Assembly: GCA_028277395.1 (NCBI GenBank)
Contig: JANQGJ010000098.1
Coordinates: forward strand, 1-64,000
Length of the DNA: 64,000 nt
Origin: Bacteroidales bacterium
Lineage (GTDB): Bacteria; Bacteroidota; Bacteroidia; Bacteroidales; F082
Reading direction: 5' to 3'
Under the pieces are notes generated by a model, which ran no database searches, was not told the origin of the DNA, and worked only from the letters and a program-made list of their open reading frames with translations. A program made the position numbers and the translations under genes. Positions 1 to 64,000 of the stretch are shown here, piece by piece (positions within the stretch are counted from its first letter, which is position 1; every line of letters starts with the position of its first letter).

Positions 1-56
1 TCCTGCAAAGTGAATAATCACTATAGATTTAAACTTAAAATTAGTAGCTATAAAGC

Positions 57-87
57 AAAATCCCAAACCGGGCGGTTTGGGATTTTT
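57..87 (+). terminator. Rho-independent terminator
   Basis: A 9-bp stem (tcccaaacc / ggtttggga) closes on a 4-nt GGGC loop and is followed by five T on the plus strand. Four A precede the stem, so it may also work for the minus strand. It probably ends a plus-strand gene lying left of the window, and it may also stop read-through from uvrC, which ends 240 bp away on the other strand. Confidence 0.85.
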
Positions 88-326
88 ATTTAACCTAAAT
101 AACCTCTGTATAGAGGAATAACCCAAAAAATTAACCTGCTAAAGTTAATATTGCTAATTTAAGGAAAAACGATATACATTTTTCCCGTTTAACTTTTTTT
201 AACAATGCTAAAATGCTAATAAATAAAACGGAATGCCTGTAATAATGGATTACATGACTAGTTAAGTCCATTGCCCAATGCTGTGTTTTATTTACCATTT
301 CTGTTAGTGAATTACGATCCAAAATA
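88..326. other. Intergenic, no gene supported
   Basis: This stretch lies between the terminator and the end of uvrC. It is AT-rich and holds no convincing gene. An 81-codon minus-strand reading frame at 131-376 overlaps the uvrC 3' end and has no recognisable features, so it is not called. Confidence 0.6.
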
Positions 327-2168
327 TCATTCAGCATGAAAATAATTAAATACAATCTCAGCCTTTGATTTACCAACTACTTCAGCAAGCTCTTCTTTTG
401 TTGCAAGTTTTATTCTTTTAACAGATTTAAACTTCCTCAGAAGTTTTTGCGAAGTGTTATATCCGACACCCTCAATATTTATGAGTACGGATTTTATGGT
501 ACCTTTTTCTCTCCGCTTGCGATGGTGTGTAATTCCAAACCTATGGGCTTCATCTCTTAACCTCTGAATTATTTTAAGGGTTTCACTCGTCTTATCAATA
601 TACAACGGAACAGAATCATTTGGAAAATATATTTCTTCCAATCGTTTGGCAATACCTATAATAGTAACCTTTCTAAATAGTTCAACTTTTTTCAGAGCTT
701 TAACAGCAGAACTTAACTGCCCCTTACCTCCATCAACAATTATAAGCTGAGGTATAGGTTTATTCTCTTTTATCAACCTGCTATAACGTCTTTCAACAAC
801 TTCTTCCATTGAGGCATAATCATTTGGCCCTTCAACTGTTTTAATATTGAAATGTCTGTAAGCTTTTTTATTTGGTAAAGTATTAACTAACTGAACCATT
901 GCAGCAACCGGATACTCTCCCTGAATATTGGAGTTGTCGAAACATTCGATCTGAACAGGTAATTCATTCATACGTAAATCCTTTTGCATCCGGGCCAGAA
1001 TTCTATTCTTATGCCTGTCAGGATCTATCAGGTCTTTTTGTTTTTGTCGTTCTATTTTATATTGTTTCGCATTTCGTTCACTAAGTTCCAGAAGATGTTT
1101 TTTATCACCACGTTTTGGTACTGTAATTTTAACACCAGGTATTTCAATATCAGGTATTAGCGGCATTATTACCTCCTTTGACTTACTGTCAAACCTTTGT
1201 CTGAAGTCAAGTAAAGCAAACGTAATTATTTCTTCATCAGTTTCCTCCAGTTTTTTTCTGATTTCAATAGAATGAGCCTGTACTATCGAACCATTTATTA
1301 CTTTTAAATAATTTAAGTATGAATGATTCTCACTATTGATAACCGATACTACATCAACATTATTTATTTTAGGATTAACTATTGTTGACTTACTTTTATA
1401 CTTTTCAAGTATTTCTATTTTTTCTTTAACAATCTGGGCTTTTTCAAATTCATATTTTTCTGCAAAATTGCTCATTACCAAAGACAATCCAGCTATAACC
1501 GAGCCAATATTACCTTTAATAATAGATCTTATCTGGTTAATTGTTTCATTATAATCTTCTTCCGATTGCTCACCAATGCATGGCCCCTTACAATTACCAA
1601 TATGATACTCCAAACAAACTTTATAGTTTCCATTTTGAATTTTTGCCTCTGAAAGGTTCAATGTACATGTACGCAACTGATACAATTGCTTAACAATATC
1701 CAATATAGTTTTCATCATCCTCATCGATGCATATGGCCCAAAATACTCCGATCCGTCACGTACAAGGTTTCTTGTGGGAAATAGTCGCGGAAATCTTTCC
1801 TTTTTCAAACATAACCATGGGAATGTTTTGTCATCTTTAAGCTGGATATTGTACCTGGGCTGGAACTTCTTAATAAGATTATTTTCAAGCAATAAAGCAT
1901 CAACCTCCGATTCAGTAACAACAAATTTAATATCTCTGATTTTTCTGACCAACACCTTAAGTTTGCCAGATTGATGTGTTTTTGTAAAATAGCTTGAAAC
2001 CCTCTTTTTGAGATTCTTTGCTTTACCCACATAAATAATACGGTTAGTCTCATCAAAATACTGATAAACACCTGGTTTCCCGGGAAGCGTTTTGATTAAG
2101 TCCTGAACTTTATTATCTTTACTTTCGTTTTCCAACAGTTTGTTTTTGTGGACAAAATTAAGAAACAC
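327..2168 (-). CDS. uvrC: UvrABC system protein C (excinuclease subunit)
   Basis: UvrC makes the two incisions flanking a DNA lesion after UvrA/UvrB loading in nucleotide excision repair. The 613-residue product has the usual length and order: an N-terminal GIY-YIG nuclease domain (G33-V-Y and Y46-V-G), a cysteine-containing linker, a UVR motif near residues 225-260 that binds UvrB, the RNase H-like C-terminal nuclease domain (ECFDNSN, IIVDGGKGQL), and a final helix-hairpin-helix region (NIEGVGYNTSQKLL). The start used is GTG at 2168. A TTG 11 codons later would also keep the whole GIY-YIG domain, and no in-frame ATG lies before the domain, so the exact start is unsure. It is a single gene, divergent from the two-component pair at 2285. 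Confidence 0.96.
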   Translation of the reverse strand: MFLNFVHKNKLLENESKDNKVQDLIKTLPGKPGVYQYFDETNRIIYVGKAKNLKKRVSSYFTKTHQSGKLKVLVRKIRDIKFVVTESEVDALLLENNLIKKFQPRYNIQLKDDKTFPWLCLKKERFPRLFPTRNLVRDGSEYFGPYASMRMMKTILDIVKQLYQLRTCTLNLSEAKIQNGNYKVCLEYHIGNCKGPCIGEQSEEDYNETINQIRSIIKGNIGSVIAGLSLVMSNFAEKYEFEKAQIVKEKIEILEKYKSKSTIVNPKINNVDVVSVINSENHSYLNYLKVINGSIVQAHSIEIRKKLEETDEEIITFALLDFRQRFDSKSKEVIMPLIPDIEIPGVKITVPKRGDKKHLLELSERNAKQYKIERQKQKDLIDPDRHKNRILARMQKDLRMNELPVQIECFDNSNIQGEYPVAAMVQLVNTLPNKKAYRHFNIKTVEGPNDYASMEEVVERRYSRLIKENKPIPQLIIVDGGKGQLSSAVKALKKVELFRKVTIIGIAKRLEEIYFPNDSVPLYIDKTSETLKIIQRLRDEAHRFGITHHRKRREKGTIKSVLINIEGVGYNTSQKLLRKFKSVKRIKLATKEELAEVVGKSKAEIVFNYFHAE

Positions 2169-2284
2169 AGGAAAATTATATGTAGAAACTTACAGCTATA
2201 CTTTGTTTAACTTAATGTAAAGTTAACAATTTTGTCATGTTGATGGCTTATTATTTGTTACATTGCATCACTAAATTTATAATC

Positions 2285-2971
2285 ATGGATAATAGTCAGT
2301 TTAGCATATTACTTGTTGATGATGAGGAAGATATAGTTGAATTCCTAAGCTACAACCTAAAAAAAGAAGGCTACAAAGTCTATACTGCGCAAAATGGAGT
2401 TAAAGCAGTTGAAAAAGCGAAAAAATTTAAACCAAACCTTATTTTAATGGATGTTATGATGCCGGAAATGGATGGCATGACAGCAGTTCAGGAAATAAGG
2501 AAGGATGAAAACCTTAACGACGTTATTATTGTATTCCTGACGGCAAGGTCCGAGGACTATTCACAAATCGCCGGATTTGAAGCAGGTGCGGATGATTACG
2601 TTGCCAAACCCATAAAACCAAATGTTCTGACAAGTCGTATCTCAGCATTACTCAGAAGATTTGCATCGAAAAAAGAAAAAGGTGAAAAAGTAATTGAAAT
2701 TAACGGATTGACCATAAATAAAGAAAAGTTCGTTATAATAAAAGATGGAAATGAAATAATTTTACCGAATAAAGAGTTTAAAATGGTATATCTTCTTTCA
2801 TCATCTCCTGATAAAGTTTTTTCACGGGAAGAAATTTTTGAACGTGTATGGGGAAATGACGTTATTGTTGGTGACAGAACAATTGACGTTCATATCAGAA
2901 AGATCAGGGAAAAAATTGGTCAGGAGTTTATTCGCACTGTTAAAGGAGTAGGATATAAATTCAACACCTGA
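2285..2971 (+). CDS. OmpR/PhoB-family response regulator
   Basis: This is a DNA-binding response regulator of 228 residues. The receiver domain (about 6-122) has the acidic pair D12-D13, the phosphoacceptor D56 in LILMDVMMP and the conserved Lys in the AKP motif. The C-terminal winged helix (about 135-228) carries the typical RTIDVHIRKIREKIG segment and ends VKGVGYKF. An upstream in-frame ATG at 2237 would add 16 hydrophobic residues. ATG 2285 starts directly before the receiver domain and is preferred. The gene is followed after 4 bp by its kinase, so the pair is almost certainly one operon. The domain pattern is PhoB-like, but control of phosphate is not shown by the sequence. Confidence 0.95.
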   Translation: MDNSQFSILLVDDEEDIVEFLSYNLKKEGYKVYTAQNGVKAVEKAKKFKPNLILMDVMMPEMDGMTAVQEIRKDENLNDVIIVFLTARSEDYSQIAGFEAGADDYVAKPIKPNVLTSRISALLRRFASKKEKGEKVIEINGLTINKEKFVIIKDGNEIILPNKEFKMVYLLSSSPDKVFSREEIFERVWGNDVIVGDRTIDVHIRKIREKIGQEFIRTVKGVGYKFNT

Positions 2972-2975
2972 TTTT

Positions 2976-4013
2976 ATGCTTTTTAACTCTCCCAGGAACA
3001 TAGCGGTAATAAATGCTTCAATCATAACAGTCGTTTCTTTAATTGCTATTATTGTAATATCTGTATTAGAAATACCTTATTCTTTAATAACATGGTTATC
3101 TTTTCTAATAGTAGTATTTCTAACAGCATTAATTACAATAAATGGCAGCATTAACAAATTTATTAATGAAAAAATCCGGGTAATTTATAAAACGATAGGT
3201 AAATTGCAACCCAGAAATGATAAAAAACCAAATGACAATAGCGATGTACTTGATATTGTAAATCAGGTGGTATTAAGATGGAGTGAAGAAAAGAAGAAAG
3301 AGATTGAGGAACTAAAACAAATGGCAACCTACCGGCGCGAATTTCTGGGCAATGTATCGCATGAGTTGAAAACACCGGTATTCAATATTCAGGGTTACGT
3401 ACATACGTTGCTCGAAGGAGGACTAAAAGACGATTCAATAAATATTAAGTTTTTAAAGAAAAGTGTAAAAAGCGTGAACAGGATGATTGCTCTTGTTGAA
3501 GATCTTGAAGAAATTACAAAACTTGAGTCAGCAAACCTTAAGCTGAACATGGAAGTTTTTAACCTGTACGAACTTACAAAAGAGGTAATTGACTTCATGG
3601 AACGAAAAGCTATTGAGCACAATACTACCATTGCAATAAACACAAGTTTATCAAAGATTATAAAAGTTAAGGCAGATAAAAAAAGGATACGGCAGGTATT
3701 AATAAATCTAATTGATAATGCGATCAAATATGGTAACCTTGAAGATGCCAGGATAAAGATCTCTATTTACAATTTTCACGACAATTACCTTATTGAAGTT
3801 CAGGATAACGGTATAGGTATTCCTGAGGAAAACATAATCAGGGTGTTTGAAAGATTTTACAGGACAGAACAAAGTCGGTCAAGAGATAAAGGTGGTACAG
3901 GGCTTGGACTGGCCATTGTAAAGCATATAATCGAAGCACACCGGCAAACAATAAGCGTTAGGAGTAACCTGGGAGAAGGAACTACCTTTTCATTTACTCT
4001 GGACATGGCCTGA
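2976..4013 (+). CDS. Sensor histidine kinase, PhoR-like
   Basis: This is the membrane histidine kinase paired with the upstream regulator. Two transmembrane segments lie within residues 8-55 with almost no periplasmic loop between them, so sensing is probably intramembrane or through partners. A short linker with a coiled coil follows. The HisKA box has H129 in NVSHELKTP, and the HATPase_c domain shows the N box (LIDNAIKYG), G1 (DNGIGIPEEN) and G2 (GGTGLGLAIVKHI). At 345 residues it is short for PhoR, and no PAS or HAMP domain is evident. It starts 4 bp after the regulator stop and ends 2 bp from the convergent polyprenyl synthase gene. Confidence 0.94.
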   Translation: MLFNSPRNIAVINASIITVVSLIAIIVISVLEIPYSLITWLSFLIVVFLTALITINGSINKFINEKIRVIYKTIGKLQPRNDKKPNDNSDVLDIVNQVVLRWSEEKKKEIEELKQMATYRREFLGNVSHELKTPVFNIQGYVHTLLEGGLKDDSINIKFLKKSVKSVNRMIALVEDLEEITKLESANLKLNMEVFNLYELTKEVIDFMERKAIEHNTTIAINTSLSKIIKVKADKKRIRQVLINLIDNAIKYGNLEDARIKISIYNFHDNYLIEVQDNGIGIPEENIIRVFERFYRTEQSRSRDKGGTGLGLAIVKHIIEAHRQTISVRSNLGEGTTFSFTLDMA

Positions 4014-4015
4014 TA

Positions 4016-4990
4016 CTACTTTTTTCTTTCTACGGTAAAAGCAATTATCTGTTCAAGTGCAGACCTTGCCTCGTTATCAGGGAATTTCAACAATAACTCC
4101 ATAGCCTGATCACGGTATTTTGTCATTACTTTTTCTGCATATTCTATGCCTCCTGAATGTGCCACCTGTTGTAATAACCAGTTCACCCTTTCCTTATTTG
4201 TGTTATGTCTTTTAACAATGTTAATTATTTTGCGTTTTTCAAGATATGAAGAGTTATTTAAAAGGTAAATAAGGGGCAATGTCATTTTCTTTTCTTTAAT
4301 ATCAATTCCGGTTGGTTTTCCTGTTTTATTACTCTTATGAAAATCGAATATATCATCTCTTATCTGAAATGCCATACCTGTATATTCACCAATTTTCCAC
4401 ATTTTTTCAATCTTATCTTCACTTTGTGATGCTGAAGCAGCACCAACAGCAAAACAAGAGGCCATTAGTGAAGCCGTTTTTTTTCTTATAATATCATAAT
4501 AAACGTTTTCATTTATATCAAGCTTACGGGCTTTTTCAATTTGAAGAAGCTCTCCCTCACTCATTTCTTTTACTGCCTCACTCACTATCTCAAGCAAGTG
4601 ATAATCTTTAGCTTTAAGTGATGTTATCATTCCCCGTGAAAGCAGATAATCGCCTACAAGTACTGACAGTTTATTATTCCAAAGTGCATTGATGGAAAAC
4701 CTGCCTCTTCTTCTGTCCGAGTCATCAACCACATCGTCATGCACTAATGTAGCAGTATGTAGTAATTCAATCAATGTTGCCGCCCTGTAAGTAGATTCAT
4801 TTATTCCGTCAAACAACTTTGCACTATATAAAACAATCAAGGGACGTATTTGCTTACCCTTAGACCTTAGTATATATTGCATTATAACATCAAGAAGTGG
4901 TACTGAGGATTTTACCGAATTTCTGAAAACCTTCTGAAAGTCTTTAATTTCAACGGAAAGAGGTTTTTTAAGTTCTTTTAATAACGACAT
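4016..4990 (-). CDS. Trans-polyprenyl diphosphate synthase
   Basis: This enzyme extends farnesyl diphosphate with isopentenyl diphosphate to make long-chain all-trans polyprenyl diphosphate, used for the menaquinone side chain in Bacteroidota. The 324-residue product has both aspartate-rich motifs, D85-D86-x-x-D89 (the first, FARM) and D212-D213-x-x-D216 (second), plus the KGKQIRP substrate-binding segment near residue 44. It is the size of IspB/octaprenyl synthases. Product chain length cannot be read from the sequence. The ATG start leaves 123 bp to the divergent radical SAM gene. Confidence 0.93.
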   Translation of the reverse strand: MSLLKELKKPLSVEIKDFQKVFRNSVKSSVPLLDVIMQYILRSKGKQIRPLIVLYSAKLFDGINESTYRAATLIELLHTATLVHDDVVDDSDRRRGRFSINALWNNKLSVLVGDYLLSRGMITSLKAKDYHLLEIVSEAVKEMSEGELLQIEKARKLDINENVYYDIIRKKTASLMASCFAVGAASASQSEDKIEKMWKIGEYTGMAFQIRDDIFDFHKSNKTGKPTGIDIKEKKMTLPLIYLLNNSSYLEKRKIINIVKRHNTNKERVNWLLQQVAHSGGIEYAEKVMTKYRDQAMELLLKFPDNEARSALEQIIAFTVERKK

Positions 4991-5091
4991 AACAGAAGTA
5001 ATTTATGCATCAAATATTTTCAAAAATTAAGCTTAACATATAATTAACTGTTTGTTTTTTCCCCGGAAATTACAAAAATCAAATTTAAATC

Positions 5092-5099
5092 TATTTTTG
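5092..5099 (+). promoter_or_regulatory. Candidate -7 promoter box (TAnnTTTG)
   Basis: TATTTTTG fits the Bacteroidota sigma-factor -7 consensus TAnnTTTG and lies 14 bp before the ATG of the radical SAM gene, giving a very short leader. No clear TTTG -33 element is seen at normal spacing, so this is a half-supported promoter. Confidence 0.4.
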
Positions 5100-5113
5100 C
5101 ATAAACTTATAAT

Positions 5114-5890
5114 ATGTCAGGATTTTTATTTGATGAATTGATTTTTGGACCGGTTCACAGTCGCAGGCTGGGTGTTTCCCTGGGAATAAACCTGTTGCCA
5201 ACTGATAACAAGTATTGCAATTTTAATTGTATATATTGTGAATGTGGATGGACCAACAAAGATAAAGGTGTTAAAATTGTTTTACCAAAACGCGATAATT
5301 TTAAAACAAAACTGGAAAACAGACTACAGGAACTTCAAGGTACGGTAAATGAACCCGATGCTATTACTTTTGCAGGTAATGGCGAGCCAACAATTCACCC
5401 TCTGTTTGCAGAAATTATTGATGACACTATAGAAGCTAGGGACAAGTTTGCTCCAAAAGCTGCGATTAGCATATTATCGAATGCCAGCATGTTACATAAA
5501 CCCAAAGTCACAGAAGCATTAAAAAAGGTTGACAAAAATATCCTTAAACTTGATAGTGCAATTGAGTCAACATTTCAAAAAATAAACCAGGCTATTGGAG
5601 GTATTACACTATCTAAAATCATTGAAGGATTGCTTTCTTTTGATGGTAAGCTAATTATTCAAACATTATTCTTCAGAGGTGAATATAATGGTCACTTTAT
5701 CGATAATACAACTGATGAAGAACTAAAGGCATGGCTGGAAATTCTGGAAAAAATAAATCCTGAATACGTAATGATTTATCCAATCGACAGAGGAACTCCG
5801 GCCAAAGGACTTGAAAAAATTCCATATGATGAGTTAAATGCAATTGCAAACAGAGTAAAAGCTAAGGGCATCGCTGCTAAAGTTTATTAG
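5114..5890 (+). CDS. Radical SAM protein (COG0731-like)
   Basis: This 258-residue radical SAM enzyme has the CxxxCxxC cluster as C35-N-F-N-C39-I-Y-C42, which binds the [4Fe-4S] cluster that cleaves S-adenosylmethionine. The FGPVHSRRLGVSLGINLLP leader before the cluster and FAGNGEPTIHP after it match the family of Fe-S oxidoreductases related to wyosine-type and MoaA-like proteins. There is no auxiliary cysteine cluster near the C-terminus, so it looks like a single-cluster enzyme. The substrate is unknown. It is a single gene, followed after 70 bp by a decayed SRAP gene. Confidence 0.85.
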   Translation: MSGFLFDELIFGPVHSRRLGVSLGINLLPTDNKYCNFNCIYCECGWTNKDKGVKIVLPKRDNFKTKLENRLQELQGTVNEPDAITFAGNGEPTIHPLFAEIIDDTIEARDKFAPKAAISILSNASMLHKPKVTEALKKVDKNILKLDSAIESTFQKINQAIGGITLSKIIEGLLSFDGKLIIQTLFFRGEYNGHFIDNTTDEELKAWLEILEKINPEYVMIYPIDRGTPAKGLEKIPYDELNAIANRVKAKGIAAKVY

Positions 5891-5960
5891 TTGTCACAGC
5901 TATTTATGAATTTTTATTACACGCTGTATTATAGTAATTTAGCAACAAAACCATATCTAT

Positions 5961-6697
5961 ATGTGCGGGAGGTTTAAACTATCTGTCAAGTGAAAACAAA
6001 TCTCGGAATGATTTAATGTGAAGGTATTTGATGACATGTACCGTCCCAGCTATAATACGCACTCTCACAGATATTACCGGCAATCATAAATTATCATCAT
6101 AACAGCCTTAGTTTTTTCAAATGGGGATTAATTCCTTTTTGGGCAAAAGAACCAATGGTGGGTTTTCGGAACATTAATACCCGGTCGGAAACAATAAATC
6201 AAAAGCCCTCATTTAAAATTACATTTAAAGAAAGATGTTGCCTGGTACCTGCAAACGGTTTCTTCGAATGGAAAAATGATAAAAATAAAACTTCCTACAG
6301 ATTATTTCTTAAATCAGAAGAACTATTCGCCTTTGCGGGAATTTGGTAAACATGGAAAGATGCTGAAAACGGATCGTTTAACACATTTTCTATTATTACT
6401 ACTTCCGCAAATTCGGTTGCACCTGCAATTTATAATCGAATGCCGGTAATACTAAGACAACAGGATGAAGCTTTATGGCTCAATGAAAATAATAGTGACA
6501 ATTTGCTTAACATGCTTTCTCCATATAATCCTGACGAAATGGACCTCTACAGTACATCTAAATTAGTAAACTCACCATATTCCAATTCTAAAGAAATAGT
6601 AATAGCGAACAAGCAACCTAATTTTGATAAACTCTCTGATTCACACGAATATTTGCTGTTAATTAAACTAATAATAACTTACAATCAACTGACTTAA
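5961..6697 (+). pseudogene. Decayed SRAP (YedK/HMCES-type) gene
   Basis: The reading begins ATG TGC GGG, giving MCGRF with the catalytic Cys2 that in this family crosslinks to abasic sites in single-stranded DNA. It is broken four times: TGA at 5991, TGA at 6009, a one-base loss near 6057-6059, and TAA at 6347. Restoring the frame gives clear SRAP sequence: RPSYNTALSQILPAI, KWGLIPFWAKEP, the RSET segment in place of NARAET, LVPANGFFEWK, then GIW-stop-TWKD, NRMPVIL and the usual C-terminal part ending at 6697. All lost codons are one substitution away from sense. Sequence between the lesions is well kept, which suggests recent loss, or less likely clustered sequencing errors. Confidence 0.88.
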
Positions 6698-6798
6698 TTA
6701 CAAAAAGAGTAATTTTATAGTTTGATGTTGCTTTCTGCATTTTAAATAATGGGAAATCACAGGAACTCAAATAGCTCATTTATAATAATAAATTAATT

Positions 6799-9675
6799 AT
6801 GAAGACATTATTAAAAGTTGCCGGAATACTTGTTTTAATATTTATTGCTCTGCTTTTTATACTTCCAATGATATATAAATCAGAGATCATCAGTCTTACC
6901 AAAAAAGAGATGAACAAAAGTGTAGCTGCCAAAATTGATTTTGAAGATATAAGTCTGAGTTTATTCAAAAGTTTTCCTGATTTTAATTTATCCGTAGAAA
7001 ACCTAACTATTACCGGAATTAATGGTTTTTCAAATGACACCCTGGTTAATGTTAAGATTATTTCTATTTCAATCGACCTTAGGAGCGTATTAAGTAGTGA
7101 TAGTTATGAAATAAAGAAAATAAAACTTTATGATCCTGATATTAATTTGATTGTCACAGCTGAGGGGAATTCAAACTATGACATCAGTTTACCTGAAGAA
7201 GAATCAGGCAACAATGTTGAACCGGAGCCTGAGAAAGATGAATCTTCTCCCTTCAATCTATCAATTAAAAAGTTTGAGATAATCAATGGAAATATCAACT
7301 ACATAGATGAACAATTAAATATGCACATGGTTATTCAGGGATTAGATCATACACTATCTGGGGATTTAGGAGCTGAAAATGTTGTACTGTACACCAAAAC
7401 AAAGATTAATAGCATTAGCACAACCTATGACGGTGTTGAATACCTTTCAAAGGCATCAGTGGCCTACAATGCTAATATAGATGCTGATTTGAAAAACGAA
7501 ATCTATACTCTGGGAAAAAATGAACTCATAGTAAACAATTTATTTATTGGTTTTGATGGTTCGGTATCAACAATAAATGATGATATGAACCTGGTTCTGA
7601 CATTTCAGTCGAAAGGAAACAAATTTAAGGATATCCTGTCATTGATCCCAGCCATATATGCGAATGAATTTGATGGTATTGAAACCGAAGGTACGTTTTC
7701 GCTTGATGGTTTTGTTAAGGGTATATATAATGATAACAGGATACCATCTTTTGAACTAAATGCTTCTATTGACAATGGAATGTTCAAATATCCTGATCTG
7801 CCAAAATCTGTTAAAAGTATTAATCTGTCTGCAAATATCTCGAATAAGGGTGGTGATGTTGACAATACTATTATTAATATATCAAAATTCTCAATGCTGC
7901 TGGGTAACAATCCAATAAATTCAAACTTCAGAATAAGTACACCTGTTTCCGACCCTGATATTAAAGCACGATTAACAGGTAAATTCAACCTTTCAGAAGT
8001 AAAAGAATATTACCCTGTTTCTGATTCTGACGAAATTGGCGGAGACCTGATTGTGGACATAAGTCTGGAAGGACGAATGTCAGCAGTTGAAAATGAAAAG
8101 TTTGATGAGTTTCTTGCTATGGGCTCAGTTGTTGCCCGTAACATTAAATATAATAATGGTAGTTTAAAGGAGCCTGTACGTATTTCAGGTGCGCAGATGA
8201 ATTTTTCTCCTGGTTACATTGATCTTGTGAATTTTATTGCAAAAAACGGAGAAAATGACATACAGGCAACAGGAAAAATCGAGAACTACATGTCGTATTA
8301 TATGAATGACGGTACTTTAAACGGTACACTAATAGCAAAGTCTAAATATTTGAATATTGATAAGATGATTGCCGAGGAAGCCGGCGATGAGAGTACAGAA
8401 GCAGTAACATCTGACAATGTGGTGCATAATAGTGATCCTGACACGTCATCGCTTTCTGTAATAGAGATCCCTGACAATATAAATTTCACCGTTTCTTCAA
8501 CATTTGATAAACTAATATATGATAATATCGAAATGGAGGATGTTAGGGGCGACCTGGAAATAAAGAACAGCACATTAAATCTCAGGAATCTGAGCATGGA
8601 AACAATTGGAGGAAAAATGACAATAAACGGGAAATATTCAACTGTTGATATAAACAACCCAAAGGTTGATTTCAATATTGAAATGAAAAACATGAGTATT
8701 CCAAATGCTTATGACCAGTTTGCCATGTTCAGAAAGTATCTACCTGTTTCAAAAAAGACAACCGGTTTATTTTCTGCAAAATTTAGTTTATCCACCTTAC
8801 TTGATGAAGGAATGATGCCTAACTACCCCACGTTGAACGGTGGTGGAATGTTATCAACAGAAAGCATTGCGATTACCGGACTGAATTCAATGAATCAAAT
8901 AGCTGACAATCTGAATATTGATCATCTCAAAAATTTGTCAATAAATGATTTCATGACGAAGTTTAAACTGGAAGAAGGAAAACTGGTTGTAGAACCTACA
9001 GAGTTCAGGTATAAGAATATTGATGCGGAAATTGCAGGTTGGACAGAAATAGATCAAACTATTGAATATAATCTGAAACTGGAGGTGCCAAGATCAGAAT
9101 TTGGTAGCGATGCCAATAAGGTACTTGACAACCTTATTGCCCAAACAAACAGTTTAGGGGCAAACTTTAGTCTTCCAAATACCATTCCTGTTAATATTGT
9201 TATAGGAGGAACAATTGATAATCCTGTGATTAAAACGCAGTTAAGTAAAAATGCCGGAAGCACAACAGAAAACACTGCCAAAGAGATCATAAAAAAGGAA
9301 TTAGGTAATGAAGCTGCAGAGAAAGCTCAAAAAATAATCGATGATGCTGATAAACAGGCTAAGTATCTGATAGATGAAGCCAAGAAGCAGGCTAAGCTTG
9401 TTACTGAGAATGCAGATGATGCGGTAAAGTTGTTGCAAACGGAAACTGAAAAGCAGGCAGAAGCCTTAATAAAGGAAGGGAAGAAAAACGGATTTGTTGC
9501 TGAAATGGCTGCAAAAGAAGCTGCTAAACAACTTCGTAAAGAGGCATCAAATAAGGAATCTGACATTATTAAAGAAGCTAATAAAAAGGCTGATGATCTG
9601 ATAAAAGAAGCAGAAAAGGCTGCCAGTAAATTAAAGAAAGAAGCTCAGAAAGAGGCCGACAAAGTTAAAAAGTAA
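6799..9675 (+). CDS. AsmA-family protein with C-terminal coiled-coil tail
   Basis: This 958-residue envelope protein has an N-terminal membrane anchor (about residues 6-24) followed by the AsmA-type periplasmic region of repeated beta structure, with the DFNLSVENLTITG start and the GWTEIDQTIEYNLKLEVP C-terminal block. AsmA relatives are bridge-like proteins linked to lipid transport between membranes. From about residue 825 to the end the sequence turns into a long Ala/Lys/Glu-rich helix with repeated EAxKxAxxLI-type units, predicted to form a coiled coil and very basic at the end (ADKVKK). The ATG start has a hydrophobic segment directly after it. It stands alone and is convergent with the LuxE-like gene. 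Confidence 0.88.
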   Translation: MKTLLKVAGILVLIFIALLFILPMIYKSEIISLTKKEMNKSVAAKIDFEDISLSLFKSFPDFNLSVENLTITGINGFSNDTLVNVKIISISIDLRSVLSSDSYEIKKIKLYDPDINLIVTAEGNSNYDISLPEEESGNNVEPEPEKDESSPFNLSIKKFEIINGNINYIDEQLNMHMVIQGLDHTLSGDLGAENVVLYTKTKINSISTTYDGVEYLSKASVAYNANIDADLKNEIYTLGKNELIVNNLFIGFDGSVSTINDDMNLVLTFQSKGNKFKDILSLIPAIYANEFDGIETEGTFSLDGFVKGIYNDNRIPSFELNASIDNGMFKYPDLPKSVKSINLSANISNKGGDVDNTIINISKFSMLLGNNPINSNFRISTPVSDPDIKARLTGKFNLSEVKEYYPVSDSDEIGGDLIVDISLEGRMSAVENEKFDEFLAMGSVVARNIKYNNGSLKEPVRISGAQMNFSPGYIDLVNFIAKNGENDIQATGKIENYMSYYMNDGTLNGTLIAKSKYLNIDKMIAEEAGDESTEAVTSDNVVHNSDPDTSSLSVIEIPDNINFTVSSTFDKLIYDNIEMEDVRGDLEIKNSTLNLRNLSMETIGGKMTINGKYSTVDINNPKVDFNIEMKNMSIPNAYDQFAMFRKYLPVSKKTTGLFSAKFSLSTLLDEGMMPNYPTLNGGGMLSTESIAITGLNSMNQIADNLNIDHLKNLSINDFMTKFKLEEGKLVVEPTEFRYKNIDAEIAGWTEIDQTIEYNLKLEVPRSEFGSDANKVLDNLIAQTNSLGANFSLPNTIPVNIVIGGTIDNPVIKTQLSKNAGSTTENTAKEIIKKELGNEAAEKAQKIIDDADKQAKYLIDEAKKQAKLVTENADDAVKLLQTETEKQAEALIKEGKKNGFVAEMAAKEAAKQLRKEASNKESDIIKEANKKADDLIKEAEKAASKLKKEAQKEADKVKK

Positions 9676-9726
9676 GCAGGTATTTTATAATATGAGCATC
9701 TGGTAATGCTCCAGTGAGGTTGTTGA

Positions 9727-10719
9727 TCAACTGAGCATAAGATTACAACCCCTGACATCACTGTTATCAAACCTTCCCAGAACTTCAAAAGTACCGTTGT
9801 CGTATAATTTACCGAGATCCTGTGTGGCAATAAATGAGCATGAGTAGATATTTGCAAGATCAATAATATTTAGTCCTCCGGATTTGCCATAACCAACCAG
9901 GCTCATGGGATCGTTCAGATTTCTTATTAATACTTTCATCCATGGCGGACAGTTAAATATTCCATCTCCCATCGAATATGCCTGAGAAAACAGCTCGGTC
10001 ATTCCATATTCCGAATAAATTCTGTTAACATCGAAGTTTTTTTTAAGTATTGCATGAACTTCATCTCTGATCATTTCTTTCTTCCGCCCTTTCATTCCAC
10101 CTGTTTCAATAATAATAAGTTCGGGAAATTCCGGTTTATACTTTTCGGCGAAATCAAGTAGCGCATAAGTAACTCCTATTAGAATTGTTTTTTTCTGCTT
10201 TTTTTTTAATTCTAGAAGCACTTCATTAAGTTGGTCATACTCATCCAAATAAAAGCCGCTTTCTACATTCCTGGTGTCATTAATTAACCGGTCGGTCATG
10301 AAAACCAAAGATGATCCTTTCCTTTCCAGATATGATGGCAATAAAGCTAACAATACATAATCTTCAATATTTCCAAAAAACAAATTAAACGCTTTGGTGA
10401 ATGATTCTTTGTAAAGCCGATCATTAATTATATAGTGTTTACTTGTTTTAATTCCTGTCGTTCCACTACTGGAAAAATATTTGTCAGGATTGCAATCACC
10501 TGAAATCACTTTATGATCTTTAAAAAATTCAATGGGTAGAAAAGGTACCAGGGAATAATGGTCAATGCCAGAAATATCAATATTCAAAAAATCAACAAAA
10601 CTCTTATAAATACTATTGTTTTCATATTGAAAATGAAATATTTCCAGTGCAATTCCGTTAAATTCATCAGTACTCTGAATATTTGTTATTCTATTTTCAA
10701 GAGCCGTGACTTTTGGCAT
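9727..10719 (-). CDS. LuxE/PaaK-family acyl-protein synthetase-like protein
   Basis: This 330-residue protein resembles LuxE-type acyl-protein synthetases, which activate an acyl group with ATP. The adenylate-forming motif YFSSSGTTG is near residue 85, and the IYSEYGMTELFSQAYS segment near residue 235 is the second signature. No luxC/luxD-type reductase or transferase lies next to it, so a light-emitting or fatty-aldehyde role is unlikely. Stand-alone LuxE-like proteins occur in Bacteroidota, often near surface-polysaccharide genes, which are not obvious here. The substrate is unknown. Its 5' end is 31 bp from the divergent lipoprotein start at 10751. Confidence 0.85.
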   Translation of the reverse strand: MPKVTALENRITNIQSTDEFNGIALEIFHFQYENNSIYKSFVDFLNIDISGIDHYSLVPFLPIEFFKDHKVISGDCNPDKYFSSSGTTGIKTSKHYIINDRLYKESFTKAFNLFFGNIEDYVLLALLPSYLERKGSSLVFMTDRLINDTRNVESGFYLDEYDQLNEVLLELKKKQKKTILIGVTYALLDFAEKYKPEFPELIIIETGGMKGRKKEMIRDEVHAILKKNFDVNRIYSEYGMTELFSQAYSMGDGIFNCPPWMKVLIRNLNDPMSLVGYGKSGGLNIIDLANIYSCSFIATQDLGKLYDNGTFEVLGRFDNSDVRGCNLMLS

Positions 10720-10750
10720 GATTTTTATATATTTTTATCCTGTGAAACTG

Positions 10751-11296
10751 ATGAATAATTATAAAACAAAAATACTAATTCTTATACTCATAGCAGGAAT
10801 TGTATTCGGATCCTGTCGCAGGTTCGAAGATTTCCCTGATATTCCTGAGATTACTTATGATAATTTCATTGTATTGTTAAATACTGAAACCGGAATAACC
10901 GAAAGGGGTGTTCTGGTGTTTTCATATACCGATGGCAATGGCGATTTAGGATTAAGCAGCGGAGATACTCTTCCTCCATATGACAAGGATGGGGATTATT
11001 ACTACAATCTGATCATCAGGTATTTTGAAAAACAGCACGGAGAGTTTATTGAAGTACCTTTACTTTCATGGAATGCCGATTCCTCATATTACGACACATT
11101 AACTTTTAACTCACGGTTCCCCGTTCTTACTCCTGAAAGTGGTAATCAGGCTATTAAAGGTGTTTTTCATGACACATTGTTTATTTACAATCCTTTATCT
11201 GATTTTGACACTATAAAATTCAAGATTAAGATCATTGACAGGGCACTAAATATTAGCAATGAGATAGAAACCGGAGAGATAATTAGATTGCAATAG
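10751..11296 (+). CDS. Putative lipoprotein of unknown function
   Basis: The 181-residue product begins with a lysine-rich lipoprotein signal peptide and a lipobox ending GSC near residue 21, so it should be lipid-anchored. An upstream ATG at 10706 would overlap the divergent gene and put extra residues before the signal peptide, so ATG 10751 is chosen. The mature part contains an acidic DGNGDLGLSSGDT segment of a kind common in Bacteroidota lipoproteins and may bind calcium, but no family is recognised. Confidence 0.8.
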   Translation: MNNYKTKILILILIAGIVFGSCRRFEDFPDIPEITYDNFIVLLNTETGITERGVLVFSYTDGNGDLGLSSGDTLPPYDKDGDYYYNLIIRYFEKQHGEFIEVPLLSWNADSSYYDTLTFNSRFPVLTPESGNQAIKGVFHDTLFIYNPLSDFDTIKFKIKIIDRALNISNEIETGEIIRLQ

Positions 11297-11366
11297 AGAG
11301 AGTCTTATTCTCACAACTCATTTGGGATCATCCATAATATAACAATAAAGATAAACTAACAGTATC

Positions 11367-11402
11367 AAAAAAAGGCCGAAAATAAACAGGTTATTTCCGG
11401 CC
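11367..11402 (-). terminator. Rho-independent terminator of the collar-protein cluster
   Basis: Read on the minus strand, a GC-rich stem (ggccggaaataa pairing with ttattttcggcc, one G-T pair) with a 5-nt loop is followed by seven T. It sits just after the small membrane-protein gene and fits as the end of the 11.4-19.0 kb minus-strand unit. Confidence 0.85.
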
Positions 11403-11420
11403 ATAATTGCTTTTGATGTT

Positions 11421-11672
11421 TTATTCGTTTATTTCTTTCTTTCTCTTCTGATAGTATTTATATCCTTTATATCCACCATAAGCTCCTCCTAATCCAAGTA
11501 GTATAAATAATCCACTTGCAAGTGGAGCACGACCACCTTGTGCTTCGTTCCCGGATGAACCATGGTTTGGAGGTGGAGGTGGTTCTCCAGGTTGTGCGCT
11601 TAACACTAATGTGGTTGTGGATATTACCATCACCATAATTAATTTCAATATTATTCCTTTATATGACTTCAT
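11421..11672 (-). CDS. Small secreted/membrane protein, Pro-rich with C-terminal anchor
   Basis: This 83-residue protein has a signal peptide (about 1-27, ending LSAQ), a short Pro/Gly-rich spacer with PPPPP, a hydrophobic Gly-rich segment (APLASGLFILLGLGGAYGG) and a basic tail (KRKK). A hydrophobic segment plus basic tail resembles the short C-terminal sorting-like segments seen on many small Bacteroidota proteins. The ATG at 11672 is chosen because the longer reading frame to 11732 overlaps the previous gene by 41 bp. It is the last gene of the collar-protein cluster and directly precedes the terminator. Function is unknown. Confidence 0.7.
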   Translation of the reverse strand: MKSYKGIILKLIMVMVISTTTLVLSAQPGEPPPPPNHGSSGNEAQGGRAPLASGLFILLGLGGAYGGYKGYKYYQKRKKEINE

Positions 11673-11691
11673 AGCTAGTTCTTTTTTTAAA

Positions 11692-14154
11692 TTACCTGTA
11701 ATTGATTTTAGTTGAATATACCTGGTTTTCACCTACAACTTTAACAATATAAATGCCTGGTGATCCATACATTGGAATTTCACAACTGCAGTTATTTGTT
11801 AATTTTTGTGATGATACAAGTTGTCCTGAGATATTATAGATATATAAATCAAATGCACCTTCATTATGCATGTTTTTAACAACTAACTTGTCATTTGAGC
11901 TATAAATATGGAACATATCTTCAATATTATCATCATTTTCACCAATCCCGATTGGTCCTTTGGTGAATTTTACAAGGAATCTGTCTTCATTATGTCCGGT
12001 TTCGGTAATGTTAAAAATATATTCCTGTTCTTTTGTAAGGTCAGTTATGATGTTTTTTTCAAGATCTTTAAGGTATATACCTTCAGAGTTTTCAAAGTTT
12101 TCTATATCTACAACTTTTATTGTATATGAACCTTCAACACTTGCTTTGTAACACAATTTAATATCAATATCTTCTGTGTAAGGTGGTAAACCCTGAATAA
12201 CATAGTAATTTCCATCATCATCAACAAGTTTGGTATAAATATTTCCGCTTCGTCTTATACCATCATATTTATTATCAAATCCATTGGTTGTACCATCAAG
12301 AAATCCAATTAATGTTTCGCTATAAGCTGTAGTTTCTCCTTCAAGACTTATTTTAAATCTTTTTACAGTTTCTTGTGATTTAAAAAATTGTGCTGAATTG
12401 GTAACACGCATATTATCTTTAAACCTTAAAGTAGATGTTGTTTGTGAAGTCCCACTACCATAGTGCACCATAAACCCTTGTCCAACATCAATATAACCAT
12501 TTGGGGTATTTCCTCCGCCACCAGCAACTGCTCCTGTTTTATTCCAGGTTGCATAATCATTTCTGTCATCAGAAAATCCTGCTCCTTCATCCCAAAACTG
12601 TAGGGTGCCATCAATATTAGAATTATCAGCATCATCAATAAAGGCAGTTGCATCAACTCGTGAAGGATATGGATTCCCAACTAAATTCCAACCGAAATAA
12701 TATTCATCAGTTGAAAGGGCGGCATCATACGTGTATGTAACCGTTTCAGTATGAGTACCCGTATTCGTTGTTCCACTAAATGAGATGGTTCTGTTTGATG
12801 GGTTATAGGCATATGCATAGCCCAATCCAACTTCCATATTTCCTCCTTGTGATGAAGCATCAATCCATGATGGGCCTGTACCACCACTTAAATCTTCATC
12901 ATACCAGAATAAGTCAAAATCAGTTTGAGGAGTACCCGATTGAAGAACTGATATTGCCTGGTTACTTACCGGAGAAGATAAATAATGATAAATATCTTCT
13001 GTTATATACCGTTTAACTGTTGCTGTAACCCCGGAACTCTCAATCAATGAACCTGTTCCTGTTGCATCTGATTCAACAGTCAGCGTACCAGCTGCACGGT
13101 TGTTTTTTGAATCAGCAACAGATAGAGTTCCATTTACTGTTAGTGATGTGGTGGAAGAAATTGTAAGAGAGTAATCTGAGCTTACAGTAAGATCATCAAT
13201 TGTATAATCATCATCGATAGTACAGGTGCCGGAAATAACAGCATCTGCAGCAGTTCCACCAGGTATTCCATATGTCCATCTAGCTGACGTTGACCAGTTA
13301 CCTGTGCCTGTAAATGTTGTTGTAGGCCCTACTCCATAAAGTGCAATTGCTGATGGATTAGTTAACCCTGTTTTAATAACTGTTGTTGACCCACCAGAAA
13401 TATCACAACTTTGAATTTCATCAGGTCCGCTATCTGTCCAGTAAAGTTTGCTGTTGGTGAAATCAATTGCTATTGATTTTGGAGATGTACCAGTTGTTGC
13501 TAATTCTGTTTTGCTTGCTCCACTTAAAGTTGCTCTATAAACCTTGTCATCACCAAAATCTGTCCAATACATATAATTATTATTAACATCTAACGCAATT
13601 CCATAAGGATTATTCAAACCAGTAATAACATTTTCAACATTAGTACCGTCAAAATCAGATTTTCTAATATTATTTGCTACTTGTTGTGTCCAATACAATT
13701 TATTGTTTACAAAATCCAGTGCAATCCCATTTATATTATCACTAGCTGCAGTATAAATTACCTCTTGTCCCGTTCCATCAAGATTTGCCCTGCTTATATG
13801 ATCCTTACCTGACTCAGTATCTGACCAGTACATCTTACCTCCGGCTACATCTACTACAAGGTACAAAAAAGTTGATGATCCTGTTGACACAAGATCTACT
13901 GGATTATTACCATCTAAATCTTTTCTGATGATTTTATCATCGTCATTGTCAGTATAATAAATGTAACCATTTAATTCATCAATAAACAAACCACGTGAAG
14001 CGGCAGCAGTTGTTACAGTTGAAGTATTATTTCCATCTAAGTCTGATTTTTGAATAATATCGGTGGTATAATCTGTCCAGTAAATATTGGTCTGAGCCAG
14101 TAAAGCTGATGAAAAAAGCAGCATTACGGCCAAAAATTGTATTAGTTTTTTCAT
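11692..14154 (-). CDS. Secreted YWTD beta-propeller protein with T9SS sorting domain
   Basis: This 820-residue secreted protein has a signal peptide (1-20, ending LLAQ) and six YWTD-type repeats of the LDL-receptor class between about residues 22 and 275 (IYWTD, IYYTD, MYWSD, LYWTQ, MYWTD, LYWTD), which should form one six-bladed propeller. A beta-rich central region like those of other T9SS cargo follows. A C-terminal type A sorting domain (about 745-820, with IYNISGQLV and GIYIVKV) directs export through type IX secretion. It starts 12 bp after the formyltransferase gene and precedes the small membrane protein, so it looks co-transcribed. The propeller suggests ligand binding; the ligand is unknown. 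Confidence 0.88.
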   Translation of the reverse strand: MKKLIQFLAVMLLFSSALLAQTNIYWTDYTTDIIQKSDLDGNNTSTVTTAAASRGLFIDELNGYIYYTDNDDDKIIRKDLDGNNPVDLVSTGSSTFLYLVVDVAGGKMYWSDTESGKDHISRANLDGTGQEVIYTAASDNINGIALDFVNNKLYWTQQVANNIRKSDFDGTNVENVITGLNNPYGIALDVNNNYMYWTDFGDDKVYRATLSGASKTELATTGTSPKSIAIDFTNSKLYWTDSGPDEIQSCDISGGSTTVIKTGLTNPSAIALYGVGPTTTFTGTGNWSTSARWTYGIPGGTAADAVISGTCTIDDDYTIDDLTVSSDYSLTISSTTSLTVNGTLSVADSKNNRAAGTLTVESDATGTGSLIESSGVTATVKRYITEDIYHYLSSPVSNQAISVLQSGTPQTDFDLFWYDEDLSGGTGPSWIDASSQGGNMEVGLGYAYAYNPSNRTISFSGTTNTGTHTETVTYTYDAALSTDEYYFGWNLVGNPYPSRVDATAFIDDADNSNIDGTLQFWDEGAGFSDDRNDYATWNKTGAVAGGGGNTPNGYIDVGQGFMVHYGSGTSQTTSTLRFKDNMRVTNSAQFFKSQETVKRFKISLEGETTAYSETLIGFLDGTTNGFDNKYDGIRRSGNIYTKLVDDDGNYYVIQGLPPYTEDIDIKLCYKASVEGSYTIKVVDIENFENSEGIYLKDLEKNIITDLTKEQEYIFNITETGHNEDRFLVKFTKGPIGIGENDDNIEDMFHIYSSNDKLVVKNMHNEGAFDLYIYNISGQLVSSQKLTNNCSCEIPMYGSPGIYIVKVVGENQVYSTKINYR

Positions 14155-14166
14155 AATGTAAAATTT

Positions 14167-15102
14167 TTAGTTTTTAATATTTATTGTTAGTATTTTTCCG
14201 TTGTTTATTCCAAAATTCGCAAGACGTCCGCCAAATACATATCCCAGTTCAGTATAAATGGCATCAATCCTTATTAACTGTTTACCCTTGCAAACTACAA
14301 ATGCCCCCTGCTTATCATCCGAATGGAAAACCAGGCCGGGCTGATCAGGTAATTCAGCATCAATATTGGCAGGTGTAACCTGAAGGATCTTTATTTCCTG
14401 TCCTTCCAAATATGTTAAGGCTCCTTTATTCCATGGATTACATGCGTTTACTGTAGCAGTAATCTCTTCCATGTCCATGTTTTGCCAATCAATACTTACA
14501 TCTGCAATACCTGGTTTAGGATAATAAGTAGTTGTTTCAAATGACTGTGGTGTTAATTTTACATCCTCATCTTCTATGAGTTGTATTATTTCATCAATTT
14601 TAATACAAGTCAGGGCTGCAGACTTGTGCAGCAGGCTGCCATATGTGTCAATATAATTAATCGGAAAATCTTCCTTAAACAGTATTGGACCGGCATCAAT
14701 TTTTTCAACCATTTTATGTACATACAATCCGGCCATTTTAACTCCTTTACGTATTTGCCAAAAGATTGGGTCGGCACTACGAAACTCAGGTAAGCGTCCA
14801 AAATGAAAATTATAAAACCCAAGCTTTGGTATTTTCAATAGGTTACTGCTGAATTTCAGGGGAAATGTCAATGTCAGGCACACATCAGGTTTAACATTAT
14901 TAAGTATATCAATGAGTTCCTCTTCTTTTTCAAGGTCAGGTGTATACATTTGGTTATCTGCAATATAACCTGAGCTTTTTATAACATTTATTAATTCAGT
15001 ATTTGTAGCAGGTACAACGATCCCGGCAAATACTCTTTTTCGTATTAGCTCAAATACAATTTGGGCTGCTTCTTTATTATTACAAAACACAAGTGCTTTC
15101 AT
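14167..15102 (-). CDS. Formyltransferase of the Fmt/sugar N-formyltransferase family
   Basis: The 311-residue protein has the formyl-transferase N domain with the catalytic Asn-x-His as N-F-H in FYNFHFGRLPEF and the catalytic Asp in KIDAGPIL, followed by an Fmt-like C domain (NPWNKGALTYLEGQEIKIL). These enzymes move a formyl group from 10-formyl-tetrahydrofolate to an amine: Met-tRNA in Fmt, amino sugars in VioF/WbkC-type enzymes. The usual HASLLP stretch reads HFGRLPEFR here, and the context is not translation, so a special substrate is more likely than Met-tRNA. ATG 15102 is chosen over a GTG three codons upstream. It lies 1 bp after the stop of the preceding gene, so the two are translationally linked. 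Confidence 0.85.
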   Translation of the reverse strand: MKALVFCNNKEAAQIVFELIRKRVFAGIVVPATNTELINVIKSSGYIADNQMYTPDLEKEEELIDILNNVKPDVCLTLTFPLKFSSNLLKIPKLGFYNFHFGRLPEFRSADPIFWQIRKGVKMAGLYVHKMVEKIDAGPILFKEDFPINYIDTYGSLLHKSAALTCIKIDEIIQLIEDEDVKLTPQSFETTTYYPKPGIADVSIDWQNMDMEEITATVNACNPWNKGALTYLEGQEIKILQVTPANIDAELPDQPGLVFHSDDKQGAFVVCKGKQLIRIDAIYTELGYVFGGRLANFGINNGKILTINIKN

Positions 15103-15103
15103 A

Positions 15104-16216
15104 CTAAACACATAAAAAAGAATTTAACCATCCACTTGATTCCTCCCTGATAGTATTAAGTATCTCCTTATCCTGACCATCCGGGGTTAATATTTTTATA
15201 AACTTCTTATAATTCTCTCTTTCTCTTCCATTTTTATCAGTAACAAACAGGGAGTGCTCACAATCATAGGTATTAAAATCCGGGTTGAATGCAAGGCTTC
15301 CCCTGGGTGATTTGATTTCTGTATCTTTCAATAATGATTCAAGTTCTGATTTGGGTTTCCAGTTATTCTCAATACATTGTGAAACTATTAATCCTGCCTC
15401 AAATCCTATAATACCAAAAGGTGATAGTATTCTGTTTAGTTTCTGGTTAAAATGATTATATAATCCATTGATAGTTCCGTTAGCCGTATTAAACCATGTA
15501 CTTACCGAGTAAACATTATCTATATATTCTCTTTCCAGAATTGAATTATCAGTAAAGAAGGGCGATGCAATTAAAGGTGTTTCTGTTAATTTCGGATGAT
15601 TCCTGATTGCTTTTATCATCTCGACTGCATCGAAACCACTAAAAGAAGAGAAAATAAAAGAGTTCTCATGTGAATTAACCTTTTCCAGAAAATTCTCAGG
15701 TTTACCTTCAGTTTCCTGACGATAAACGTTAACACTGTTTATATATCCATTGTACTTTTTCGATGCAAGACTCAATGCATGAGAAAAGGGATAACCGGAG
15801 TCATAAAACGACAACATTGTGGAATACTTCAATCCAAACTTATCAATTGCCCATTTAGTCATCAAATATGTGGAATCAAATGATTTAAGAGAGTTATGGA
15901 CTACATAAGAATTCCTATCGGCTTTTAACAAGGGTGTTTCACCGGCATTACACATTATTAATGGTGTTCTGGTTTGTTCTATTAAAGGCAACAATGCCAT
16001 AATACATTTATATCCAAACCAACCGGTAACGATATCTGCATTTTTTTTCAGAATTAATTTTCTGGCAGCCTCCTGAACTTCCCTGGGTGAGCTTGTTCCC
16101 GATTCTTCATCAACAATAGAAACATCATCAGGAATTGATTGTTTAAAACCTTCGATGAAGTCCACTCCAATATATGGATAATACCTGGATTCAGGTATTA
16201 ATATACCAATTTTCAT
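15104..16216 (-). CDS. Leu/Ile/Val-binding-protein-like protein without signal peptide
   Basis: The 370-residue product has the fold pattern of type 1 periplasmic ligand-binding proteins of the branched-chain amino acid/urea class (Peripla_BP_6): start KIGILIPESRYYP, middle CNAGETPLL, VYSVSTWFNTANG, and end SPRGSLAFNPDFNTYDCEHSLFV. Two things are odd. No signal peptide or lipobox precedes the domain, so it should stay in the cytoplasm. No ABC permease or ATPase genes are near. AmiC-like members of this fold act as cytoplasmic amide sensors, which is one alternative. It sits between the collar genes and the formyltransferase, whose start is 1 bp past its stop. Confidence 0.78.
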   Translation of the reverse strand: MKIGILIPESRYYPYIGVDFIEGFKQSIPDDVSIVDEESGTSSPREVQEAARKLILKKNADIVTGWFGYKCIMALLPLIEQTRTPLIMCNAGETPLLKADRNSYVVHNSLKSFDSTYLMTKWAIDKFGLKYSTMLSFYDSGYPFSHALSLASKKYNGYINSVNVYRQETEGKPENFLEKVNSHENSFIFSSFSGFDAVEMIKAIRNHPKLTETPLIASPFFTDNSILEREYIDNVYSVSTWFNTANGTINGLYNHFNQKLNRILSPFGIIGFEAGLIVSQCIENNWKPKSELESLLKDTEIKSPRGSLAFNPDFNTYDCEHSLFVTDKNGRERENYKKFIKILTPDGQDKEILNTIREESSGWLNSFLCV

Positions 16217-16240
16217 ATCAGCTTTTTACAACAATAATAA

Positions 16241-16286
16241 ATTGGTAGTGGCGCTTCAAATATTATAAAAATACGCCACTACCAAT
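16241..16286 (-). promoter_or_regulatory. 13-bp perfect hairpin between collar genes and downstream genes
   Basis: ATTGGTAGTGGCG (16241-16253) pairs perfectly with CGCCACTACCAAT (16274-16286) around a 20-nt AT-rich loop. On the minus strand it follows the last collar gene and ends 24 bp before the ATG at 16216. The following bases (ttattattgttg) are T-rich but not a clean U tract. It could be a leaky terminator or an RNA-stabilising 3' structure that keeps collar mRNA more abundant than the rest. Confidence 0.75.
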
Positions 16287-16315
16287 GATAAATTTTAATC
16301 AAGTTTTAATTTATT

Positions 16316-16942
16316 TTATGGTCTTGAAGGATAAGTTCCTTCTAAACAAATTATCCAGCTCATAACAAGAAATGGTTGCATATTATAATGAGACTGGTCA
16401 CCACCGGTGTTTCCTATCGCAACCTGAATTCCCGAAGTATCAACACTAAGGTTGTTTGTGTTAACTGTAATCGCCTGATCACTTAAGGCATCTGAACCAC
16501 TGGCTGATGTAGCGTACAGGTTTGTTTCATTTTCCTCTGCTGCAAGGAAATTACCTTTTGGTGTATGGATTGTTCCATTCCCGTTGTTCACATGCATAGT
16601 TGCTGTAGCAAAACCACCAACAGGAGCTACACCTCCCTGAGCAGCAGCAGTATGAGAATGAGATGGCATTTCATTTTGATTTAGTATTACCCTTTCAATA
16701 CCACCGGCTTCAGCAAAAGTTCTTACTTCTCCACCCGGATAAGCTCCCATGTGGACCATAACTCTTCCTCTTAAATCAGGTAAAGCAAACGTTACTCTGC
16801 CATCACCACCAAACCTGGTCCCTATCAGTGAAAATAGTGCACCAAACTGCGAAATATTTAACAACTGGCCATCGCAATAAGCCCAAAACCTGGGCGCAAA
16901 CGGACCTGCAAATCCTCTTACTTCTGATATTGTTCCATCCAT
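16316..16942 (-). CDS. Tail-collar-domain (MdpB-like) protein, copy 1
   Basis: This 208-residue protein has an N-terminal phage tail collar domain (SEVRGFAGPFAPRFWAYCDG to the LPDLRGRV block at about residue 70), the central conserved HVNNGNGTIHTPKGNF segment, and the end HYNMQPFLVMSWIIC typical of the microcystin-dependent-protein group. It has no signal peptide. It is the last of four tandem paralogues of 208-209 residues. It is closest in pattern to copies 3 and 4 (VMVHMGAYPGGEVRTFAEAGG). The role is unknown. Collar domains trimerise in phage tail fibres, but no phage genes accompany these. Confidence 0.9.
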   Translation of the reverse strand: MDGTISEVRGFAGPFAPRFWAYCDGQLLNISQFGALFSLIGTRFGGDGRVTFALPDLRGRVMVHMGAYPGGEVRTFAEAGGIERVILNQNEMPSHSHTAAAQGGVAPVGGFATATMHVNNGNGTIHTPKGNFLAAEENETNLYATSASGSDALSDQAITVNTNNLSVDTSGIQVAIGNTGGDQSHYNMQPFLVMSWIICLEGTYPSRP

Positions 16943-17012
16943 AGTTTTTCGTATTAGTTATTTTACTATAAAATATTTAGTTGAATTAGTTAGATTTGTT
17001 CATTATTTGTAC

Positions 17013-17642
17013 TTAGTCCCATCTCTGAGGGTAGTATCCGTTAACACAGATTATCCAGCTCATAACAAGAAACGGCTGCATGTTATAGTGAGTTTCACCA
17101 TTACCGGTATTTCCAACTGTAACCTGAACTCCTGATAAATCTGCATACAGATAATTGGTATTTACCGTAATTGCAAGATCATTTAGTGTATCGGTTCCAC
17201 TTGAGGATGTAGCGTATAGATTTGTTTCATTCTCTTCGGCAGCAAGAAAATTACCTTTTGGTGTGTGGATTGTTCCATTTCCATTATTAACATGCATAGT
17301 TGCTGTTGCTGTCCCACTCACACCTCCGGTAGAACCCTGAGCAATAGCTGTGTGGTTATGTGCAGGCAAATCCGAAACACTTAAAGGTACTCTTTCAATA
17401 CCTCCTATTTCAGAGAATACCCGGTATTCACCACCAGGTCTTTGTCCTTTGTGAACCATTACACGACCCCGAAGATCCGGTAACATGAAATTTGTTATAC
17501 CATCTCCACCGAAATTGGTACCAAGCAATGAATATAACGCAGCATACTCCTGTATTGCAAGTATTTGTCCATTACAATACATCCAGTCTCTTGGAGCAAA
17601 AGGGCCTGCGAACCCTCTTACTTCCGATAAAGTTCCTTCCAT
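17013..17642 (-). CDS. Tail-collar-domain (MdpB-like) protein, copy 2
   Basis: A 209-residue paralogue with the same layout: collar domain at the N-terminus, LPDLRGRVMVHKGQRPGG, the shared HVNNGNGTIHTPKGNF block and the HYNMQPFLVMSWIIC end. It is the most divergent of the four: GQRPGGEYRVFSEIGG replaces GAYPGGEVRTFAEAGG, the loop after HNHTA reads IAQGSTGGVSG, and LSVDTSG becomes LYADLSG. The divergence suggests its own role in a mixed assembly. It lies 54 bp after copy 3 and 70 bp before copy 1. Confidence 0.9.
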   Translation of the reverse strand: MEGTLSEVRGFAGPFAPRDWMYCNGQILAIQEYAALYSLLGTNFGGDGITNFMLPDLRGRVMVHKGQRPGGEYRVFSEIGGIERVPLSVSDLPAHNHTAIAQGSTGGVSGTATATMHVNNGNGTIHTPKGNFLAAEENETNLYATSSSGTDTLNDLAITVNTNYLYADLSGVQVTVGNTGNGETHYNMQPFLVMSWIICVNGYYPQRWD

Positions 17643-17696
17643 AGTTTAGTTTTATTAGTTAGTAAATATTATGCAGGTACTTCTACCAGCAAAATG

Positions 17697-18326
17697 TTAA
17701 TTGGGACGAGATGGGTACAGACCTTCAACACAAATTATCCACGACATAACAAGAAATGGTTGCATATTGTAATGAGACTCATCACCACCTGTATTTCCAA
17801 CTAAAACCTGAATACCTGAAGTATCAACACTTAGGTTATTTGTGTTAACGGTAATTGCCTGATCACTCAAGGCATCTGTACCACTTGAAGAAGTTGCATA
17901 AAGGTTTGTTTCATTCTCTTCGGCCGCAAGAAAATTACCTTTTGGTGTATGGATTGTTCCATTTCCGTTATTCACATGCATAGTTGCAGTTGCAGATCCG
18001 GAAACAGGAGCAACACCTCCTGCTGCTGATGCCAGATGATTATGAATAGGCATTTCATTTTTAGTTAATACTACCCTTTCAATACCACCAGCTTCAGCAA
18101 AGGTTCTGACTTCACCACCGGGATAAGCGCCCATATGTACCATCACTCTTCCTCTCAGGTCTGGTAATGCAAATGTTACTCTGCCATCGCCTCCAAACCT
18201 GTTACCAAGTAATGAGTACAATGCATTAAAATCTGCAATGGGTAATATCTGACCATTGCAATATGCCCAGTTTCTGGGTGCAAAAGGGCCCGCAAACCCT
18301 CTTACTTCCGACATAGTTCCTTCCAT
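17697..18326 (-). CDS. Tail-collar-domain (MdpB-like) protein, copy 3
   Basis: A 209-residue paralogue with the N-terminal collar domain (SEVRGFAGPFAPRNWAYCNG), the LPDLRGRVMVHMGAYPGG block, the shared central block and the HYNMQPFLVMSWIIC end. No signal peptide is present. Copies 3 and 4 share the HNHLASAAGGV loop that differs in the other two, so they are probably the youngest pair. Its ATG is 54 bp after copy 4. Confidence 0.9.
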   Translation of the reverse strand: MEGTMSEVRGFAGPFAPRNWAYCNGQILPIADFNALYSLLGNRFGGDGRVTFALPDLRGRVMVHMGAYPGGEVRTFAEAGGIERVVLTKNEMPIHNHLASAAGGVAPVSGSATATMHVNNGNGTIHTPKGNFLAAEENETNLYATSSSGTDALSDQAITVNTNNLSVDTSGIQVLVGNTGGDESHYNMQPFLVMSWIICVEGLYPSRPN

Positions 18327-18380
18327 AGTTTTATTTATTTAGTTATACAATATTTTTTAAATTCTAATTAGTCAGGTAAA

Positions 18381-19010
18381 TTAATTCGGACGTTGTGGGT
18401 AATCACCATTAATACAAATTATCCAACTCATAACAAGGAATGGTTGCATATTATAATGGGAAAGACTACCACCAGTATCTCCAATAGCAACCTGAATCCC
18501 TGAAGTATCAACACTGAGGTTGTTCGTATTAACGGTTATTGCCTGATCACTCAAGGCATCTGTACCGCTTGAAGAAGTTGCATAAAGGTTTGTTTCATTT
18601 TCTTCGGCAGCAAGGAAATTATCTTTCGGTGTATGAATTGTTCCATTTCCGTTATTCACATGCATAGTTGCTGTTGCTGTTCCTGTAACTGGTGTTACAC
18701 CACCTGCTGCTGATGCAAGATGGTTATGCGTAGGCATTTCGCTTTGTGTTAGTACTACCCTTTCAATACCACCAATTTCAGCAAAAGTTCTAACTTCACC
18801 ACCGGGATAAGCACCCATATGTACCATTACCCTGCCTCTCAGATCAGGTAATCTGAAATTTACTCTGCCATCTCCCCCGAAATTTGTTCCAAGAAGTGAA
18901 AATAAGGCAGTATTTTGGCCAATATCCATGAATTGTCCATCGCAGTAAGCCCAGTTTCTGGGCGCAAAAGGACCTGCAAATCCTCTGACTTCTGATAAAG
19001 TTCCAAGCAT
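18381..19010 (-). CDS. Tail-collar-domain (MdpB-like) protein, copy 4 (first in the unit)
   Basis: A 209-residue paralogue starting MLGTLSEVRGFAGPF, with the full collar domain, the central block (here HTPKDNF instead of HTPKGNF) and the HYNMQPFLVMSWIIC end. It is the promoter-proximal gene of the eight-gene minus-strand run, with a 458-bp gene-free region in front of it. Function unknown, as for the other copies. Confidence 0.9.
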   Translation of the reverse strand: MLGTLSEVRGFAGPFAPRNWAYCDGQFMDIGQNTALFSLLGTNFGGDGRVNFRLPDLRGRVMVHMGAYPGGEVRTFAEIGGIERVVLTQSEMPTHNHLASAAGGVTPVTGTATATMHVNNGNGTIHTPKDNFLAAEENETNLYATSSSGTDALSDQAITVNTNNLSVDTSGIQVAIGDTGGSLSHYNMQPFLVMSWIICINGDYPQRPN

Positions 19011-19468
19011 TTTTAATTAGTTTTAGTTAACATTTAGTTTATTATTGAATAAATTCAAGTTTGTTTTTGTTATAAATCAATGCATCAAAAAATTGACTAA
19101 CTCTTGTTTGTGAATTCTCCTACTTGTTTATCATTATTAAATAATGATTGCTTCAGATTGTAAACCTACGCATTAATTATTTGAATATCAACTACTTAAA
19201 GGTGTAGTTCTTTTACTGTCCTTTTATGTAGTATTTTATTTCGGGAAACAAATATATATAGCTGTATTACAGGATTTTAGCCGTTTCTTTTGGGTAGTTT
19301 TTGACGTTTTTCAGTAATCACAGGAACAAACTGATAATAAACATTAGTTCGTAAATACATTCAACCTGAGAAAGAAAATAATCATTCAATTCTAAAATCT
19401 GCAATGATGAATTAATAAGGTTATATCCTGACTGGTTAACAACAGGTGTGGACATTAATAAAATGATT
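19011..19468. other. Gene-free leader region before the collar cluster
   Basis: This 458-bp AT-rich stretch holds no convincing reading frame. On the minus strand TATATTTG (complement at 19249-19256) fits the TAnnTTTG -7 consensus and could start the collar transcript with a leader of about 230 nt. No matching -33 box is visible. A minus-strand lipoprotein gene ends at its right border. Confidence 0.45.
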
Positions 19469-19981
19469 CTATCTTTCAGAGATAATTTTACGGCATAATT
19501 CCAGATTATTGTTTTTTATGATTGAATTGAGTTCATTAATTTCATCATCATACTGGCGTCTGTTTCCACAATTGTACATTTCAAGTAAAGGATCACTATC
19601 AAGTATTTTATCAAATAGATCTTTTGCTGATGGGGTTGTATTAAGATTTGAATATTCCTCATATGTAATGTCTAAAAATGCAACATCCTTCGAAATTCCC
19701 CTGTTATCAAGTAGGTAGCCTTTCTTTAATTCGGTTGGATACGCAGGTTTACCTTTATAAACTAAATCTGTCGGACTTGGGAATGAAACAATTTCCGACT
19801 TATCGGATGATAATATAACAGGTACCTGTTGCGAATAATCATTTTTAGTTTTGTAAATGATAGCCTTTGGTCCCGGGGTAAAATCAACCTCAACCTCTTC
19901 ATCTTTTGTTGTTACATTTTTTGTTGTTGTGCATGAAGCAAAGATTGCTACTGTAAATACTAAGATAACTAACCTACTCAT
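19469..19981 (-). CDS. Putative lipoprotein of unknown function
   Basis: The 170-residue product starts MSRLVILVF and has a lipobox ending FASC near residue 16, followed by a Thr/Lys-rich linker. The mature part has no family I recognise. The reading frame continues to a TTG/ATG region at 20023, but that would put 14 charged residues before the signal peptide, so ATG 19981 is chosen. It is transcribed toward the collar cluster with 458 bp between them, so co-transcription is doubtful. Confidence 0.75.
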   Translation of the reverse strand: MSRLVILVFTVAIFASCTTTKNVTTKDEEVEVDFTPGPKAIIYKTKNDYSQQVPVILSSDKSEIVSFPSPTDLVYKGKPAYPTELKKGYLLDNRGISKDVAFLDITYEEYSNLNTTPSAKDLFDKILDSDPLLEMYNCGNRRQYDDEINELNSIIKNNNLELCRKIISER

Positions 19982-20141
19982 TGATCTCTTTTTAACGGTA
20001 TGTAACACATAAAATACTAACATTTTTGCAGCTGTGTTATTATGTCAAAGTTAACAAAACATTATTAACTATTGTAACCCTTCAATTTTTGCTTTGTCAT
20101 TAATTTGTAAACAAATTAATCAATTTTGGATTATCTGTTTT

Positions 20142-20149
20142 TATTTTTG
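20142..20149 (+). promoter_or_regulatory. Candidate -7 promoter box (TAnnTTTG)
   Basis: TATTTTTG fits the Bacteroidota -7 consensus and lies 45 bp before the ATG of the TonB-dependent receptor. A TTG at 20126-20128 is only 13 bp upstream, closer than the usual spacing, so the -33 element is unsure. Confidence 0.35.
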
Positions 20150-20194
20150 CAAAATATCTGACTATATCTTACTGACATTAAAAATCTTTTCATT

Positions 20195-22621
20195 ATGAGA
20201 AAGCTTTACTTTGTAAACAACTACAAAAAAGCGATGTATGTAATCGCTACTCTATACTTTTGCATTACCCTGAATGCCCAGCCAATCACTCAGCGAATAA
20301 CTGGTTCTGTTAAGGATAACACTACAGGTGAGACTCTTATTGGTGCCAACATTGTAGTAATTGGTTCAAACCCTGTAATTGGGACTACTACAAATAGCGA
20401 AGGGAATTTCATACTGGAAAATATTGAAGTTGGAACTGTAAGCTTAAGAATATCATTTGTAGGTTACAAAACTGTTGAAATTATCAACAGAGAGCTAAGA
20501 GCCGGAAAAGCACTAAATATTAATGTTTTTATGGAAGAACTAATATTAAGCGGTCGGGAAGTGGAAATTGTAGGTTCAGTGGATAAAAAAGGGTCTGTAA
20601 ATACGATGACATCGGTAAGTTCACGAACTTTTACAGTTGATGAAACCAGAAGGTATGCCGGAAGTCGAGGTGATGTAGCAAGAATGGCGTCAAATTTTGC
20701 CGGGGTTCAGGGAGCTTCTGATGACAGAAATGATATAGTTATCAGGGGAAATTCTCCATCCGGACTACAATGGCGGTTAGAAGGGCTTGAAATTCCTAAC
20801 CCAAATCATTATGGAGCATTTGGTACCACCGGTGGACCTATAAGTATGCTTAATAACAACCTGTTGGACAACTCGGATTTTCTAACCGGAGCCTTTCCTT
20901 CCGAATATGGAAATGCCCTTTCAGGTGTATTCGACTTAAGGTTACGAAATGGGAATAGTGATAATTACGAATTTATTGGAATGGTTGGTTTTAACGGGTT
21001 TGAACTTGGTGCAGAAGGTCCTTTCTCAAAAAAATCAAGTGCATCGTTTATTGCGAATTACCGCTATTCAACAATGGAGTTTTTCGAGGTTATTGGGATG
21101 AACTTCGGAACTGGAACTGCTGTTCCAAAATACAAGGATTTTTCTTTCAAGGTAAATCTGCCCACAAAAAAATATGGTGTCTTTTCACTTTATGGACTGG
21201 GAGGAAGTAGTGAGATAGATTTCCTCGATAGTGAACGAGATACAAACGATGTTGATTTTTACGGAGGCGAAGGATGGGATTTGCGTAATGGTTCTGATCT
21301 GAACATTACAGGGATAAATCACATATACAATATTAACAGTACATCTTATTTAAAAACAGGATTATCTTTTACATACCATTATTTTTACGTAAAACAGGAT
21401 TCCATAGTACCTGAAACAAAAGATGTAATTCCATATTATTATTCAAACTTCAGGGAAAACAGACTACAATTCACCACATTCTACAAAAAACGTCTGAGTA
21501 TAAGAAATAATATTCAAACGGGAATAAATATTAATTACTATATCTCAAATCTGCACGATAGTATCTTTGATGAAGACTATGGAAAATTTAACACGCTTAC
21601 TTCATATGAAGGAACATCTGCTTTGCTAAGACCTTATATAACATGGCAGTTTAAGTTATCTGACAGATTGGTTTTTAACACCGGAGTGGATTATATGTAT
21701 TACACTTTTAACTCAACTTCCGGTTTCGAACCACGCTTTGGTGTAAAATACAACACAGGTAAAAGCACAACAGTAAGCTTTGCTTACGGATTGCACAGTC
21801 AGCTGCTACCTTCAACTACATATAATGGACAGACTTACCTGGGTGACGGAAAGTACATAACATTTAACAAAGATCTCAAGCTATTGAAAAGTCATCATTT
21901 TGTGCTTGGTTTCGACTGGAATATTTCTACATTTCTAAGATTTAAAACTGAAGCTTATTATCAGCACATCTATGATGCAGCGGTAAATGCCCATGAAGAA
22001 GATACTTACTCCATATTAAATGAAGGAGCTGATTTTTATATATGGAACCCGGATACACTCATGAGTACAGGTACGGGAACAAACTACGGCCTTGAGATTA
22101 CTCTGGAGCATTTCCTTAACAATGGAGTATATTTTCTTGCAACCGGAAGTATATTTGAGTCAAAGTATAAAGGAAGTGATTATGTTGAAAGAAATACTGC
22201 TTTTAATTCAAATTTTGTAACCAATTTATTAGCAGGGAAAGAATGGGAGTTAAATAAAAATAACACAAAACAAAAAATTAAAAAACAAAGATTTACACTG
22301 GGAACCGATATTAAAATAAACTGGGCAGGGGGACGAAGATATACACCTATTGACGTTGAAGAATCTAAGATTGAACATGAACCTGTGTATATTACGGAAC
22401 AAACATATGAATCCAGATTCCCTGATTATTTCCGTACGGATATTAAGGTATATTTCAACCTGGGCAAGCGTAAATTAAATTATGAATGGGGTATTGATAT
22501 ACAGAATATATTTAATAATAAAAATATCTATTCCCAGGACTTTAATACATCAACAGGAGAGTTATATTACACATATCAACTGGGTATAATGGTAATTCCA
22601 TATTTTAGAATAGAATTTTGA
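20195..22621 (+). CDS. TonB-dependent receptor with carboxypeptidase-regulatory-like domain
   Basis: This 808-residue outer-membrane transporter or receptor has a signal peptide (about 1-28, ending LNAQ), a CarbopepD_reg-like beta-sandwich (RITGSVKDNTTGETLIGANI, about 33-115), a plug domain (about 140-235 with GVQGASDDRNDIVIRGNSPSG) and a 22-strand-type barrel ending in an aromatic residue (YFRIEF). It lacks a SusD partner gene next door and lacks the SusC-type length (about 1000), so it belongs to the shorter receptor class rather than a polysaccharide-utilisation pair. Energy comes from TonB/ExbBD elsewhere. The substrate is unknown. Confidence 0.92.
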   Translation: MRKLYFVNNYKKAMYVIATLYFCITLNAQPITQRITGSVKDNTTGETLIGANIVVIGSNPVIGTTTNSEGNFILENIEVGTVSLRISFVGYKTVEIINRELRAGKALNINVFMEELILSGREVEIVGSVDKKGSVNTMTSVSSRTFTVDETRRYAGSRGDVARMASNFAGVQGASDDRNDIVIRGNSPSGLQWRLEGLEIPNPNHYGAFGTTGGPISMLNNNLLDNSDFLTGAFPSEYGNALSGVFDLRLRNGNSDNYEFIGMVGFNGFELGAEGPFSKKSSASFIANYRYSTMEFFEVIGMNFGTGTAVPKYKDFSFKVNLPTKKYGVFSLYGLGGSSEIDFLDSERDTNDVDFYGGEGWDLRNGSDLNITGINHIYNINSTSYLKTGLSFTYHYFYVKQDSIVPETKDVIPYYYSNFRENRLQFTTFYKKRLSIRNNIQTGININYYISNLHDSIFDEDYGKFNTLTSYEGTSALLRPYITWQFKLSDRLVFNTGVDYMYYTFNSTSGFEPRFGVKYNTGKSTTVSFAYGLHSQLLPSTTYNGQTYLGDGKYITFNKDLKLLKSHHFVLGFDWNISTFLRFKTEAYYQHIYDAAVNAHEEDTYSILNEGADFYIWNPDTLMSTGTGTNYGLEITLEHFLNNGVYFLATGSIFESKYKGSDYVERNTAFNSNFVTNLLAGKEWELNKNNTKQKIKKQRFTLGTDIKINWAGGRRYTPIDVEESKIEHEPVYITEQTYESRFPDYFRTDIKVYFNLGKRKLNYEWGIDIQNIFNNKNIYSQDFNTSTGELYYTYQLGIMVIPYFRIEF

Positions 22622-22878
22622 TGTTAAAAAACAACTCACATCGGAAAATATTTTAATTCATGATTTAGTTTTCCAACCAACCTGTATTTTATTTAGCTTT
22701 GTGTTGGCTTTTAATGAACTCTGTGAAAAACCTGGCTTTCTATCTGATTAAAGGGTTTACAGACATATAAATGTCCGTATACATATCAATTGATCGGGCT
22801 GGATGAAGTTTTCAATAGATTATGTTGAATACCTTATGTTTTCTAAAGTTGCCAAAATAATAATTAGCTGATATTTGA
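22622..22878. other. Intergenic between TonB receptor and mrdA
   Basis: This gap of 257 bp has no reading frame, stem-loop terminator or RNA gene that I can support. A weak GATATTTG box just before the mrdA ATG resembles the -7 consensus with one mismatch. Confidence 0.4.
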
Positions 22879-24711
22879 ATGTATTCCAAAGATTACTCTT
22901 TTCGAAAGAATATAATAATTGGGGTTTTTATCCTCATAGCCATTACTTTCATTATCAGACTTTTTTATCTTCAGATTATTAACGACAGCTATAAATTAAG
23001 TGCAGATAATATAGTACTTCGAAAAGTTCGTGAATATCCTCCAAGGGGATTGATATATGACAGAAATGGTAAATTACTGGTTTTTAATGAAGCAGCTTAT
23101 GATCTGATGGTTATTCCCCGTCAACTGAAAAATGTAGACACATCCCTGATCTGTGAACTCACCGGAATTGATAAGCTCACTTTCGAACAAAAAATCAAAA
23201 AAGCAAAAAGATACTCTTATTACAAGCCATCAACATTCATAAAGCAGATTTCAAAACAGGATATTGGAAAAATCCAGGAGAAACTGTATCAAATCCCGGG
23301 TTTATTTCTTCAAACCAGAACCCTTAGACAATATCCGCTTCCCATTGCAGGACATATGTTAGGAAGTATTGGGGAAGTAAGCCAACGGGAAATTGATAAA
23401 GACAGATACTACAGAGCTGGAGATTACATTGGCAAATCAGGAATTGAAAAATACTATGAGAAGTATCTAAGAGGAAAAAGTGGAATCAGTATTGTAGAAG
23501 TTGATGTTCATAACAGGGTTAAGGGTAAATACAGCAAAGGTAATTTTGACACCCTCGCAATTGCCGGACAGGACATTACTCTTGGAATAGATGCAAATTT
23601 ACAATACTATGGTGAACAGCTTATGCAGAATAAAAAAGGAAGTATTGTTGCAATTGATCCGCAAAACGGTGAATTACTTGCTTTAATAAGCAGCCCCGGG
23701 TATAACCCAAACCTGCTGGTTGGAAGGGAACGTTCTTCAAATTATTCAAAACTGCTTAATGACACTCTTGTACCACTAATGAACAGGGCTACTATGGGAA
23801 CTTACCCCCCGGGGTCAACATTTAAAATGGTAAATGCACTTGTTGGATTGCAGGAAAATGTTTTACATAACGATACAAAATATAGTTGCAACGGACCACT
23901 GTCTGTTCCAATAAAATGTACTCATGACCACAAAACACCTCTAAACCTGTCTGAAGCTATTGAACAATCCTGTAACCCTTATTTCTGGAATACTTTCAAA
24001 ACTATTTTGGAGAATCCGGATTATGGCGATACACACACCGGTTACAATAACTGGTACAAAAGTGTAACAAGTTTTGGTTTTGGGAGTAAGTTTAATACGG
24101 ATATTCCATTTGAAACCGGGGGAAATATACCTGACAACGGGTATTTTGACAAATTATATCGTGGGCACTGGAACGCATTAACAGTAAGGTCACTGAGCAT
24201 AGGACAGGGTGAAATACTTGTAACGCCAATTCAACTCGCTAACCTTTCTGCGATAATTGCAAACAAAGGTTTTTATTATCCTCCACATCTATTGATCAAA
24301 ATGGAGGGGAGTGATGAAGATATCAACCCGGGATTTACAGAAAAGAAGATAACTGATATTGATCCTGACAATTTTGATGTTATAAGAAAAGCAATGCTTG
24401 ATGTATTTGAAGCAGAACACGGAACTGCACGCTGGTACGTTCTTGATAGTGTAAAGCAGTGCGGAAAAACCGGAACAGTTCAAAATCCACATGGTGAGGA
24501 TCATTCAATTTTTATTGCGTTTGCCCCTATGGAAAATCCACGTATTGCATTATCGGTAATTGTTGAGAACTCTGGCTTTGGTTCTACATGGGCAGCACCC
24601 ATTGCAAGTCTTATGATCGAGAAATACCTGCTGGGTAATTCAGTGAGACCCGCACTTGAAAAACGAATAATGGAAGGCGATCTGATTAACACAAATAATA
24701 CAGAAAATTGA
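22879..24711 (+). CDS. mrdA: Penicillin-binding protein 2 (peptidoglycan transpeptidase)
   Basis: PBP2 crosslinks peptidoglycan during cell elongation together with RodA. The 610-residue product has one N-terminal transmembrane helix (about 11-31), the PBP dimer domain with REYPPRGLIYDRNG, and the transpeptidase domain with all three motifs: S313-T-F-K316 in PPGSTFK, S364-C-N366, and K530-T-G-T533. It ends in TGA overlapping the TTG start of rodA, so the pair is translationally coupled. mreC and mreD, which often precede mrdA, are not in the window. Confidence 0.96.
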   Translation: MYSKDYSFRKNIIIGVFILIAITFIIRLFYLQIINDSYKLSADNIVLRKVREYPPRGLIYDRNGKLLVFNEAAYDLMVIPRQLKNVDTSLICELTGIDKLTFEQKIKKAKRYSYYKPSTFIKQISKQDIGKIQEKLYQIPGLFLQTRTLRQYPLPIAGHMLGSIGEVSQREIDKDRYYRAGDYIGKSGIEKYYEKYLRGKSGISIVEVDVHNRVKGKYSKGNFDTLAIAGQDITLGIDANLQYYGEQLMQNKKGSIVAIDPQNGELLALISSPGYNPNLLVGRERSSNYSKLLNDTLVPLMNRATMGTYPPGSTFKMVNALVGLQENVLHNDTKYSCNGPLSVPIKCTHDHKTPLNLSEAIEQSCNPYFWNTFKTILENPDYGDTHTGYNNWYKSVTSFGFGSKFNTDIPFETGGNIPDNGYFDKLYRGHWNALTVRSLSIGQGEILVTPIQLANLSAIIANKGFYYPPHLLIKMEGSDEDINPGFTEKKITDIDPDNFDVIRKAMLDVFEAEHGTARWYVLDSVKQCGKTGTVQNPHGEDHSIFIAFAPMENPRIALSVIVENSGFGSTWAAPIASLMIEKYLLGNSVRPALEKRIMEGDLINTNNTEN

Positions 24712-25967
24712 GAAACAGGGAAAAAATATCCGGAAATATCGACTGGGTAACTGTGTTACTATATTCTATTCTTGTATTTATTGGATGGATAAGTATTTTC
24801 ACAGCATCAGCAGGTGAAGACGTCACAACTCTTTTTGATACTGGAACCAGGTATGGGAAACAACTTATATGGATTGGACTGGCAATAACACTTGCAATTA
24901 TCATTATGATAATTGATGCTAAATTTTTCAGCACGTTCTCATATGTTTTCTATTTCGTGATGCTACTGATTCTTATTGGAGTATTGTTTTTTGGGAGTAC
25001 TGTGGCAGGATCAAAATCATGGTTTAAGATTGGAGAATTTGCTATTCAACCTGCTGAATTTGCAAAGTTTGCAACTGCACTGGCACTGGCTAAATATCTT
25101 AGCACTCTAAACGTTGATATGAGAAAACTGAAGACAAAAGTAATTTCAATAGGAATATTGATAGCTCCTGCTCTTCTTATTCTTATGCAAAACGACACAG
25201 GTTCGGCCCTGGTATATTTTTCATTCGTCATAGTACTTTTCAGAGAAGGATTTTCCGGATTACTGTTGATTGTCGGGATTATAATGGCTGTTTTATTTAT
25301 AGTTACATTGTTGTTTAGTGAGTTGTATGTAATTGCATTTTTACTGCTTCTTACAATTATTGTTCTGGTATTTCTCAGGAAATACCGGAAATTATGGAAA
25401 CCGATAATTGGAATTATGATATTATCGGCAGCATTTGTGTTCTCAGTTAATTATGCTTTTGAAAATGTACTGGAACCTCATCAGAAAAAGAGAATAAATG
25501 TATTACTGGGTATAGAACAGGATCTCAGAGGTGCCGGTTATAATGTAAACCAATCGAAAATTGCTATTGGTTCAGGTGGATTTTCAGGTAAAGGATTCAG
25601 AAACGGGGTACTTACCAGATATAACTTCGTACCTGAACAGAGTACTGATTTTATATTTTGTACAATAGGTGAAGAATGGGGATTTATTGGTGTTTCAGTT
25701 CTCATACTTATTTTTTTAATCTTACTTATTAGAATAATATTGCTTGCTGAACGACAGAGATCAAAATTTAGCAGGATATATGGATATGGTGTTGCATCAA
25801 TTCTTTTTTTCCATTTCACCATTAATATCGGAATGACGATCGGACTGGCTCCAGTTGTTGGTATTCCACTTCCATTTTTAAGTTATGGAGGCTCTTCGCT
25901 TTGGGCATTTACTGTTCTGTTATTTATTTTCCTTAAACAAGATGCTAACAGGTTAAATGTTCTTTAA
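24708..25967 (+). CDS. rodA: RodA, SEDS peptidoglycan glycosyltransferase
   Basis: RodA polymerises lipid II into glycan strands in the elongation machinery with PBP2. The 419-residue polytopic protein has about ten membrane helices and SEDS signatures (GSTVAGSKSWFKIGEFAIQP, QPAEFAK, GFSGKGFRNG with FVPEQSTDFIFCTIGEEWGF, and the end block PFLSYGGSSLW). The start is TTG at 24708, overlapping the mrdA TGA as TTGA. No in-frame ATG occurs before the first helices, which supports the TTG. Confidence 0.95.
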   Translation: MRNREKISGNIDWVTVLLYSILVFIGWISIFTASAGEDVTTLFDTGTRYGKQLIWIGLAITLAIIIMIIDAKFFSTFSYVFYFVMLLILIGVLFFGSTVAGSKSWFKIGEFAIQPAEFAKFATALALAKYLSTLNVDMRKLKTKVISIGILIAPALLILMQNDTGSALVYFSFVIVLFREGFSGLLLIVGIIMAVLFIVTLLFSELYVIAFLLLLTIIVLVFLRKYRKLWKPIIGIMILSAAFVFSVNYAFENVLEPHQKKRINVLLGIEQDLRGAGYNVNQSKIAIGSGGFSGKGFRNGVLTRYNFVPEQSTDFIFCTIGEEWGFIGVSVLILIFLILLIRIILLAERQRSKFSRIYGYGVASILFFHFTINIGMTIGLAPVVGIPLPFLSYGGSSLWAFTVLLFIFLKQDANRLNVL

Positions 25968-26113
25968 TCCTGAAGAACTTCCTGTACTTTTATTTTTTAT
26001 TTTTCTATAACAATATTGATAATCGGTTTAATGGTTCGATTATTATAGCAATAATTTAACTGATAAATAAAAAATTCAGACCTTTGTTGCAAATTATCAT
26101 ATAAAGATCGAAC

Positions 26114-26956
26114 ATGAAATTATATCCCATAGAAACCGGAAACTTAAAATTGGACGGAGGAGCAATGTTTGGAGTGGTTCCCAAAGTTATGTGGCAAAAA
26201 GTATATCCAGCTGATGAGAATAACTTATGCAACTGGTCGATGAGATGTTTATTAATTATTGACGGAGACAGAAAAATCCTGATAGACAATGGCATCGGGA
26301 ATAAGCAGGATGAGAAGTGGTTAAGTTATTATTATCTGAATGGTGAAGACACCCTTGAGAACTCACTTAAAAAAGTTGGTGAAACACCTGATAATATTAC
26401 TGATGTTATACTTACACATATGCATTTTGATCATTGTGGTGGTAGTGTAAAGTTTAATGAAGATATTTCTGGCTATGAACTTGCATTTCCAAATGCAACT
26501 TACTGGACCAGTAAAAAACAATATGATTGGGCAACAAATCCGAACAGACGCGAAAAGGCATCATTCCTGAAAGAGAATATTTACCCTATAGAAGAGAGTG
26601 GTCAATTAAACCTGATTGAAAAAGAGGGTGAATATATTCCTAATATCACATTTAAGTTATTCGACGGTCATACAGACGGGCAGTTGATCCCACATATCAA
26701 TTATAACGGCAGAACTATTGCATTTATGGCAGATTTGCTTCCCGCTACCGCACACGTTCCAATGCCATGGATAATGGCATACGACACCAGACCATTAATT
26801 ACTCTAAAAGATAAGGAGAGGTTCTTTAATGATGCAGTTAAAAACGATTATATCCTGTTTTTTGAACACGATATTTATAACGAAGCCTGCACTCTAATGG
26901 ATACTCCAAAAGGTGTAAGGGTAAAAAATGCAGGAAAACTAGCTGATTTCATTTAG
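26114..26956 (+). CDS. MBL-fold metallo-hydrolase
   Basis: This 280-residue metallo-beta-lactamase-fold hydrolase has the metal-binding motif H102-x-H104-x-D106-H107 (THMHFDHCGG), a further His in FDGHTDGQ near residue 184, an Asp in FMADLLP and the late His in FEHDIY. The layout resembles the lactonase/phosphotriesterase-like branch of the fold (AHL lactonase, methyl-parathion hydrolase). No signal peptide is present, so it acts in the cytoplasm. The substrate cannot be told. The TAG stop overlaps the GTG start of yraN by one base, so the two are co-translated. Confidence 0.87.
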   Translation: MKLYPIETGNLKLDGGAMFGVVPKVMWQKVYPADENNLCNWSMRCLLIIDGDRKILIDNGIGNKQDEKWLSYYYLNGEDTLENSLKKVGETPDNITDVILTHMHFDHCGGSVKFNEDISGYELAFPNATYWTSKKQYDWATNPNRREKASFLKENIYPIEESGQLNLIEKEGEYIPNITFKLFDGHTDGQLIPHINYNGRTIAFMADLLPATAHVPMPWIMAYDTRPLITLKDKERFFNDAVKNDYILFFEHDIYNEACTLMDTPKGVRVKNAGKLADFI

Positions 26957-27315
26957 TGGCAAGGCATAATGAACTGGGAAAGAAAGGGGAACTGATTGCT
27001 TTGAATTATCTCAAAGACAAGGGATATACAATATTAGATACAAACTGGAGATTCAAAAGAGATGAAATTGATATCCTTGCCCTGGATAATAGTACCCTTG
27101 TAATTGTTGAAGTTAAAACCAGAAGCACTGATTATTTCGGCAATCCCGAGGAGGCAGTTAACGAAAAAAAAGAGAGGTTTTTAATAAGAGCTGCGAACGA
27201 ATACATTGAACAAAACGATCTCGATTTTGACTGCAGGTTTGATATAATTTCTATAGTTAAAAACGACAAAGAGACAGTGGTTAATCATATTGTAGATGCA
27301 TTTTACCCTGAGTAA
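26956..27315 (+). CDS. YraN-family (UPF0102) endonuclease-like protein
   Basis: This 119-residue protein belongs to the small YraN/UPF0102 family with a restriction-endonuclease-like core: GKKGELIALNYLKDKGY, RDEIDILA and the LVIVEVKTR motif that gives the Asp and Glu-x-Lys of the nuclease fold. The start is GTG at 26956, overlapping the previous stop (TAGTG). The physiological role of the family is poorly known, with links to DNA uptake or recombination proposed from context elsewhere. Confidence 0.88.
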   Translation: MARHNELGKKGELIALNYLKDKGYTILDTNWRFKRDEIDILALDNSTLVIVEVKTRSTDYFGNPEEAVNEKKERFLIRAANEYIEQNDLDFDCRFDIISIVKNDKETVVNHIVDAFYPE

Positions 27316-27323
27316 CCACCTTA

Positions 27324-28448
27324 CTAATTTGTTTGTGCCTGAAAAACCAGAATCGGGATATTTGTTCTAAACAGAAATTTCTTTGCAGCACTAGGCATTG
27401 TTAACTTTTGCAACAGGTTTCTCTTTCGTGTGGATACAACCAACAAATCAATATTTCTTGATTCTACAAACTTTCCCATAGCTTGCTGAAGTTCTTTTCC
27501 TTCCAGTAAACCACATTCAATATTAAGTTCGCCAAGTGTATCAAATAAGTATCTTTTTAATTTCAGCATTTTTAACTCATCAGCTTTATCTGCAATTTGC
27601 TGTGCAACATGAACACAATAAATTCTTGATTTAGATGGTCTTGTTAATGGTATAAGTCTGTTTAGTACAGAGAAGTCTGAAGTATCGAAGTCAGTTGCAA
27701 AGCATATCCTCATAGGAATTTCAGCATATTCAGCATTGTATTCTGACGGAACAGCTATCACTGGATATGTTGATCTGGCTATTAACTGGGAGGTAAAACT
27801 GCCAAAAGATCTAATACCACTAAGTTCGTTTCCGCGAGTGCCAACTATAATAATTCCAGGTTTATATTCATCAGCTTTCAGAAGAATTGTATCAACAGAG
27901 TTTCCTTTTGATAAATCGTAAGATATACCTACACCTTTTATTTTCCTTTCATTAATTATAGCCTTATATTTAGCAACCAGTTGTTTTAACTGACTGGCCG
28001 AGTCTTCTTCTATTTCCTCTATAATCTTATCGGTATCTGGCTGATAAGCAAACGACTCGAAATAAGAATGAGGATTACCAACAGGATCAAGATATGCATT
28101 AAAAAGTACAATGCTTGCTTTTAGGTTAGATGCAAGAACCAGGGCATAATCTATTGCATTTACAGAATGATCGGTAAAATCAACAGGAACAAGAATCCTG
28201 CGGATACTTCTCATACGAACTACTGCAGGCTCTTTTTGCTTACCATAAGCACTCTTAAAAGAATTATATATCTCCATTGCTTTCCTGGCATCGGTTTCAT
28301 TAATTTTAACCTTTACCCCTCCTGCCGATTGTTTAATTCGATTGATATTTGTCATAAAACAATCAATACCTTTTTCTTCAAGCATAGCACATAATAGTTG
28401 TGCTCTCATATAAGTAAGTGTTGCCAGAGTTAGTATTTGTTCAGACAT
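27324..28448 (-). CDS. DUF2007-UspA-UspA fusion protein
   Basis: The 374-residue protein starts with a DUF2007-like domain (about 5-65, TLATLTYMRAQLLCAMLEEKG) and continues with two universal stress protein domains. The first Usp domain has the ATP-binding pattern G-x2-G-x9-G-S in GTRGNELSGIRSFGS. The second (from about residue 240) keeps the strand and helix order but lacks that motif, so it is probably a non-binding partner. ATG 28448 is chosen. The longer frame to 28502 would add a spurious hydrophobic leader. It ends 8 bp from the convergent yraN. Confidence 0.85.
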   Translation of the reverse strand: MSEQILTLATLTYMRAQLLCAMLEEKGIDCFMTNINRIKQSAGGVKVKINETDARKAMEIYNSFKSAYGKQKEPAVVRMRSIRRILVPVDFTDHSVNAIDYALVLASNLKASIVLFNAYLDPVGNPHSYFESFAYQPDTDKIIEEIEEDSASQLKQLVAKYKAIINERKIKGVGISYDLSKGNSVDTILLKADEYKPGIIIVGTRGNELSGIRSFGSFTSQLIARSTYPVIAVPSEYNAEYAEIPMRICFATDFDTSDFSVLNRLIPLTRPSKSRIYCVHVAQQIADKADELKMLKLKRYLFDTLGELNIECGLLEGKELQQAMGKFVESRNIDLLVVSTRKRNLLQKLTMPSAAKKFLFRTNIPILVFQAQTN

Positions 28449-28670
28449 AAGCTCATCTATTATAATTACCGTAAATATACAAATTACTAAACCAAAAAGC
28501 AAGACCTGAATCTGTATAATAACCTTAGTTCAGTAATTGCTTTACTCACAGTGTCAGACAATTCTGCTCTGTCTGATCTAAAATACCATATAGATTATAT
28601 GGATTCTTCACAATAGATCTAAAAAGAAATGGATTGAAATGTTTTCAATATGAATGATGAAAATACAGGT

Positions 28671-29036
28671 TTAATTTATTACTATGCTTTTCTTCGATGA
28701 ACTGGAACAGGTTCCATGTTCATCATTAAGAGTAAAGGAAGCCACAACTTCATAGTTCCCTTTATCTGCATATTCATGATCAATTACAGTATCAGCGTTA
28801 AACGATATTCCATCACCAAAATTCCAGTTAATAAAAGGCTCCAAAGTAACACCCTCGCTCCCGTCATAAACGAATTTAAAATGCATTAAATTGGGATTTA
28901 TTGAATCCAAATCTGCATGTATTGTAACAAATTGTACTTCAAATAAGCAATCAACACCTGCTTCAATTGCTTCTTTGCATGAATTTGTTGTCATGAAAAA
29001 GATTGATAACAAAATTGCAATAGCTAAATTTTTCAT
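28671..29036 (-). CDS. Small PKD-domain lipoprotein
   Basis: This 121-residue protein has a lipoprotein signal with lipobox ending NSC at residue 20. The mature part is a single PKD-type immunoglobulin-like fold, shown by NWNFGDG, the HEYADKGNYEVVASFT strand pair and the closing VIN. PKD domains mediate protein or glycan contacts at the cell surface. It appears monocistronic, and the partner is not known. Confidence 0.8.
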   Translation of the reverse strand: MKNLAIAILLSIFFMTTNSCKEAIEAGVDCLFEVQFVTIHADLDSINPNLMHFKFVYDGSEGVTLEPFINWNFGDGISFNADTVIDHEYADKGNYEVVASFTLNDEHGTCSSSSKKSIVIN

Positions 29037-29135
29037 TTCAGTATAATTAATTAGTTTGATATTAATGCCTTAATTGCATCAAATATAATGATTTATCAGA
29101 AGGATTAATAACTAATTTGTACAATTAGCCTGATA

Positions 29136-30281
29136 CTAACTATTTTTTGGCATTTTGGCACTTTTTTCCACTTTGGGCAAAAACATTTCCAGTATCAGTT
29201 GAATATAAATATCTGGTTTTTCATTAAGTACGATATCTTCGTTGAGCTCATGTTGCCATGCATCAAATATATAAACACTTTTGCTGAAATGTTCATTTAG
29301 GTAAGGTATCAAAGTACCTCCAAAAGAGTCTCTGATCATAAGCAATTTTGGTAAACTGTCGTTATCAGTAACAAAAACCTTCTCGTATTCATTTACGTAA
29401 CCAAAATATTGAGGTACCGGATAATCACTCTCTTCGCCAATTCTACTTGAAATTTCAAATTTAGGTTTACATATTATTTTATATTCACTTATCCTCTCAT
29501 AGATACCCATCATGTTTGTTAATGCCATTCCATTAACTTCCACAGAATCCACTTTATACTTCGAAATGTCATTCGGTTTTAATTCAGGAAAGTCCTTCGA
29601 CAGGACATCCATTATTGACTTATAACCAAAATAGCTACCATATTCATTCCAGTGGTTATCTGTTTTATGAAATAACCTAACCTTGTCTTTAGCATTGATA
29701 ATATCATCACGAAGATCAATTAGTGTTAGTCCGCTAACTGTATCCAGTAAATCAACAATCTGGTCAGTAAGTGTTTCCTGATTATATTTTCGTTTTGCTA
29801 TAGGAAGATACTCGGGATATACGGTAGTTTTGGTTGGTACAATTGCAACATAGTATTCACACCCAATGCTGTCAAGTACTTTTTCCCTGTATTTGAAAAT
29901 ATCATAATATCTTTTAAGGGTACTGTCATTAACCATACTATTGCCATAATAGTTATCCATCTGGTGTCCTGTTATATACATCCAGCCATTATGGCCAATG
30001 AATGCCTTTCCTTCCTTTGGTGGTTTGTTGAGCAGTTCAAACTTAATTTTGCTGTTAAGCCAAAGAAACTGATTCCTCAGGTCAAAGTGATCTGAATAAT
30101 AATCATCATATTTCTTCGGAAATATATCAAGCCTATTAACATCAAATTCAGGTTTTGATTTTAATGCCCTGTTTTCATGGTTTTCCTTTTCAGGAATAAA
30201 ATTAAATACAGAATTTGCTGCAGGGATAACCAGCATCAGTACAAAAGTCAGGGTAACAATTATTTGTTTGGTTACTTTCAT
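29136..30281 (-). CDS. AlgX/AlgJ-like SGNH O-acetylation protein (DHHW family)
   Basis: This 381-residue membrane-anchored protein (N-terminal helix about 8-25) belongs to the AlgX/AlgJ/DHHW group that works with an MBOAT protein to O-acetylate an extracellular polymer. Visible family marks are the GHNGWMYI segment near residue 96, the Asp-His pair in KTDNHWNEYGSY near residue 207, and the nucleophilic Ser in MIRDSFGG near residue 318. It starts 2 bp after the MBOAT gene, so the two form an operon. The acetylated polymer is unknown because no polysaccharide synthesis cluster is visible here. Confidence 0.87.
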   Translation of the reverse strand: MKVTKQIIVTLTFVLMLVIPAANSVFNFIPEKENHENRALKSKPEFDVNRLDIFPKKYDDYYSDHFDLRNQFLWLNSKIKFELLNKPPKEGKAFIGHNGWMYITGHQMDNYYGNSMVNDSTLKRYYDIFKYREKVLDSIGCEYYVAIVPTKTTVYPEYLPIAKRKYNQETLTDQIVDLLDTVSGLTLIDLRDDIINAKDKVRLFHKTDNHWNEYGSYFGYKSIMDVLSKDFPELKPNDISKYKVDSVEVNGMALTNMMGIYERISEYKIICKPKFEISSRIGEESDYPVPQYFGYVNEYEKVFVTDNDSLPKLLMIRDSFGGTLIPYLNEHFSKSVYIFDAWQHELNEDIVLNEKPDIYIQLILEMFLPKVEKSAKMPKNS

Positions 30282-30283
30282 GA

Positions 30284-31735
30284 TTAAAACCTAAAATAAA
30301 TGAACGGATTATATGAATTTGCTACCAGGTAGTTTGTAGCTAGTATCATTACTGCAACTACAAATGATAACACAAAAACCGGCCATACAATTCCTGCAAG
30401 TAATTTAAACCTTTTGTATTTAGCTGATATCTCTTTTATATAATCGAATAATACAACCCATAAACGTGTTGAACTAATTATTGCTATAACCAAAACAATG
30501 TAAACTTCCCTGTTTAAAAAAATATGAAGTATATCAATATTAACATATACATCGGTGTAGGTAAACATTGATTTAAAATAATTCCATGCATGTGTGAAAT
30601 CATCAGCCCTGAAAAGAACCCAAGCCATCATCACAATAAACAGGGTGTAAATGTGTTGTATTGGCTTCCATAACTTGTTGAGTAGCTTATCGAACCCCAG
30701 TTTTTCAATTACCATGAACAACCCATGTAACAAACCCCATGCTACAAAACTCCAGCTAGCACCATGCCATATTCCTGTTACAAAAAAAACTATAAACAGA
30801 TTTATGTATGTTCTTTTATTGCTTTTCCTGTTTCCTCCCAGAGGAATATACAGGTAATCCCTAAACCAGTTGGAAAGTGAAATATGCCATCGCCTCCAGA
30901 ATTCACGTATTGATCTCGCAATATATGGAAAGTTAAAATTTTCAAGAAACTGAAAACCAAACATTCTCCCTAATCCAATTGCCATGTCAGAGTACCCTGA
31001 AAAATCAAAATAAATCTGAAATGAATATGCTATAATTCCAGCCCATGCAACAAAAGTGCTTAATTCTCCGGGAGCAGTATTAAATGCTGTATCAGCAAGC
31101 AATGCAAACTGATTGGCAATCAGAACTTTTTTTGCCAAACCTAATACAAATCTTTCAACACCAGATGAAAAACTTGAGAGATTATTTTTGCGTGCTACCA
31201 GTTGCCCTGCAATATCATTATACCTTACAATCGGCCCGGCAATTAACTGTGGAAATAATGATATATATAATGCCAGGTCGACAAACTTTTTTTGAACAGG
31301 AGTGCGGCCTTTATAAACATCAATTAAATACGATAGAGCCTGAAATGTGTAGAATGATATCCCAATGGGAAGTAAAATTCCGGGATCAGGTATTGATAAT
31401 TTTAATGATGTACTCTGAAACAACAGGTTAAGGTTTTCAACTACGAAATTACCATACTTGAATACACCCAGGAACCCCAGATTTATTATAATTCCAACTG
31501 TCAAAAATATTCGGGACCTATTGTTATTCCGATAAGCATCAATTAACCTCCCGGTGAAATAATTAATTAAAATGGATATAATAAGAATTAATGTGTAACT
31601 AACTCCCCCCCATGCATAAAATACGATACTGGCCAATAACAGGATTAAATTTTTAAACTCCCTGCGGATCAAAAAATTCACCAACAGTACAATCGGCAGG
31701 AAAAAATATAAAAAGGTTAATGAGCTAAATACCAT
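30284..31735 (-). CDS. MBOAT-family O-acyltransferase (AlgI-like)
   Basis: This 483-residue polytopic membrane protein with about ten helices is of the MBOAT type. AlgI/DltB relatives pass acetyl groups across the inner membrane. Landmark motifs are WRRWHISLSNWFRDYLYIPLGG (first conserved His) and TGIWHGASWSFVAWG with the invariant catalytic His near residue 320. The downstream SGNH gene begins 2 bp past its stop. Confidence 0.93.
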   Translation of the reverse strand: MVFSSLTFLYFFLPIVLLVNFLIRREFKNLILLLASIVFYAWGGVSYTLILIISILINYFTGRLIDAYRNNNRSRIFLTVGIIINLGFLGVFKYGNFVVENLNLLFQSTSLKLSIPDPGILLPIGISFYTFQALSYLIDVYKGRTPVQKKFVDLALYISLFPQLIAGPIVRYNDIAGQLVARKNNLSSFSSGVERFVLGLAKKVLIANQFALLADTAFNTAPGELSTFVAWAGIIAYSFQIYFDFSGYSDMAIGLGRMFGFQFLENFNFPYIARSIREFWRRWHISLSNWFRDYLYIPLGGNRKSNKRTYINLFIVFFVTGIWHGASWSFVAWGLLHGLFMVIEKLGFDKLLNKLWKPIQHIYTLFIVMMAWVLFRADDFTHAWNYFKSMFTYTDVYVNIDILHIFLNREVYIVLVIAIISSTRLWVVLFDYIKEISAKYKRFKLLAGIVWPVFVLSFVVAVMILATNYLVANSYNPFIYFRF

Positions 31736-31758
31736 ACTAAACTAAAAAAATAAGGGTG

Positions 31759-31766
31759 CAAAGGTA
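31759..31766 (-). promoter_or_regulatory. Candidate -7 promoter box for the MBOAT operon
   Basis: On the minus strand this reads TACCTTTG, a fit to TAnnTTTG, 23 bp before the MBOAT ATG. The same octamer stands before udk (47912-47919). No clear -33 box is seen. Confidence 0.4.
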
Positions 31767-31881
31767 GAAAACAATACTCTATTTTGAATTTGAATTTTAT
31801 TAAAAAGTTATGTTGAATAAAATCCTTAATATTAAGGTAATATCTCTGTTATGTTCAATAATATTTTGTTATTACCAAATG

Positions 31882-34800
31882 TTAACCAAATTTCCCCTTT
31901 AGTTCAGTTAATAGTGATTTAGCTTCATCTCTGTTTTCATTGCTTATTGCAATAACAATCGGTTGTATGTCAATTTCACTAACACCAACTGCAAATAAGG
32001 TGTCTAATAGATCAAAAACCCTTGGATCTCTGGAGTTCAAACAATCAATCAAATCATCAATAATTCCTCTTACTGACTGAATATTATCATTTACATTATT
32101 ATCATATCCTGTAAAATGTAACCTTACCAGTTTACTGATGCTCATTACTGCACCCTCCAGCTCTGTCATTTTTTTATTAAAGTCTGATAATTTATTTCTT
32201 AGTATTTGTTGTTCAATTTCTCCTGCCAGTTCAGATACCCTGTCTGCACCAATATTTGCACTTTCTCCCTTCAGTGTATGTATTTTAATATGTGCCTGAT
32301 TTGTTTCACCAATATCAACCAGTTTTCTAATTTCTTCGCAGGTTTTTTCATTTGATGTAACAAACTTTACTGTCATTTTTTTATATAACTCTATATCATT
32401 CCCAAAACGGGTTATAGCACTTACTGTATCCAGATCATACTTACCTAAATCCGGAAACAAAGGATCGGTATTTTTCTCTATTTCAATATTCCCGATTACT
32501 GCTTCGGGAGCAATCCAGTGTAGTAGTCTTTCATATAACAACTCCGGATTTATAGGTTTCGTAATAATATCATTTATTCCAATATTTTCACATCTTTCTT
32601 TTATACTTTCCATTGCATCAGCAGTAACAGCAATGATTGGTACTTCTATTCCTTTCTCCCGAATCTGAATAGTCGCATTAAAACCATCGAGAACAGGCAT
32701 ATGCAGATCCATTAATATTAAATCATACTTTTGCCTGATTGCTTTTTGTAAAGCTACAGCTCCATCGGCAGCAAAATCTACAACTATTGCAAGTTTTGCT
32801 ACAAGTTCTGTTACAACCTGACGGTTTAAATCATTGTCTTCTGCCAGAAGTATTTTTTTACCTGACAATACTTTTCTGATTTTTTCGGTTTGGTAGTCGT
32901 TTTCGCTTTTGTTCTTTGCAACTACGTCCTGCATTCCAAATATTGAAAGTATTTTCTCAATCAGAATCGTTGAAATAACAGGTTTGGTAATATAACCGTC
33001 AACTCCCGAAATATTATTTTCAAAGCTTTTCTTACTTGTGTCAGAGTCAGTTATCAGTATTGTTTTCAAATCCGGGTAAGATGGATTAGCTTTAATTGTA
33101 ACAATTGTATCAAGTCCGCTCATTCCGGATAACTGTATTGATATCAATAATAAATCAACAGGTCTATCTGCAATGATCTCCATAACTTCTTCCCCCGATT
33201 GAGCTGTAGTTACCTTTAAGGAATACGATTTAAGTATAGTTTCTATTGACTTTAATGTTGAAAGGTTACTATCACAAATCAGTATATCACAATCTTTAAG
33301 TTCTTCAGGAATAATATTGTCAATTACTGCCTGCTTTTCCTGAACACCTACTTTTACATTAAAGAAAAATTTAGTTCCTTTACCTACTTCGCTTTCAAGC
33401 CATATCTGACCTTCCATCATTTCAATGAACAATTTGCTAATGGATAAACCTAAACCTGTTCCTCCATATTTCCTTGTAATCGAACTATCAGCCTGTTTAA
33501 ATTCATCAAACAGAGTTTGAAACTGATCTTCATGAATGCCAATCCCGGTATCTGCTACCGAAACCTGGAGGTATATCTCATTTTTACTAACTTCTTCTTC
33601 AACAACTATACTAACAATAACCTCACCCTCAGGAGTAAATTTAATTGCATTATTACATAAATTGGTTATTACCTGACCAATCCTGAGAGGGTCTCCAATA
33701 AGCATTCTTGGAACATCATGGTCAATATTAATAATAAACTCAAGATTCTTCTCTCTTGCAGGTTGTGCATTTAATATTATTACTGAATTGAGTACTATAT
33801 CCAGATCGAAATTCACTTTCTCCAGATTCATTTTGCCAGCCTCAATTTTAGAAAAATCCAGAATTTCATTGATCAGGCTCAATAATGTTATCGCTGACCT
33901 GTCGATCTTGAGCAGATAGTCCTCAAGTTTTGGGTCTAATGTATGACTTATTGCAAGGTGAGTTAAACCCATTATTGCATTTAACGGAGTGCGGATTTCA
34001 TGCGATATGGTAGCAATAAACTGACTTTTGGCCAGCGTAGCCTGTTCGGCAAGTAACAGAGCTTTATCAAGCTCTCTTGTACGAACGGCAACCATATGTT
34101 CCAGTATGGATTTTTGTTTTTTTACAATATTAACCCGCCATTTTACAAATCCCCAAACAGCAATTCCAAAAACAATCACATACAAAATAATCGACCACCA
34201 TGTTAAATACCAGGGACTTCGTATCTCAAAAGAAAATTCAAATTCATCACTCCATTTTCCAGATTTTCCTTTTGCCCTGATCACAAATGTGAATTCACCT
34301 GATGGAATATTTCGATAATCAGCAATATTCTCAGTTGTTGGAAGGCTCCATTCATGATCAAAACCAACAAGTTTATATTGATATTGTATTTGGTTTGGCG
34401 AACTCCAGTCAATTGCTGAGAATTGAAACGTTATATGATTTAAATTAAAGGGCAGGCTGAGTTCCTCCGGGTTATTCATAAAAGGAGATACATCAGTGAA
34501 TCGTACTCTACCACCATTCGCATTCTCAAACTTCATTTTATTAAAGTCATATGTCTTGTTGTTTATAAGTAATCCATTTACCTGAACAACCGGCACTTTA
34601 CTGGTTGAATTAAAGTTTGTTAAATCCAGCATTGTCAGCGCATTATCAGTACCCCACCATAAACAATTCATTTGATCGTAAAGTACTGAGTTTTGGGAAA
34701 AATCAAGTCCTATCAATCCATCAAGCTTACCATAATTGAGAATCACAACACTGTCATTATTGAAATGATAATTACTGACATGTAAATTGTCATGATATTT

Positions 34801-37056
34801 AAGACGGCTTAATCCACGGACTGTTCCTATCCATAGAGAATTATTATTATCACTGACCAGCGAATACACTTCGTTATTACACAGGCCATTGTCGGTGTTA
34901 AAAGACCTGAAGGAATTTCCGTTGTAAGCTGTAACTCCACCTCCGTCGGTACCAAACCATATTATACCGTTTTCATCCTGAACAATTGACCATACTGTAT
35001 TGTTACCCAATCCCTGATCAACATCGAATGTAGTCAATGTATCGTTAAATAACCGTGAAACTCCTCCGTCCATAGTCCCAAACCATAATGCGCTGTCGTT
35101 ATCTTCATAAATACAAACTACTGCATTACTTCCAAGACCGTTTTTTCTTGTGATCGTACTAAAGGAAACTCCATCGTATTTTGTTGCACCTCCCTCGGTT
35201 CCAAACCATAAATTCCCTTCCTTATCCTCGATTACAGACCTTACAACGTTATTATTTAAACCTGATTCATGGGTATATTGCTGAATTACTACCTTACCTG
35301 ATTCAAACGCTTTTCTATGGAGCTTTGACACTCCGGCTTCGTAACTGCTAAACCAATAATCGCCATTACTATCCTGTGTGATAGAAACCACAACGTTATC
35401 TAATAGTCCTAAATCTTTATTAATGTGTATATATCTGCCAAGATGACCAGGATATTCAGGTTTATCAAAGATCAATACCCCGTTATTATAAGGTGAGAGA
35501 AGAATTTTTCCTTCTTTGTCCTGAAATATTGATGTAATATTATTATCAATAAGGCCTTTTTGTTTTACGAAATGCTTATAACTATTCAGGTTAATTTTAG
35601 TAATACCGGCTCCATCAGTCCCAACCCATAGGTTACCGTCACTTTCTTCAAAAATTGTTCTGATATAATTATCACTTAAACCTTCTTCAGTAGTAAAATA
35701 TGTAAAAGCAGTCCCGTCAAAACTGGTAATACCATTGCCATGGGTTCCAAACCACATATTATTATTAACATCTTCGGCAACAGCCAATATAATATTACCT
35801 CCAAGTCCCTGACTAACAGAATAGTTGGTAAATGAATTGCCATCAAAAAACGACACACCGCCTCCAAATGTCCCAAACCACATATTACCATTATGATCCT
35901 GCGAAATTGACAATACACGATTTGCTGCAAGTCCGTCATTCTTATTGAAAGATGTAAAACTCGTACCATCAAACTTTGTTACTCCTCCACCAAAAGTCCC
36001 CATCCATATATTCCCATTTCTGTCTTCATAAATTGAATAAACAAAATCATTTGCTAATCCATTTTCAGAATTAAAGGTTGCGAAAGATTTACCATCAAAA
36101 ACACTAACTCCATTGGGTGATGCAAACCAAATATTACCTTTTTTGTCTTCAATTACTGACATTATCCTATTACTAACAAGGCCCTGATTTTTAGTATAGT
36201 GAGTTACAGTTATCCCATCAAAACAATATGCTCCTCCTCCATTACTTCCCGTCCATATATTTCCTTTACTATCAATTAATAAAGCCAATCCAACTTCTTT
36301 TGTTGAACTTTTGTATCCGGTGTACTGATTAAAAAACTGTCCATTATATGAAATCAGACCACTTGTATGGGTCTGAAACCACATTACATCATTTTTATCC
36401 TTTGCTATTTTTCGTATAAAATTGCCGGGTAGTTCCTGATCTGCCTCCAGAATACTAATTCCCATCAGGGCATTTTCTTTGAATTTAAACGGTAGGGCTT
36501 TAATTCTTTTGGGATTCTCGGCAACAATACTTACAGGAGGATAAACAGTATCGCCATTATTAATATCAAATAAACCTTTATTAACAGCAATGTCCTTATA
36601 ATGGTTCAGACTATCTGTTACAATATGAATTGTCTGTAATACTTTTACGGCAGATACTTTGCCGGTATCCAATAATACTATTTTTTGATTATTATTTTCA
36701 TTATAATTGATAATGACCGGTTCTTTGCTTCTTACTGGTAAATCTCCTGTGAGTTTCTCGATTACAGATTGACGAAGCATAGAAACACCAGGAATTACAC
36801 GATTTAATCCCAGATATTCAGATTTTTCAGGCAAATTGAATACGCTTTCTTCCGGTAACCCAACATCACCAATACCAGGTGTTTTTAGAAGTAATGAATC
36901 CTTATAGATTACGTTGATAATTGGTTCATTTTCTGTAATCTGTTCTGAATTAATTTGAATATTGTTTGTATCATTTACTTTCGATTCCTCACTACACCCA
37001 GTAGTCAATATTAGTAATGTTAGTAAAAAAGAGATAACAATTTTAGGTGAATTCAT
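31882..37056 (-). CDS. Hybrid two-component sensor kinase with lipobox, double propeller, REC-REC-HPT
   Basis: This 1724-residue sensor starts with a lipoprotein signal (lipobox ending TGC, C21). About fourteen reg_prop blades (roughly residues 220-800, each with an NIWFGT-like core) suggest two seven-bladed propellers, followed by a Y_Y_Y domain (about 858-948) and one membrane helix (about 950-970). The cytoplasmic part has HisKA with ISHEIRTP near residue 1018, HATPase_c (CNNAIKFT, GTGLGLSI), a first receiver whose phospho-Asp position reads LLISIQLSG (Ser), a second normal receiver (LILMDLHMP), and an HPT domain with HTLKGESANIG near 1597. There is no AraC-type DNA-binding domain, so a separate regulator must receive the phosphate. 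ATG 37056 is chosen because the lipoprotein signal starts there. Confidence 0.92.
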   Translation of the reverse strand: MNSPKIVISFLLTLLILTTGCSEESKVNDTNNIQINSEQITENEPIINVIYKDSLLLKTPGIGDVGLPEESVFNLPEKSEYLGLNRVIPGVSMLRQSVIEKLTGDLPVRSKEPVIINYNENNNQKIVLLDTGKVSAVKVLQTIHIVTDSLNHYKDIAVNKGLFDINNGDTVYPPVSIVAENPKRIKALPFKFKENALMGISILEADQELPGNFIRKIAKDKNDVMWFQTHTSGLISYNGQFFNQYTGYKSSTKEVGLALLIDSKGNIWTGSNGGGAYCFDGITVTHYTKNQGLVSNRIMSVIEDKKGNIWFASPNGVSVFDGKSFATFNSENGLANDFVYSIYEDRNGNIWMGTFGGGVTKFDGTSFTSFNKNDGLAANRVLSISQDHNGNMWFGTFGGGVSFFDGNSFTNYSVSQGLGGNIILAVAEDVNNNMWFGTHGNGITSFDGTAFTYFTTEEGLSDNYIRTIFEESDGNLWVGTDGAGITKINLNSYKHFVKQKGLIDNNITSIFQDKEGKILLSPYNNGVLIFDKPEYPGHLGRYIHINKDLGLLDNVVVSITQDSNGDYWFSSYEAGVSKLHRKAFESGKVVIQQYTHESGLNNNVVRSVIEDKEGNLWFGTEGGATKYDGVSFSTITRKNGLGSNAVVCIYEDNDSALWFGTMDGGVSRLFNDTLTTFDVDQGLGNNTVWSIVQDENGIIWFGTDGGGVTAYNGNSFRSFNTDNGLCNNEVYSLVSDNNNSLWIGTVRGLSRLKYHDNLHVSNYHFNNDSVVILNYGKLDGLIGLDFSQNSVLYDQMNCLWWGTDNALTMLDLTNFNSTSKVPVVQVNGLLINNKTYDFNKMKFENANGGRVRFTDVSPFMNNPEELSLPFNLNHITFQFSAIDWSSPNQIQYQYKLVGFDHEWSLPTTENIADYRNIPSGEFTFVIRAKGKSGKWSDEFEFSFEIRSPWYLTWWSIILYVIVFGIAVWGFVKWRVNIVKKQKSILEHMVAVRTRELDKALLLAEQATLAKSQFIATISHEIRTPLNAIMGLTHLAISHTLDPKLEDYLLKIDRSAITLLSLINEILDFSKIEAGKMNLEKVNFDLDIVLNSVIILNAQPAREKNLEFIINIDHDVPRMLIGDPLRIGQVITNLCNNAIKFTPEGEVIVSIVVEEEVSKNEIYLQVSVADTGIGIHEDQFQTLFDEFKQADSSITRKYGGTGLGLSISKLFIEMMEGQIWLESEVGKGTKFFFNVKVGVQEKQAVIDNIIPEELKDCDILICDSNLSTLKSIETILKSYSLKVTTAQSGEEVMEIIADRPVDLLLISIQLSGMSGLDTIVTIKANPSYPDLKTILITDSDTSKKSFENNISGVDGYITKPVISTILIEKILSIFGMQDVVAKNKSENDYQTEKIRKVLSGKKILLAEDNDLNRQVVTELVAKLAIVVDFAADGAVALQKAIRQKYDLILMDLHMPVLDGFNATIQIREKGIEVPIIAVTADAMESIKERCENIGINDIITKPINPELLYERLLHWIAPEAVIGNIEIEKNTDPLFPDLGKYDLDTVSAITRFGNDIELYKKMTVKFVTSNEKTCEEIRKLVDIGETNQAHIKIHTLKGESANIGADRVSELAGEIEQQILRNKLSDFNKKMTELEGAVMSISKLVRLHFTGYDNNVNDNIQSVRGIIDDLIDCLNSRDPRVFDLLDTLFAVGVSEIDIQPIVIAISNENRDEAKSLLTELKGKFG

Positions 37057-37128
37057 TGTTGTTTGTTTTATAGAAAAGGGTACTAACACATAATTATAAT
37101 GTAAAGATACATAATTGTTTTTGAACAT

Positions 37129-37452
37129 ACATTCATCTGATATTTGTTGATAATATGTGTCACTTCAAAATTCAATTGTTTTAGAGACCTGAATTATAAG
37201 TAACAGTTCCAGCAATGATTGCCAGTCATTTACATAAAAAAGTGTTACAATTTTAAAATTCCTGTAAATATGCCTGCAACTGCAATATGTAACAGTTTTG
37301 TGACGTCACATTTTAAAATGTAACGGTTTTGTGACATTAATAAGTTGACTTGTTAATAATAGTTGCTGACTTTTGTATATACCATTGTTTTAAAGTTGTA
37401 ACAATAATAAACACCGAACCTGAATGTTGAAACTTTTTTCGTAATCCAAAAT
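37129..37452. other. Divergent regulatory region between sensor and TMTC-like gene
   Basis: This gap between two divergent genes holds no reading frame. It does hold a dense set of short repeats and palindromes at 37287-37340, annotated separately. The rest is AT-rich, with a further related word (gtgttacaattttaaaatt) near 37237. Confidence 0.6.
37287..37340. promoter_or_regulatory. Cluster of direct repeats and palindromes, candidate operators
   Basis: Two direct copies of ATGTAACnGTTTTGTGAC lie 31 bp apart (37287-37304 and 37318-37335), differing at one position. Between them are a perfect 12-bp palindrome TGTGACGTCACA (37299-37310) and a perfect 14-bp palindrome ACATTTTAAAATGT (37308-37321). 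A 31-bp spacing puts the copies on the same DNA face, as expected for cooperative binding. The protein that binds is unknown. Confidence 0.55.
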
Positions 37453-39435
37453 ATGAATATTAACCATAAATATAAACTTCTTCTAATATTTATAATCACC
37501 ATTATTGCATATTTACCTACACTTAATAATGATTTTACAAACTGGGATGATGATCATCAGGTTCTGGAAAACACTGACATTAAGGAGCTATCCATTGAAA
37601 ACATAATAACAATTTTCACATCCTCTTATGTGGGAATGTATCAACCGGTTACAACATTGTGCTTTGCAGTTGAGTATAGTTTATTCAGATCAAATCCGTC
37701 AGGATATCATATAGTTAGTTTGTTGTTTCACCTGCTAAACATTACTCTGGTATTTTGGTTAATATTTAGATTAATGAAAAAGAAAGATATTGCTCTTATC
37801 GTCGCATTGCTTTTTGCAGTACATCCTATGTTCGTTGAGGCTGTAGCATGGGTTTCCGCACGTAGTACACTTTTATATTCATTCTTCTATTTAAGCTCTG
37901 TTATAAGTTATTTGTATTACCTTCAGCACAACAGTATTAAATACCTGATCACTTCCATATTGTTTTTTATACTTTCAGTATTGTCCAAATCAATGGCAGT
38001 TACTTTACCAATCCTGTTATTACTGTGCGACTTCTACAGAAACAGAAAACTGCTCAGCGAACAGGTAATACTTGAGAAAATTCCATTTGTCATTTTATCA
38101 TTTACTTTTGGATTGGTTACTATTTTGTTAAGAGAGTCAGCAATTGAACAAACAGTTGGAAGATTCTCCATAATAGACAGGTTTTTTTTAGTTCCTTATC
38201 AATTATTATGGTATGTAGGAAAATTTGTTGTTCCAATAAATCTTTCAGCTTACTATCCAAACCCGGTAAAAATAAATGGGTTTTTGCCTGTATACTATTA
38301 TTTTTCTCCCATAGTACTTCCCCTGTTGGTTTTAATTATTTTCAAATTAAACAAGCTGCGCAAAGAGATTACTTTTTCGATACTTTTCTTTATAATTACT
38401 ATTTCCATAGTACTAAAAGTCTACGACTTTGGTGATCAAATAGTAACCGACAGATATACATATATTCCCTACATTGGATTGTTTTTGATAATTGGTATTA
38501 TCTATAAACAAGTGACTGATCAAAACTGTAACCTATTAAAACCCATCCAAATCGTTTTATTATGTTTAGTTCTCTTATTTGCTGTATTAACATTCAATCG
38601 TGTTAAAATATGGAATAACAGTATCAGTCTCTGGGATGATGTGATAATGAAATACAACAACATCGCTATCGCATATAATAATCGCGGTTTGGGTAAAGAA
38701 CTTTCGGGTAATATTCCTGAAGCTTTAGAGGATTACAATGTTGCAATAAATTTAAACCCTGAATTTTATCTGCCATTTGTAAACAGAGGAAATTTATTTT
38801 TTAAATCCGGTAATTATGAAGAAGCATTAAGAGACTTCAACACAGCAATTAGATTCAATCCTGATTTTGACAGAGTTTATAACAACAGAGGAACTTTAAG
38901 AATGAAATCAGGAGATCATGGAGCTGCATTGAGGGATTATAATACAGCCATTGAATTAAATCCAAAATTTGCTCAAAGTTACTACAACAGAGGTGTTGTG
39001 AAAAGAGAGATGGGAGACTTACAAGGAGCACTGACAGACTATAATACAGCAATAAAATTAAATAATAAATATAATGACGCTTATTATAACAGAGGGCTTC
39101 TTAAAGGTCAGCAACTAGGAGATTTACATGGAGCAATAGATGATCTTAATAATGCAATATACCTTGATCATTCGAAAAGCGAATACTTTGAATGCAGAGC
39201 GATAATAAATAGCCTGCTCAAAAAACACACTAATGCTCTTAAGGATTATAACATTGCAATACAGATGGATAACGAAAATTCAAATGCATATTTAAACAGA
39301 GCAAGGTTATTTCTTGAATTAGAAGAATTTGAAAAAGCAAAGCAGGATGTAAACTCAGCCCAAAGATTAGGATGTAGTGTTAGCCCAAAACTTATTAAAA
39401 ATATTAACAACGGATGCTCAACGAATTCAAAATAA
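37453..39435 (+). CDS. TMTC-like GT-C membrane protein with TPR tail
   Basis: This 660-residue protein has an N-terminal GT-C-type membrane region of about ten helices (1-395) with the luminal/periplasmic acidic motif N30-W-D-D-D34 right after helix one, and the YQPVTTL, FAVHPMFVEAVAWVSAR and DRYTYIPYIG segments known from TMTC/DUF1736 proteins. The C-terminal 250 residues contain six to seven tetratricopeptide repeats (AxxxYNxAIxLNP pattern). Eukaryotic TMTC proteins are O-mannosyltransferases on cadherins, and bacterial members are mostly untested. A glycosyltransferase role using a polyprenyl-linked sugar is likely by family but not proven. It is divergent from the large hybrid sensor. Confidence 0.85.
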   Translation: MNINHKYKLLLIFIITIIAYLPTLNNDFTNWDDDHQVLENTDIKELSIENIITIFTSSYVGMYQPVTTLCFAVEYSLFRSNPSGYHIVSLLFHLLNITLVFWLIFRLMKKKDIALIVALLFAVHPMFVEAVAWVSARSTLLYSFFYLSSVISYLYYLQHNSIKYLITSILFFILSVLSKSMAVTLPILLLLCDFYRNRKLLSEQVILEKIPFVILSFTFGLVTILLRESAIEQTVGRFSIIDRFFLVPYQLLWYVGKFVVPINLSAYYPNPVKINGFLPVYYYFSPIVLPLLVLIIFKLNKLRKEITFSILFFIITISIVLKVYDFGDQIVTDRYTYIPYIGLFLIIGIIYKQVTDQNCNLLKPIQIVLLCLVLLFAVLTFNRVKIWNNSISLWDDVIMKYNNIAIAYNNRGLGKELSGNIPEALEDYNVAINLNPEFYLPFVNRGNLFFKSGNYEEALRDFNTAIRFNPDFDRVYNNRGTLRMKSGDHGAALRDYNTAIELNPKFAQSYYNRGVVKREMGDLQGALTDYNTAIKLNNKYNDAYYNRGLLKGQQLGDLHGAIDDLNNAIYLDHSKSEYFECRAIINSLLKKHTNALKDYNIAIQMDNENSNAYLNRARLFLELEEFEKAKQDVNSAQRLGCSVSPKLIKNINNGCSTNSK

Positions 39436-39555
39436 CCTGCTTTTACTTTCTAAAAGATGAATGATATCATTCCAACCATTCAATTCAGGTTAATATTTAA
39501 TAGTTTATATATCTTTACGGCTGAAAAAATCGTACAAACTACATTATTTTAAGTT

Positions 39556-40260
39556 ATGAAACTAATACATGCTATACTGTCGGTAATTTTTGTAATAATT
39601 ATTACTTCATGCGACAATCCGAAAAAATCCTCCAATACAAAAGAAATATCGGATTTCGACTATAACGGAACCATAAAAGAAGTTATTCAGACATCTAACT
39701 ATACTTATTGCTTTGTTACAGATGATAATAATGAACATTGGATTGCTATATCTAAAGCTGATTTAAAGCCGGGACAAACTTTATATTTCAACCAGGGACT
39801 TGAGATGATTGACTTTCACAGCAAGGAACTTGACCGAACGTTTCCTTCCGTTTTCTTTGTACAAAAGGCAAGTACAGAACCAAATTCAATGTCGAAACTG
39901 ATGCCTGAAACCACAAAGCCGGTAAAACCGGAAATTGTAAAATACAATTCCAACGTTGAAAAAGCCAAGGATGGTATTTCTATTGCCGAACTTTATTCAA
40001 ACATTAAGAAATATGATGGTAATGTTGTTAAAATAAGAGGAAAAGTTACAAAATTCAATGGTGGTATTCTTGGCAAAAACTGGATCCATATACAGGACGG
40101 TACAGACTATGACGGCAATTTTGATCTGACTGTAACAACCCTTGAAAGTGTTAATGTAGATGCAGTTGTTACATTTGAAGGCACAATTGCTACAGATAAG
40201 GACTTTGGTGCAGGGTACACCTATTCCGTAATTATGGAACAGGCCGTAATAATACAGTAA
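39556..40260 (+). CDS. OB-fold lipoprotein
   Basis: This 234-residue protein has a lipoprotein signal with lipobox ending TSC near residue 19. The mature protein has two parts: a small beta domain (about 33-110, with GTIKEVIQTSNYTYCFV) and a C-terminal OB-fold (about 140-230) with VVKIRGKVTKFN, GKNWIHIQDGT and VTFEGTIATDKDFGAGY, as in the nucleic-acid-binding-like OB domains common in Bacteroidota lipoproteins. Lipid anchoring makes nucleic acid binding in the cytoplasm unlikely. The function is unknown. Confidence 0.82.
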   Translation: MKLIHAILSVIFVIIITSCDNPKKSSNTKEISDFDYNGTIKEVIQTSNYTYCFVTDDNNEHWIAISKADLKPGQTLYFNQGLEMIDFHSKELDRTFPSVFFVQKASTEPNSMSKLMPETTKPVKPEIVKYNSNVEKAKDGISIAELYSNIKKYDGNVVKIRGKVTKFNGGILGKNWIHIQDGTDYDGNFDLTVTTLESVNVDAVVTFEGTIATDKDFGAGYTYSVIMEQAVIIQ

Positions 40261-40301
40261 TTGAATTTTACGGATAATATATTACTGTGCATATATACAG
40301 G

Positions 40302-41168
40302 CTAAAATTTCCGAAGCACATCTTTAACCGACCGCAGGTAACCACCACCAAACAGGTTAACATGAACCATTAACGGATACAAATTACAGTATTGTAATCT
40401 GTCTTCCCATCCTTTTTCCAGAGGAAAGGTTCTGTTATAACTTTGATAGAACAACGTATCAAAACCTCCAAACAGCTTCGACATTCCCATATCCATCTCC
40501 CTGTGTCCGTAGTAAACTGCAGGATCAATAATTACCGGTTTACCTCTGCTGTTTACCATGAAATTACCACTCCATAAATCGCCATGAAGTAAAGCAGAAT
40601 CTTCTTCAGGAAATATATTATCTACTTCTTTGTAGAATCTATCAAATGCTTTTACCGTGCCTCCGTCGATACCACCCTTATTTCTAGCGAGTTTGACCTG
40701 GTATCCTAATCTCTCATTAATAAAAAAATCTGTCCAGCTATCATGTTTTCTGTTAATCTGGTTCAGTGAACCAATATAGTTATTATGGTCAAGCCCAAAA
40801 TAATCAGATGTATGTTTGTGTAACAATGCTAATCTATAACCAAACTCGTCCCAGAATTCATTTGATACACTGCCTGAAATAATATACTTCATAAGCAACA
40901 AAGCCTGATCACCTTCTTCACTGTAACCAATGATCTCTGGTACATCAATCTCATTTGTACTTTCAAGCAGTTCTATCCCCAAAGCTTCCTTTTCAAACAT
41001 TTGAGGGTACATGTTCGCAGAATTTAATTTTACAAAGTAGTCACCGCAGGATGTTTCAACTTTGCAGGTATCATTAATTGACCCTCCCCCTACAGCACTA
41101 TAACTCTTTATATCAACATTTTCTTTGGTTACTTCAGAAATCATTGACTTCACTTTATCAATCCACAT
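40302..41168 (-). CDS. Fructosamine-3-kinase-family protein
   Basis: The 288-residue product has a full fructosamine kinase fold: GGGSINDTCKV loop, YFVKLN Lys, the catalytic LLHGDLWSGNF segment near residue 195, and the metal-binding IIDPAVYYGHREMDMGM stretch. These kinases phosphorylate ketosamines on glycated proteins or free amines so that they break down, and bacterial members may act on ribulosamines. It is a monocistronic gene, convergent with the OB-fold lipoprotein (41 bp apart). A 1.1-kb gene-free region lies upstream. Confidence 0.9.
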   Translation of the reverse strand: MWIDKVKSMISEVTKENVDIKSYSAVGGGSINDTCKVETSCGDYFVKLNSANMYPQMFEKEALGIELLESTNEIDVPEIIGYSEEGDQALLLMKYIISGSVSNEFWDEFGYRLALLHKHTSDYFGLDHNNYIGSLNQINRKHDSWTDFFINERLGYQVKLARNKGGIDGGTVKAFDRFYKEVDNIFPEEDSALLHGDLWSGNFMVNSRGKPVIIDPAVYYGHREMDMGMSKLFGGFDTLFYQSYNRTFPLEKGWEDRLQYCNLYPLMVHVNLFGGGYLRSVKDVLRKF

Positions 41169-41650
41169 AATTGTCAGAATTAAAATGTGAAATTACGAAA
41201 TTCAAAGAAAACCTAAAAATCTGAGAGTATACATAGTATGTCGAAAATATCAATGATCTATAAAACATTCTACAATTGTTTACAATGAATTACCCTATCA
41301 GGAAATGTTTACCTAATCACCTAAATTTTAAAACAACATTTGTATATTCCAAAAAAGGTTAGTGTTTATTTACAAATAAATTACTTGTAAAATATTCAAA
41401 TCGCTTATTAATAAAAGTTAGAAAAGATATGCCATATATTAATAACACATTTTTATTACAACTTTGTTTTTAATACTCTGTCCGTTATGATATTGAAGTA
41501 ATAAAGAGATAATTAGAAGGTTTTCTTTGGGTTTTCATAAACATTTTTGATATCTCCGGAATATATTATCAATCAGTACATAATCACCTGGTAAGATTAT
41601 CTCAATTTCAAATATCAGTCGTAAGGTTAGTAAAGTGTAGAATTAATAAA

Positions 41651-41701
41651 GGCAGCATTAACATTATCAATTTCAGTTTATCCATATCTGTCAATGCTGC
41701 C
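41651..41701. other. Isolated 9-bp inverted repeat
   Basis: GGCAGCATT (41651-41659) pairs exactly with AATGCTGCC (41693-41701) around a 33-nt loop, with a further ACA/TGT pairing after one bulge on each side. On the minus strand it is followed by T-rich sequence (tttattaatt). It lies about 590 bp past the end of queD, so it could be a distal terminator or part of a small RNA. Confidence 0.5.
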
Positions 41702-41844
41702 AAAAATAATTGTAATTATTAATATAATTCGACTTATACCTTCATGTTTCAAAAAAATTTCATTTTGCATTACAAAAGTATCTTTAGCATATATGTGACG
41801 CAATACCTTGATGTGGGTATTTGGAGATAATATTCTATGGCTTA

Positions 41845-41885
41845 ATGGCTTGCCTGCCGGAATTTATGGAGGCAGGTTAGATTGT
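41845..41885. repeat. Dispersed intergenic repeat, copy 1
   Basis: This 41-bp unit begins atggcttgcctgccgg and ends ggcaggttagattgt. The inner part can fold, as cctgcc pairs with ggcagg. It is repeated at 42016-42056 in the same orientation. Confidence 0.85.
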
Positions 41886-41920
41886 TATATGGTTCGATTG
41901 TCATATGTACCCAAACTCGT

Positions 41921-41945
41921 CCTCGATTAACGGAGTGTATCGAGG
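41921..41945. repeat. 7-bp inverted repeat inside the repeat block
   Basis: CCTCGAT (41921-41927) and ATCGAGG (41939-41945) form a perfect stem with an 11-nt loop. It lies between the two copies of the dispersed repeat. Confidence 0.55.
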
Positions 41946-42015
41946 ATGTATTTTGCATTAGCATTTGCAATGCGGATTTGATTTCTGCCTGATTGTGTGA
42001 TTGTTCGATGGCTCG

Positions 42016-42056
42016 ATGGCTTGCCTGCCGGAATTTATGGAGGCAGGTTAGATTGT
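42016..42056. repeat. Dispersed intergenic repeat, copy 2
   Basis: This is an essentially identical copy of the unit at 41845-41885, 171 bp further on. Flanking words of the gattgttcgatgg type recur around both copies. Confidence 0.85.
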
Positions 42057-42231
42057 TTCATGGTTCTCAATTCGATGGATTCCAGGACAAGACACAATAG
42101 AGCAGTAGAACAATGTGACAATCGAACAATATCAACTTGAAAATTCTAAGATGAGGTATTACGGGTTTAATAACCTTTTGCGTAAATCTGTTTCAGGACA
42201 ATAGACAATACACCTACCAACAGTTATTGCA

Positions 42232-42243
42232 GCAGGCAAGCCA
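42232..42243. repeat. Inverted fragment of the dispersed repeat
   Basis: GCAGGCAAGCCA is the exact reverse complement of the first 12 bp shared by the two direct copies (tggcttgcctgc). It marks the right border of the repeat block, 44 bp from the end of queD. Confidence 0.55.
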
Positions 42244-42286
42244 GGATTCAATTTTCAAATCTAATAATCATCAAATTTTCAAATTA

Positions 42287-42742
42287 TTAATTATCCTCAG
42301 CATACCACTCAGCAAATGAGGTAACAGTTTCCCTGAGCAGGAGATATTTTAATTTAACGTTTGATGGTAATTTCTTTGAGATACGGGATGCAAAATCCAC
42401 AATCATCAATTCACTGGTTGGTTGGTAATCCACGAGAATGACTTTCTCAAAATTTGCGCTGATTTCATCGATCAATGTTGAAGGCATGCTACTGTTAAGC
42501 ACGAGTGCATGGTCGAAATCATCTACAATTACTGATCGTACAATTCGTTTCAAGTCACCAAAATCCATCACCATGCCTAATTTTGGATTATCTGTATCAT
42601 CAATTGGTGTTCCTGAAATCGTTACCATCAACTCGTATGAATGACCATGAATATTTCTACAAGGACCGTCATAACCCTTCAGGGCATGAGCCATCTCAAA
42701 TTTAAATTCTTTGGTAATTCTAACTGTCAGCTGTTTATTCAT
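42287..42742 (-). CDS. queD: 6-carboxy-5,6,7,8-tetrahydropterin synthase (QueD/PTPS family)
   Basis: QueD converts 7,8-dihydroneopterin triphosphate to 6-carboxytetrahydropterin in queuosine/7-deazaguanine synthesis. The 151-residue protein has the zinc ligands H19 (FEMAHAL) and H32-G-H34, the catalytic Cys C28 in the CRNIHGH spacing of QueD, and the C-terminal Glu in ETVTSFAEW. C28 four residues before the HGH fits QueD better than folate-route PTPS. It starts 7 bp after the endonuclease gene. queC and queE are not in the window. Confidence 0.9.
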   Translation of the reverse strand: MNKQLTVRITKEFKFEMAHALKGYDGPCRNIHGHSYELMVTISGTPIDDTDNPKLGMVMDFGDLKRIVRSVIVDDFDHALVLNSSMPSTLIDEISANFEKVILVDYQPTSELMIVDFASRISKKLPSNVKLKYLLLRETVTSFAEWYAEDN

Positions 42743-42749
42743 ATTACCA

Positions 42750-43778
42750 TTATTTTGATGCTACAATAAATGATGCTCGCTCAATTAACTGCTGATCAGG
42801 GTTTTCAACATTCAGACAATACCAGCCATTGGGTAGATTCCTGATATCTACACTATTATTCATGTCTGCCAGGATACCCTTTTTTACAGTATTACCAGTT
42901 ACAGAGCAAATTTTATAAGTATAACTTCCCGGCTCTTTTAATGCAATATTAAGTAATTCACTTGCCGGTACCGGATACAATGTACGGATTACTGACTTCC
43001 TATCTTCAATTGAACTTGCATTTCCCCAGATAGCATCAACATATTCAGGATGGTCAATAAAGGGATTCCTGTTATTCTGGTACTGATAATATATTACATC
43101 ATTCCGATTTCTTTCAAAATCATCTGGCGGGTCTTGAGAATTCCACAAAATAAGCTGTGAAAGTTTACCATGTTTTGGGTTTGGTGATGTATTTACATAA
43201 TCTACTATTTCAAGATCCGGTTCCCCGTTTCCTCCTTCATACCTTGTGGCCATATAAAATATCATACGTGCCACATCTCCCTTCACTTCATCACGAGGTT
43301 CAAACGAATCACCATCCCTGAAACACCCCGGAGCTTCATTTACTGGATTTCCTCCTATGTCAAAATCCAGGTTTCCACGATCACTATTCACTGACGCATC
43401 AGTAGGTCGTATGTGATGAGCATCTGTTCCTGCTGGCGGATTATTGCCAAAATCACCATGCGATTTTGCCCAAGCATGTTCACGATTCCAGTCGTTTGCA
43501 CCACCTCCGAAAGTGCTTTTTGCCTGTGATCGACCTGTATAAAGTAATATTACGTTGTTACTGTTGTTTGGGTCTTCATCAGTGTTTTTTAATATATAAT
43601 CACGTAATGCATTGTAGGAATACTCCTGATGATCATCTATGATATTATGAAGTGCATTTTTAAGGTCATTTCCTGTTAATCCCTGTGCACTCTGGTAATA
43701 TCCGGAAGGTATTTGTGCTGTTACTGTACTTATAACAGCTAATACTATTATATTTAATACAATGATCTTTTTCGTCAT
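42750..43778 (-). CDS. Secreted endonuclease I with T9SS sorting domain
   Basis: This 342-residue extracellular nuclease has a signal peptide (ending VTAQ, about 1-22) and the endonuclease I fold with the catalytic WNREHAWAKSHG segment, GTDAHHIRPTDASVNSDRGN and GDVARMIFYMATRY. The last 80 residues form a type A T9SS sorting domain (LYPVPASELLNIAL, then NGWYCLNV). It should cut DNA outside the cell for nutrient or phosphate use. ATG 43778 is chosen. A TTG two codons upstream is the only longer option. Confidence 0.92.
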   Translation of the reverse strand: MTKKIIVLNIIVLAVISTVTAQIPSGYYQSAQGLTGNDLKNALHNIIDDHQEYSYNALRDYILKNTDEDPNNSNNVILLYTGRSQAKSTFGGGANDWNREHAWAKSHGDFGNNPPAGTDAHHIRPTDASVNSDRGNLDFDIGGNPVNEAPGCFRDGDSFEPRDEVKGDVARMIFYMATRYEGGNGEPDLEIVDYVNTSPNPKHGKLSQLILWNSQDPPDDFERNRNDVIYYQYQNNRNPFIDHPEYVDAIWGNASSIEDRKSVIRTLYPVPASELLNIALKEPGSYTYKICSVTGNTVKKGILADMNNSVDIRNLPNGWYCLNVENPDQQLIERASFIVASK

Positions 43779-43789
43779 TTTCAATTTAA

Positions 43790-44338
43790 TTACAAGTAAA
43801 AGAAAGAGAAATAAACAGCTGCCGCAAGCATTACAAAACCTCCAATTGTATAAAGCAATGATGCAAATGCCAATGAAAGTTTTCCCGGTTTCATAGCTAA
43901 TCCTCCGATAGAAATTAGTAATGATGATGAGATAAGGAATATTAACATGGACTTTTCGTCAAACTTCATGTAATAAAACAAAATACCTGTTAAAAATGAA
44001 TTAATACCCTGGGCAACCGCAGCTAATGCAACATGGCTAACATTTGTAATTGTATATGTTCTTTCTCCTTTCCTAATATTAAAGACTTCCATCAGCATCC
44101 GTATGCCAATCAAAAGAAAGCCAATAAAAACAACTACACTTTTAAATCCCTCCATCAGATACATGAAAGATTCCCCTGTTTTTAACCCAAACCAAAATGT
44201 CAGCACCTGGGTTACCGATAAAACCAGAATAAGAAAAAACGACCGGGCATAGTTTTCAGAAGCATTTATTCCTATAGCAACAGGAAGTACCTGGACTGAA
44301 AGAAACAATAATATTACAATAAGAATTGCAGTAAGCAT
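43790..44338 (-). CDS. MntP-like membrane protein with altered metal-site residues
   Basis: The 182-residue protein has six membrane helices in two halves, like the MntP/DUF204 manganese exporter family (LTAILIVILLFLSVQVLPVAIGIN, VVFIGFLLIGIRML, VALAAVAQGINSFLTG, ISIGGLAMKPG). In MntP each half carries a key Asp in an SxDAxAxxxG motif. Here those positions read VQVLPVAIG and GINSFLTGI, with no Asp. So it is either a diverged exporter or has another job. ATG 44338 is used; a longer frame starts with TTG. It ends 11 bp before the endonuclease gene. Confidence 0.65.
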   Translation of the reverse strand: MLTAILIVILLFLSVQVLPVAIGINASENYARSFFLILVLSVTQVLTFWFGLKTGESFMYLMEGFKSVVVFIGFLLIGIRMLMEVFNIRKGERTYTITNVSHVALAAVAQGINSFLTGILFYYMKFDEKSMLIFLISSSLLISIGGLAMKPGKLSLAFASLLYTIGGFVMLAAAVYFSFFYL

Positions 44339-44430
44339 GCTTTTGTGATTTACCGGCAAAAATAACTAATTGTTTACAACTGGTTTCAACATTATTAACT
44401 TTATAAAACAAACGTTTATAGTCTGTTATT

Positions 44431-44916
44431 TTAATTTGTCGGATATATTAATCCAATAATATTTTCAAGCCAATGTGCATCAACCTCATCAAAGCTGTCC
44501 GGTTCAACACTATCAACATCCATTACCCCGATTATTTGGTTGTCTGAACCTTTAATTGGAACAACTATTTCAGAAGCCGATCTGGAATCACAGGCAATGT
44601 GACCTGGAAATTTATCAACATCAGGAACTACTAATGTTGATCCTTGATTTATTGCTGCCCAGCATACACCTTTGTTTTTTTCAAGATCAATACATGCAAG
44701 CGATCCCTGATATGGACCTACCTGAAGTTTTCCATCCTGCAGGAAATAGAATCCTGTCCAAAAAAAATAATCCATTTTATGATGAAGAACAGCAATTATG
44801 GTTGACATATTCGACAGACTGTTGTTACTGCTCTTATCTATTAACACTTTTATTTGCGTATAAAGTCTCTGATAGCGTTTTTGTTTCTTTTCTGAGTTCA
44901 TATTTGTATAATTCAT
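44431..44916 (-). CDS. Free methionine-(R)-sulfoxide reductase (GAF domain)
   Basis: This 161-residue GAF-domain enzyme reduces free Met-(R)-sulfoxide. All three family cysteines are present, C75 in GSLACIDL, C85 in GVCWAAI and C109 in GHIACDSRS, with spacings of 10 and 24 residues that match the E. coli enzyme. The SEIVVPI strand and MDVDS end follow. Two close ATGs (44916 and 44901) are possible, and the domain is complete with either. Confidence 0.92.
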   Translation of the reverse strand: MNYTNMNSEKKQKRYQRLYTQIKVLIDKSSNNSLSNMSTIIAVLHHKMDYFFWTGFYFLQDGKLQVGPYQGSLACIDLEKNKGVCWAAINQGSTLVVPDVDKFPGHIACDSRSASEIVVPIKGSDNQIIGVMDVDSVEPDSFDEVDAHWLENIIGLIYPTN

Positions 44917-45078
44917 ATAAAGATAAATGGTATTTGATAATACCGTATGAAACTTGCCAGCCTATCTTTGAAACTTCAAAAACAGGGTGGCAATAATAAG
45001 CCTTTTTGGCAAACAAGCTTATAAATTGCTTATACAAACTTAATTATGTTTGCCGGCTATATAAACTTAAAAGCTAGT

Positions 45079-46455
45079 CTAAACTTTTTCCAACTCAACT
45101 GTAAAATGTCTTAATATGGGGGCTTCTTTTACTATTTTTAATCCTTTTGTGATTTTATCCCTACGTTCAAACACATTTATTATTGCGGCTGCAACATATC
45201 TCATATGGTCATTGGTATATGTTCTGCGTGGTATAGCCAGCCTCATTAACTCCAGATCAGGATACCTGTTTTGTCCTGTTACAGGATCCCTGTCGGCCAT
45301 GATACTGCCAATTTCTACTCCTCTAACCCCGCCTTCTATATATAGTTCAACGGCAAGTGTTTGTGCCACATATTCTTCTTTGGGAATATTGGGTAAAAAT
45401 CGCTTGGCATCAACGAAAATTGCGTGACCACCAAAAGGATACTGTACCGGAATACCCTTATCCCTTAACATTTGACCAAGAAAAGCTACCTGTCCTATTC
45501 TTGATTCAAGATGGTCAAACTCTGTTCCATCGTATAATCCCTGTGCAAGTGCGTTCATATCACGACCTGACATTCCACCATAAGTATTAAACCCTTCGAA
45601 AAGTATATTATATACACTGGCTTTATCAAATACTTCTTTGTGACGGAATCCAATAAAACCTCCCATATTTACTATGGCATCTTTTTTACTGCTCATAGTC
45701 ATACCATCGGCATATGAAAACATCTCTTTCACAATATCCCGGATGGAAGTATTTCCATATCCCTCTTCACGCATTTTAATGAAATAAGCGTTTTCGGCAA
45801 ATCTGGCAGAATCATAATAAACCGGTATCCCATACTTCCTTGCCACTGCTGATACCTCTTTCATATTTTTCATTGAAACCGGCTGTCCTCCCGAAGTATT
45901 ACAGGTAACAGTAACTATGATTAACGGGATCTTTTCTTTTGGATTATTACTGAGAACCTTCTCAAGTTTATTAACATCAATATTTCCTTTAAAAGGATAA
46001 TCCAGCTCCGTATCAAATGCTTCATCTATTGTACAATCAACAGCTTGTGATTTTCTAAATTCAATATGAGCTTTTGTTGTATCAAAATGAGAATTACCGG
46101 GGACAATATCTCCCTCCTTTATTAAAGCTGAAAACAGTACATTTTCAGCTGCCCTACCCTGGTGAGTTGGTAAAAAATAATCGAAACCGGTAATATGTTT
46201 TATTGCATTTTTGAGTTTATAATAAGAAGATGCCCCTGCATAACTTTCATCACCAAGCATCATTTCTGACCATTGCCTGTCGCTCATGGCCCCTGTACCG
46301 GAGTCTGTTAACAAATCAACAAAAACCTGGTTACTTCTTAAATTAAAAAGGTTGTAATTAGCATTTTTTATCCACTCTTCCCTTTCTTCACGCGTACTGC
46401 GTCGGATAGGTTCCACCATTTTTATTTTAAAAGATTCTGCAAATGGAAGTTTCAT
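45079..46455 (-). CDS. tnaA: Tryptophanase (tryptophan indole-lyase)
   Basis: TnaA splits tryptophan into indole, pyruvate and ammonia with pyridoxal phosphate. The 458-residue product matches the beta-eliminating lyase family: LLTDSGTGAMSD, PTHQGRAAEN, DSARFAENAYFIK, the Lys pair 257-258 in MSSKKDAIVNMGG that includes the PLP lysine, and FNTYGGMSGRDM. DSARFAEN (not DATRCVEN), GVRGVEIGS and RHFT near the end favour tryptophanase over tyrosine phenol-lyase, though substrate choice needs assay. No tnaB permease or tnaC-like leader lies next to it. The ATG start is followed upstream by a 324-bp gap. Confidence 0.88.
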   Translation of the reverse strand: MKLPFAESFKIKMVEPIRRSTREEREEWIKNANYNLFNLRSNQVFVDLLTDSGTGAMSDRQWSEMMLGDESYAGASSYYKLKNAIKHITGFDYFLPTHQGRAAENVLFSALIKEGDIVPGNSHFDTTKAHIEFRKSQAVDCTIDEAFDTELDYPFKGNIDVNKLEKVLSNNPKEKIPLIIVTVTCNTSGGQPVSMKNMKEVSAVARKYGIPVYYDSARFAENAYFIKMREEGYGNTSIRDIVKEMFSYADGMTMSSKKDAIVNMGGFIGFRHKEVFDKASVYNILFEGFNTYGGMSGRDMNALAQGLYDGTEFDHLESRIGQVAFLGQMLRDKGIPVQYPFGGHAIFVDAKRFLPNIPKEEYVAQTLAVELYIEGGVRGVEIGSIMADRDPVTGQNRYPDLELMRLAIPRRTYTNDHMRYVAAAIINVFERRDKITKGLKIVKEAPILRHFTVELEKV

Positions 46456-46779
46456 TGTTTAATTTTTAAAGTTATTAACGAATTTACCCGGTCCTTTCAC
46501 TTAATTCGTGAACAGATATCGGGCTTTTCATTTTTAAATTTTGATTATTAGTAAATAGAAAATTTATGAAATATTGCTCATGATATTTAGAGCAGGCAAT
46601 GAAAAGCTAAAAAGAATCTCTCTTTTTAATATTCTTAAATAACTTAGTATGAATCTTATGAGTACTATACATTACTTAAGTAACTATTGATAATGCAAAA
46701 TTAAAAAAATTTTCAAAATCAACAAAATTGCTAAAGTTATGGCATTATAATAACTCGGGAATAGTGTAATATCCAATTA
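46456..46779. other. Gap upstream of tnaA
   Basis: This 324-bp AT-rich stretch has no reading frame. Near the tnaA start, ACGAATT (46478-46484) and AATTCGT (46503-46509) form a 7-bp inverted repeat with an 18-bp spacer, a possible operator or leader stem. No tnaC-like leader peptide with a Trp codon and following stem was found. Confidence 0.4.
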
Positions 46780-47100
46780 TTATGCAAGCTTTAGCTCCTG
46801 GATTTTTTCAGATATTTTATATGGGCTTTCATATTTTCTAAGACGTACTTTTACGCCATTCTCCAAACAAATCGGACAGTCTTTTATTTTAACCGGGTAT
46901 ATATAATTACATTCCTGGCAATGATAATATCTTATTTGAGTTGACTTATTTCTGTTTATTGAATAATACAGAAATCCAACAATTGGAGTAAGCAATAAAC
47001 TAATAAAGAAAATTCGAAATCCATTTGTATGTTTTTCAATACCAATAATAGTAAGTACGAAAGTAACAAGTAAATAGATGGATACGTATAATACTACCAT
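46780..47100 (-). CDS. Small membrane protein with zinc ribbon
   Basis: The 106-residue protein has two membrane helices (about 2-22 and 30-50) and then a cytoplasmic zinc-ribbon-like part with CQEC and CPIC pairs 14 residues apart (about residues 62-80). ATG 47100 is chosen over a GTG ten codons upstream. No family is recognised. Similar helix-plus-ribbon proteins are common, and the role is unknown. Confidence 0.65.
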   Translation of the reverse strand: MVVLYVSIYLLVTFVLTIIGIEKHTNGFRIFFISLLLTPIVGFLYYSINRNKSTQIRYYHCQECNYIYPVKIKDCPICLENGVKVRLRKYESPYKISEKIQELKLA

Positions 47101-47251
47101 ATTAATAATTTTTAACAAGACAATAACCACACATCAATATGCAATTCAAGTGCCAGACGTTATATACGCATGATTATCTGAATGTTATAAAATATGGATG
47201 TGATTTCCGTACTATGAAATCAACGGAAACGGATAGTATTTCAAATTTACT

Positions 47252-47896
47252 CTACGATTTTGTAGGTCTCACTACAGGAACTTGCGAATCATCAAGATTA
47301 AGTTTGATTCTTGATGCTACCATATCAATGGCAACTTTGTTATTACCTCCCTGGGGTATTATAACATCCGCAAACAACTTGGTTGGTTCAATAAACTGCT
47401 GATGCATGGGCTTTACATATTTTTCATAGTGTTTTAGTGCATCATTATAGTTCCTTCCTCGTTCCTGAACATCCCTGCGGATAATTCTCATCAGTCTGTC
47501 ATCGCTGTCAGTATCTACAAACAATTTAATGTCCATCAGGTCGCGGAGTTTTTTGTTAGTCAGAATCAGGATCCCTTCAACAATAACAACACGTTTAGGT
47601 TCAATGGTAACAGTTTCGCCCAATCTGGCACAAGTTACATAGGAATAAATAGGTTGTTCTATTGATGATCCGGATTTCAGAAGTGTTATGTTATCAACCA
47701 GCAAGTCAAATTCTATTGAATTGGGATGGTCAAAGTTAATTTTTAACTTCTCTTCGGGACTTAAATGTCCGTTATCATAATAATATGCATCTTGTGGAAG
47801 AAGAGCAACAGAATTTTCAGGTAACGACTTAATTATCTTATTTACTACTGTAGTTTTTCCTGATCCGCTTCCTCCTGCAATTCCAATTATCAACAT
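47252..47896 (-). CDS. udk: Uridine kinase
   Basis: Uridine kinase phosphorylates uridine and cytidine in pyrimidine salvage. The 214-residue product starts MLIIGIAGG with P-loop GGSGSGKTT, followed by LLPQDAYYYD, NFDHPNSIEFD and RDVQERGRNY. ATG 47896 is chosen. The six-codon longer frame starts with TTG and would put the start inside the candidate -7 box at 47912-47919. It is a single gene. Confidence 0.94.
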   Translation of the reverse strand: MLIIGIAGGSGSGKTTVVNKIIKSLPENSVALLPQDAYYYDNGHLSPEEKLKINFDHPNSIEFDLLVDNITLLKSGSSIEQPIYSYVTCARLGETVTIEPKRVVIVEGILILTNKKLRDLMDIKLFVDTDSDDRLMRIIRRDVQERGRNYNDALKHYEKYVKPMHQQFIEPTKLFADVIIPQGGNNKVAIDMVASRIKLNLDDSQVPVVRPTKS

Positions 47897-47911
47897 ATTC
47901 TTTTTAGAGAT

Positions 47912-47919
47912 CAAAGGTA
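47912..47919 (-). promoter_or_regulatory. Candidate -7 promoter box for udk
   Basis: Minus-strand TACCTTTG fits TAnnTTTG. It ends 15 bp before the udk ATG, so the leader would be only some 9 nt. This supports the ATG at 47896 as the real start. Confidence 0.45.
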
Positions 47920-48039
47920 AAAAATTATGCAGTGATAATCGTTGATTGTTACCAATTTTAAAACAAAATGAAATACAAAAACACCAGGTATTCCTTATTG
48001 AATCTGATTAAATGTATTAGCTCAACATAAAGTTATAAA

Positions 48040-49371
48040 CTACATCAGGAAACTCATCATTACTCCTGCTGCTACAGCTGAACCTATAACTCCTGAAACA
48101 TTTGGAGCCATGGCGTGCATGAGCAGGTGGTTTGTAGGATCGTATTTTAATCCTTCTGTTTGTACTACCCTTGCGCTATCAGGCACAGCAGATACTCCTG
48201 CTGCTCCAACCAGTGGATTTATTTTATTCTCTTTGCTCAGGAACAGATTCATCACTTTTGTAAAAATAATACCGCCTGAAGTAGCAACAATAAATGATAA
48301 TGCTCCGAGAACAAAAATCAGAATTGATTCTTTTGTCAAAAACACATCAGCCTGTGTTGATGCGCCCACTGTTAATCCCAACAATATTGTTACAATATCA
48401 ATTAATGAATTCCTTGCTGTGTCTGCAAGCCTTCTTGTAACACCACTTTCTTTAAGAAGGTTTCCAAAAAACAGCATCCCAAGCAATGGCAACGCACCTG
48501 GAGATATAAATGTGGTTAAGATCAGTCCAACAATTGGGAATATTATTTTCTCCTGACGGCTTACTGATCTTGGTGGTTTCATCCGGATCAACCTTTCCTT
48601 CTTTCCGGTCAGTAAACGCATGATCGGAGGTTGTATTACCGGTACTAAAGCCATATATGAGTAAGCAGCAATTGCAATTGGTCCGATTAAATTACTTGTT
48701 TGAATACCATTTATTATTCCGCCGTTTGCGAGTTTGGAAGAAAGAAAAATCGCAGTTGGGCCATCAGCTCCACCGATAATTCCAATAGCTCCTGCTTCGG
48801 GCATATTGAAGCCCAGATAAATTGCTCCCAAAAATGTTAAAAATATACCTACCTGCGCAGCTGCACCCAGTAACATCAGCCTTGGATTTGAAATAAGCGA
48901 TGAAAAATCAGTCATTGCACCAATCCCAAGAAATATTAATGGTGGATAGATCCCTTTTACAACACCATAATATAAGTAGTTCAACACACTTCCTTCCTGG
49001 TAAATTCCCACCTGGAGATTAACTCCGCCATCCTGAAAAAAAGGTATGTTTCCAAGAATTACACCAACTCCAATCGGAATTAAAAGTAATGGTTCATAAT
49101 CGTATTTAATAGCCAGATATATAAAAATCAATCCAACGAACAACATTATTATATGACCGGATGTGGCATTTCTAAATCCGGTAAAACTTAAGAACTTTGT
49201 TAAACCATCAATAATACTCGGCGTTGAATTACTTACCTCAATATTTTCTACTGAATTTCCACTACCCGGAATTTCATCGGCATAACTATCATTTTGAAAC
49301 AGCAATAAGTTTAAGATAGCCAAAACTGCAATCATCCCAAAAACTGTAATTGCCTTCCTTTGCAGATTCAT
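48040..49371 (-). CDS. Methylmalonyl-CoA/oxaloacetate decarboxylase beta subunit (Na+ pump)
   Basis: The 443-residue integral membrane protein is the beta subunit of biotin-dependent Na+-pumping decarboxylases. It takes CO2 from carboxybiotin and moves Na+ outward. Visible marks are the GIGAMTDF and IGIIGGADGPTAIF motifs with the key Asp, and HAMAPNVSGVIGSAVAAGV at the end. The first 65 residues are an extra Ser/Asn-rich periplasmic stretch with its own hydrophobic start (AVLAILNLLLF), longer than in textbook OadB. ATG 49371 lies 13 bp after the biotin-carrier gene. A TTG 11 codons upstream would overlap it. It is last in the five-gene operon. Confidence 0.93.
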   Translation of the reverse strand: MNLQRKAITVFGMIAVLAILNLLLFQNDSYADEIPGSGNSVENIEVSNSTPSIIDGLTKFLSFTGFRNATSGHIIMLFVGLIFIYLAIKYDYEPLLLIPIGVGVILGNIPFFQDGGVNLQVGIYQEGSVLNYLYYGVVKGIYPPLIFLGIGAMTDFSSLISNPRLMLLGAAAQVGIFLTFLGAIYLGFNMPEAGAIGIIGGADGPTAIFLSSKLANGGIINGIQTSNLIGPIAIAAYSYMALVPVIQPPIMRLLTGKKERLIRMKPPRSVSRQEKIIFPIVGLILTTFISPGALPLLGMLFFGNLLKESGVTRRLADTARNSLIDIVTILLGLTVGASTQADVFLTKESILIFVLGALSFIVATSGGIIFTKVMNLFLSKENKINPLVGAAGVSAVPDSARVVQTEGLKYDPTNHLLMHAMAPNVSGVIGSAVAAGVMMSFLM

Positions 49372-49384
49372 CTCTAATTGTTGT

Positions 49385-49813
49385 TTAGTTGATTTCCAAT
49401 TCAATTAATACATCATCCTGAAGAACAGAATCACCGGGGCCAACTTTTATTGATTTCACAACACCATCTTTTTCAGCCAATAATTTATTCTCCATTTTCA
49501 TTGCTTCGTAAATAAGAAGTTTATCATCTTTTTTAACTGAATCGCCTTCTTTTACCAATACCTGTAATATATTCCCCGGTAATGGTGCTATAACCCTGTA
49601 TCCGCCGCTCTCTGATTTTTGAATGACATGAGATCCCTTTGGTGTTTTTACCTTGGATCGAACCAGAATAGGAGTCTTGGTTGTTTGCTCCTGCTTATGA
49701 AGTTCAACATTATAACAAGTACCGTTAACCTCAATCCTTGCTTTGGCATTATCAAATTTTTTGATCTCTACCTCGTAGTTATTTCCACTTATTGTGAATT
49801 TAAACCGTTTCAT
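49385..49813 (-). CDS. Biotin carboxyl carrier protein of the decarboxylase
   Basis: This 142-residue carrier has a Pro/Lys-rich linker and a C-terminal biotinyl domain (about 73-142) with the biotinylated Lys K106 in EAMKMEN. It swings carboxybiotin between the carboxyltransferase and the membrane beta subunit. It sits in the usual order behind the gamma subunit (13 bp) and before the beta subunit. Its N-terminal 40 residues form a second small beta domain, which may dock to partners. Confidence 0.92.
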   Translation of the reverse strand: MKRFKFTISGNNYEVEIKKFDNAKARIEVNGTCYNVELHKQEQTTKTPILVRSKVKTPKGSHVIQKSESGGYRVIAPLPGNILQVLVKEGDSVKKDDKLLIYEAMKMENKLLAEKDGVVKSIKVGPGDSVLQDDVLIELEIN

Positions 49814-49826
49814 CTGCTAAATTTTT

Positions 49827-50186
49827 TTACCGCTGAAAATAACGCATACCATATATTTTCGAACTCCACGGTGAATATGTTTTGGAAACCTTTTTTATAG
49901 TAATAATATCACTTTCATTGTCGTGTAAATCACGACTCAGATAAATTGCCATTGCAATAGCCGTAGCAACTTCTCCGCTAACAATAACTTCTTCGTCTTT
50001 AATCTTGGTTTTCTGAGCTTTATTTTCCCTGATGAGTTTTTGCTTCTTTCGCCACACCAGACCTTTTGCCAGATAGGTGAAAATATAATACAAAAGTACC
50101 AGTGCCAGAAACACAATAGTGTAACCAATTATGGCGATTTGTATCCCCTGGGAAATTACCGAAATTAATATTAACAACTGTTCCAT
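49827..50186 (-). CDS. OadG-family gamma/delta subunit of the decarboxylase
   Basis: This 119-residue subunit has one N-terminal membrane helix (about 12-38, IAIIGYTIVFLALVLLYYIF) and a basic then acidic cytoplasmic tail. It anchors the soluble carboxyltransferase to the membrane in Na+-pumping decarboxylases. It starts 10 bp after the carboxyltransferase gene. The small size and the position identify it more than residue conservation does. Confidence 0.85.
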   Translation of the reverse strand: MEQLLILISVISQGIQIAIIGYTIVFLALVLLYYIFTYLAKGLVWRKKQKLIRENKAQKTKIKDEEVIVSGEVATAIAMAIYLSRDLHDNESDIITIKKVSKTYSPWSSKIYGMRYFQR

Positions 50187-50196
50187 TTTACAAATA

Positions 50197-51756
50197 TTAT
50201 AATGGGATATTAGAATGCTTTTTCGGTGGATTCGTATCTTTTTTAGATGCTAATGTTTGCAACGCCCTGATAATTCTGAACCTTGTATTTCTTGGTTCAA
50301 TTACATCATCGATATAACCATAACTGGCAGCATCGTACGGATTTGCAAATCTGTTGCGATAATCATCCTCTTTTTCTTTCACAAACTTTGCCCGTTCCCC
50401 AGGGTCTTCAATGGCTGATATATTTCTTCCCTCCATTACTTCCACAGCTCCTTCGGGGCCCATAACAGCTATCTCCGCTGACGGCCATGCATAATTCATG
50501 TCACCTCTTAATTGTTTTGAACCCATCACATCATGTGCTCCACCATAAGACTTACGAAGCGTAATTGTAATTTTAGGCACTGTGGCTTCACCATATGCGA
50601 ATAACAGCTTTGCTCCATGAATGATAATCCCCCCGGTTTCCTGAGCACTTCCGGGAAGGAATCCGGGAACATCAACAAGAGTTATTATTGGAATATTAAA
50701 TGCATCACAAAAACGAACAAATCTTGCAGCCTTCCTGGAAGCGTTTATGTCAAGCACACCTGCAAGGAAGTTTGGCTGATTTGCTACTATACCAACCGGC
50801 ATACCATTTAACTTGGAAAATCCGGTAATAATATTCTGGGCATAATGCCTTTGAACTTCAAGAAATTCAGAATAATCGACAATTGAATAAATTACATCTT
50901 TAACATTGTATGGCTGATTTGGGTTCAGAGGAATAATATCGTTAAGGAGGTCTTCCTTACGATCAATGGGGTCAGTACACTCTGTAACAATCGGATCTTC
51001 AAGATTATTTTGTGGTACATATGAAAGAAGCTTTCTGATAAGCATCATTCCTTCCTCTTCATCTTCAGCTATGAAGTGCGCAACACCTGATTTTTTTCCG
51101 TGAACATCCGGACCACCTAAATCTTCAGTAGTTACATCTTCACCTGTAACTGTTTTTGCAACTTTTGGTCCGGTAACAAACATGTAACTGTTTTCCTTAC
51201 TCATCATTACAAAATCAGTTAGGGCAGGAGAATAAACAGCACCACCGGCACAAGGACCAAATATGGCAGAAATTTGAGGTATTACACCCGATGCCATAAT
51301 ATTACGCTGGAATATCTCAGCATAACCGGCCAGACTTTTTACACCTTCCTGAATTCTTGCCCCACCACTATCGTTTATACCGATCACGGGAGCTCCAACC
51401 TTCATGGCCTGATCCATTATCTTACATATCTTCTGGGCATATGTTTGAGACAATGACCCTCCAAAAACCGTAAAATCCTGGGAAAAAATATAAACCACTC
51501 TTCCATCTATAGTTCCATGCCCTGTAACAACACCATCGGTAAGAAATTTCTTTTTTTCCATACCAAATGCGTGTGTCTGATGCGTTACAAACATGTCAAA
51601 TTCTTCGAAACTTCCTTCATCAAGCAGTAACTCTATTCTTTCTCTGGCTGTTAATTTGCCTTTCGCATGTTGCGATTCGATTCTTTTTTCACCACCTCCC
51701 AGCTTTGCTTCCTCTCGCTTGGCAAGCAGGTTTTGTATGTTGTCTTCGATTGTCAT
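50197..51756 (-). CDS. mmdA: Methylmalonyl-CoA decarboxylase alpha / propionyl-CoA carboxylase beta
   Basis: The 519-residue carboxyltransferase moves CO2 from methylmalonyl-CoA (or a related acyl-CoA) to biotin. It has both crotonase-like halves: N-terminal [18 protein letters not shown] with [14 protein letters not shown], and C-terminal [16 protein letters not shown] with [19 protein letters not shown]. Followed by the OadG, biotin and beta genes, it should be the alpha subunit of a Na+-pumping methylmalonyl-CoA decarboxylase, the last step of propionate formation from succinate. Use as a carboxylase in reverse cannot be excluded from sequence. Confidence 0.93.
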
Positions 51757-51920
51757 GGAATTGTTGTGTTGTAATATTTATCAAAGCATAAGTACGTACT
51801 ATTCAATCTTAACGATGAATAATTATGAAAGTCTACTTTAGCTGATTCGATTCTTTTCGGAAACTACCTGTTTATACTTTTGATAACTGCTGGTCAGACA
51901 GTATCGCCAGATTTGTCATG

Positions 51921-52331
51921 TTATTTATTGTTATCTTCACAAAACTCAGTTAACACACCAAACGTAGATTTGGGATGCAAAAAAGCAATATCCAATCCCT
52001 CCGCACCTTTACGCGGTTCATGGTCAATAAGCCTCACTCCTTTGTCTTTTACTTCCTGTAAACTGTTTTTAATATCATTTACAGCAAACGCAATATGATG
52101 GACTCCCTGGCCTTTCTTTTCAAGAAACTTTCCAATTGGTCCTTCAGGATCAGTACTCTCCAATAATTCTATCTTTGTTTGACCAACTTTAAAAAACGCT
52201 GTTTTTACTTTTTGGTCAGGGACTTCCTCTATTGCATAGCAATTAAGCCCTAATTTATCTTCATAATAAGCAATCGCTTCTTCAAGATTGTTTACAGCGA
52301 TGCCAATATGCTCAATATGTGATAGTTCCAT
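51921..52331 (-). CDS. mce: Methylmalonyl-CoA epimerase
   Basis: The 136-residue glyoxalase-fold enzyme interconverts (R)- and (S)-methylmalonyl-CoA, linking the mutase to the decarboxylase. It shows HIEHIGIAVNNLEEAIAYY, the metal ligands in TKIELLES and GVHHIAFAV, and the end FGVLTEFCE. It is the first gene of the decarboxylase operon, 164 bp ahead of mmdA. The mutase genes are not in the window. Confidence 0.95.
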   Translation of the reverse strand: MELSHIEHIGIAVNNLEEAIAYYEDKLGLNCYAIEEVPDQKVKTAFFKVGQTKIELLESTDPEGPIGKFLEKKGQGVHHIAFAVNDIKNSLQEVKDKGVRLIDHEPRKGAEGLDIAFLHPKSTFGVLTEFCEDNNK

Positions 52332-52345
52332 AATTTCTTTATGAT

Positions 52346-52361
52346 CGTGAAATTTTTCACA
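52346..52361. promoter_or_regulatory. CRP/FNR-like palindrome upstream of mce
   Basis: CGTGA-AATTTT-TCACA has the NGTGA-N6-TCACA layout of CRP/FNR-family sites with one base off the classic TGTGA. It lies 15 bp before the mce ATG and overlaps the candidate -7 box, a position that suits a repressor. More TTTGTGA words follow at 52388-52394 and 52408-52414. Confidence 0.4.
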
Positions 52362-52367
52362 AAACTA
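52360..52367 (-). promoter_or_regulatory. Candidate -7 promoter box for the mce-mmd operon
   Basis: On the minus strand this reads TAGTTTTG, a fit to TAnnTTTG, 28 bp before the mce ATG. No TTTG -33 box is seen at normal spacing. Confidence 0.4.
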
Positions 52368-52714
52368 TGCATTTTTTAATTGTACGATTTGTGAAAAATG
52401 ATAATTATTTGTGAATTCATAATGAGACCAAATAAGGATTTGTTATTTAATTACAACACGCTGTATTACTGCACGTTAGCTGAAGTTGGAAGTGATACTG
52501 AAAACATAAAAATCAAATGAAATTCTCACATTTCAGGCGAAGAAACACGTAAAAGAACAAAATTAACAATAAAATTTTCGTGTTAATGCTTCAAAAGTGA
52601 GCACTTACGCGTAATTTTCGATTAATTTTGAATTGAAGCGGTAAATGAATAATATTGTAAATTATTTTAAGGACTAATCAAATTTGAGTTTTTAATCAAT
52701 TAGACTGTACCCTG
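52368..52714. other. Divergent gap between mce and the FG-GAP gene
   Basis: This AT-rich stretch of 347 bp has no reading frame. It holds two direct copies of atttgtgaa (52387-52395 and 52407-52415), which may belong to the control region of the decarboxylase operon. Nothing is recognised in the 300 bp next to the plus-strand gene. Confidence 0.45.
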
Positions 52715-54229
52715 ATGAAGTATTTCGTAATAACACTCCTTATAATTTCAGGTTTAACATCTGCAACCAGTCAGAGCTTTACAGATATTCAGGCTGAATT
52801 AACTGGTGTTAGTGAAAGTGCCAGCAACTGGATAGATTACAATCAGGATGGTGCTATTGACATCTTCGTTACAGGTGACTTTTACAAAAAAAGTAACCAA
52901 AGTATTAGCAGCAGGCTTTATAAGAATTTACGAAATAATGATTTTATTCGGGTTAGCTCACCTGTTACAAACGTATTCAGGGGTGATTTTGACTGGGCGG
53001 ATTATAATAATGATGGAATTGACGATCTGTTTCTTATAGGTGAGACCTCAAACGGTAAGCTTGTTGCACACCTTTATAAAAATAACAGAACATCAAATTT
53101 TGTAAGGATCCCGGTAAATATACCCGGGTACAGGGATGGATCTGTTGAATGGGGTGATTATGATCGTGATGGTGATGTTGATCTGCTAATCACAGGCTAC
53201 ACAAAAAAAGGGCCTAACAGCAGTGTTTACAGAAATGACAGAAACAACAGATTTACAAATATTAATGCAGATTTATCAGGTGTTGACTATGGTACAGGAA
53301 AATGGAACGACTTCGACAATGACGGAGATCTTGATATTATAATAAGTGGGAACGAAAGTTCAGGCCGGGTTGTAACAAGATTATACAGAAACGATAAAGG
53401 TGTTTTCAATTTTATTGATGTTGGTTTTACCAATCTCAAATTAAGTGATATTGCCTGGGGCGATTATGATAATGACGGTGATCAGGATTTTGCAATTAAT
53501 GGTGAAACACAATATGGCAAATTCGAAAGCAAATTGTATAGAAATGAAGGTAACGGAATATTTTCAGCAGCTTTTCCAAATTTTGTTGCTGTAAGATCAG
53601 GATCTGTTGACTGGGGAGATATGGATCATGATGGAGATCTCGACATGTTAATTACCGGTGAAAGTACAGTTGGACCGGTATCAAAAGTTTATAGAAATGA
53701 CCGAAACGGTATATTTACCGATATTCAGGCTGAAATAATTGGTCTGTACATGAGTGACGGTCATTGGGGCGATTATGATAATGACGGAGACCTTGATATC
53801 ATTATCTCCGGCATGTCGCATAATTATGAATTTATCTCGCGTGTTTATCGCAATGATCCAATAAGAACCGACACAGTTTATGCTTCCAAATCCAATGATG
53901 ACATCTGGAATAACTCGGTTGTAGTTTATCCAATGCAAAGAAAAACTTATTATTATGTATTTGCATCATGCTACTGCGATATTGATAATGAAGGTAAAAA
54001 CAGTTATCATGTGTTTTTCAGTCCTGTAAAAAAGCAAACAGAACAATATCAGTTACAAAGGATGTTCAACAAACTTGTAATGGAACAATTTCCAAACTGG
54101 TATGATTTTGATCAGGCAAATATTATTGAAAACGGTTTCAGAACAAAGCAGAAGGCTGAAGAATCAAAGAGAATTGCAATAAGGGAATATCAGTCGAAGA
54201 ATTTTAAGGTTCATGAAATTAGATGGTAG
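52715..54229 (+). CDS. Secreted FG-GAP/VCBS propeller protein
   Basis: The 504-residue protein has a signal peptide (about 1-20, ending ATSQ). Seven or eight FG-GAP/VCBS repeats follow from residue 30 to 380, each with a calcium-type loop such as DYDNDGDLDIIISG, which should close one beta-propeller. The last 115 residues are a separate alpha/beta part (YYYVFASCYCDIDNEG through KVHEIRW) with two close Cys and no T9SS sorting motif. I do not recognise that part. It could be an anchor or a partner-binding domain. The function is unknown. Confidence 0.82.
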   Translation: MKYFVITLLIISGLTSATSQSFTDIQAELTGVSESASNWIDYNQDGAIDIFVTGDFYKKSNQSISSRLYKNLRNNDFIRVSSPVTNVFRGDFDWADYNNDGIDDLFLIGETSNGKLVAHLYKNNRTSNFVRIPVNIPGYRDGSVEWGDYDRDGDVDLLITGYTKKGPNSSVYRNDRNNRFTNINADLSGVDYGTGKWNDFDNDGDLDIIISGNESSGRVVTRLYRNDKGVFNFIDVGFTNLKLSDIAWGDYDNDGDQDFAINGETQYGKFESKLYRNEGNGIFSAAFPNFVAVRSGSVDWGDMDHDGDLDMLITGESTVGPVSKVYRNDRNGIFTDIQAEIIGLYMSDGHWGDYDNDGDLDIIISGMSHNYEFISRVYRNDPIRTDTVYASKSNDDIWNNSVVVYPMQRKTYYYVFASCYCDIDNEGKNSYHVFFSPVKKQTEQYQLQRMFNKLVMEQFPNWYDFDQANIIENGFRTKQKAEESKRIAIREYQSKNFKVHEIRW

Positions 54230-54387
54230 TAGTTTGGAGTTTTTAACACTCTCCCTCTACTTCACTTTTTAATCATCCTTATTTATATTATGTTCCTGAT
54301 AATACAGAATTAAAAACTATTTTACACCTGCAAATAATTATAAATAAGCTGCTTTTGCATTTGTAATTAGTTTTTCGCCTGATCTAA

Positions 54388-57300
54388 TTACCTCAACTCA
54401 AGCTTTCCCTTTAATATTATATCCCCATTACCTGTATTAAGGTCTCCCTCAATAATAAGTTCATCATTCTCATTGATAATAATGATACCATTGTTTTCAA
54501 TGCCAGTATTAATAGTAACAGAATCAACTGTAAATATACAATTTGGTATTACGAGTAATCCGGTTTCATTATATATTCCTGAATGAACATAAATCGTATC
54601 TGTAATACTATTGTCAAAAGAATTCAGGCACGATTGAATGGTTTGAAACGGATGAAAACTAGCTCCCATTCCTGAAGGTAATCCATCATCATCTACATGT
54701 ACAATTATTAATTCAGAATCACTAATTAGAACTCCACTTGTTATAACTGAATCAATAGGATTTCCACCACTAAAAATAACGATCGTATCACTATAATAGT
54801 TAAAAGGAGGAGATCTGTCAAAAGTAACATCAACAATTAAACTATCATTAACCGTTTCAATTGTATCAGGTAACCCAACTGTCAAACTAAATGGACTATC
54901 CAAACCTGTCAAACTATCAATAATTAATTGAGATCCATCATATCCGGTATTTTTAATCGTAAAACCACACACTGAATCAATAGTTGTTGTAGTATCCATA
55001 ACACCAAAATATAACTCGTTTGTATAGATAGAAATTGATGGTAAAAGTTTTGTATTATAGTCTAAATTGAGTGACCCGGAAAAAACAGCAAAAGATGTAT
55101 CAGTTGATGGGTTAAAATTGTAAACAGTACCTGGCCAGGGAGGAGTAACAGTTCGGTTGATTGTTACAGATAAATTAGTTACAGTATCAGGGCCATCTCT
55201 GAACTCATAATACCCGTCACTATTTGTTTTTGTTCCCTGTGACGACCATGATTGCCACCTTGGATCACTTAACCAGTCCAACGAAATCCTTATCTCAACA
55301 TTTTCAACAGGTGTAGTATCATCCATAACATATCCATAAATCATTGTTTCTTCTTTAACAAGAAAATTGCAACTTTCATCAGTGTTTAACTCAGTAATTG
55401 AAATATTCGAAGGTGTAAAAAAATTATACTCTTTTAAAGGAGTAATATCATAATTGTTGGATGCGAACAATTCTTTACTTTCAAAATAACCCGCTGTGTC
55501 AGTTGTTAATAAATCTGTTGTATCTCCGGTAATATGTATTTCGATATCTGATACTCCATCACCCTTTGTGTTTTTTACATATCCGGAAATTATATGTCTG
55601 TTTAGTTCCAATGAAAAATCCTGTGACGTTATATTGGTACTCAAATTGGAAATATTAATGTCACTACAGGTAGCATCATAAGAATAATAATCCTTTGCAG
55701 CTTTTATATTATAACTAAAACCACCAGGAATATCTGTAAATATATAATTACCGTCCGAAGATGAATCAGTTTTCATTAATATATCATTAATATACAACTC
55801 AACTGAAACATTTGTAAGCAGGTTACTATCACAATAAACACTACCACTTATCGAATAAGCAGTATCGGAACCAATAGTGTTAATCATCATGTCTTTTTTT
55901 ATATCAATAAAACTATACTGATTATCAAGAAAAGTGTAACCCGTTTTACTAATGTTTATATTATAATCTCCTCCAAAATCTAATTCCTTGAATTCGAAAC
56001 AGCCTGAATTATCAGTTATTAAGTTACCTGAACCTTCATTACTCAATGTTACAGTTACCCCAGATATTCCACCGTTATTACTATCCAATATTTCACCAGA
56101 TATCTTAAACTTACCCTGCTGAATTTGATTATAAATAACTTCAGTTAGTGAACCTTCCTTAGTATCCTGAGTTATCTCCCAAACCATCGCACCACCCAGA
56201 TATTTATCATTAATAACTTTTACTTTCTCTAAAACAGAATTGTCATCGTCATAAGCAATCCATTTTTTTTCATCAGCATTATACAAAAACGGCGATTTAA
56301 CAATAGTATCCCAATATTCTAAATATCCCGATGCCGGATTGTTCAGAAACTGGTGTTTCGACCCTGGCAATGCCTTACCTGCTTTTAAATCAGCATAATC
56401 AACTGTTGTTGAAATTTCATTGGTATTAGTAACAGTAGCTTCCCATGAACCTTTTTCACGAATGGTTTTATCATGATTCTGATACTTTCCATGAGTTCCT
56501 CCATCTTCAATATTTGAAAACACTTTTCCATAAAATGGAATTCCCATAACAATTTTTGATGGAGGAGCATTACCACCTTCTGGGCTTATTATTGAGTCAA
56601 TTAATGCAGACACAGATCTATTTTGGTTATTAACATCATCAGGGTCATTACTATTATGTAAAGGTGCTACAAAGCCTGTTACAGTACACCAAAAACCAGC
56701 ATAATCATAAGTCATGGTATTCACAAAATTGAGCCAAACAAGGATATTACCATCTACTTCTTTGTTATAAATGTTAGGATAATTTGCGGCAAAATAACCT
56801 TCAGAACCGGGCCAAATAAACTGTTTTACAATATGTTGAGGTACCTGGGCAGATGCAATTGTTAGCAAATAATTATCGCCTATTTCCTCACGGATATCCT
56901 TCATAAGTTTTAGAAAGTATACCGGTTCTGACTGTGGATCAGCATAATGTGGTTGTTCAGGTATAGCTACACCATCAATAGTTTCAGTACCATCAGTTCC
57001 TCCATGAACAGGAAACTCCCAATCAATATCAACACCATCAAACCCAGTTTCATCTAAAAAATTTTTACATGCCAAACCGAATGATTCACGGTAATTCTCA
57101 TCAAGTGCAATTTCAGGTAAATGCTGTCCCATAGTCCATCCACCAATTGAGGCCATTATTTTTATTGATCTGCCATTTTGTTGTTGCTGTTCCTTCAATT
57201 GTATTAGCTGGCCTAATACTCCCCTGGTCTTTGGAGTTATGTTTAACCAGTCCTGGACAGAAGACGGATATGTACCGGGGGATCCCAGATAGTCTGTACC

Positions 57301-59499
57301 ATGCATATATATATCTGCATTTGGATCTGTTATGGCTAGTCCAACCGATTTACCATTATCTGTATGCACAACAGAAATTACTTTCCCGTTTTTACCAGAC
57401 CTGTAACTTATATCATCATCTATGCTTTTTAACCCATCAACCAAAAATGGCATTAGAAATGAATAATTGATATGTGTAAGATGATTCGCTTTTATTTCAT
57501 GTACATGAAAATCTCTTGTGTAAACAGCCCATCCGGGGTAATAATACACTATTTTCCTCTTAGCTTCATCCAAAGTAACAGTATCTGCTGTGAAATTAAT
57601 TTCTTTAGCACTTTGTATGCTATCGTAATAATGATATGGTGGATTAAAAATAAACCCTGGTTTAGTTGGAGTAACCATGTAACTTATTCCGTTTGATAGC
57701 ACTCCTGAAGTATATTCTCCACTTACATTTGATATTATGGTATCAGATATATTTGATATCCTCACGGTTGCTCCATTTAATGGGTTGCCATTATGTGTAA
57801 TTAATCCTGAAATAGTAGTTGGTTCTACTGAAGTAAAGTCTACAATTTCGTTTGATGACAGGTTATTAATCAAGCCTGAATTAAAAATATGATTTGCTTT
57901 ATTTGGTGTAATTGTATAGGTATCATTTTGTTTTAGATTATCAAACTGGTAGTTTCCATTTATATCTGTTGTATCATTTCTGTTGTACCCATCATTAGAG
58001 ATAATTTCGACAATTACACTATCCAGGTTATTATTATTGTAATCTTTAATATTACCTGTTATATCATAATATGATCCTGTAAATGTAGCCTCAATATCGT
58101 CCTGTGTTAGCGAAGAATCTGTTATTGATATAGAAATATTATTGGGGTTAAAAGAATGAAGGTCTTTAGTAAATGATAATGAATAGTCACCATTGTTCAA
58201 CAATGATAATTTGTAATAGCCATTGTTATTTGTTGTTGTGGACTTTGAAGCATCTCCACTTAAACTAGCCGTAACATTTGGTACAGGTATAGAATTCTCA
58301 AATACATTTCCTTCAATAGAATGTTTATTGGAATATACTGTGTCGAAATAATCATAGTAATTATTGCAAAATTCATACTCATCAGTATCCGGATAACCTG
58401 ACGCAGATGTTGTTGTATCTTTATCACAGTTTATTGACCAGGTCATCATTCCCCGCAAATTTGGATAGGTTGAATCATTTTCAAGTGTATAATGTATGTG
58501 CGGATCTTTATTATTGATTCCATAAATTAAATAATCAAGTATCATTTTTGTTGTATCCGGATTTATGTAATGCATTGCCCCACCAGCGTCAGGAGTTGCA
58601 ATCATGCCAATAGCAACTTTATCCTGTGGAAACCCATCAAAGTAAATAACAGAATCGTTACTGAATTTTATATTAAATCCTGACAAAAGAATATCAGCTA
58701 AATGTAAAACTGCATTTGAAGACCCGGCAGGATAACCAGCCGTAATCCAATTCCCATTGTCATAATATGGTATCCAGGTAGAGTTACCAAAATTATAATA
58801 CTGAATTTGCAATATATCTAATCTATCGCGTAAATGATCTATGACAGGAAGAAATGAACCGGCTTTTCCGTTAAAACCAACACAGTAATTTGTCGCTATG
58901 CTGTTACCTCCCTGCACATAAGCTACTTCAGGGGCCGATGTTAGAATGAAATCATTACCATAATAATCATGAATTTCCTGAAACGCACTAATCGTATATT
59001 GTAATTTTACAGATAAACTATCATAGTCAAAACTTCCGGGATTATTTTCATCATCGAAATCCATACAAACACCTTCCATATCAATATCAAGACCATCGAA
59101 ACCATATTCATCAATAATATCTATTACCCCATTAACAAATACGTTCTTTTTATGTTCACTGTCGATAACTACGTGTCCCGTAGCTCCTCCTATTGAAATA
59201 ACCACAGGCCTTCCCTGGCCTTGCAAAACCTGAATATCATTTTTAAAGTCATCAACATTATATCCATTGGCCTGTAAACTAAATGTTGGGGTATAGTCGT
59301 CTGATTCCGTAAGCATAAACGCAATATTAACAACATTAAACTTTGCAGGAATATCTGTTAATTTAATTGCTGTTCCCCAATTTTCCCAGTATCCTGAAAT
59401 AACAAAATCAGGCAGAGGAACAAAATCTGTTTTCTTTTCGGAATATCCTTTCGTGCTAACAAGCAAAATAACTAATATGAATATTTGATTTAAACGCAT
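54388..59499 (-). CDS. Double GH18 chitinase with repeated Ig-like carrier domains
   Basis: This 1703-residue secreted enzyme has a signal peptide (1-20) and two GH18 catalytic domains. The first (about 30-395) has D135-G-L-D-I-D140-M-E142, and the second (about 655-1110) has GFDGVDIDWE with the acid Glu near residue 829; both keep the DxxDxDxE pattern. Between and after them are many carboxypeptidase-regulatory/CNA-B-like beta domains of about 75 residues (GYVMDDTTPVENVEI type). The C-terminus ends in a short beta-helix-like piece (LIIEGDLNTGNGDIILKG), not in a T9SS domain. It should degrade chitin outside the cell. It is transcribed alone. Confidence 0.92.
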   Translation of the reverse strand: MRLNQIFILVILLVSTKGYSEKKTDFVPLPDFVISGYWENWGTAIKLTDIPAKFNVVNIAFMLTESDDYTPTFSLQANGYNVDDFKNDIQVLQGQGRPVVISIGGATGHVVIDSEHKKNVFVNGVIDIIDEYGFDGLDIDMEGVCMDFDDENNPGSFDYDSLSVKLQYTISAFQEIHDYYGNDFILTSAPEVAYVQGGNSIATNYCVGFNGKAGSFLPVIDHLRDRLDILQIQYYNFGNSTWIPYYDNGNWITAGYPAGSSNAVLHLADILLSGFNIKFSNDSVIYFDGFPQDKVAIGMIATPDAGGAMHYINPDTTKMILDYLIYGINNKDPHIHYTLENDSTYPNLRGMMTWSINCDKDTTTSASGYPDTDEYEFCNNYYDYFDTVYSNKHSIEGNVFENSIPVPNVTASLSGDASKSTTTNNNGYYKLSLLNNGDYSLSFTKDLHSFNPNNISISITDSSLTQDDIEATFTGSYYDITGNIKDYNNNNLDSVIVEIISNDGYNRNDTTDINGNYQFDNLKQNDTYTITPNKANHIFNSGLINNLSSNEIVDFTSVEPTTISGLITHNGNPLNGATVRISNISDTIISNVSGEYTSGVLSNGISYMVTPTKPGFIFNPPYHYYDSIQSAKEINFTADTVTLDEAKRKIVYYYPGWAVYTRDFHVHEIKANHLTHINYSFLMPFLVDGLKSIDDDISYRSGKNGKVISVVHTDNGKSVGLAITDPNADIYMHGTDYLGSPGTYPSSVQDWLNITPKTRGVLGQLIQLKEQQQQNGRSIKIMASIGGWTMGQHLPEIALDENYRESFGLACKNFLDETGFDGVDIDWEFPVHGGTDGTETIDGVAIPEQPHYADPQSEPVYFLKLMKDIREEIGDNYLLTIASAQVPQHIVKQFIWPGSEGYFAANYPNIYNKEVDGNILVWLNFVNTMTYDYAGFWCTVTGFVAPLHNSNDPDDVNNQNRSVSALIDSIISPEGGNAPPSKIVMGIPFYGKVFSNIEDGGTHGKYQNHDKTIREKGSWEATVTNTNEISTTVDYADLKAGKALPGSKHQFLNNPASGYLEYWDTIVKSPFLYNADEKKWIAYDDDNSVLEKVKVINDKYLGGAMVWEITQDTKEGSLTEVIYNQIQQGKFKISGEILDSNNGGISGVTVTLSNEGSGNLITDNSGCFEFKELDFGGDYNINISKTGYTFLDNQYSFIDIKKDMMINTIGSDTAYSISGSVYCDSNLLTNVSVELYINDILMKTDSSSDGNYIFTDIPGGFSYNIKAAKDYYSYDATCSDINISNLSTNITSQDFSLELNRHIISGYVKNTKGDGVSDIEIHITGDTTDLLTTDTAGYFESKELFASNNYDITPLKEYNFFTPSNISITELNTDESCNFLVKEETMIYGYVMDDTTPVENVEIRISLDWLSDPRWQSWSSQGTKTNSDGYYEFRDGPDTVTNLSVTINRTVTPPWPGTVYNFNPSTDTSFAVFSGSLNLDYNTKLLPSISIYTNELYFGVMDTTTTIDSVCGFTIKNTGYDGSQLIIDSLTGLDSPFSLTVGLPDTIETVNDSLIVDVTFDRSPPFNYYSDTIVIFSGGNPIDSVITSGVLISDSELIIVHVDDDGLPSGMGASFHPFQTIQSCLNSFDNSITDTIYVHSGIYNETGLLVIPNCIFTVDSVTINTGIENNGIIIINENDELIIEGDLNTGNGDIILKGKLELR

Positions 59500-59858
59500 A
59501 AAATTATGATATTATAAGTTGCTGCAAAACAACTACATAATCAAATGATTAATCATAATTCCAGTATTACAAAATCGTTACAATACATATTCGATACATT
59601 ACATTTCCGTTACATTTAGGATAACTTTATATTTTATTATATTATATAAGTATGACTTTTGCTTGCTCGTAATTTTCACTATTTATTAAGCAACAGTTTA
59701 TAAGTAGCTGGTTTTGTGATATTAAACGTTCAAAACGTATTGTTACAATAAACAACTTTGTCAGTCAACAATCATGTTACTTAGGTAGGTATTATAATTG
59801 GCAAAGGATAAAAATCAATGGATTATCCGATAATACAAAGTACTCTGTAACTAAAAGT
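59500..59858. other. Gap upstream of the chitinase gene
   Basis: No reading frame is present in these 359 bp. The minus strand has TGTAACGATTTTGTAAT (complement of 59567-59583), and the plus strand has GGTTTTGTGATATTAA at 59710-59725. Both resemble the repeats at 37287-37340. An 11-bp palindrome attgttacaat lies near 59739. These may be operators for the chitinase gene. Confidence 0.4.
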
Positions 59859-60152
59859 TTACTTTATAATCAGTTTCTCATATGCTTTCAGATGTTCTGT
59901 AAACTTTCTTAGTCCCTGCCGTGATATTTTATAACTTGTTTTGGGTTTGTTGTTTACGAATTGCTTTTTAATTTTTATGAAATTAAGCTTATCCAGGGCA
60001 CTTAAATGGCTGGAAAGGTTACCATCAGTTACATCAAGCATTTCACGAAGCGAAGTAAAATCAACCCAGTTGTTCCTCATAAGTACCGACATGATCCCAA
60101 CTCTTATACGACTATCAAATGCTTTGTTCAAATTCGATATAACATCTTTCAT
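59859..60152 (-). CDS. Winged-helix transcriptional regulator
   Basis: The 98-residue protein is a single winged-helix domain of the PF13601-like (MarR/ArsR-type) group: NKAFDSRIRVGIMSVLMRN, recognition region FTSLREMLDVTDGNLSSHLSALD, and the wing FVNNKPKTSYKIS. It should bind DNA as a dimer. No metal or redox Cys is present. ATG 60152 is chosen over a hydrophobic extension to 60206. It sits 67 bp after ispG on the same strand and ahead of the chitinase gene. Confidence 0.85.
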   Translation of the reverse strand: MKDVISNLNKAFDSRIRVGIMSVLMRNNWVDFTSLREMLDVTDGNLSSHLSALDKLNFIKIKKQFVNNKPKTSYKISRQGLRKFTEHLKAYEKLIIK

Positions 60153-60219
60153 GATTATCAGAGTTCTTTGAACTTCAAAGATAAGAATAAATTTCAAATT
60201 AAACAACAGACTAATAGTA

Positions 60220-61713
60220 CTACTTATTTTTAATGAAACTATCTTTATTTTGAGCTTCCAGAATTACTGAATTCAACATCTCCGGAGCGATCTCCTCAGT
60301 GATTCCTCTGTGTTTAACTTTGCCATTAACATAAACGTCAACTTTGCCTAAACCAGCTCCAACAATTCCAAAATCAGCACCTGTCATCTCACCGGGACCA
60401 TTTACGTTACAACCCATAACCCCGATCTTTAATCCGGGATATCCTTTGGTGGCTTTTTTTATTTCAGACAATAGTCCTGCTACATTTACTGTTGATCGTC
60501 CACAAGTTGGACATGCCACATATTTGGTATTTGACACTCTCAAATCAAGAGATTGATATGTCTCACGTATTATCTGAGCGTTTTGATCATCCGTAGTTGC
60601 TTCACTGTTATTTATACAAATACCCTCTGCATTCTCATCTAAAAGCAGGGATGAAATATCCACTGATGCAACTAACATAAGCTCATCGAAACTTAGTCCG
60701 GGATAATTACAAATCGCCAGTTTTTGTAAATCATCAGATAACTCATTAGTGAATTCAAGATCATTATATGATAAATCTGAAATTGAAGATTTTCCTTTTG
60801 TAATTATAGTTGGTATTATCTTCAATCTCATTTTCATGGAAACATATTTCCAATCAATCAATGGTGTCCAGCTATTCGTCCTGCCAAAAGATTCAACCAG
60901 CTTATTAGCCACAACAACCTCATTTACCGGATTCTCCGTTAACGACACACGGATGGTATCACCAATACCTTTTTTCAGTAAATATCCAATTCCGATGGAT
61001 GATGCTATTCTGCCTTCAATGTCGTTGCCGGCTTCAGTAACTCCCAAATGTATCGGATAACTTAATCCTTCATCAACTAATCGTTCAACCAATAGTAGGT
61101 TGGCTTCAATCATGGTTGAAACATCACTTGCTTTAACTGAGAGTACCAGATTATCGAATTTTTCCTGTTTAAAAACATTAACAAATTCCATTAATGACTC
61201 AACCATTCCCATTGGTGTATTACCATATTTATGTAATATTCTTTTGGAAAGCGATCCATGATTAACACCAATCCTGATAACAGTATTGTTTTTGGTGCAC
61301 ACCTGGATCAAAGGATCCAGATTCTTAAAAATTATACCTGATAATTCCCTGTTTGTGATCTCTATATCGGATGATACTTCTTCGGGGATATAATTACCTG
61401 GATTGATCCTGATCTTTTCCACAAATTGCGCTGCAATTATAGCAACTTCAGGATTGTAATGAACATCAACAATAAGAGGTACATCTATCCCGAACTCATG
61501 CAATTTATTCTTTATGATCTCAAGTTGTAATGCCTCCTGCATGTTTCGGGTTGCTAACCTTACCAGTGAACACCCGGATTTTACAAGCTCAAATACCTGT
61601 TTCACGGTTGCCTCAACATCCATTGTGTTAGTGGTGGTCATTGATTGAACACGAACAGGATTTTGATCACCAAGTAATAAGTTCCCGATTTTTATCTGTG
61701 CAGAGCGATACAC
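60220..61713 (-). CDS. ispG: 4-hydroxy-3-methylbut-2-enyl diphosphate synthase
   Basis: IspG makes HMBPP from MEcPP in the non-mevalonate isoprenoid route using a [4Fe-4S] cluster. The product has the TIM-barrel start IKIGNLLLGDQNPVRVQSMTT, INPGNY, and the C-terminal cluster cysteines in ACPTCGRS and VMGCNVNGPGEM, with the catalytic Glu in NGPGE. At 497 residues it lies between the short form (about 370) and the long insert-bearing form usual in Bacteroidota and plants (about 600 or more), so its middle insert (about 280-390) is reduced. The start is GTG, with no in-frame ATG upstream before the previous gene ends. Confidence 0.93.
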   Translation of the reverse strand: MYRSAQIKIGNLLLGDQNPVRVQSMTTTNTMDVEATVKQVFELVKSGCSLVRLATRNMQEALQLEIIKNKLHEFGIDVPLIVDVHYNPEVAIIAAQFVEKIRINPGNYIPEEVSSDIEITNRELSGIIFKNLDPLIQVCTKNNTVIRIGVNHGSLSKRILHKYGNTPMGMVESLMEFVNVFKQEKFDNLVLSVKASDVSTMIEANLLLVERLVDEGLSYPIHLGVTEAGNDIEGRIASSIGIGYLLKKGIGDTIRVSLTENPVNEVVVANKLVESFGRTNSWTPLIDWKYVSMKMRLKIIPTIITKGKSSISDLSYNDLEFTNELSDDLQKLAICNYPGLSFDELMLVASVDISSLLLDENAEGICINNSEATTDDQNAQIIRETYQSLDLRVSNTKYVACPTCGRSTVNVAGLLSEIKKATKGYPGLKIGVMGCNVNGPGEMTGADFGIVGAGLGKVDVYVNGKVKHRGITEEIAPEMLNSVILEAQNKDSFIKNK

Positions 61714-61724
61714 CCTAAAAGATC

Positions 61725-62339
61725 TTAATAGATTTGAACTGATAATCCGGCATTAACAATTCCCCTATACCCGTATCCAAGTTCAATAAATCCACCAACA
61801 TCTTTCCCTATGCGGATACCCATTACATTGAATTGATATGCCAGTCTGTTTATATTACCTGACTTAGAAGAGCTTCCGCTGCCTGCAGGTGGGGTAAGGG
61901 TTTCGCTGCCAAATGAATATCCTAAACCAACTCCTGAGTATAGCTGAACTTTCTTAAAATTCTGATACCTGTACTGACATTCAACAGCGGCGGTCAGGAA
62001 AGTTCTTTTCAGCTCCCCTTCATAATTACCAACATTATAGATCTCTCCTTTTGTGCTGTTATATCCAACTGAGGCTCCCCAAAAAAACCATTCGCTTTTT
62101 GAGACTTTACGATAAGTAAGTGTTATAATTCCTGAACCACTAAAATTATCCCTAACATAACGTTTATCCGGGTATTCATCATCAAGCATTGAAGATCCAA
62201 TGTCTTGAAACATGTCGGTTGACGGTAATCCATAACTTATTAATATATCATGGTGAAGATAACTACGATCAAAACTTTGTCCGTTCACAAAAGAAAAAGA
62301 AATGATTGCGAATGTCAATAAAACTATCCTTGGCATCAT
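61725..62339 (-). CDS. Outer-membrane beta-barrel protein
   Basis: This 204-residue protein has a signal peptide (about 1-20, ending VNGQ) and an eight-strand-type barrel pattern of alternating residues with aromatic girdles (GSGIITLTYRKV, FWGASVGYNSTKG, YSGVGLGYSFG, GFIELGYGYRG), ending VQIY. It is a porin-like or structural outer-membrane protein of unknown role. ATG 62339 (MM start) is chosen over the longer frame. It precedes ispG by 11 bp, so the two may be co-transcribed. Confidence 0.8.
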   Translation of the reverse strand: MMPRIVLLTFAIISFSFVNGQSFDRSYLHHDILISYGLPSTDMFQDIGSSMLDDEYPDKRYVRDNFSGSGIITLTYRKVSKSEWFFWGASVGYNSTKGEIYNVGNYEGELKRTFLTAAVECQYRYQNFKKVQLYSGVGLGYSFGSETLTPPAGSGSSSKSGNINRLAYQFNVMGIRIGKDVGGFIELGYGYRGIVNAGLSVQIY

Positions 62340-62504
62340 AAAAAATTTGTTCAAAAGTAGTACAATACATGTAATAGTCAAATGTGCATTATTATTTTCA
62401 TACTAAGAATAACAATCTTTCAGTACTTAATAATTATGAGATTCAACATTACACATCATTCAATGTAAACAATTGACAAATTCAATATGCAGTTAGTTGG
62501 TTCA

Positions 62505-64000
62505 CTACCAGATAATAAGTTTTTCGCTACACGTACTTTCACCTGAATTCACATGAATAAAATATAACCCGGGAGATAGAAAATAATCTAGATTCAAAAG
62601 TATTACATCATTTTTCTTCAAATTAAATTGATTGATAAGTTCACCATTCAAATTAAAGATTCGAATTTCGGCATCTTCTGAAACTGTGATATTAAACTGA
62701 CCTGATGATGGATTTGGTACAATATTAAGCTCAATATTGTTGTTTGATGAAACTGTCTCATTAATATTTACGATCATATCCTTATCGGAATGCAGATAGG
62801 AATAGGTTGTATCTGTGTATTCGCCGGATACTGACATAATTACCATAATAGTGTCGGTTAGTGTATCTCCGGTAACGGGAATTGTATAGTCAAAAAATAA
62901 ACTGTCGAACTGAAATGGTTCCAGTATTTGTGTGGAACCTGAGTTGGGATTCACCCAGCCACGGGTTGACGATATATCATAATCAAATGATCTGCTTCCT
63001 GTACTATTGCTTCTGATCTGAAGATAGTAACTTCCTGAATTTGTCACAGAATCAAAAATTGTTGCAGATTCAACAAAAGTCTGGATAAATGTAGTATCAG
63101 AAGGTCCAACTATCGGATCAGGATAACAGTAATAGTTTATATCATGGTCAAATATCTGGATACTATCCGTATAAATCTCAATATCACCATTTTCAACATA
63201 AATGAAATCTTCAGCAACAGCCCATCCCTCAATAGCCAGGATGGAACTGGCAGTTCCGTAGAACTCAATTTTGGAGTTTGCATAAATATCTTTTATGGAA
63301 TCGATTGAGATAAAATCGAGATAATCAAAAATAAAACGGATAGTTTCAGCTTCAATCTTAGCACTGTCTCCCACTATCCAACACGTATCAATAGCAATAT
63401 TAACAGCTCCTGATTCTGCATTTGATTTTGATTCGGTGCCTGCTTTGATCTCTCCGGTAAAATCACCTTTTTTGCTATCGATAGAAATACTTCCATTAAA
63501 CGACTTGAACTGACTCTTAGGTCCTTTTCTGCAATAATCTTTTCTAATAACAAGACTTACCAAATCAAGTCTCGATCGCATCAATCCATTATTATACATG
63601 TAATCAGTATCAACTGAACAACTTTGCCTGGAAACAACAGTTGCATTATTAGCAAAATTAGAACAATCATTAACATCAAAATAGATAGTATTAATATCAC
63701 CTCCTTCATGATTATAAAAGTTGCTCACATCATCAATATAAAATTGATTAACATCAATCAATCCGGAGTTTGCAAATGTACCTACGTTATCAAACTGTAC
63801 ATTATCTCCATTTTTTCCTCCATGAACCCCAATTATACTTCCGGTATTGGTTACATTCACTTTATTATCACCAATTCCCTTTATTTTTGTATTTCCCAGG
63901 TTTAAAGTTCCTGAATTATTTAAATCACCAGTACTAATACTATATCCAACCCCTACTTTCATTGTTCCTGAATTAGAAATACCTGACACATTAATGCTGC
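62505..64000 (-). CDS. T9SS-exported protein, 5' end outside the window
   Basis: The reading frame is open to the right window edge, so the start is missing; the GTG at 63989 need not be real. The visible ~498 residues begin with repeated NSGT/LNNSGTLNLG-type beta-helix units, then a beta-sandwich region (SDTTFIQTFVESATIFDS), and end in a type A T9SS sorting domain (IVPNPSSGQFNITV, SPGLYFIHV). It is a surface or secreted protein. Its substrate is unknown. Confidence 0.85.
   Translation of the reverse strand, partial: SINVSGISNSGTMKVGVGYSISTGDLNNSGTLNLGNTKIKGIGDNKVNVTNTGSIIGVHGGKNGDNVQFDNVGTFANSGLIDVNQFYIDDVSNFYNHEGGDINTIYFDVNDCSNFANNATVVSRQSCSVDTDYMYNNGLMRSRLDLVSLVIRKDYCRKGPKSQFKSFNGSISIDSKKGDFTGEIKAGTESKSNAESGAVNIAIDTCWIVGDSAKIEAETIRFIFDYLDFISIDSIKDIYANSKIEFYGTASSILAIEGWAVAEDFIYVENGDIEIYTDSIQIFDHDINYYCYPDPIVGPSDTTFIQTFVESATIFDSVTNSGSYYLQIRSNSTGSRSFDYDISSTRGWVNPNSGSTQILEPFQFDSLFFDYTIPVTGDTLTDTIMVIMSVSGEYTDTTYSYLHSDKDMIVNINETVSSNNNIELNIVPNPSSGQFNITVSEDAEIRIFNLNGELINQFNLKKNDVILLNLDYFLSPGLYFIHVNSGESTCSEKLIIW

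What the first reader, a model, noticed from the sequence alone, without database searches (positions are those of the whole stretch)
14167..16216. Signal-less amino-acid-binding-like protein coupled to a formyltransferase
The ligand-binding-like protein lacks any export signal and any ABC partner, and its stop is 1 bp from the formyltransferase start. A cytoplasmic binding protein coupled to an enzyme that formylates amines suggests sensing or presenting an amine substrate. The HFGRLPEFR stretch in place of the Fmt-typical HASLLP argues against Met-tRNA.
Basis: partly seen in the sequence, partly recalled or inferred. Interest (0 to 1): 0.5.

Follow-up and report, generated by a model that had tools for sequence, protein, structure and literature searches.

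The report
Collar-gene cassette with swappable acyltransferase
The two genes are the middle of a conserved bacterial gene set built around short phage-tail-like proteins, in which a formyl-adding enzyme sits where other bacteria carry an acetyl-adding one, hinting that the tail-like proteins (or something they carry) must have an amine group capped.

Summary
A type-I binding-protein homologue without an export signal (SBP, 15104-16216 -) ends 1 bp before the ATG of a formyltransferase (FT, 14167-15102 -). The assembly has a separate purN and a normal fmt, no Liv-type ABC permease and no other Peripla_BP_6 gene. FT scores below the fmt equivalog cut-off, which the genome's own Fmt passes; it lacks the tRNA-recognition loop and forms a separate clade.

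The pair is not a unit by itself. In 395 sampled Bacteroidota genomes, all 24 strong SBP hits (window included) lie beside genes for short phage-tail-collar (MdpB-like) proteins, as do 20 of 21 strong FT hits. In the window: four collar genes - SBP - FT - a T9SS-sorted beta-propeller protein - a small membrane protein - terminator-like hairpin.

In other collar loci a GNAT acetyltransferase takes FT's place; no locus has both (0 of 97). Collars of GNAT loci begin Met-Ala/Ser/Thr (42 of 47), those of FT loci mostly Met-Glu/Asp (41 of 55).

Best reading: FT is a dedicated amine-capping enzyme of the collar cassette, perhaps acting on the collar N-terminus. The substrate is inferred, not shown. 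The SBP's role is open; a cytosolic, AmiC-like accessory is my guess.

The parts
18381..19010 (-). short phage-tail-collar (MdpB-like) protein, 209 aa, copy 4, first gene of the inferred operon
   Evidence: PF07484 E 2.7e-24
17697..18326 (-). collar protein, 209 aa, copy 3
   Evidence: PF07484 place on this gene; PHROG tail families
17013..17642 (-). collar protein, 209 aa, copy 2
   Evidence: PF07484 place on this gene; PHROG tail families
16316..16942 (-). collar protein, 208 aa, copy 1
   Evidence: PF07484 E 4.6e-24
15104..16216 (-). signal-less type-I substrate-binding-protein homologue (SBP), C-terminus ends WLNSFLCV
   Evidence: PF13458 51.6 bits against cut-off 31.7; family alignment A1; termini
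14167..15102 (-). collar-cassette formyltransferase (FT); N98, H100, D136 invariant in 17 of 17 aligned members
   Evidence: PF00551 + PF02911; A2; tree; model pLDDT 88.3
11692..14154 (-). 820-aa protein with signal peptide (by eye), LDL-receptor class B repeats and a T9SS type A sorting domain; starts 12 bp after FT
   Evidence: PF00058, TIGR04183 32.5 bits against cut-off 23
11421..11732 (-). 103-aa protein with signal peptide, proline run and C-terminal transmembrane/basic tail (all by eye; PID-CTERM-like by eye only; likely start is the internal ATG at about 11672)
   Evidence: ORF; no Pfam family
11374..11402 (-). terminator-like hairpin with T run just after the last gene
   Evidence: 12-pair stem, the longest of 6 terminator-like sites found where shuffles give 4.8 on average, so the number is not above chance

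Best explanation
Shown: the two genes belong to a recurrent collar cassette: 1-4 mostly leaderless collar proteins, an optional SBP-like protein, an N-acyltransferase (FT in some Bacteroidota, GNAT in other Bacteroidota loci and in other phyla, none found in about half the loci) and usually a large secreted protein. Inferred: FT is a 10-formyltetrahydrofolate-dependent, non-tRNA formyltransferase that acts in the cytoplasm on an amine belonging to the cassette, doing the same job as GNAT with formyl instead of acetyl. Most likely target, inferred: the N-terminal alpha-amine of the leaderless collar proteins (formyl-Met, or formyl-Ser in one lineage, against acetyl-Ser/Ala). Inferred, weakest step: the SBP-like protein stays in the cytoplasm as an AmiC-like ligand-binding accessory that gates or chaperones the collar proteins before they leave the cell.
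For: (1) Linkage. The 24 strong SBP hits in 395 Bacteroidota genomes (at least 315 bits; next 40.8, itself beside collars in G212) all lie by collar genes. So do 20 of 21 strong FT hits (at least 182 bits; next 135). Collars occur in 103 of 395 genomes. (2) FT is distinct. Fmt equivalog score 116 bits against cut-off 201.5; five other cassette FTs give 93-138, the own Fmt 239. 25 cassette-type FTs and 17 Fmts separate with support 100/100. The Fmt loop PDRKAGRGRKLKISPVK is missing; N, H and D of the active site are invariant in 17 of 17. (3) Swap. 8 of 10 annotated plasmid collar regions that I read list a GNAT (Ruegeria, Pontibrevibacter, Aminobacter, Comamonas, Azospirillum, Rhizobium, Deinococcus, Paenibacillus). 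Of 97 collar loci 24 have FT, 16 GNAT, none both. (4) N-termini. Residue 2 is small (Met removed by a recalled rule) in 42 of 47 collars of GNAT loci, 12 of 55 of FT loci, 10 of 86 of the rest. Bacteroidota only (L028 counted with them): 20 small to 3, 12 to 43, 8 to 46; locus majority small 8 of 8, 6 of 24, 5 of 41. The predicted mature N-terminus lies 7 residues from the conserved Glu in 44 of 46 GNAT, 44 of 55 FT and 38 of 57 other leaderless collars.
Against: FT collars do not differ from collars of loci with no acyltransferase found: both usually keep Met, so the N-terminal split speaks for GNAT acting there more than for FT. 11 of the 12 FT collars with Ser at residue 2 come from one FT clade of six loci. 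Of the two genomes that hold both kinds of locus, G206 shows the contrast (FT locus 0 of 3 small, GNAT locus 2 of 3), G343 does not (2 of 2 and 3 of 3 small). No modification was observed. Fmt (Z 30.4) and ArnA (Z 29.0) fit the FT model almost equally. 47 of 97 collar loci have no SBP, FT or GNAT found. Loci were partly chosen because they hold SBP or FT, and are related, so the Fisher p values overstate independence. In L030 the only collar is a fragment at a contig end, 3.8 kb from FT.
Confidence: 0.35

Rival explanations
1. FT formylates a small amine (amino sugar, amino acid or polyamine) that the SBP binds or senses in the cytoplasm, and the product decorates the collar or the large secreted protein.
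For: Among the closest solved relatives are sugar N-formyltransferases (ArnA, WbkC); Peripla_BP_6 proteins bind small ligands (recalled); 15 of 97 collar loci have both genes.
Against: SBP and FT are often found apart (12 and 9 loci); no sugar-nucleotide pathway family among the nine window proteins scanned; both follow collars more closely than each other.
Confidence: 0.3
2. The SBP is a cytosolic ligand sensor like AmiC that regulates the operon or holds a partner, and FT is a separate function that merely shares the operon.
For: AmiC (1pea, 1qnl) is among the solved relatives of the SBP family profile (E 9.9e-8 and 1.9e-8), and AmiC is cytoplasmic (recalled). Ten collar loci have SBP with no FT or GNAT found.
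Against: The two SBPs found in GNAT loci carry Tat-like leaders by eye (L092, L105), so this family seems to work outside the cytoplasm there; no antiterminator gene was looked for.
Confidence: 0.2
3. FT is a diverged second methionyl-tRNA formyltransferase.
For: Best Foldseek and Z matches are Fmt structures; C-terminal domain present; fmt is its best NCBIfam model.
Against: The assembly has a normal Fmt that passes the cut-off and keeps the tRNA loop; FT lacks that loop, is below the cut-off and is in a separate clade.
Confidence: 0.04
4. The cluster is a prophage remnant.
For: Collar proteins match PHROG tail families.
Against: Of ten window proteins scanned, only the four collars match tail families; FT matches a PurN-like PHROG and the other five none. 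No SBP match in 50,697 phage records; FT finds 22 records, all partial; the ten listed are at most 33% identical. A T9SS-sorted protein follows FT.
Confidence: 0.03

Closest known systems
Methionyl-tRNA formyltransferase Fmt (TIGR00460)
   Same: Both Pfam domains, NxH...D active site, overall fold (Z about 30)
   Different: tRNA loop missing, SLLPxYRG region altered, below the equivalog cut-off, separate clade, tied to collar genes
Sugar N-formyltransferases (ArnA N-domain, WbkC, VioF, WlaRD)
   Same: Same catalytic domain used on a non-tRNA amine; ArnA shares the C-terminal domain region
   Different: No sugar-nucleotide family among the window neighbours scanned; at most 24% identity in the structural alignments listed
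Type-I substrate-binding proteins, Peripla_BP_6 (4evq, 4evs)
   Same: Same family by profile, E 2.9e-38 for 4evq
   Different: No leader, no Liv-type permease in the assembly, W-x-N ... [CG] motif near the very end of the 25 aligned members
AmiC, cytoplasmic amide sensor of Pseudomonas (recalled)
   Same: Leaderless cytoplasmic member of the same superfamily; E 1e-7 to 2e-8
   Different: Linked to collar genes instead of an amidase operon; AmiR-like partner not examined
Short collar/MdpB proteins annotated 'tail fiber protein' with a GNAT beside them
   Same: Same collar trio, usually with a large protein beside it
   Different: FT in place of GNAT; SBP added

Membership tests
Fmt (methionyl-tRNA formyltransferase) | score above the NCBIfam equivalog cut-off | tested here: not met
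   116.1 bits against 201.5; control: own Fmt 239.2
Fmt (methionyl-tRNA formyltransferase) | loop PDRxAGRGxK..SPVK that contacts the tRNA (role recalled) | tested here: not met
   gap in FT, present in own Fmt and in the 16 relatives' frames aligned; those 16 were picked by a script for length and the strings RG and LLP
10-formyl-THF-dependent formyltransferase superfamily (PF00551) | Pfam match and N-x-H ... D catalytic residues (roles recalled) | tested here: met
   60.6 bits against 26.1; N98, H100, D136 invariant in 17 of 17
Sugar N-formyltransferase | sugar-nucleotide substrate | not testable with these tools
   fold alone does not separate ArnA from Fmt
ABC-importer substrate-binding protein | export or lipoprotein signal | tested here: not met
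   N-termini of the window protein and 24 relatives judged by eye, no signal-peptide program
ABC-importer substrate-binding protein | cognate Liv-type permease in the genome | tested here: not met
   0 PF02653 matches in the assembly, about 95% complete
Peripla_BP_6 superfamily | Pfam gathering score | tested here: met
   51.6 bits against 31.7
AmiC-type cytoplasmic regulator | AmiR-like antiterminator partner | not tested
   no search made
Tail-collar (PF07484) protein | Pfam gathering score | tested here: met
   84.6 and 85.3 bits against 24 for copies 1 and 4; copies 2 and 3 over the cut-off
T9SS cargo (downstream 820-aa protein) | type A sorting domain | tested here: met
   TIGR04183 32.5 bits against 23; the Pfam model stays below its cut-off, 22.5 against 27

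The most novel reading that the evidence does not exclude
The cassette FT is a dedicated post-translational protein N-formyltransferase: it puts a formyl group back on the N-terminal amine of mature collar proteins, the formyl counterpart of the N-terminal acetyltransferase (GNAT) that the same cassette carries in other bacteria. Protein N-formylation in bacteria as commonly described is made before translation, and removed by a deformylase (start of the abstract of PMC4745127, seen in the listing).
Probability: 0.2. Interest if true: 0.85.

Novelty: new variant of a known kind. Interest (0 to 1): 0.55.

Why it matters
It ties a widespread set of 'tail fiber' genes, here found outside any recognisable phage, to an amine-capping enzyme that comes in two exchangeable chemistries, which makes the substrate directly testable with one deletion and one mass spectrum. 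If the collar N-terminus is the target, it would be an enzyme that formylates finished proteins. It also shows a conserved binding-protein family without export signal and, in this genome, without a transporter.

Tried and rejected
Housekeeping fmt: rejected. Prophage remnant: rejected as the main reading. SBP-FT as a self-contained sensor-enzyme pair: weakened because the two are often apart. A modified lysine in the collar: among 110 collars, no column with at least 60% occupancy has lysine in more than 26% of any group. FT acting strictly on N-terminal Met: not supported, because collars of loci with no acyltransferase also keep Met and one FT clade has Ser. SBP structure: AlphaFold model from a 2-row alignment had pLDDT 37.6 and was not used. 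The FT fold search does not separate tRNA from sugar enzymes.

Counting notes. Searches scored at most 4 and 5 first-look candidates per genome. In some searches a longest-ORF filter dropped some collars or other genes of GC-rich loci (for example L105, L107, L109, L110, L111, L113); searches used all ORFs and replace those counts. The 97 loci are the window, 3 loci, 23 stretches, and those, except L086 (FT on a 6.5-kb contig with no collar; it is in the tree). Many were picked because they hold SBP or FT. The 10 plasmid regions were my choice among 69 records with a collar match (60 listed), and PLSDB gene tables are incomplete. In one search the group without acyltransferase includes ten loci with an SBP; 17 of its collars and one of a GNAT locus could not be given a start; 12 were called signal-peptide collars by a simple rule of my own. 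GNAT was sought with a profile of eight sequences, so diverged ones may be missed.

Papers: the lists showed, by title and start of abstract, no paper that describes this cassette. Four were capped lists (20 of 65, 20 of 194, 25 of 866, 10 of 49), and only open-licence papers are held. One search used a spelling with a space and found nothing. Of PMC11633204 I saw table passages only (three collars near a putative acetyltransferase, AM1_3684-3690). Of PMC5837995 I saw the abstract. Of PMC4745127 I saw the start of the abstract in a listing. Two DOIs were asked for from memory.

Full report
Observation. The SBP (370 aa) and FT (311 aa from its ATG) are on the - strand, one base apart. FT has both formyltransferase domains; the SBP is Peripla_BP_6. 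The assembly holds three PF00551 matches: a PurN-sized one, a normal Fmt and this FT. The own Fmt reads NLHASLLPQYRGASP and has the basic PDRKAGRGRKLKISPVK loop; FT reads NFHFGRLPEFRSADP and lacks the loop, which the 16 relatives' Fmt frames in the alignment keep (those were picked by script for length and the strings RG and LLP). As a control, the own Fmt passes the fmt equivalog cut-off (239.2 against 201.5 bits); FT has 116.1 and five other cassette FTs 92.8-137.6. No PF02653 permease and no second Peripla_BP_6 protein were found in the assembly.

What surrounds it. Upstream on the same strand are four collar genes with 84% mean column identity. Twelve bases after FT begins an 820-aa protein with LDL-receptor class B repeats and a T9SS type A sorting domain, then a 103-aa protein, then a terminator-like hairpin at 11402-11374, the longest of six found. 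I read 19010-11421 as one operon (inference; no promoter was assigned).

Conservation. A search of 395 Bacteroidota genomes found 24 genomes, the own included, with SBP relatives. With a family profile the same 24 score at least 315 bits, and the next scores 40.8. A collar gene lies beside it in the window and in all 23 foreign loci. The hit at 40.8 bits, in G212 (L092), is also beside collars and a GNAT. The FT profile gives 21 strong hits, of which 20 lie within 1.3 kb of a collar; the exception, L086, is a 6.5-kb contig without one. Collars are in 103 of 395 genomes. Of 36 collar loci with SBP or FT, 27 show a downstream ORF on the same strand with a signal-like start by my rule; L091's is doubtful, and L076 and L083 fail the rule but have long downstream ORFs. 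The 60 relatives searched hold no close FT: the best foreign score is 62.9 bits against 706 for itself. The nearest FT found is 65% identical, on a contig labelled Cloacimonadota (L028). The spread is patchy, which suggests horizontal transfer (inference).

A separate enzyme family. 25 cassette-type FTs (L086 included) and 17 Fmts fall on two sides of the longest inner branch with support 100/100. The catalytic N, H and D are invariant in 17 of 17 aligned members. The AlphaFold model (pLDDT 88.3, 4-row alignment) matches Fmt at Z 30.4 and ArnA at 29.0, so fold alone leaves the substrate open.

The swap. Of ten annotated plasmid collar regions that I chose to read, eight list a GNAT acetyltransferase (three alphaproteobacterial orders, a betaproteobacterium, Deinococcus, Paenibacillus); a Hymenobacter and a second Deinococcus region do not. 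Seven of the eight also list a large protein beside the collars; Azospirillum does not. A Spirosoma plasmid has three collars, FT and a cellulose-binding-domain protein, no SBP. Over 97 collar loci: SBP+FT 15, FT 9, SBP 10, GNAT 14, SBP+GNAT 2, none of these 47; no locus has FT and GNAT. Two genomes, G206 and G343, hold one FT locus and one GNAT locus each, so the enzyme belongs to the locus, not to the species.

N-termini. Collars of GNAT loci begin Met-Ala, Met-Ser or Met-Thr in 42 of 47. Those of FT loci keep Met in 43 of 55 (41 Met-Glu or Met-Asp). Those of the rest keep Met in 47 of 86, with 10 small, 12 signal peptides and 17 undetermined. Within Bacteroidota, L028 counted with them, the contrast remains: GNAT 20 small to 3, FT 12 to 43, neither 8 to 46. 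Inside one genome it holds for G206 (FT locus 0 of 3 small, GNAT locus 2 of 3) and not for G343, whose FT collars start Met-Ser. If Met is removed before small residues (recalled rule), the mature N-terminus lies 7 residues from the conserved Glu in 44 of 46 GNAT, 44 of 55 FT and 38 of 57 other leaderless collars. Of the 12 signal-peptide collars, several expose Gln after the likely cleavage site, which in Bacteroidetes becomes pyroglutamate as a general rule (abstract of PMC5837995). Formyl, acetyl and pyroglutamyl would all block the same amine; the last is not specific to collars. The secreted set also suggests that collars can work outside the cell.

The SBP. The window protein and 24 relatives are leaderless by eye; the two SBPs from GNAT loci (L092, L105) have Tat-like leaders. 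The C-terminus is conserved: W363 and N365 are invariant and C369 nearly so in 25 rows; L092 and L105 deviate. AmiC is among the solved relatives. I guess a cytosolic ligand-binding accessory; nothing shows its ligand.

Verdict. The cassette, the separate FT clade and the FT/GNAT exclusion are shown for the loci examined. The substrate and the SBP's role are inferred. I keep the collar N-terminus as the leading substrate because the swap and the N-terminal split point there, but the split is driven by GNAT loci, and FT collars look like collars with no enzyme found.

Noticed in passing
16316-19010: The four collar paralogues share a nearly identical central stretch (about columns 335-430 of the DNA alignment) while other parts differ more, as if homogenised by gene conversion.
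   Followed up: partly
L111 and L089-L091: Collar clusters beside lasso-peptide-like genes (PqqD-type, B2-type, asparagine synthetase, 2OG oxygenase) in Azospirillum (annotated) and, judged by eye from sequence starts only, in three Bacteroidota FT loci.
   Followed up: no
L069:6050-6745, L075:8375-9049: Aspartyl/asparaginyl beta-hydroxylase (PF05118) genes near SBP-collar loci; genes with similar starts lie in L070 and L030 (by eye).
   Followed up: no
L028: A 4.3-kb contig labelled Candidatus Cloacimonadota carries collar-SBP-FT with FT 65% and SBP 52% identical to the window; misbinning or transfer.
   Followed up: no
9727-10719: LuxE-like acyl-protein synthetase (PF04443), same strand, beyond the terminator-like hairpin.
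   Followed up: no
L105:9711-10961 and L092:7599-8783: SBP homologues in GNAT-type collar loci carry Tat-like leaders by eye, unlike the 25 leaderless ones.
   Followed up: partly
L112: Hymenobacter plasmid: single collar, Ig-like large protein, then a PID-CTERM small protein, similar in order to the window's 820-aa and 103-aa genes.
   Followed up: no
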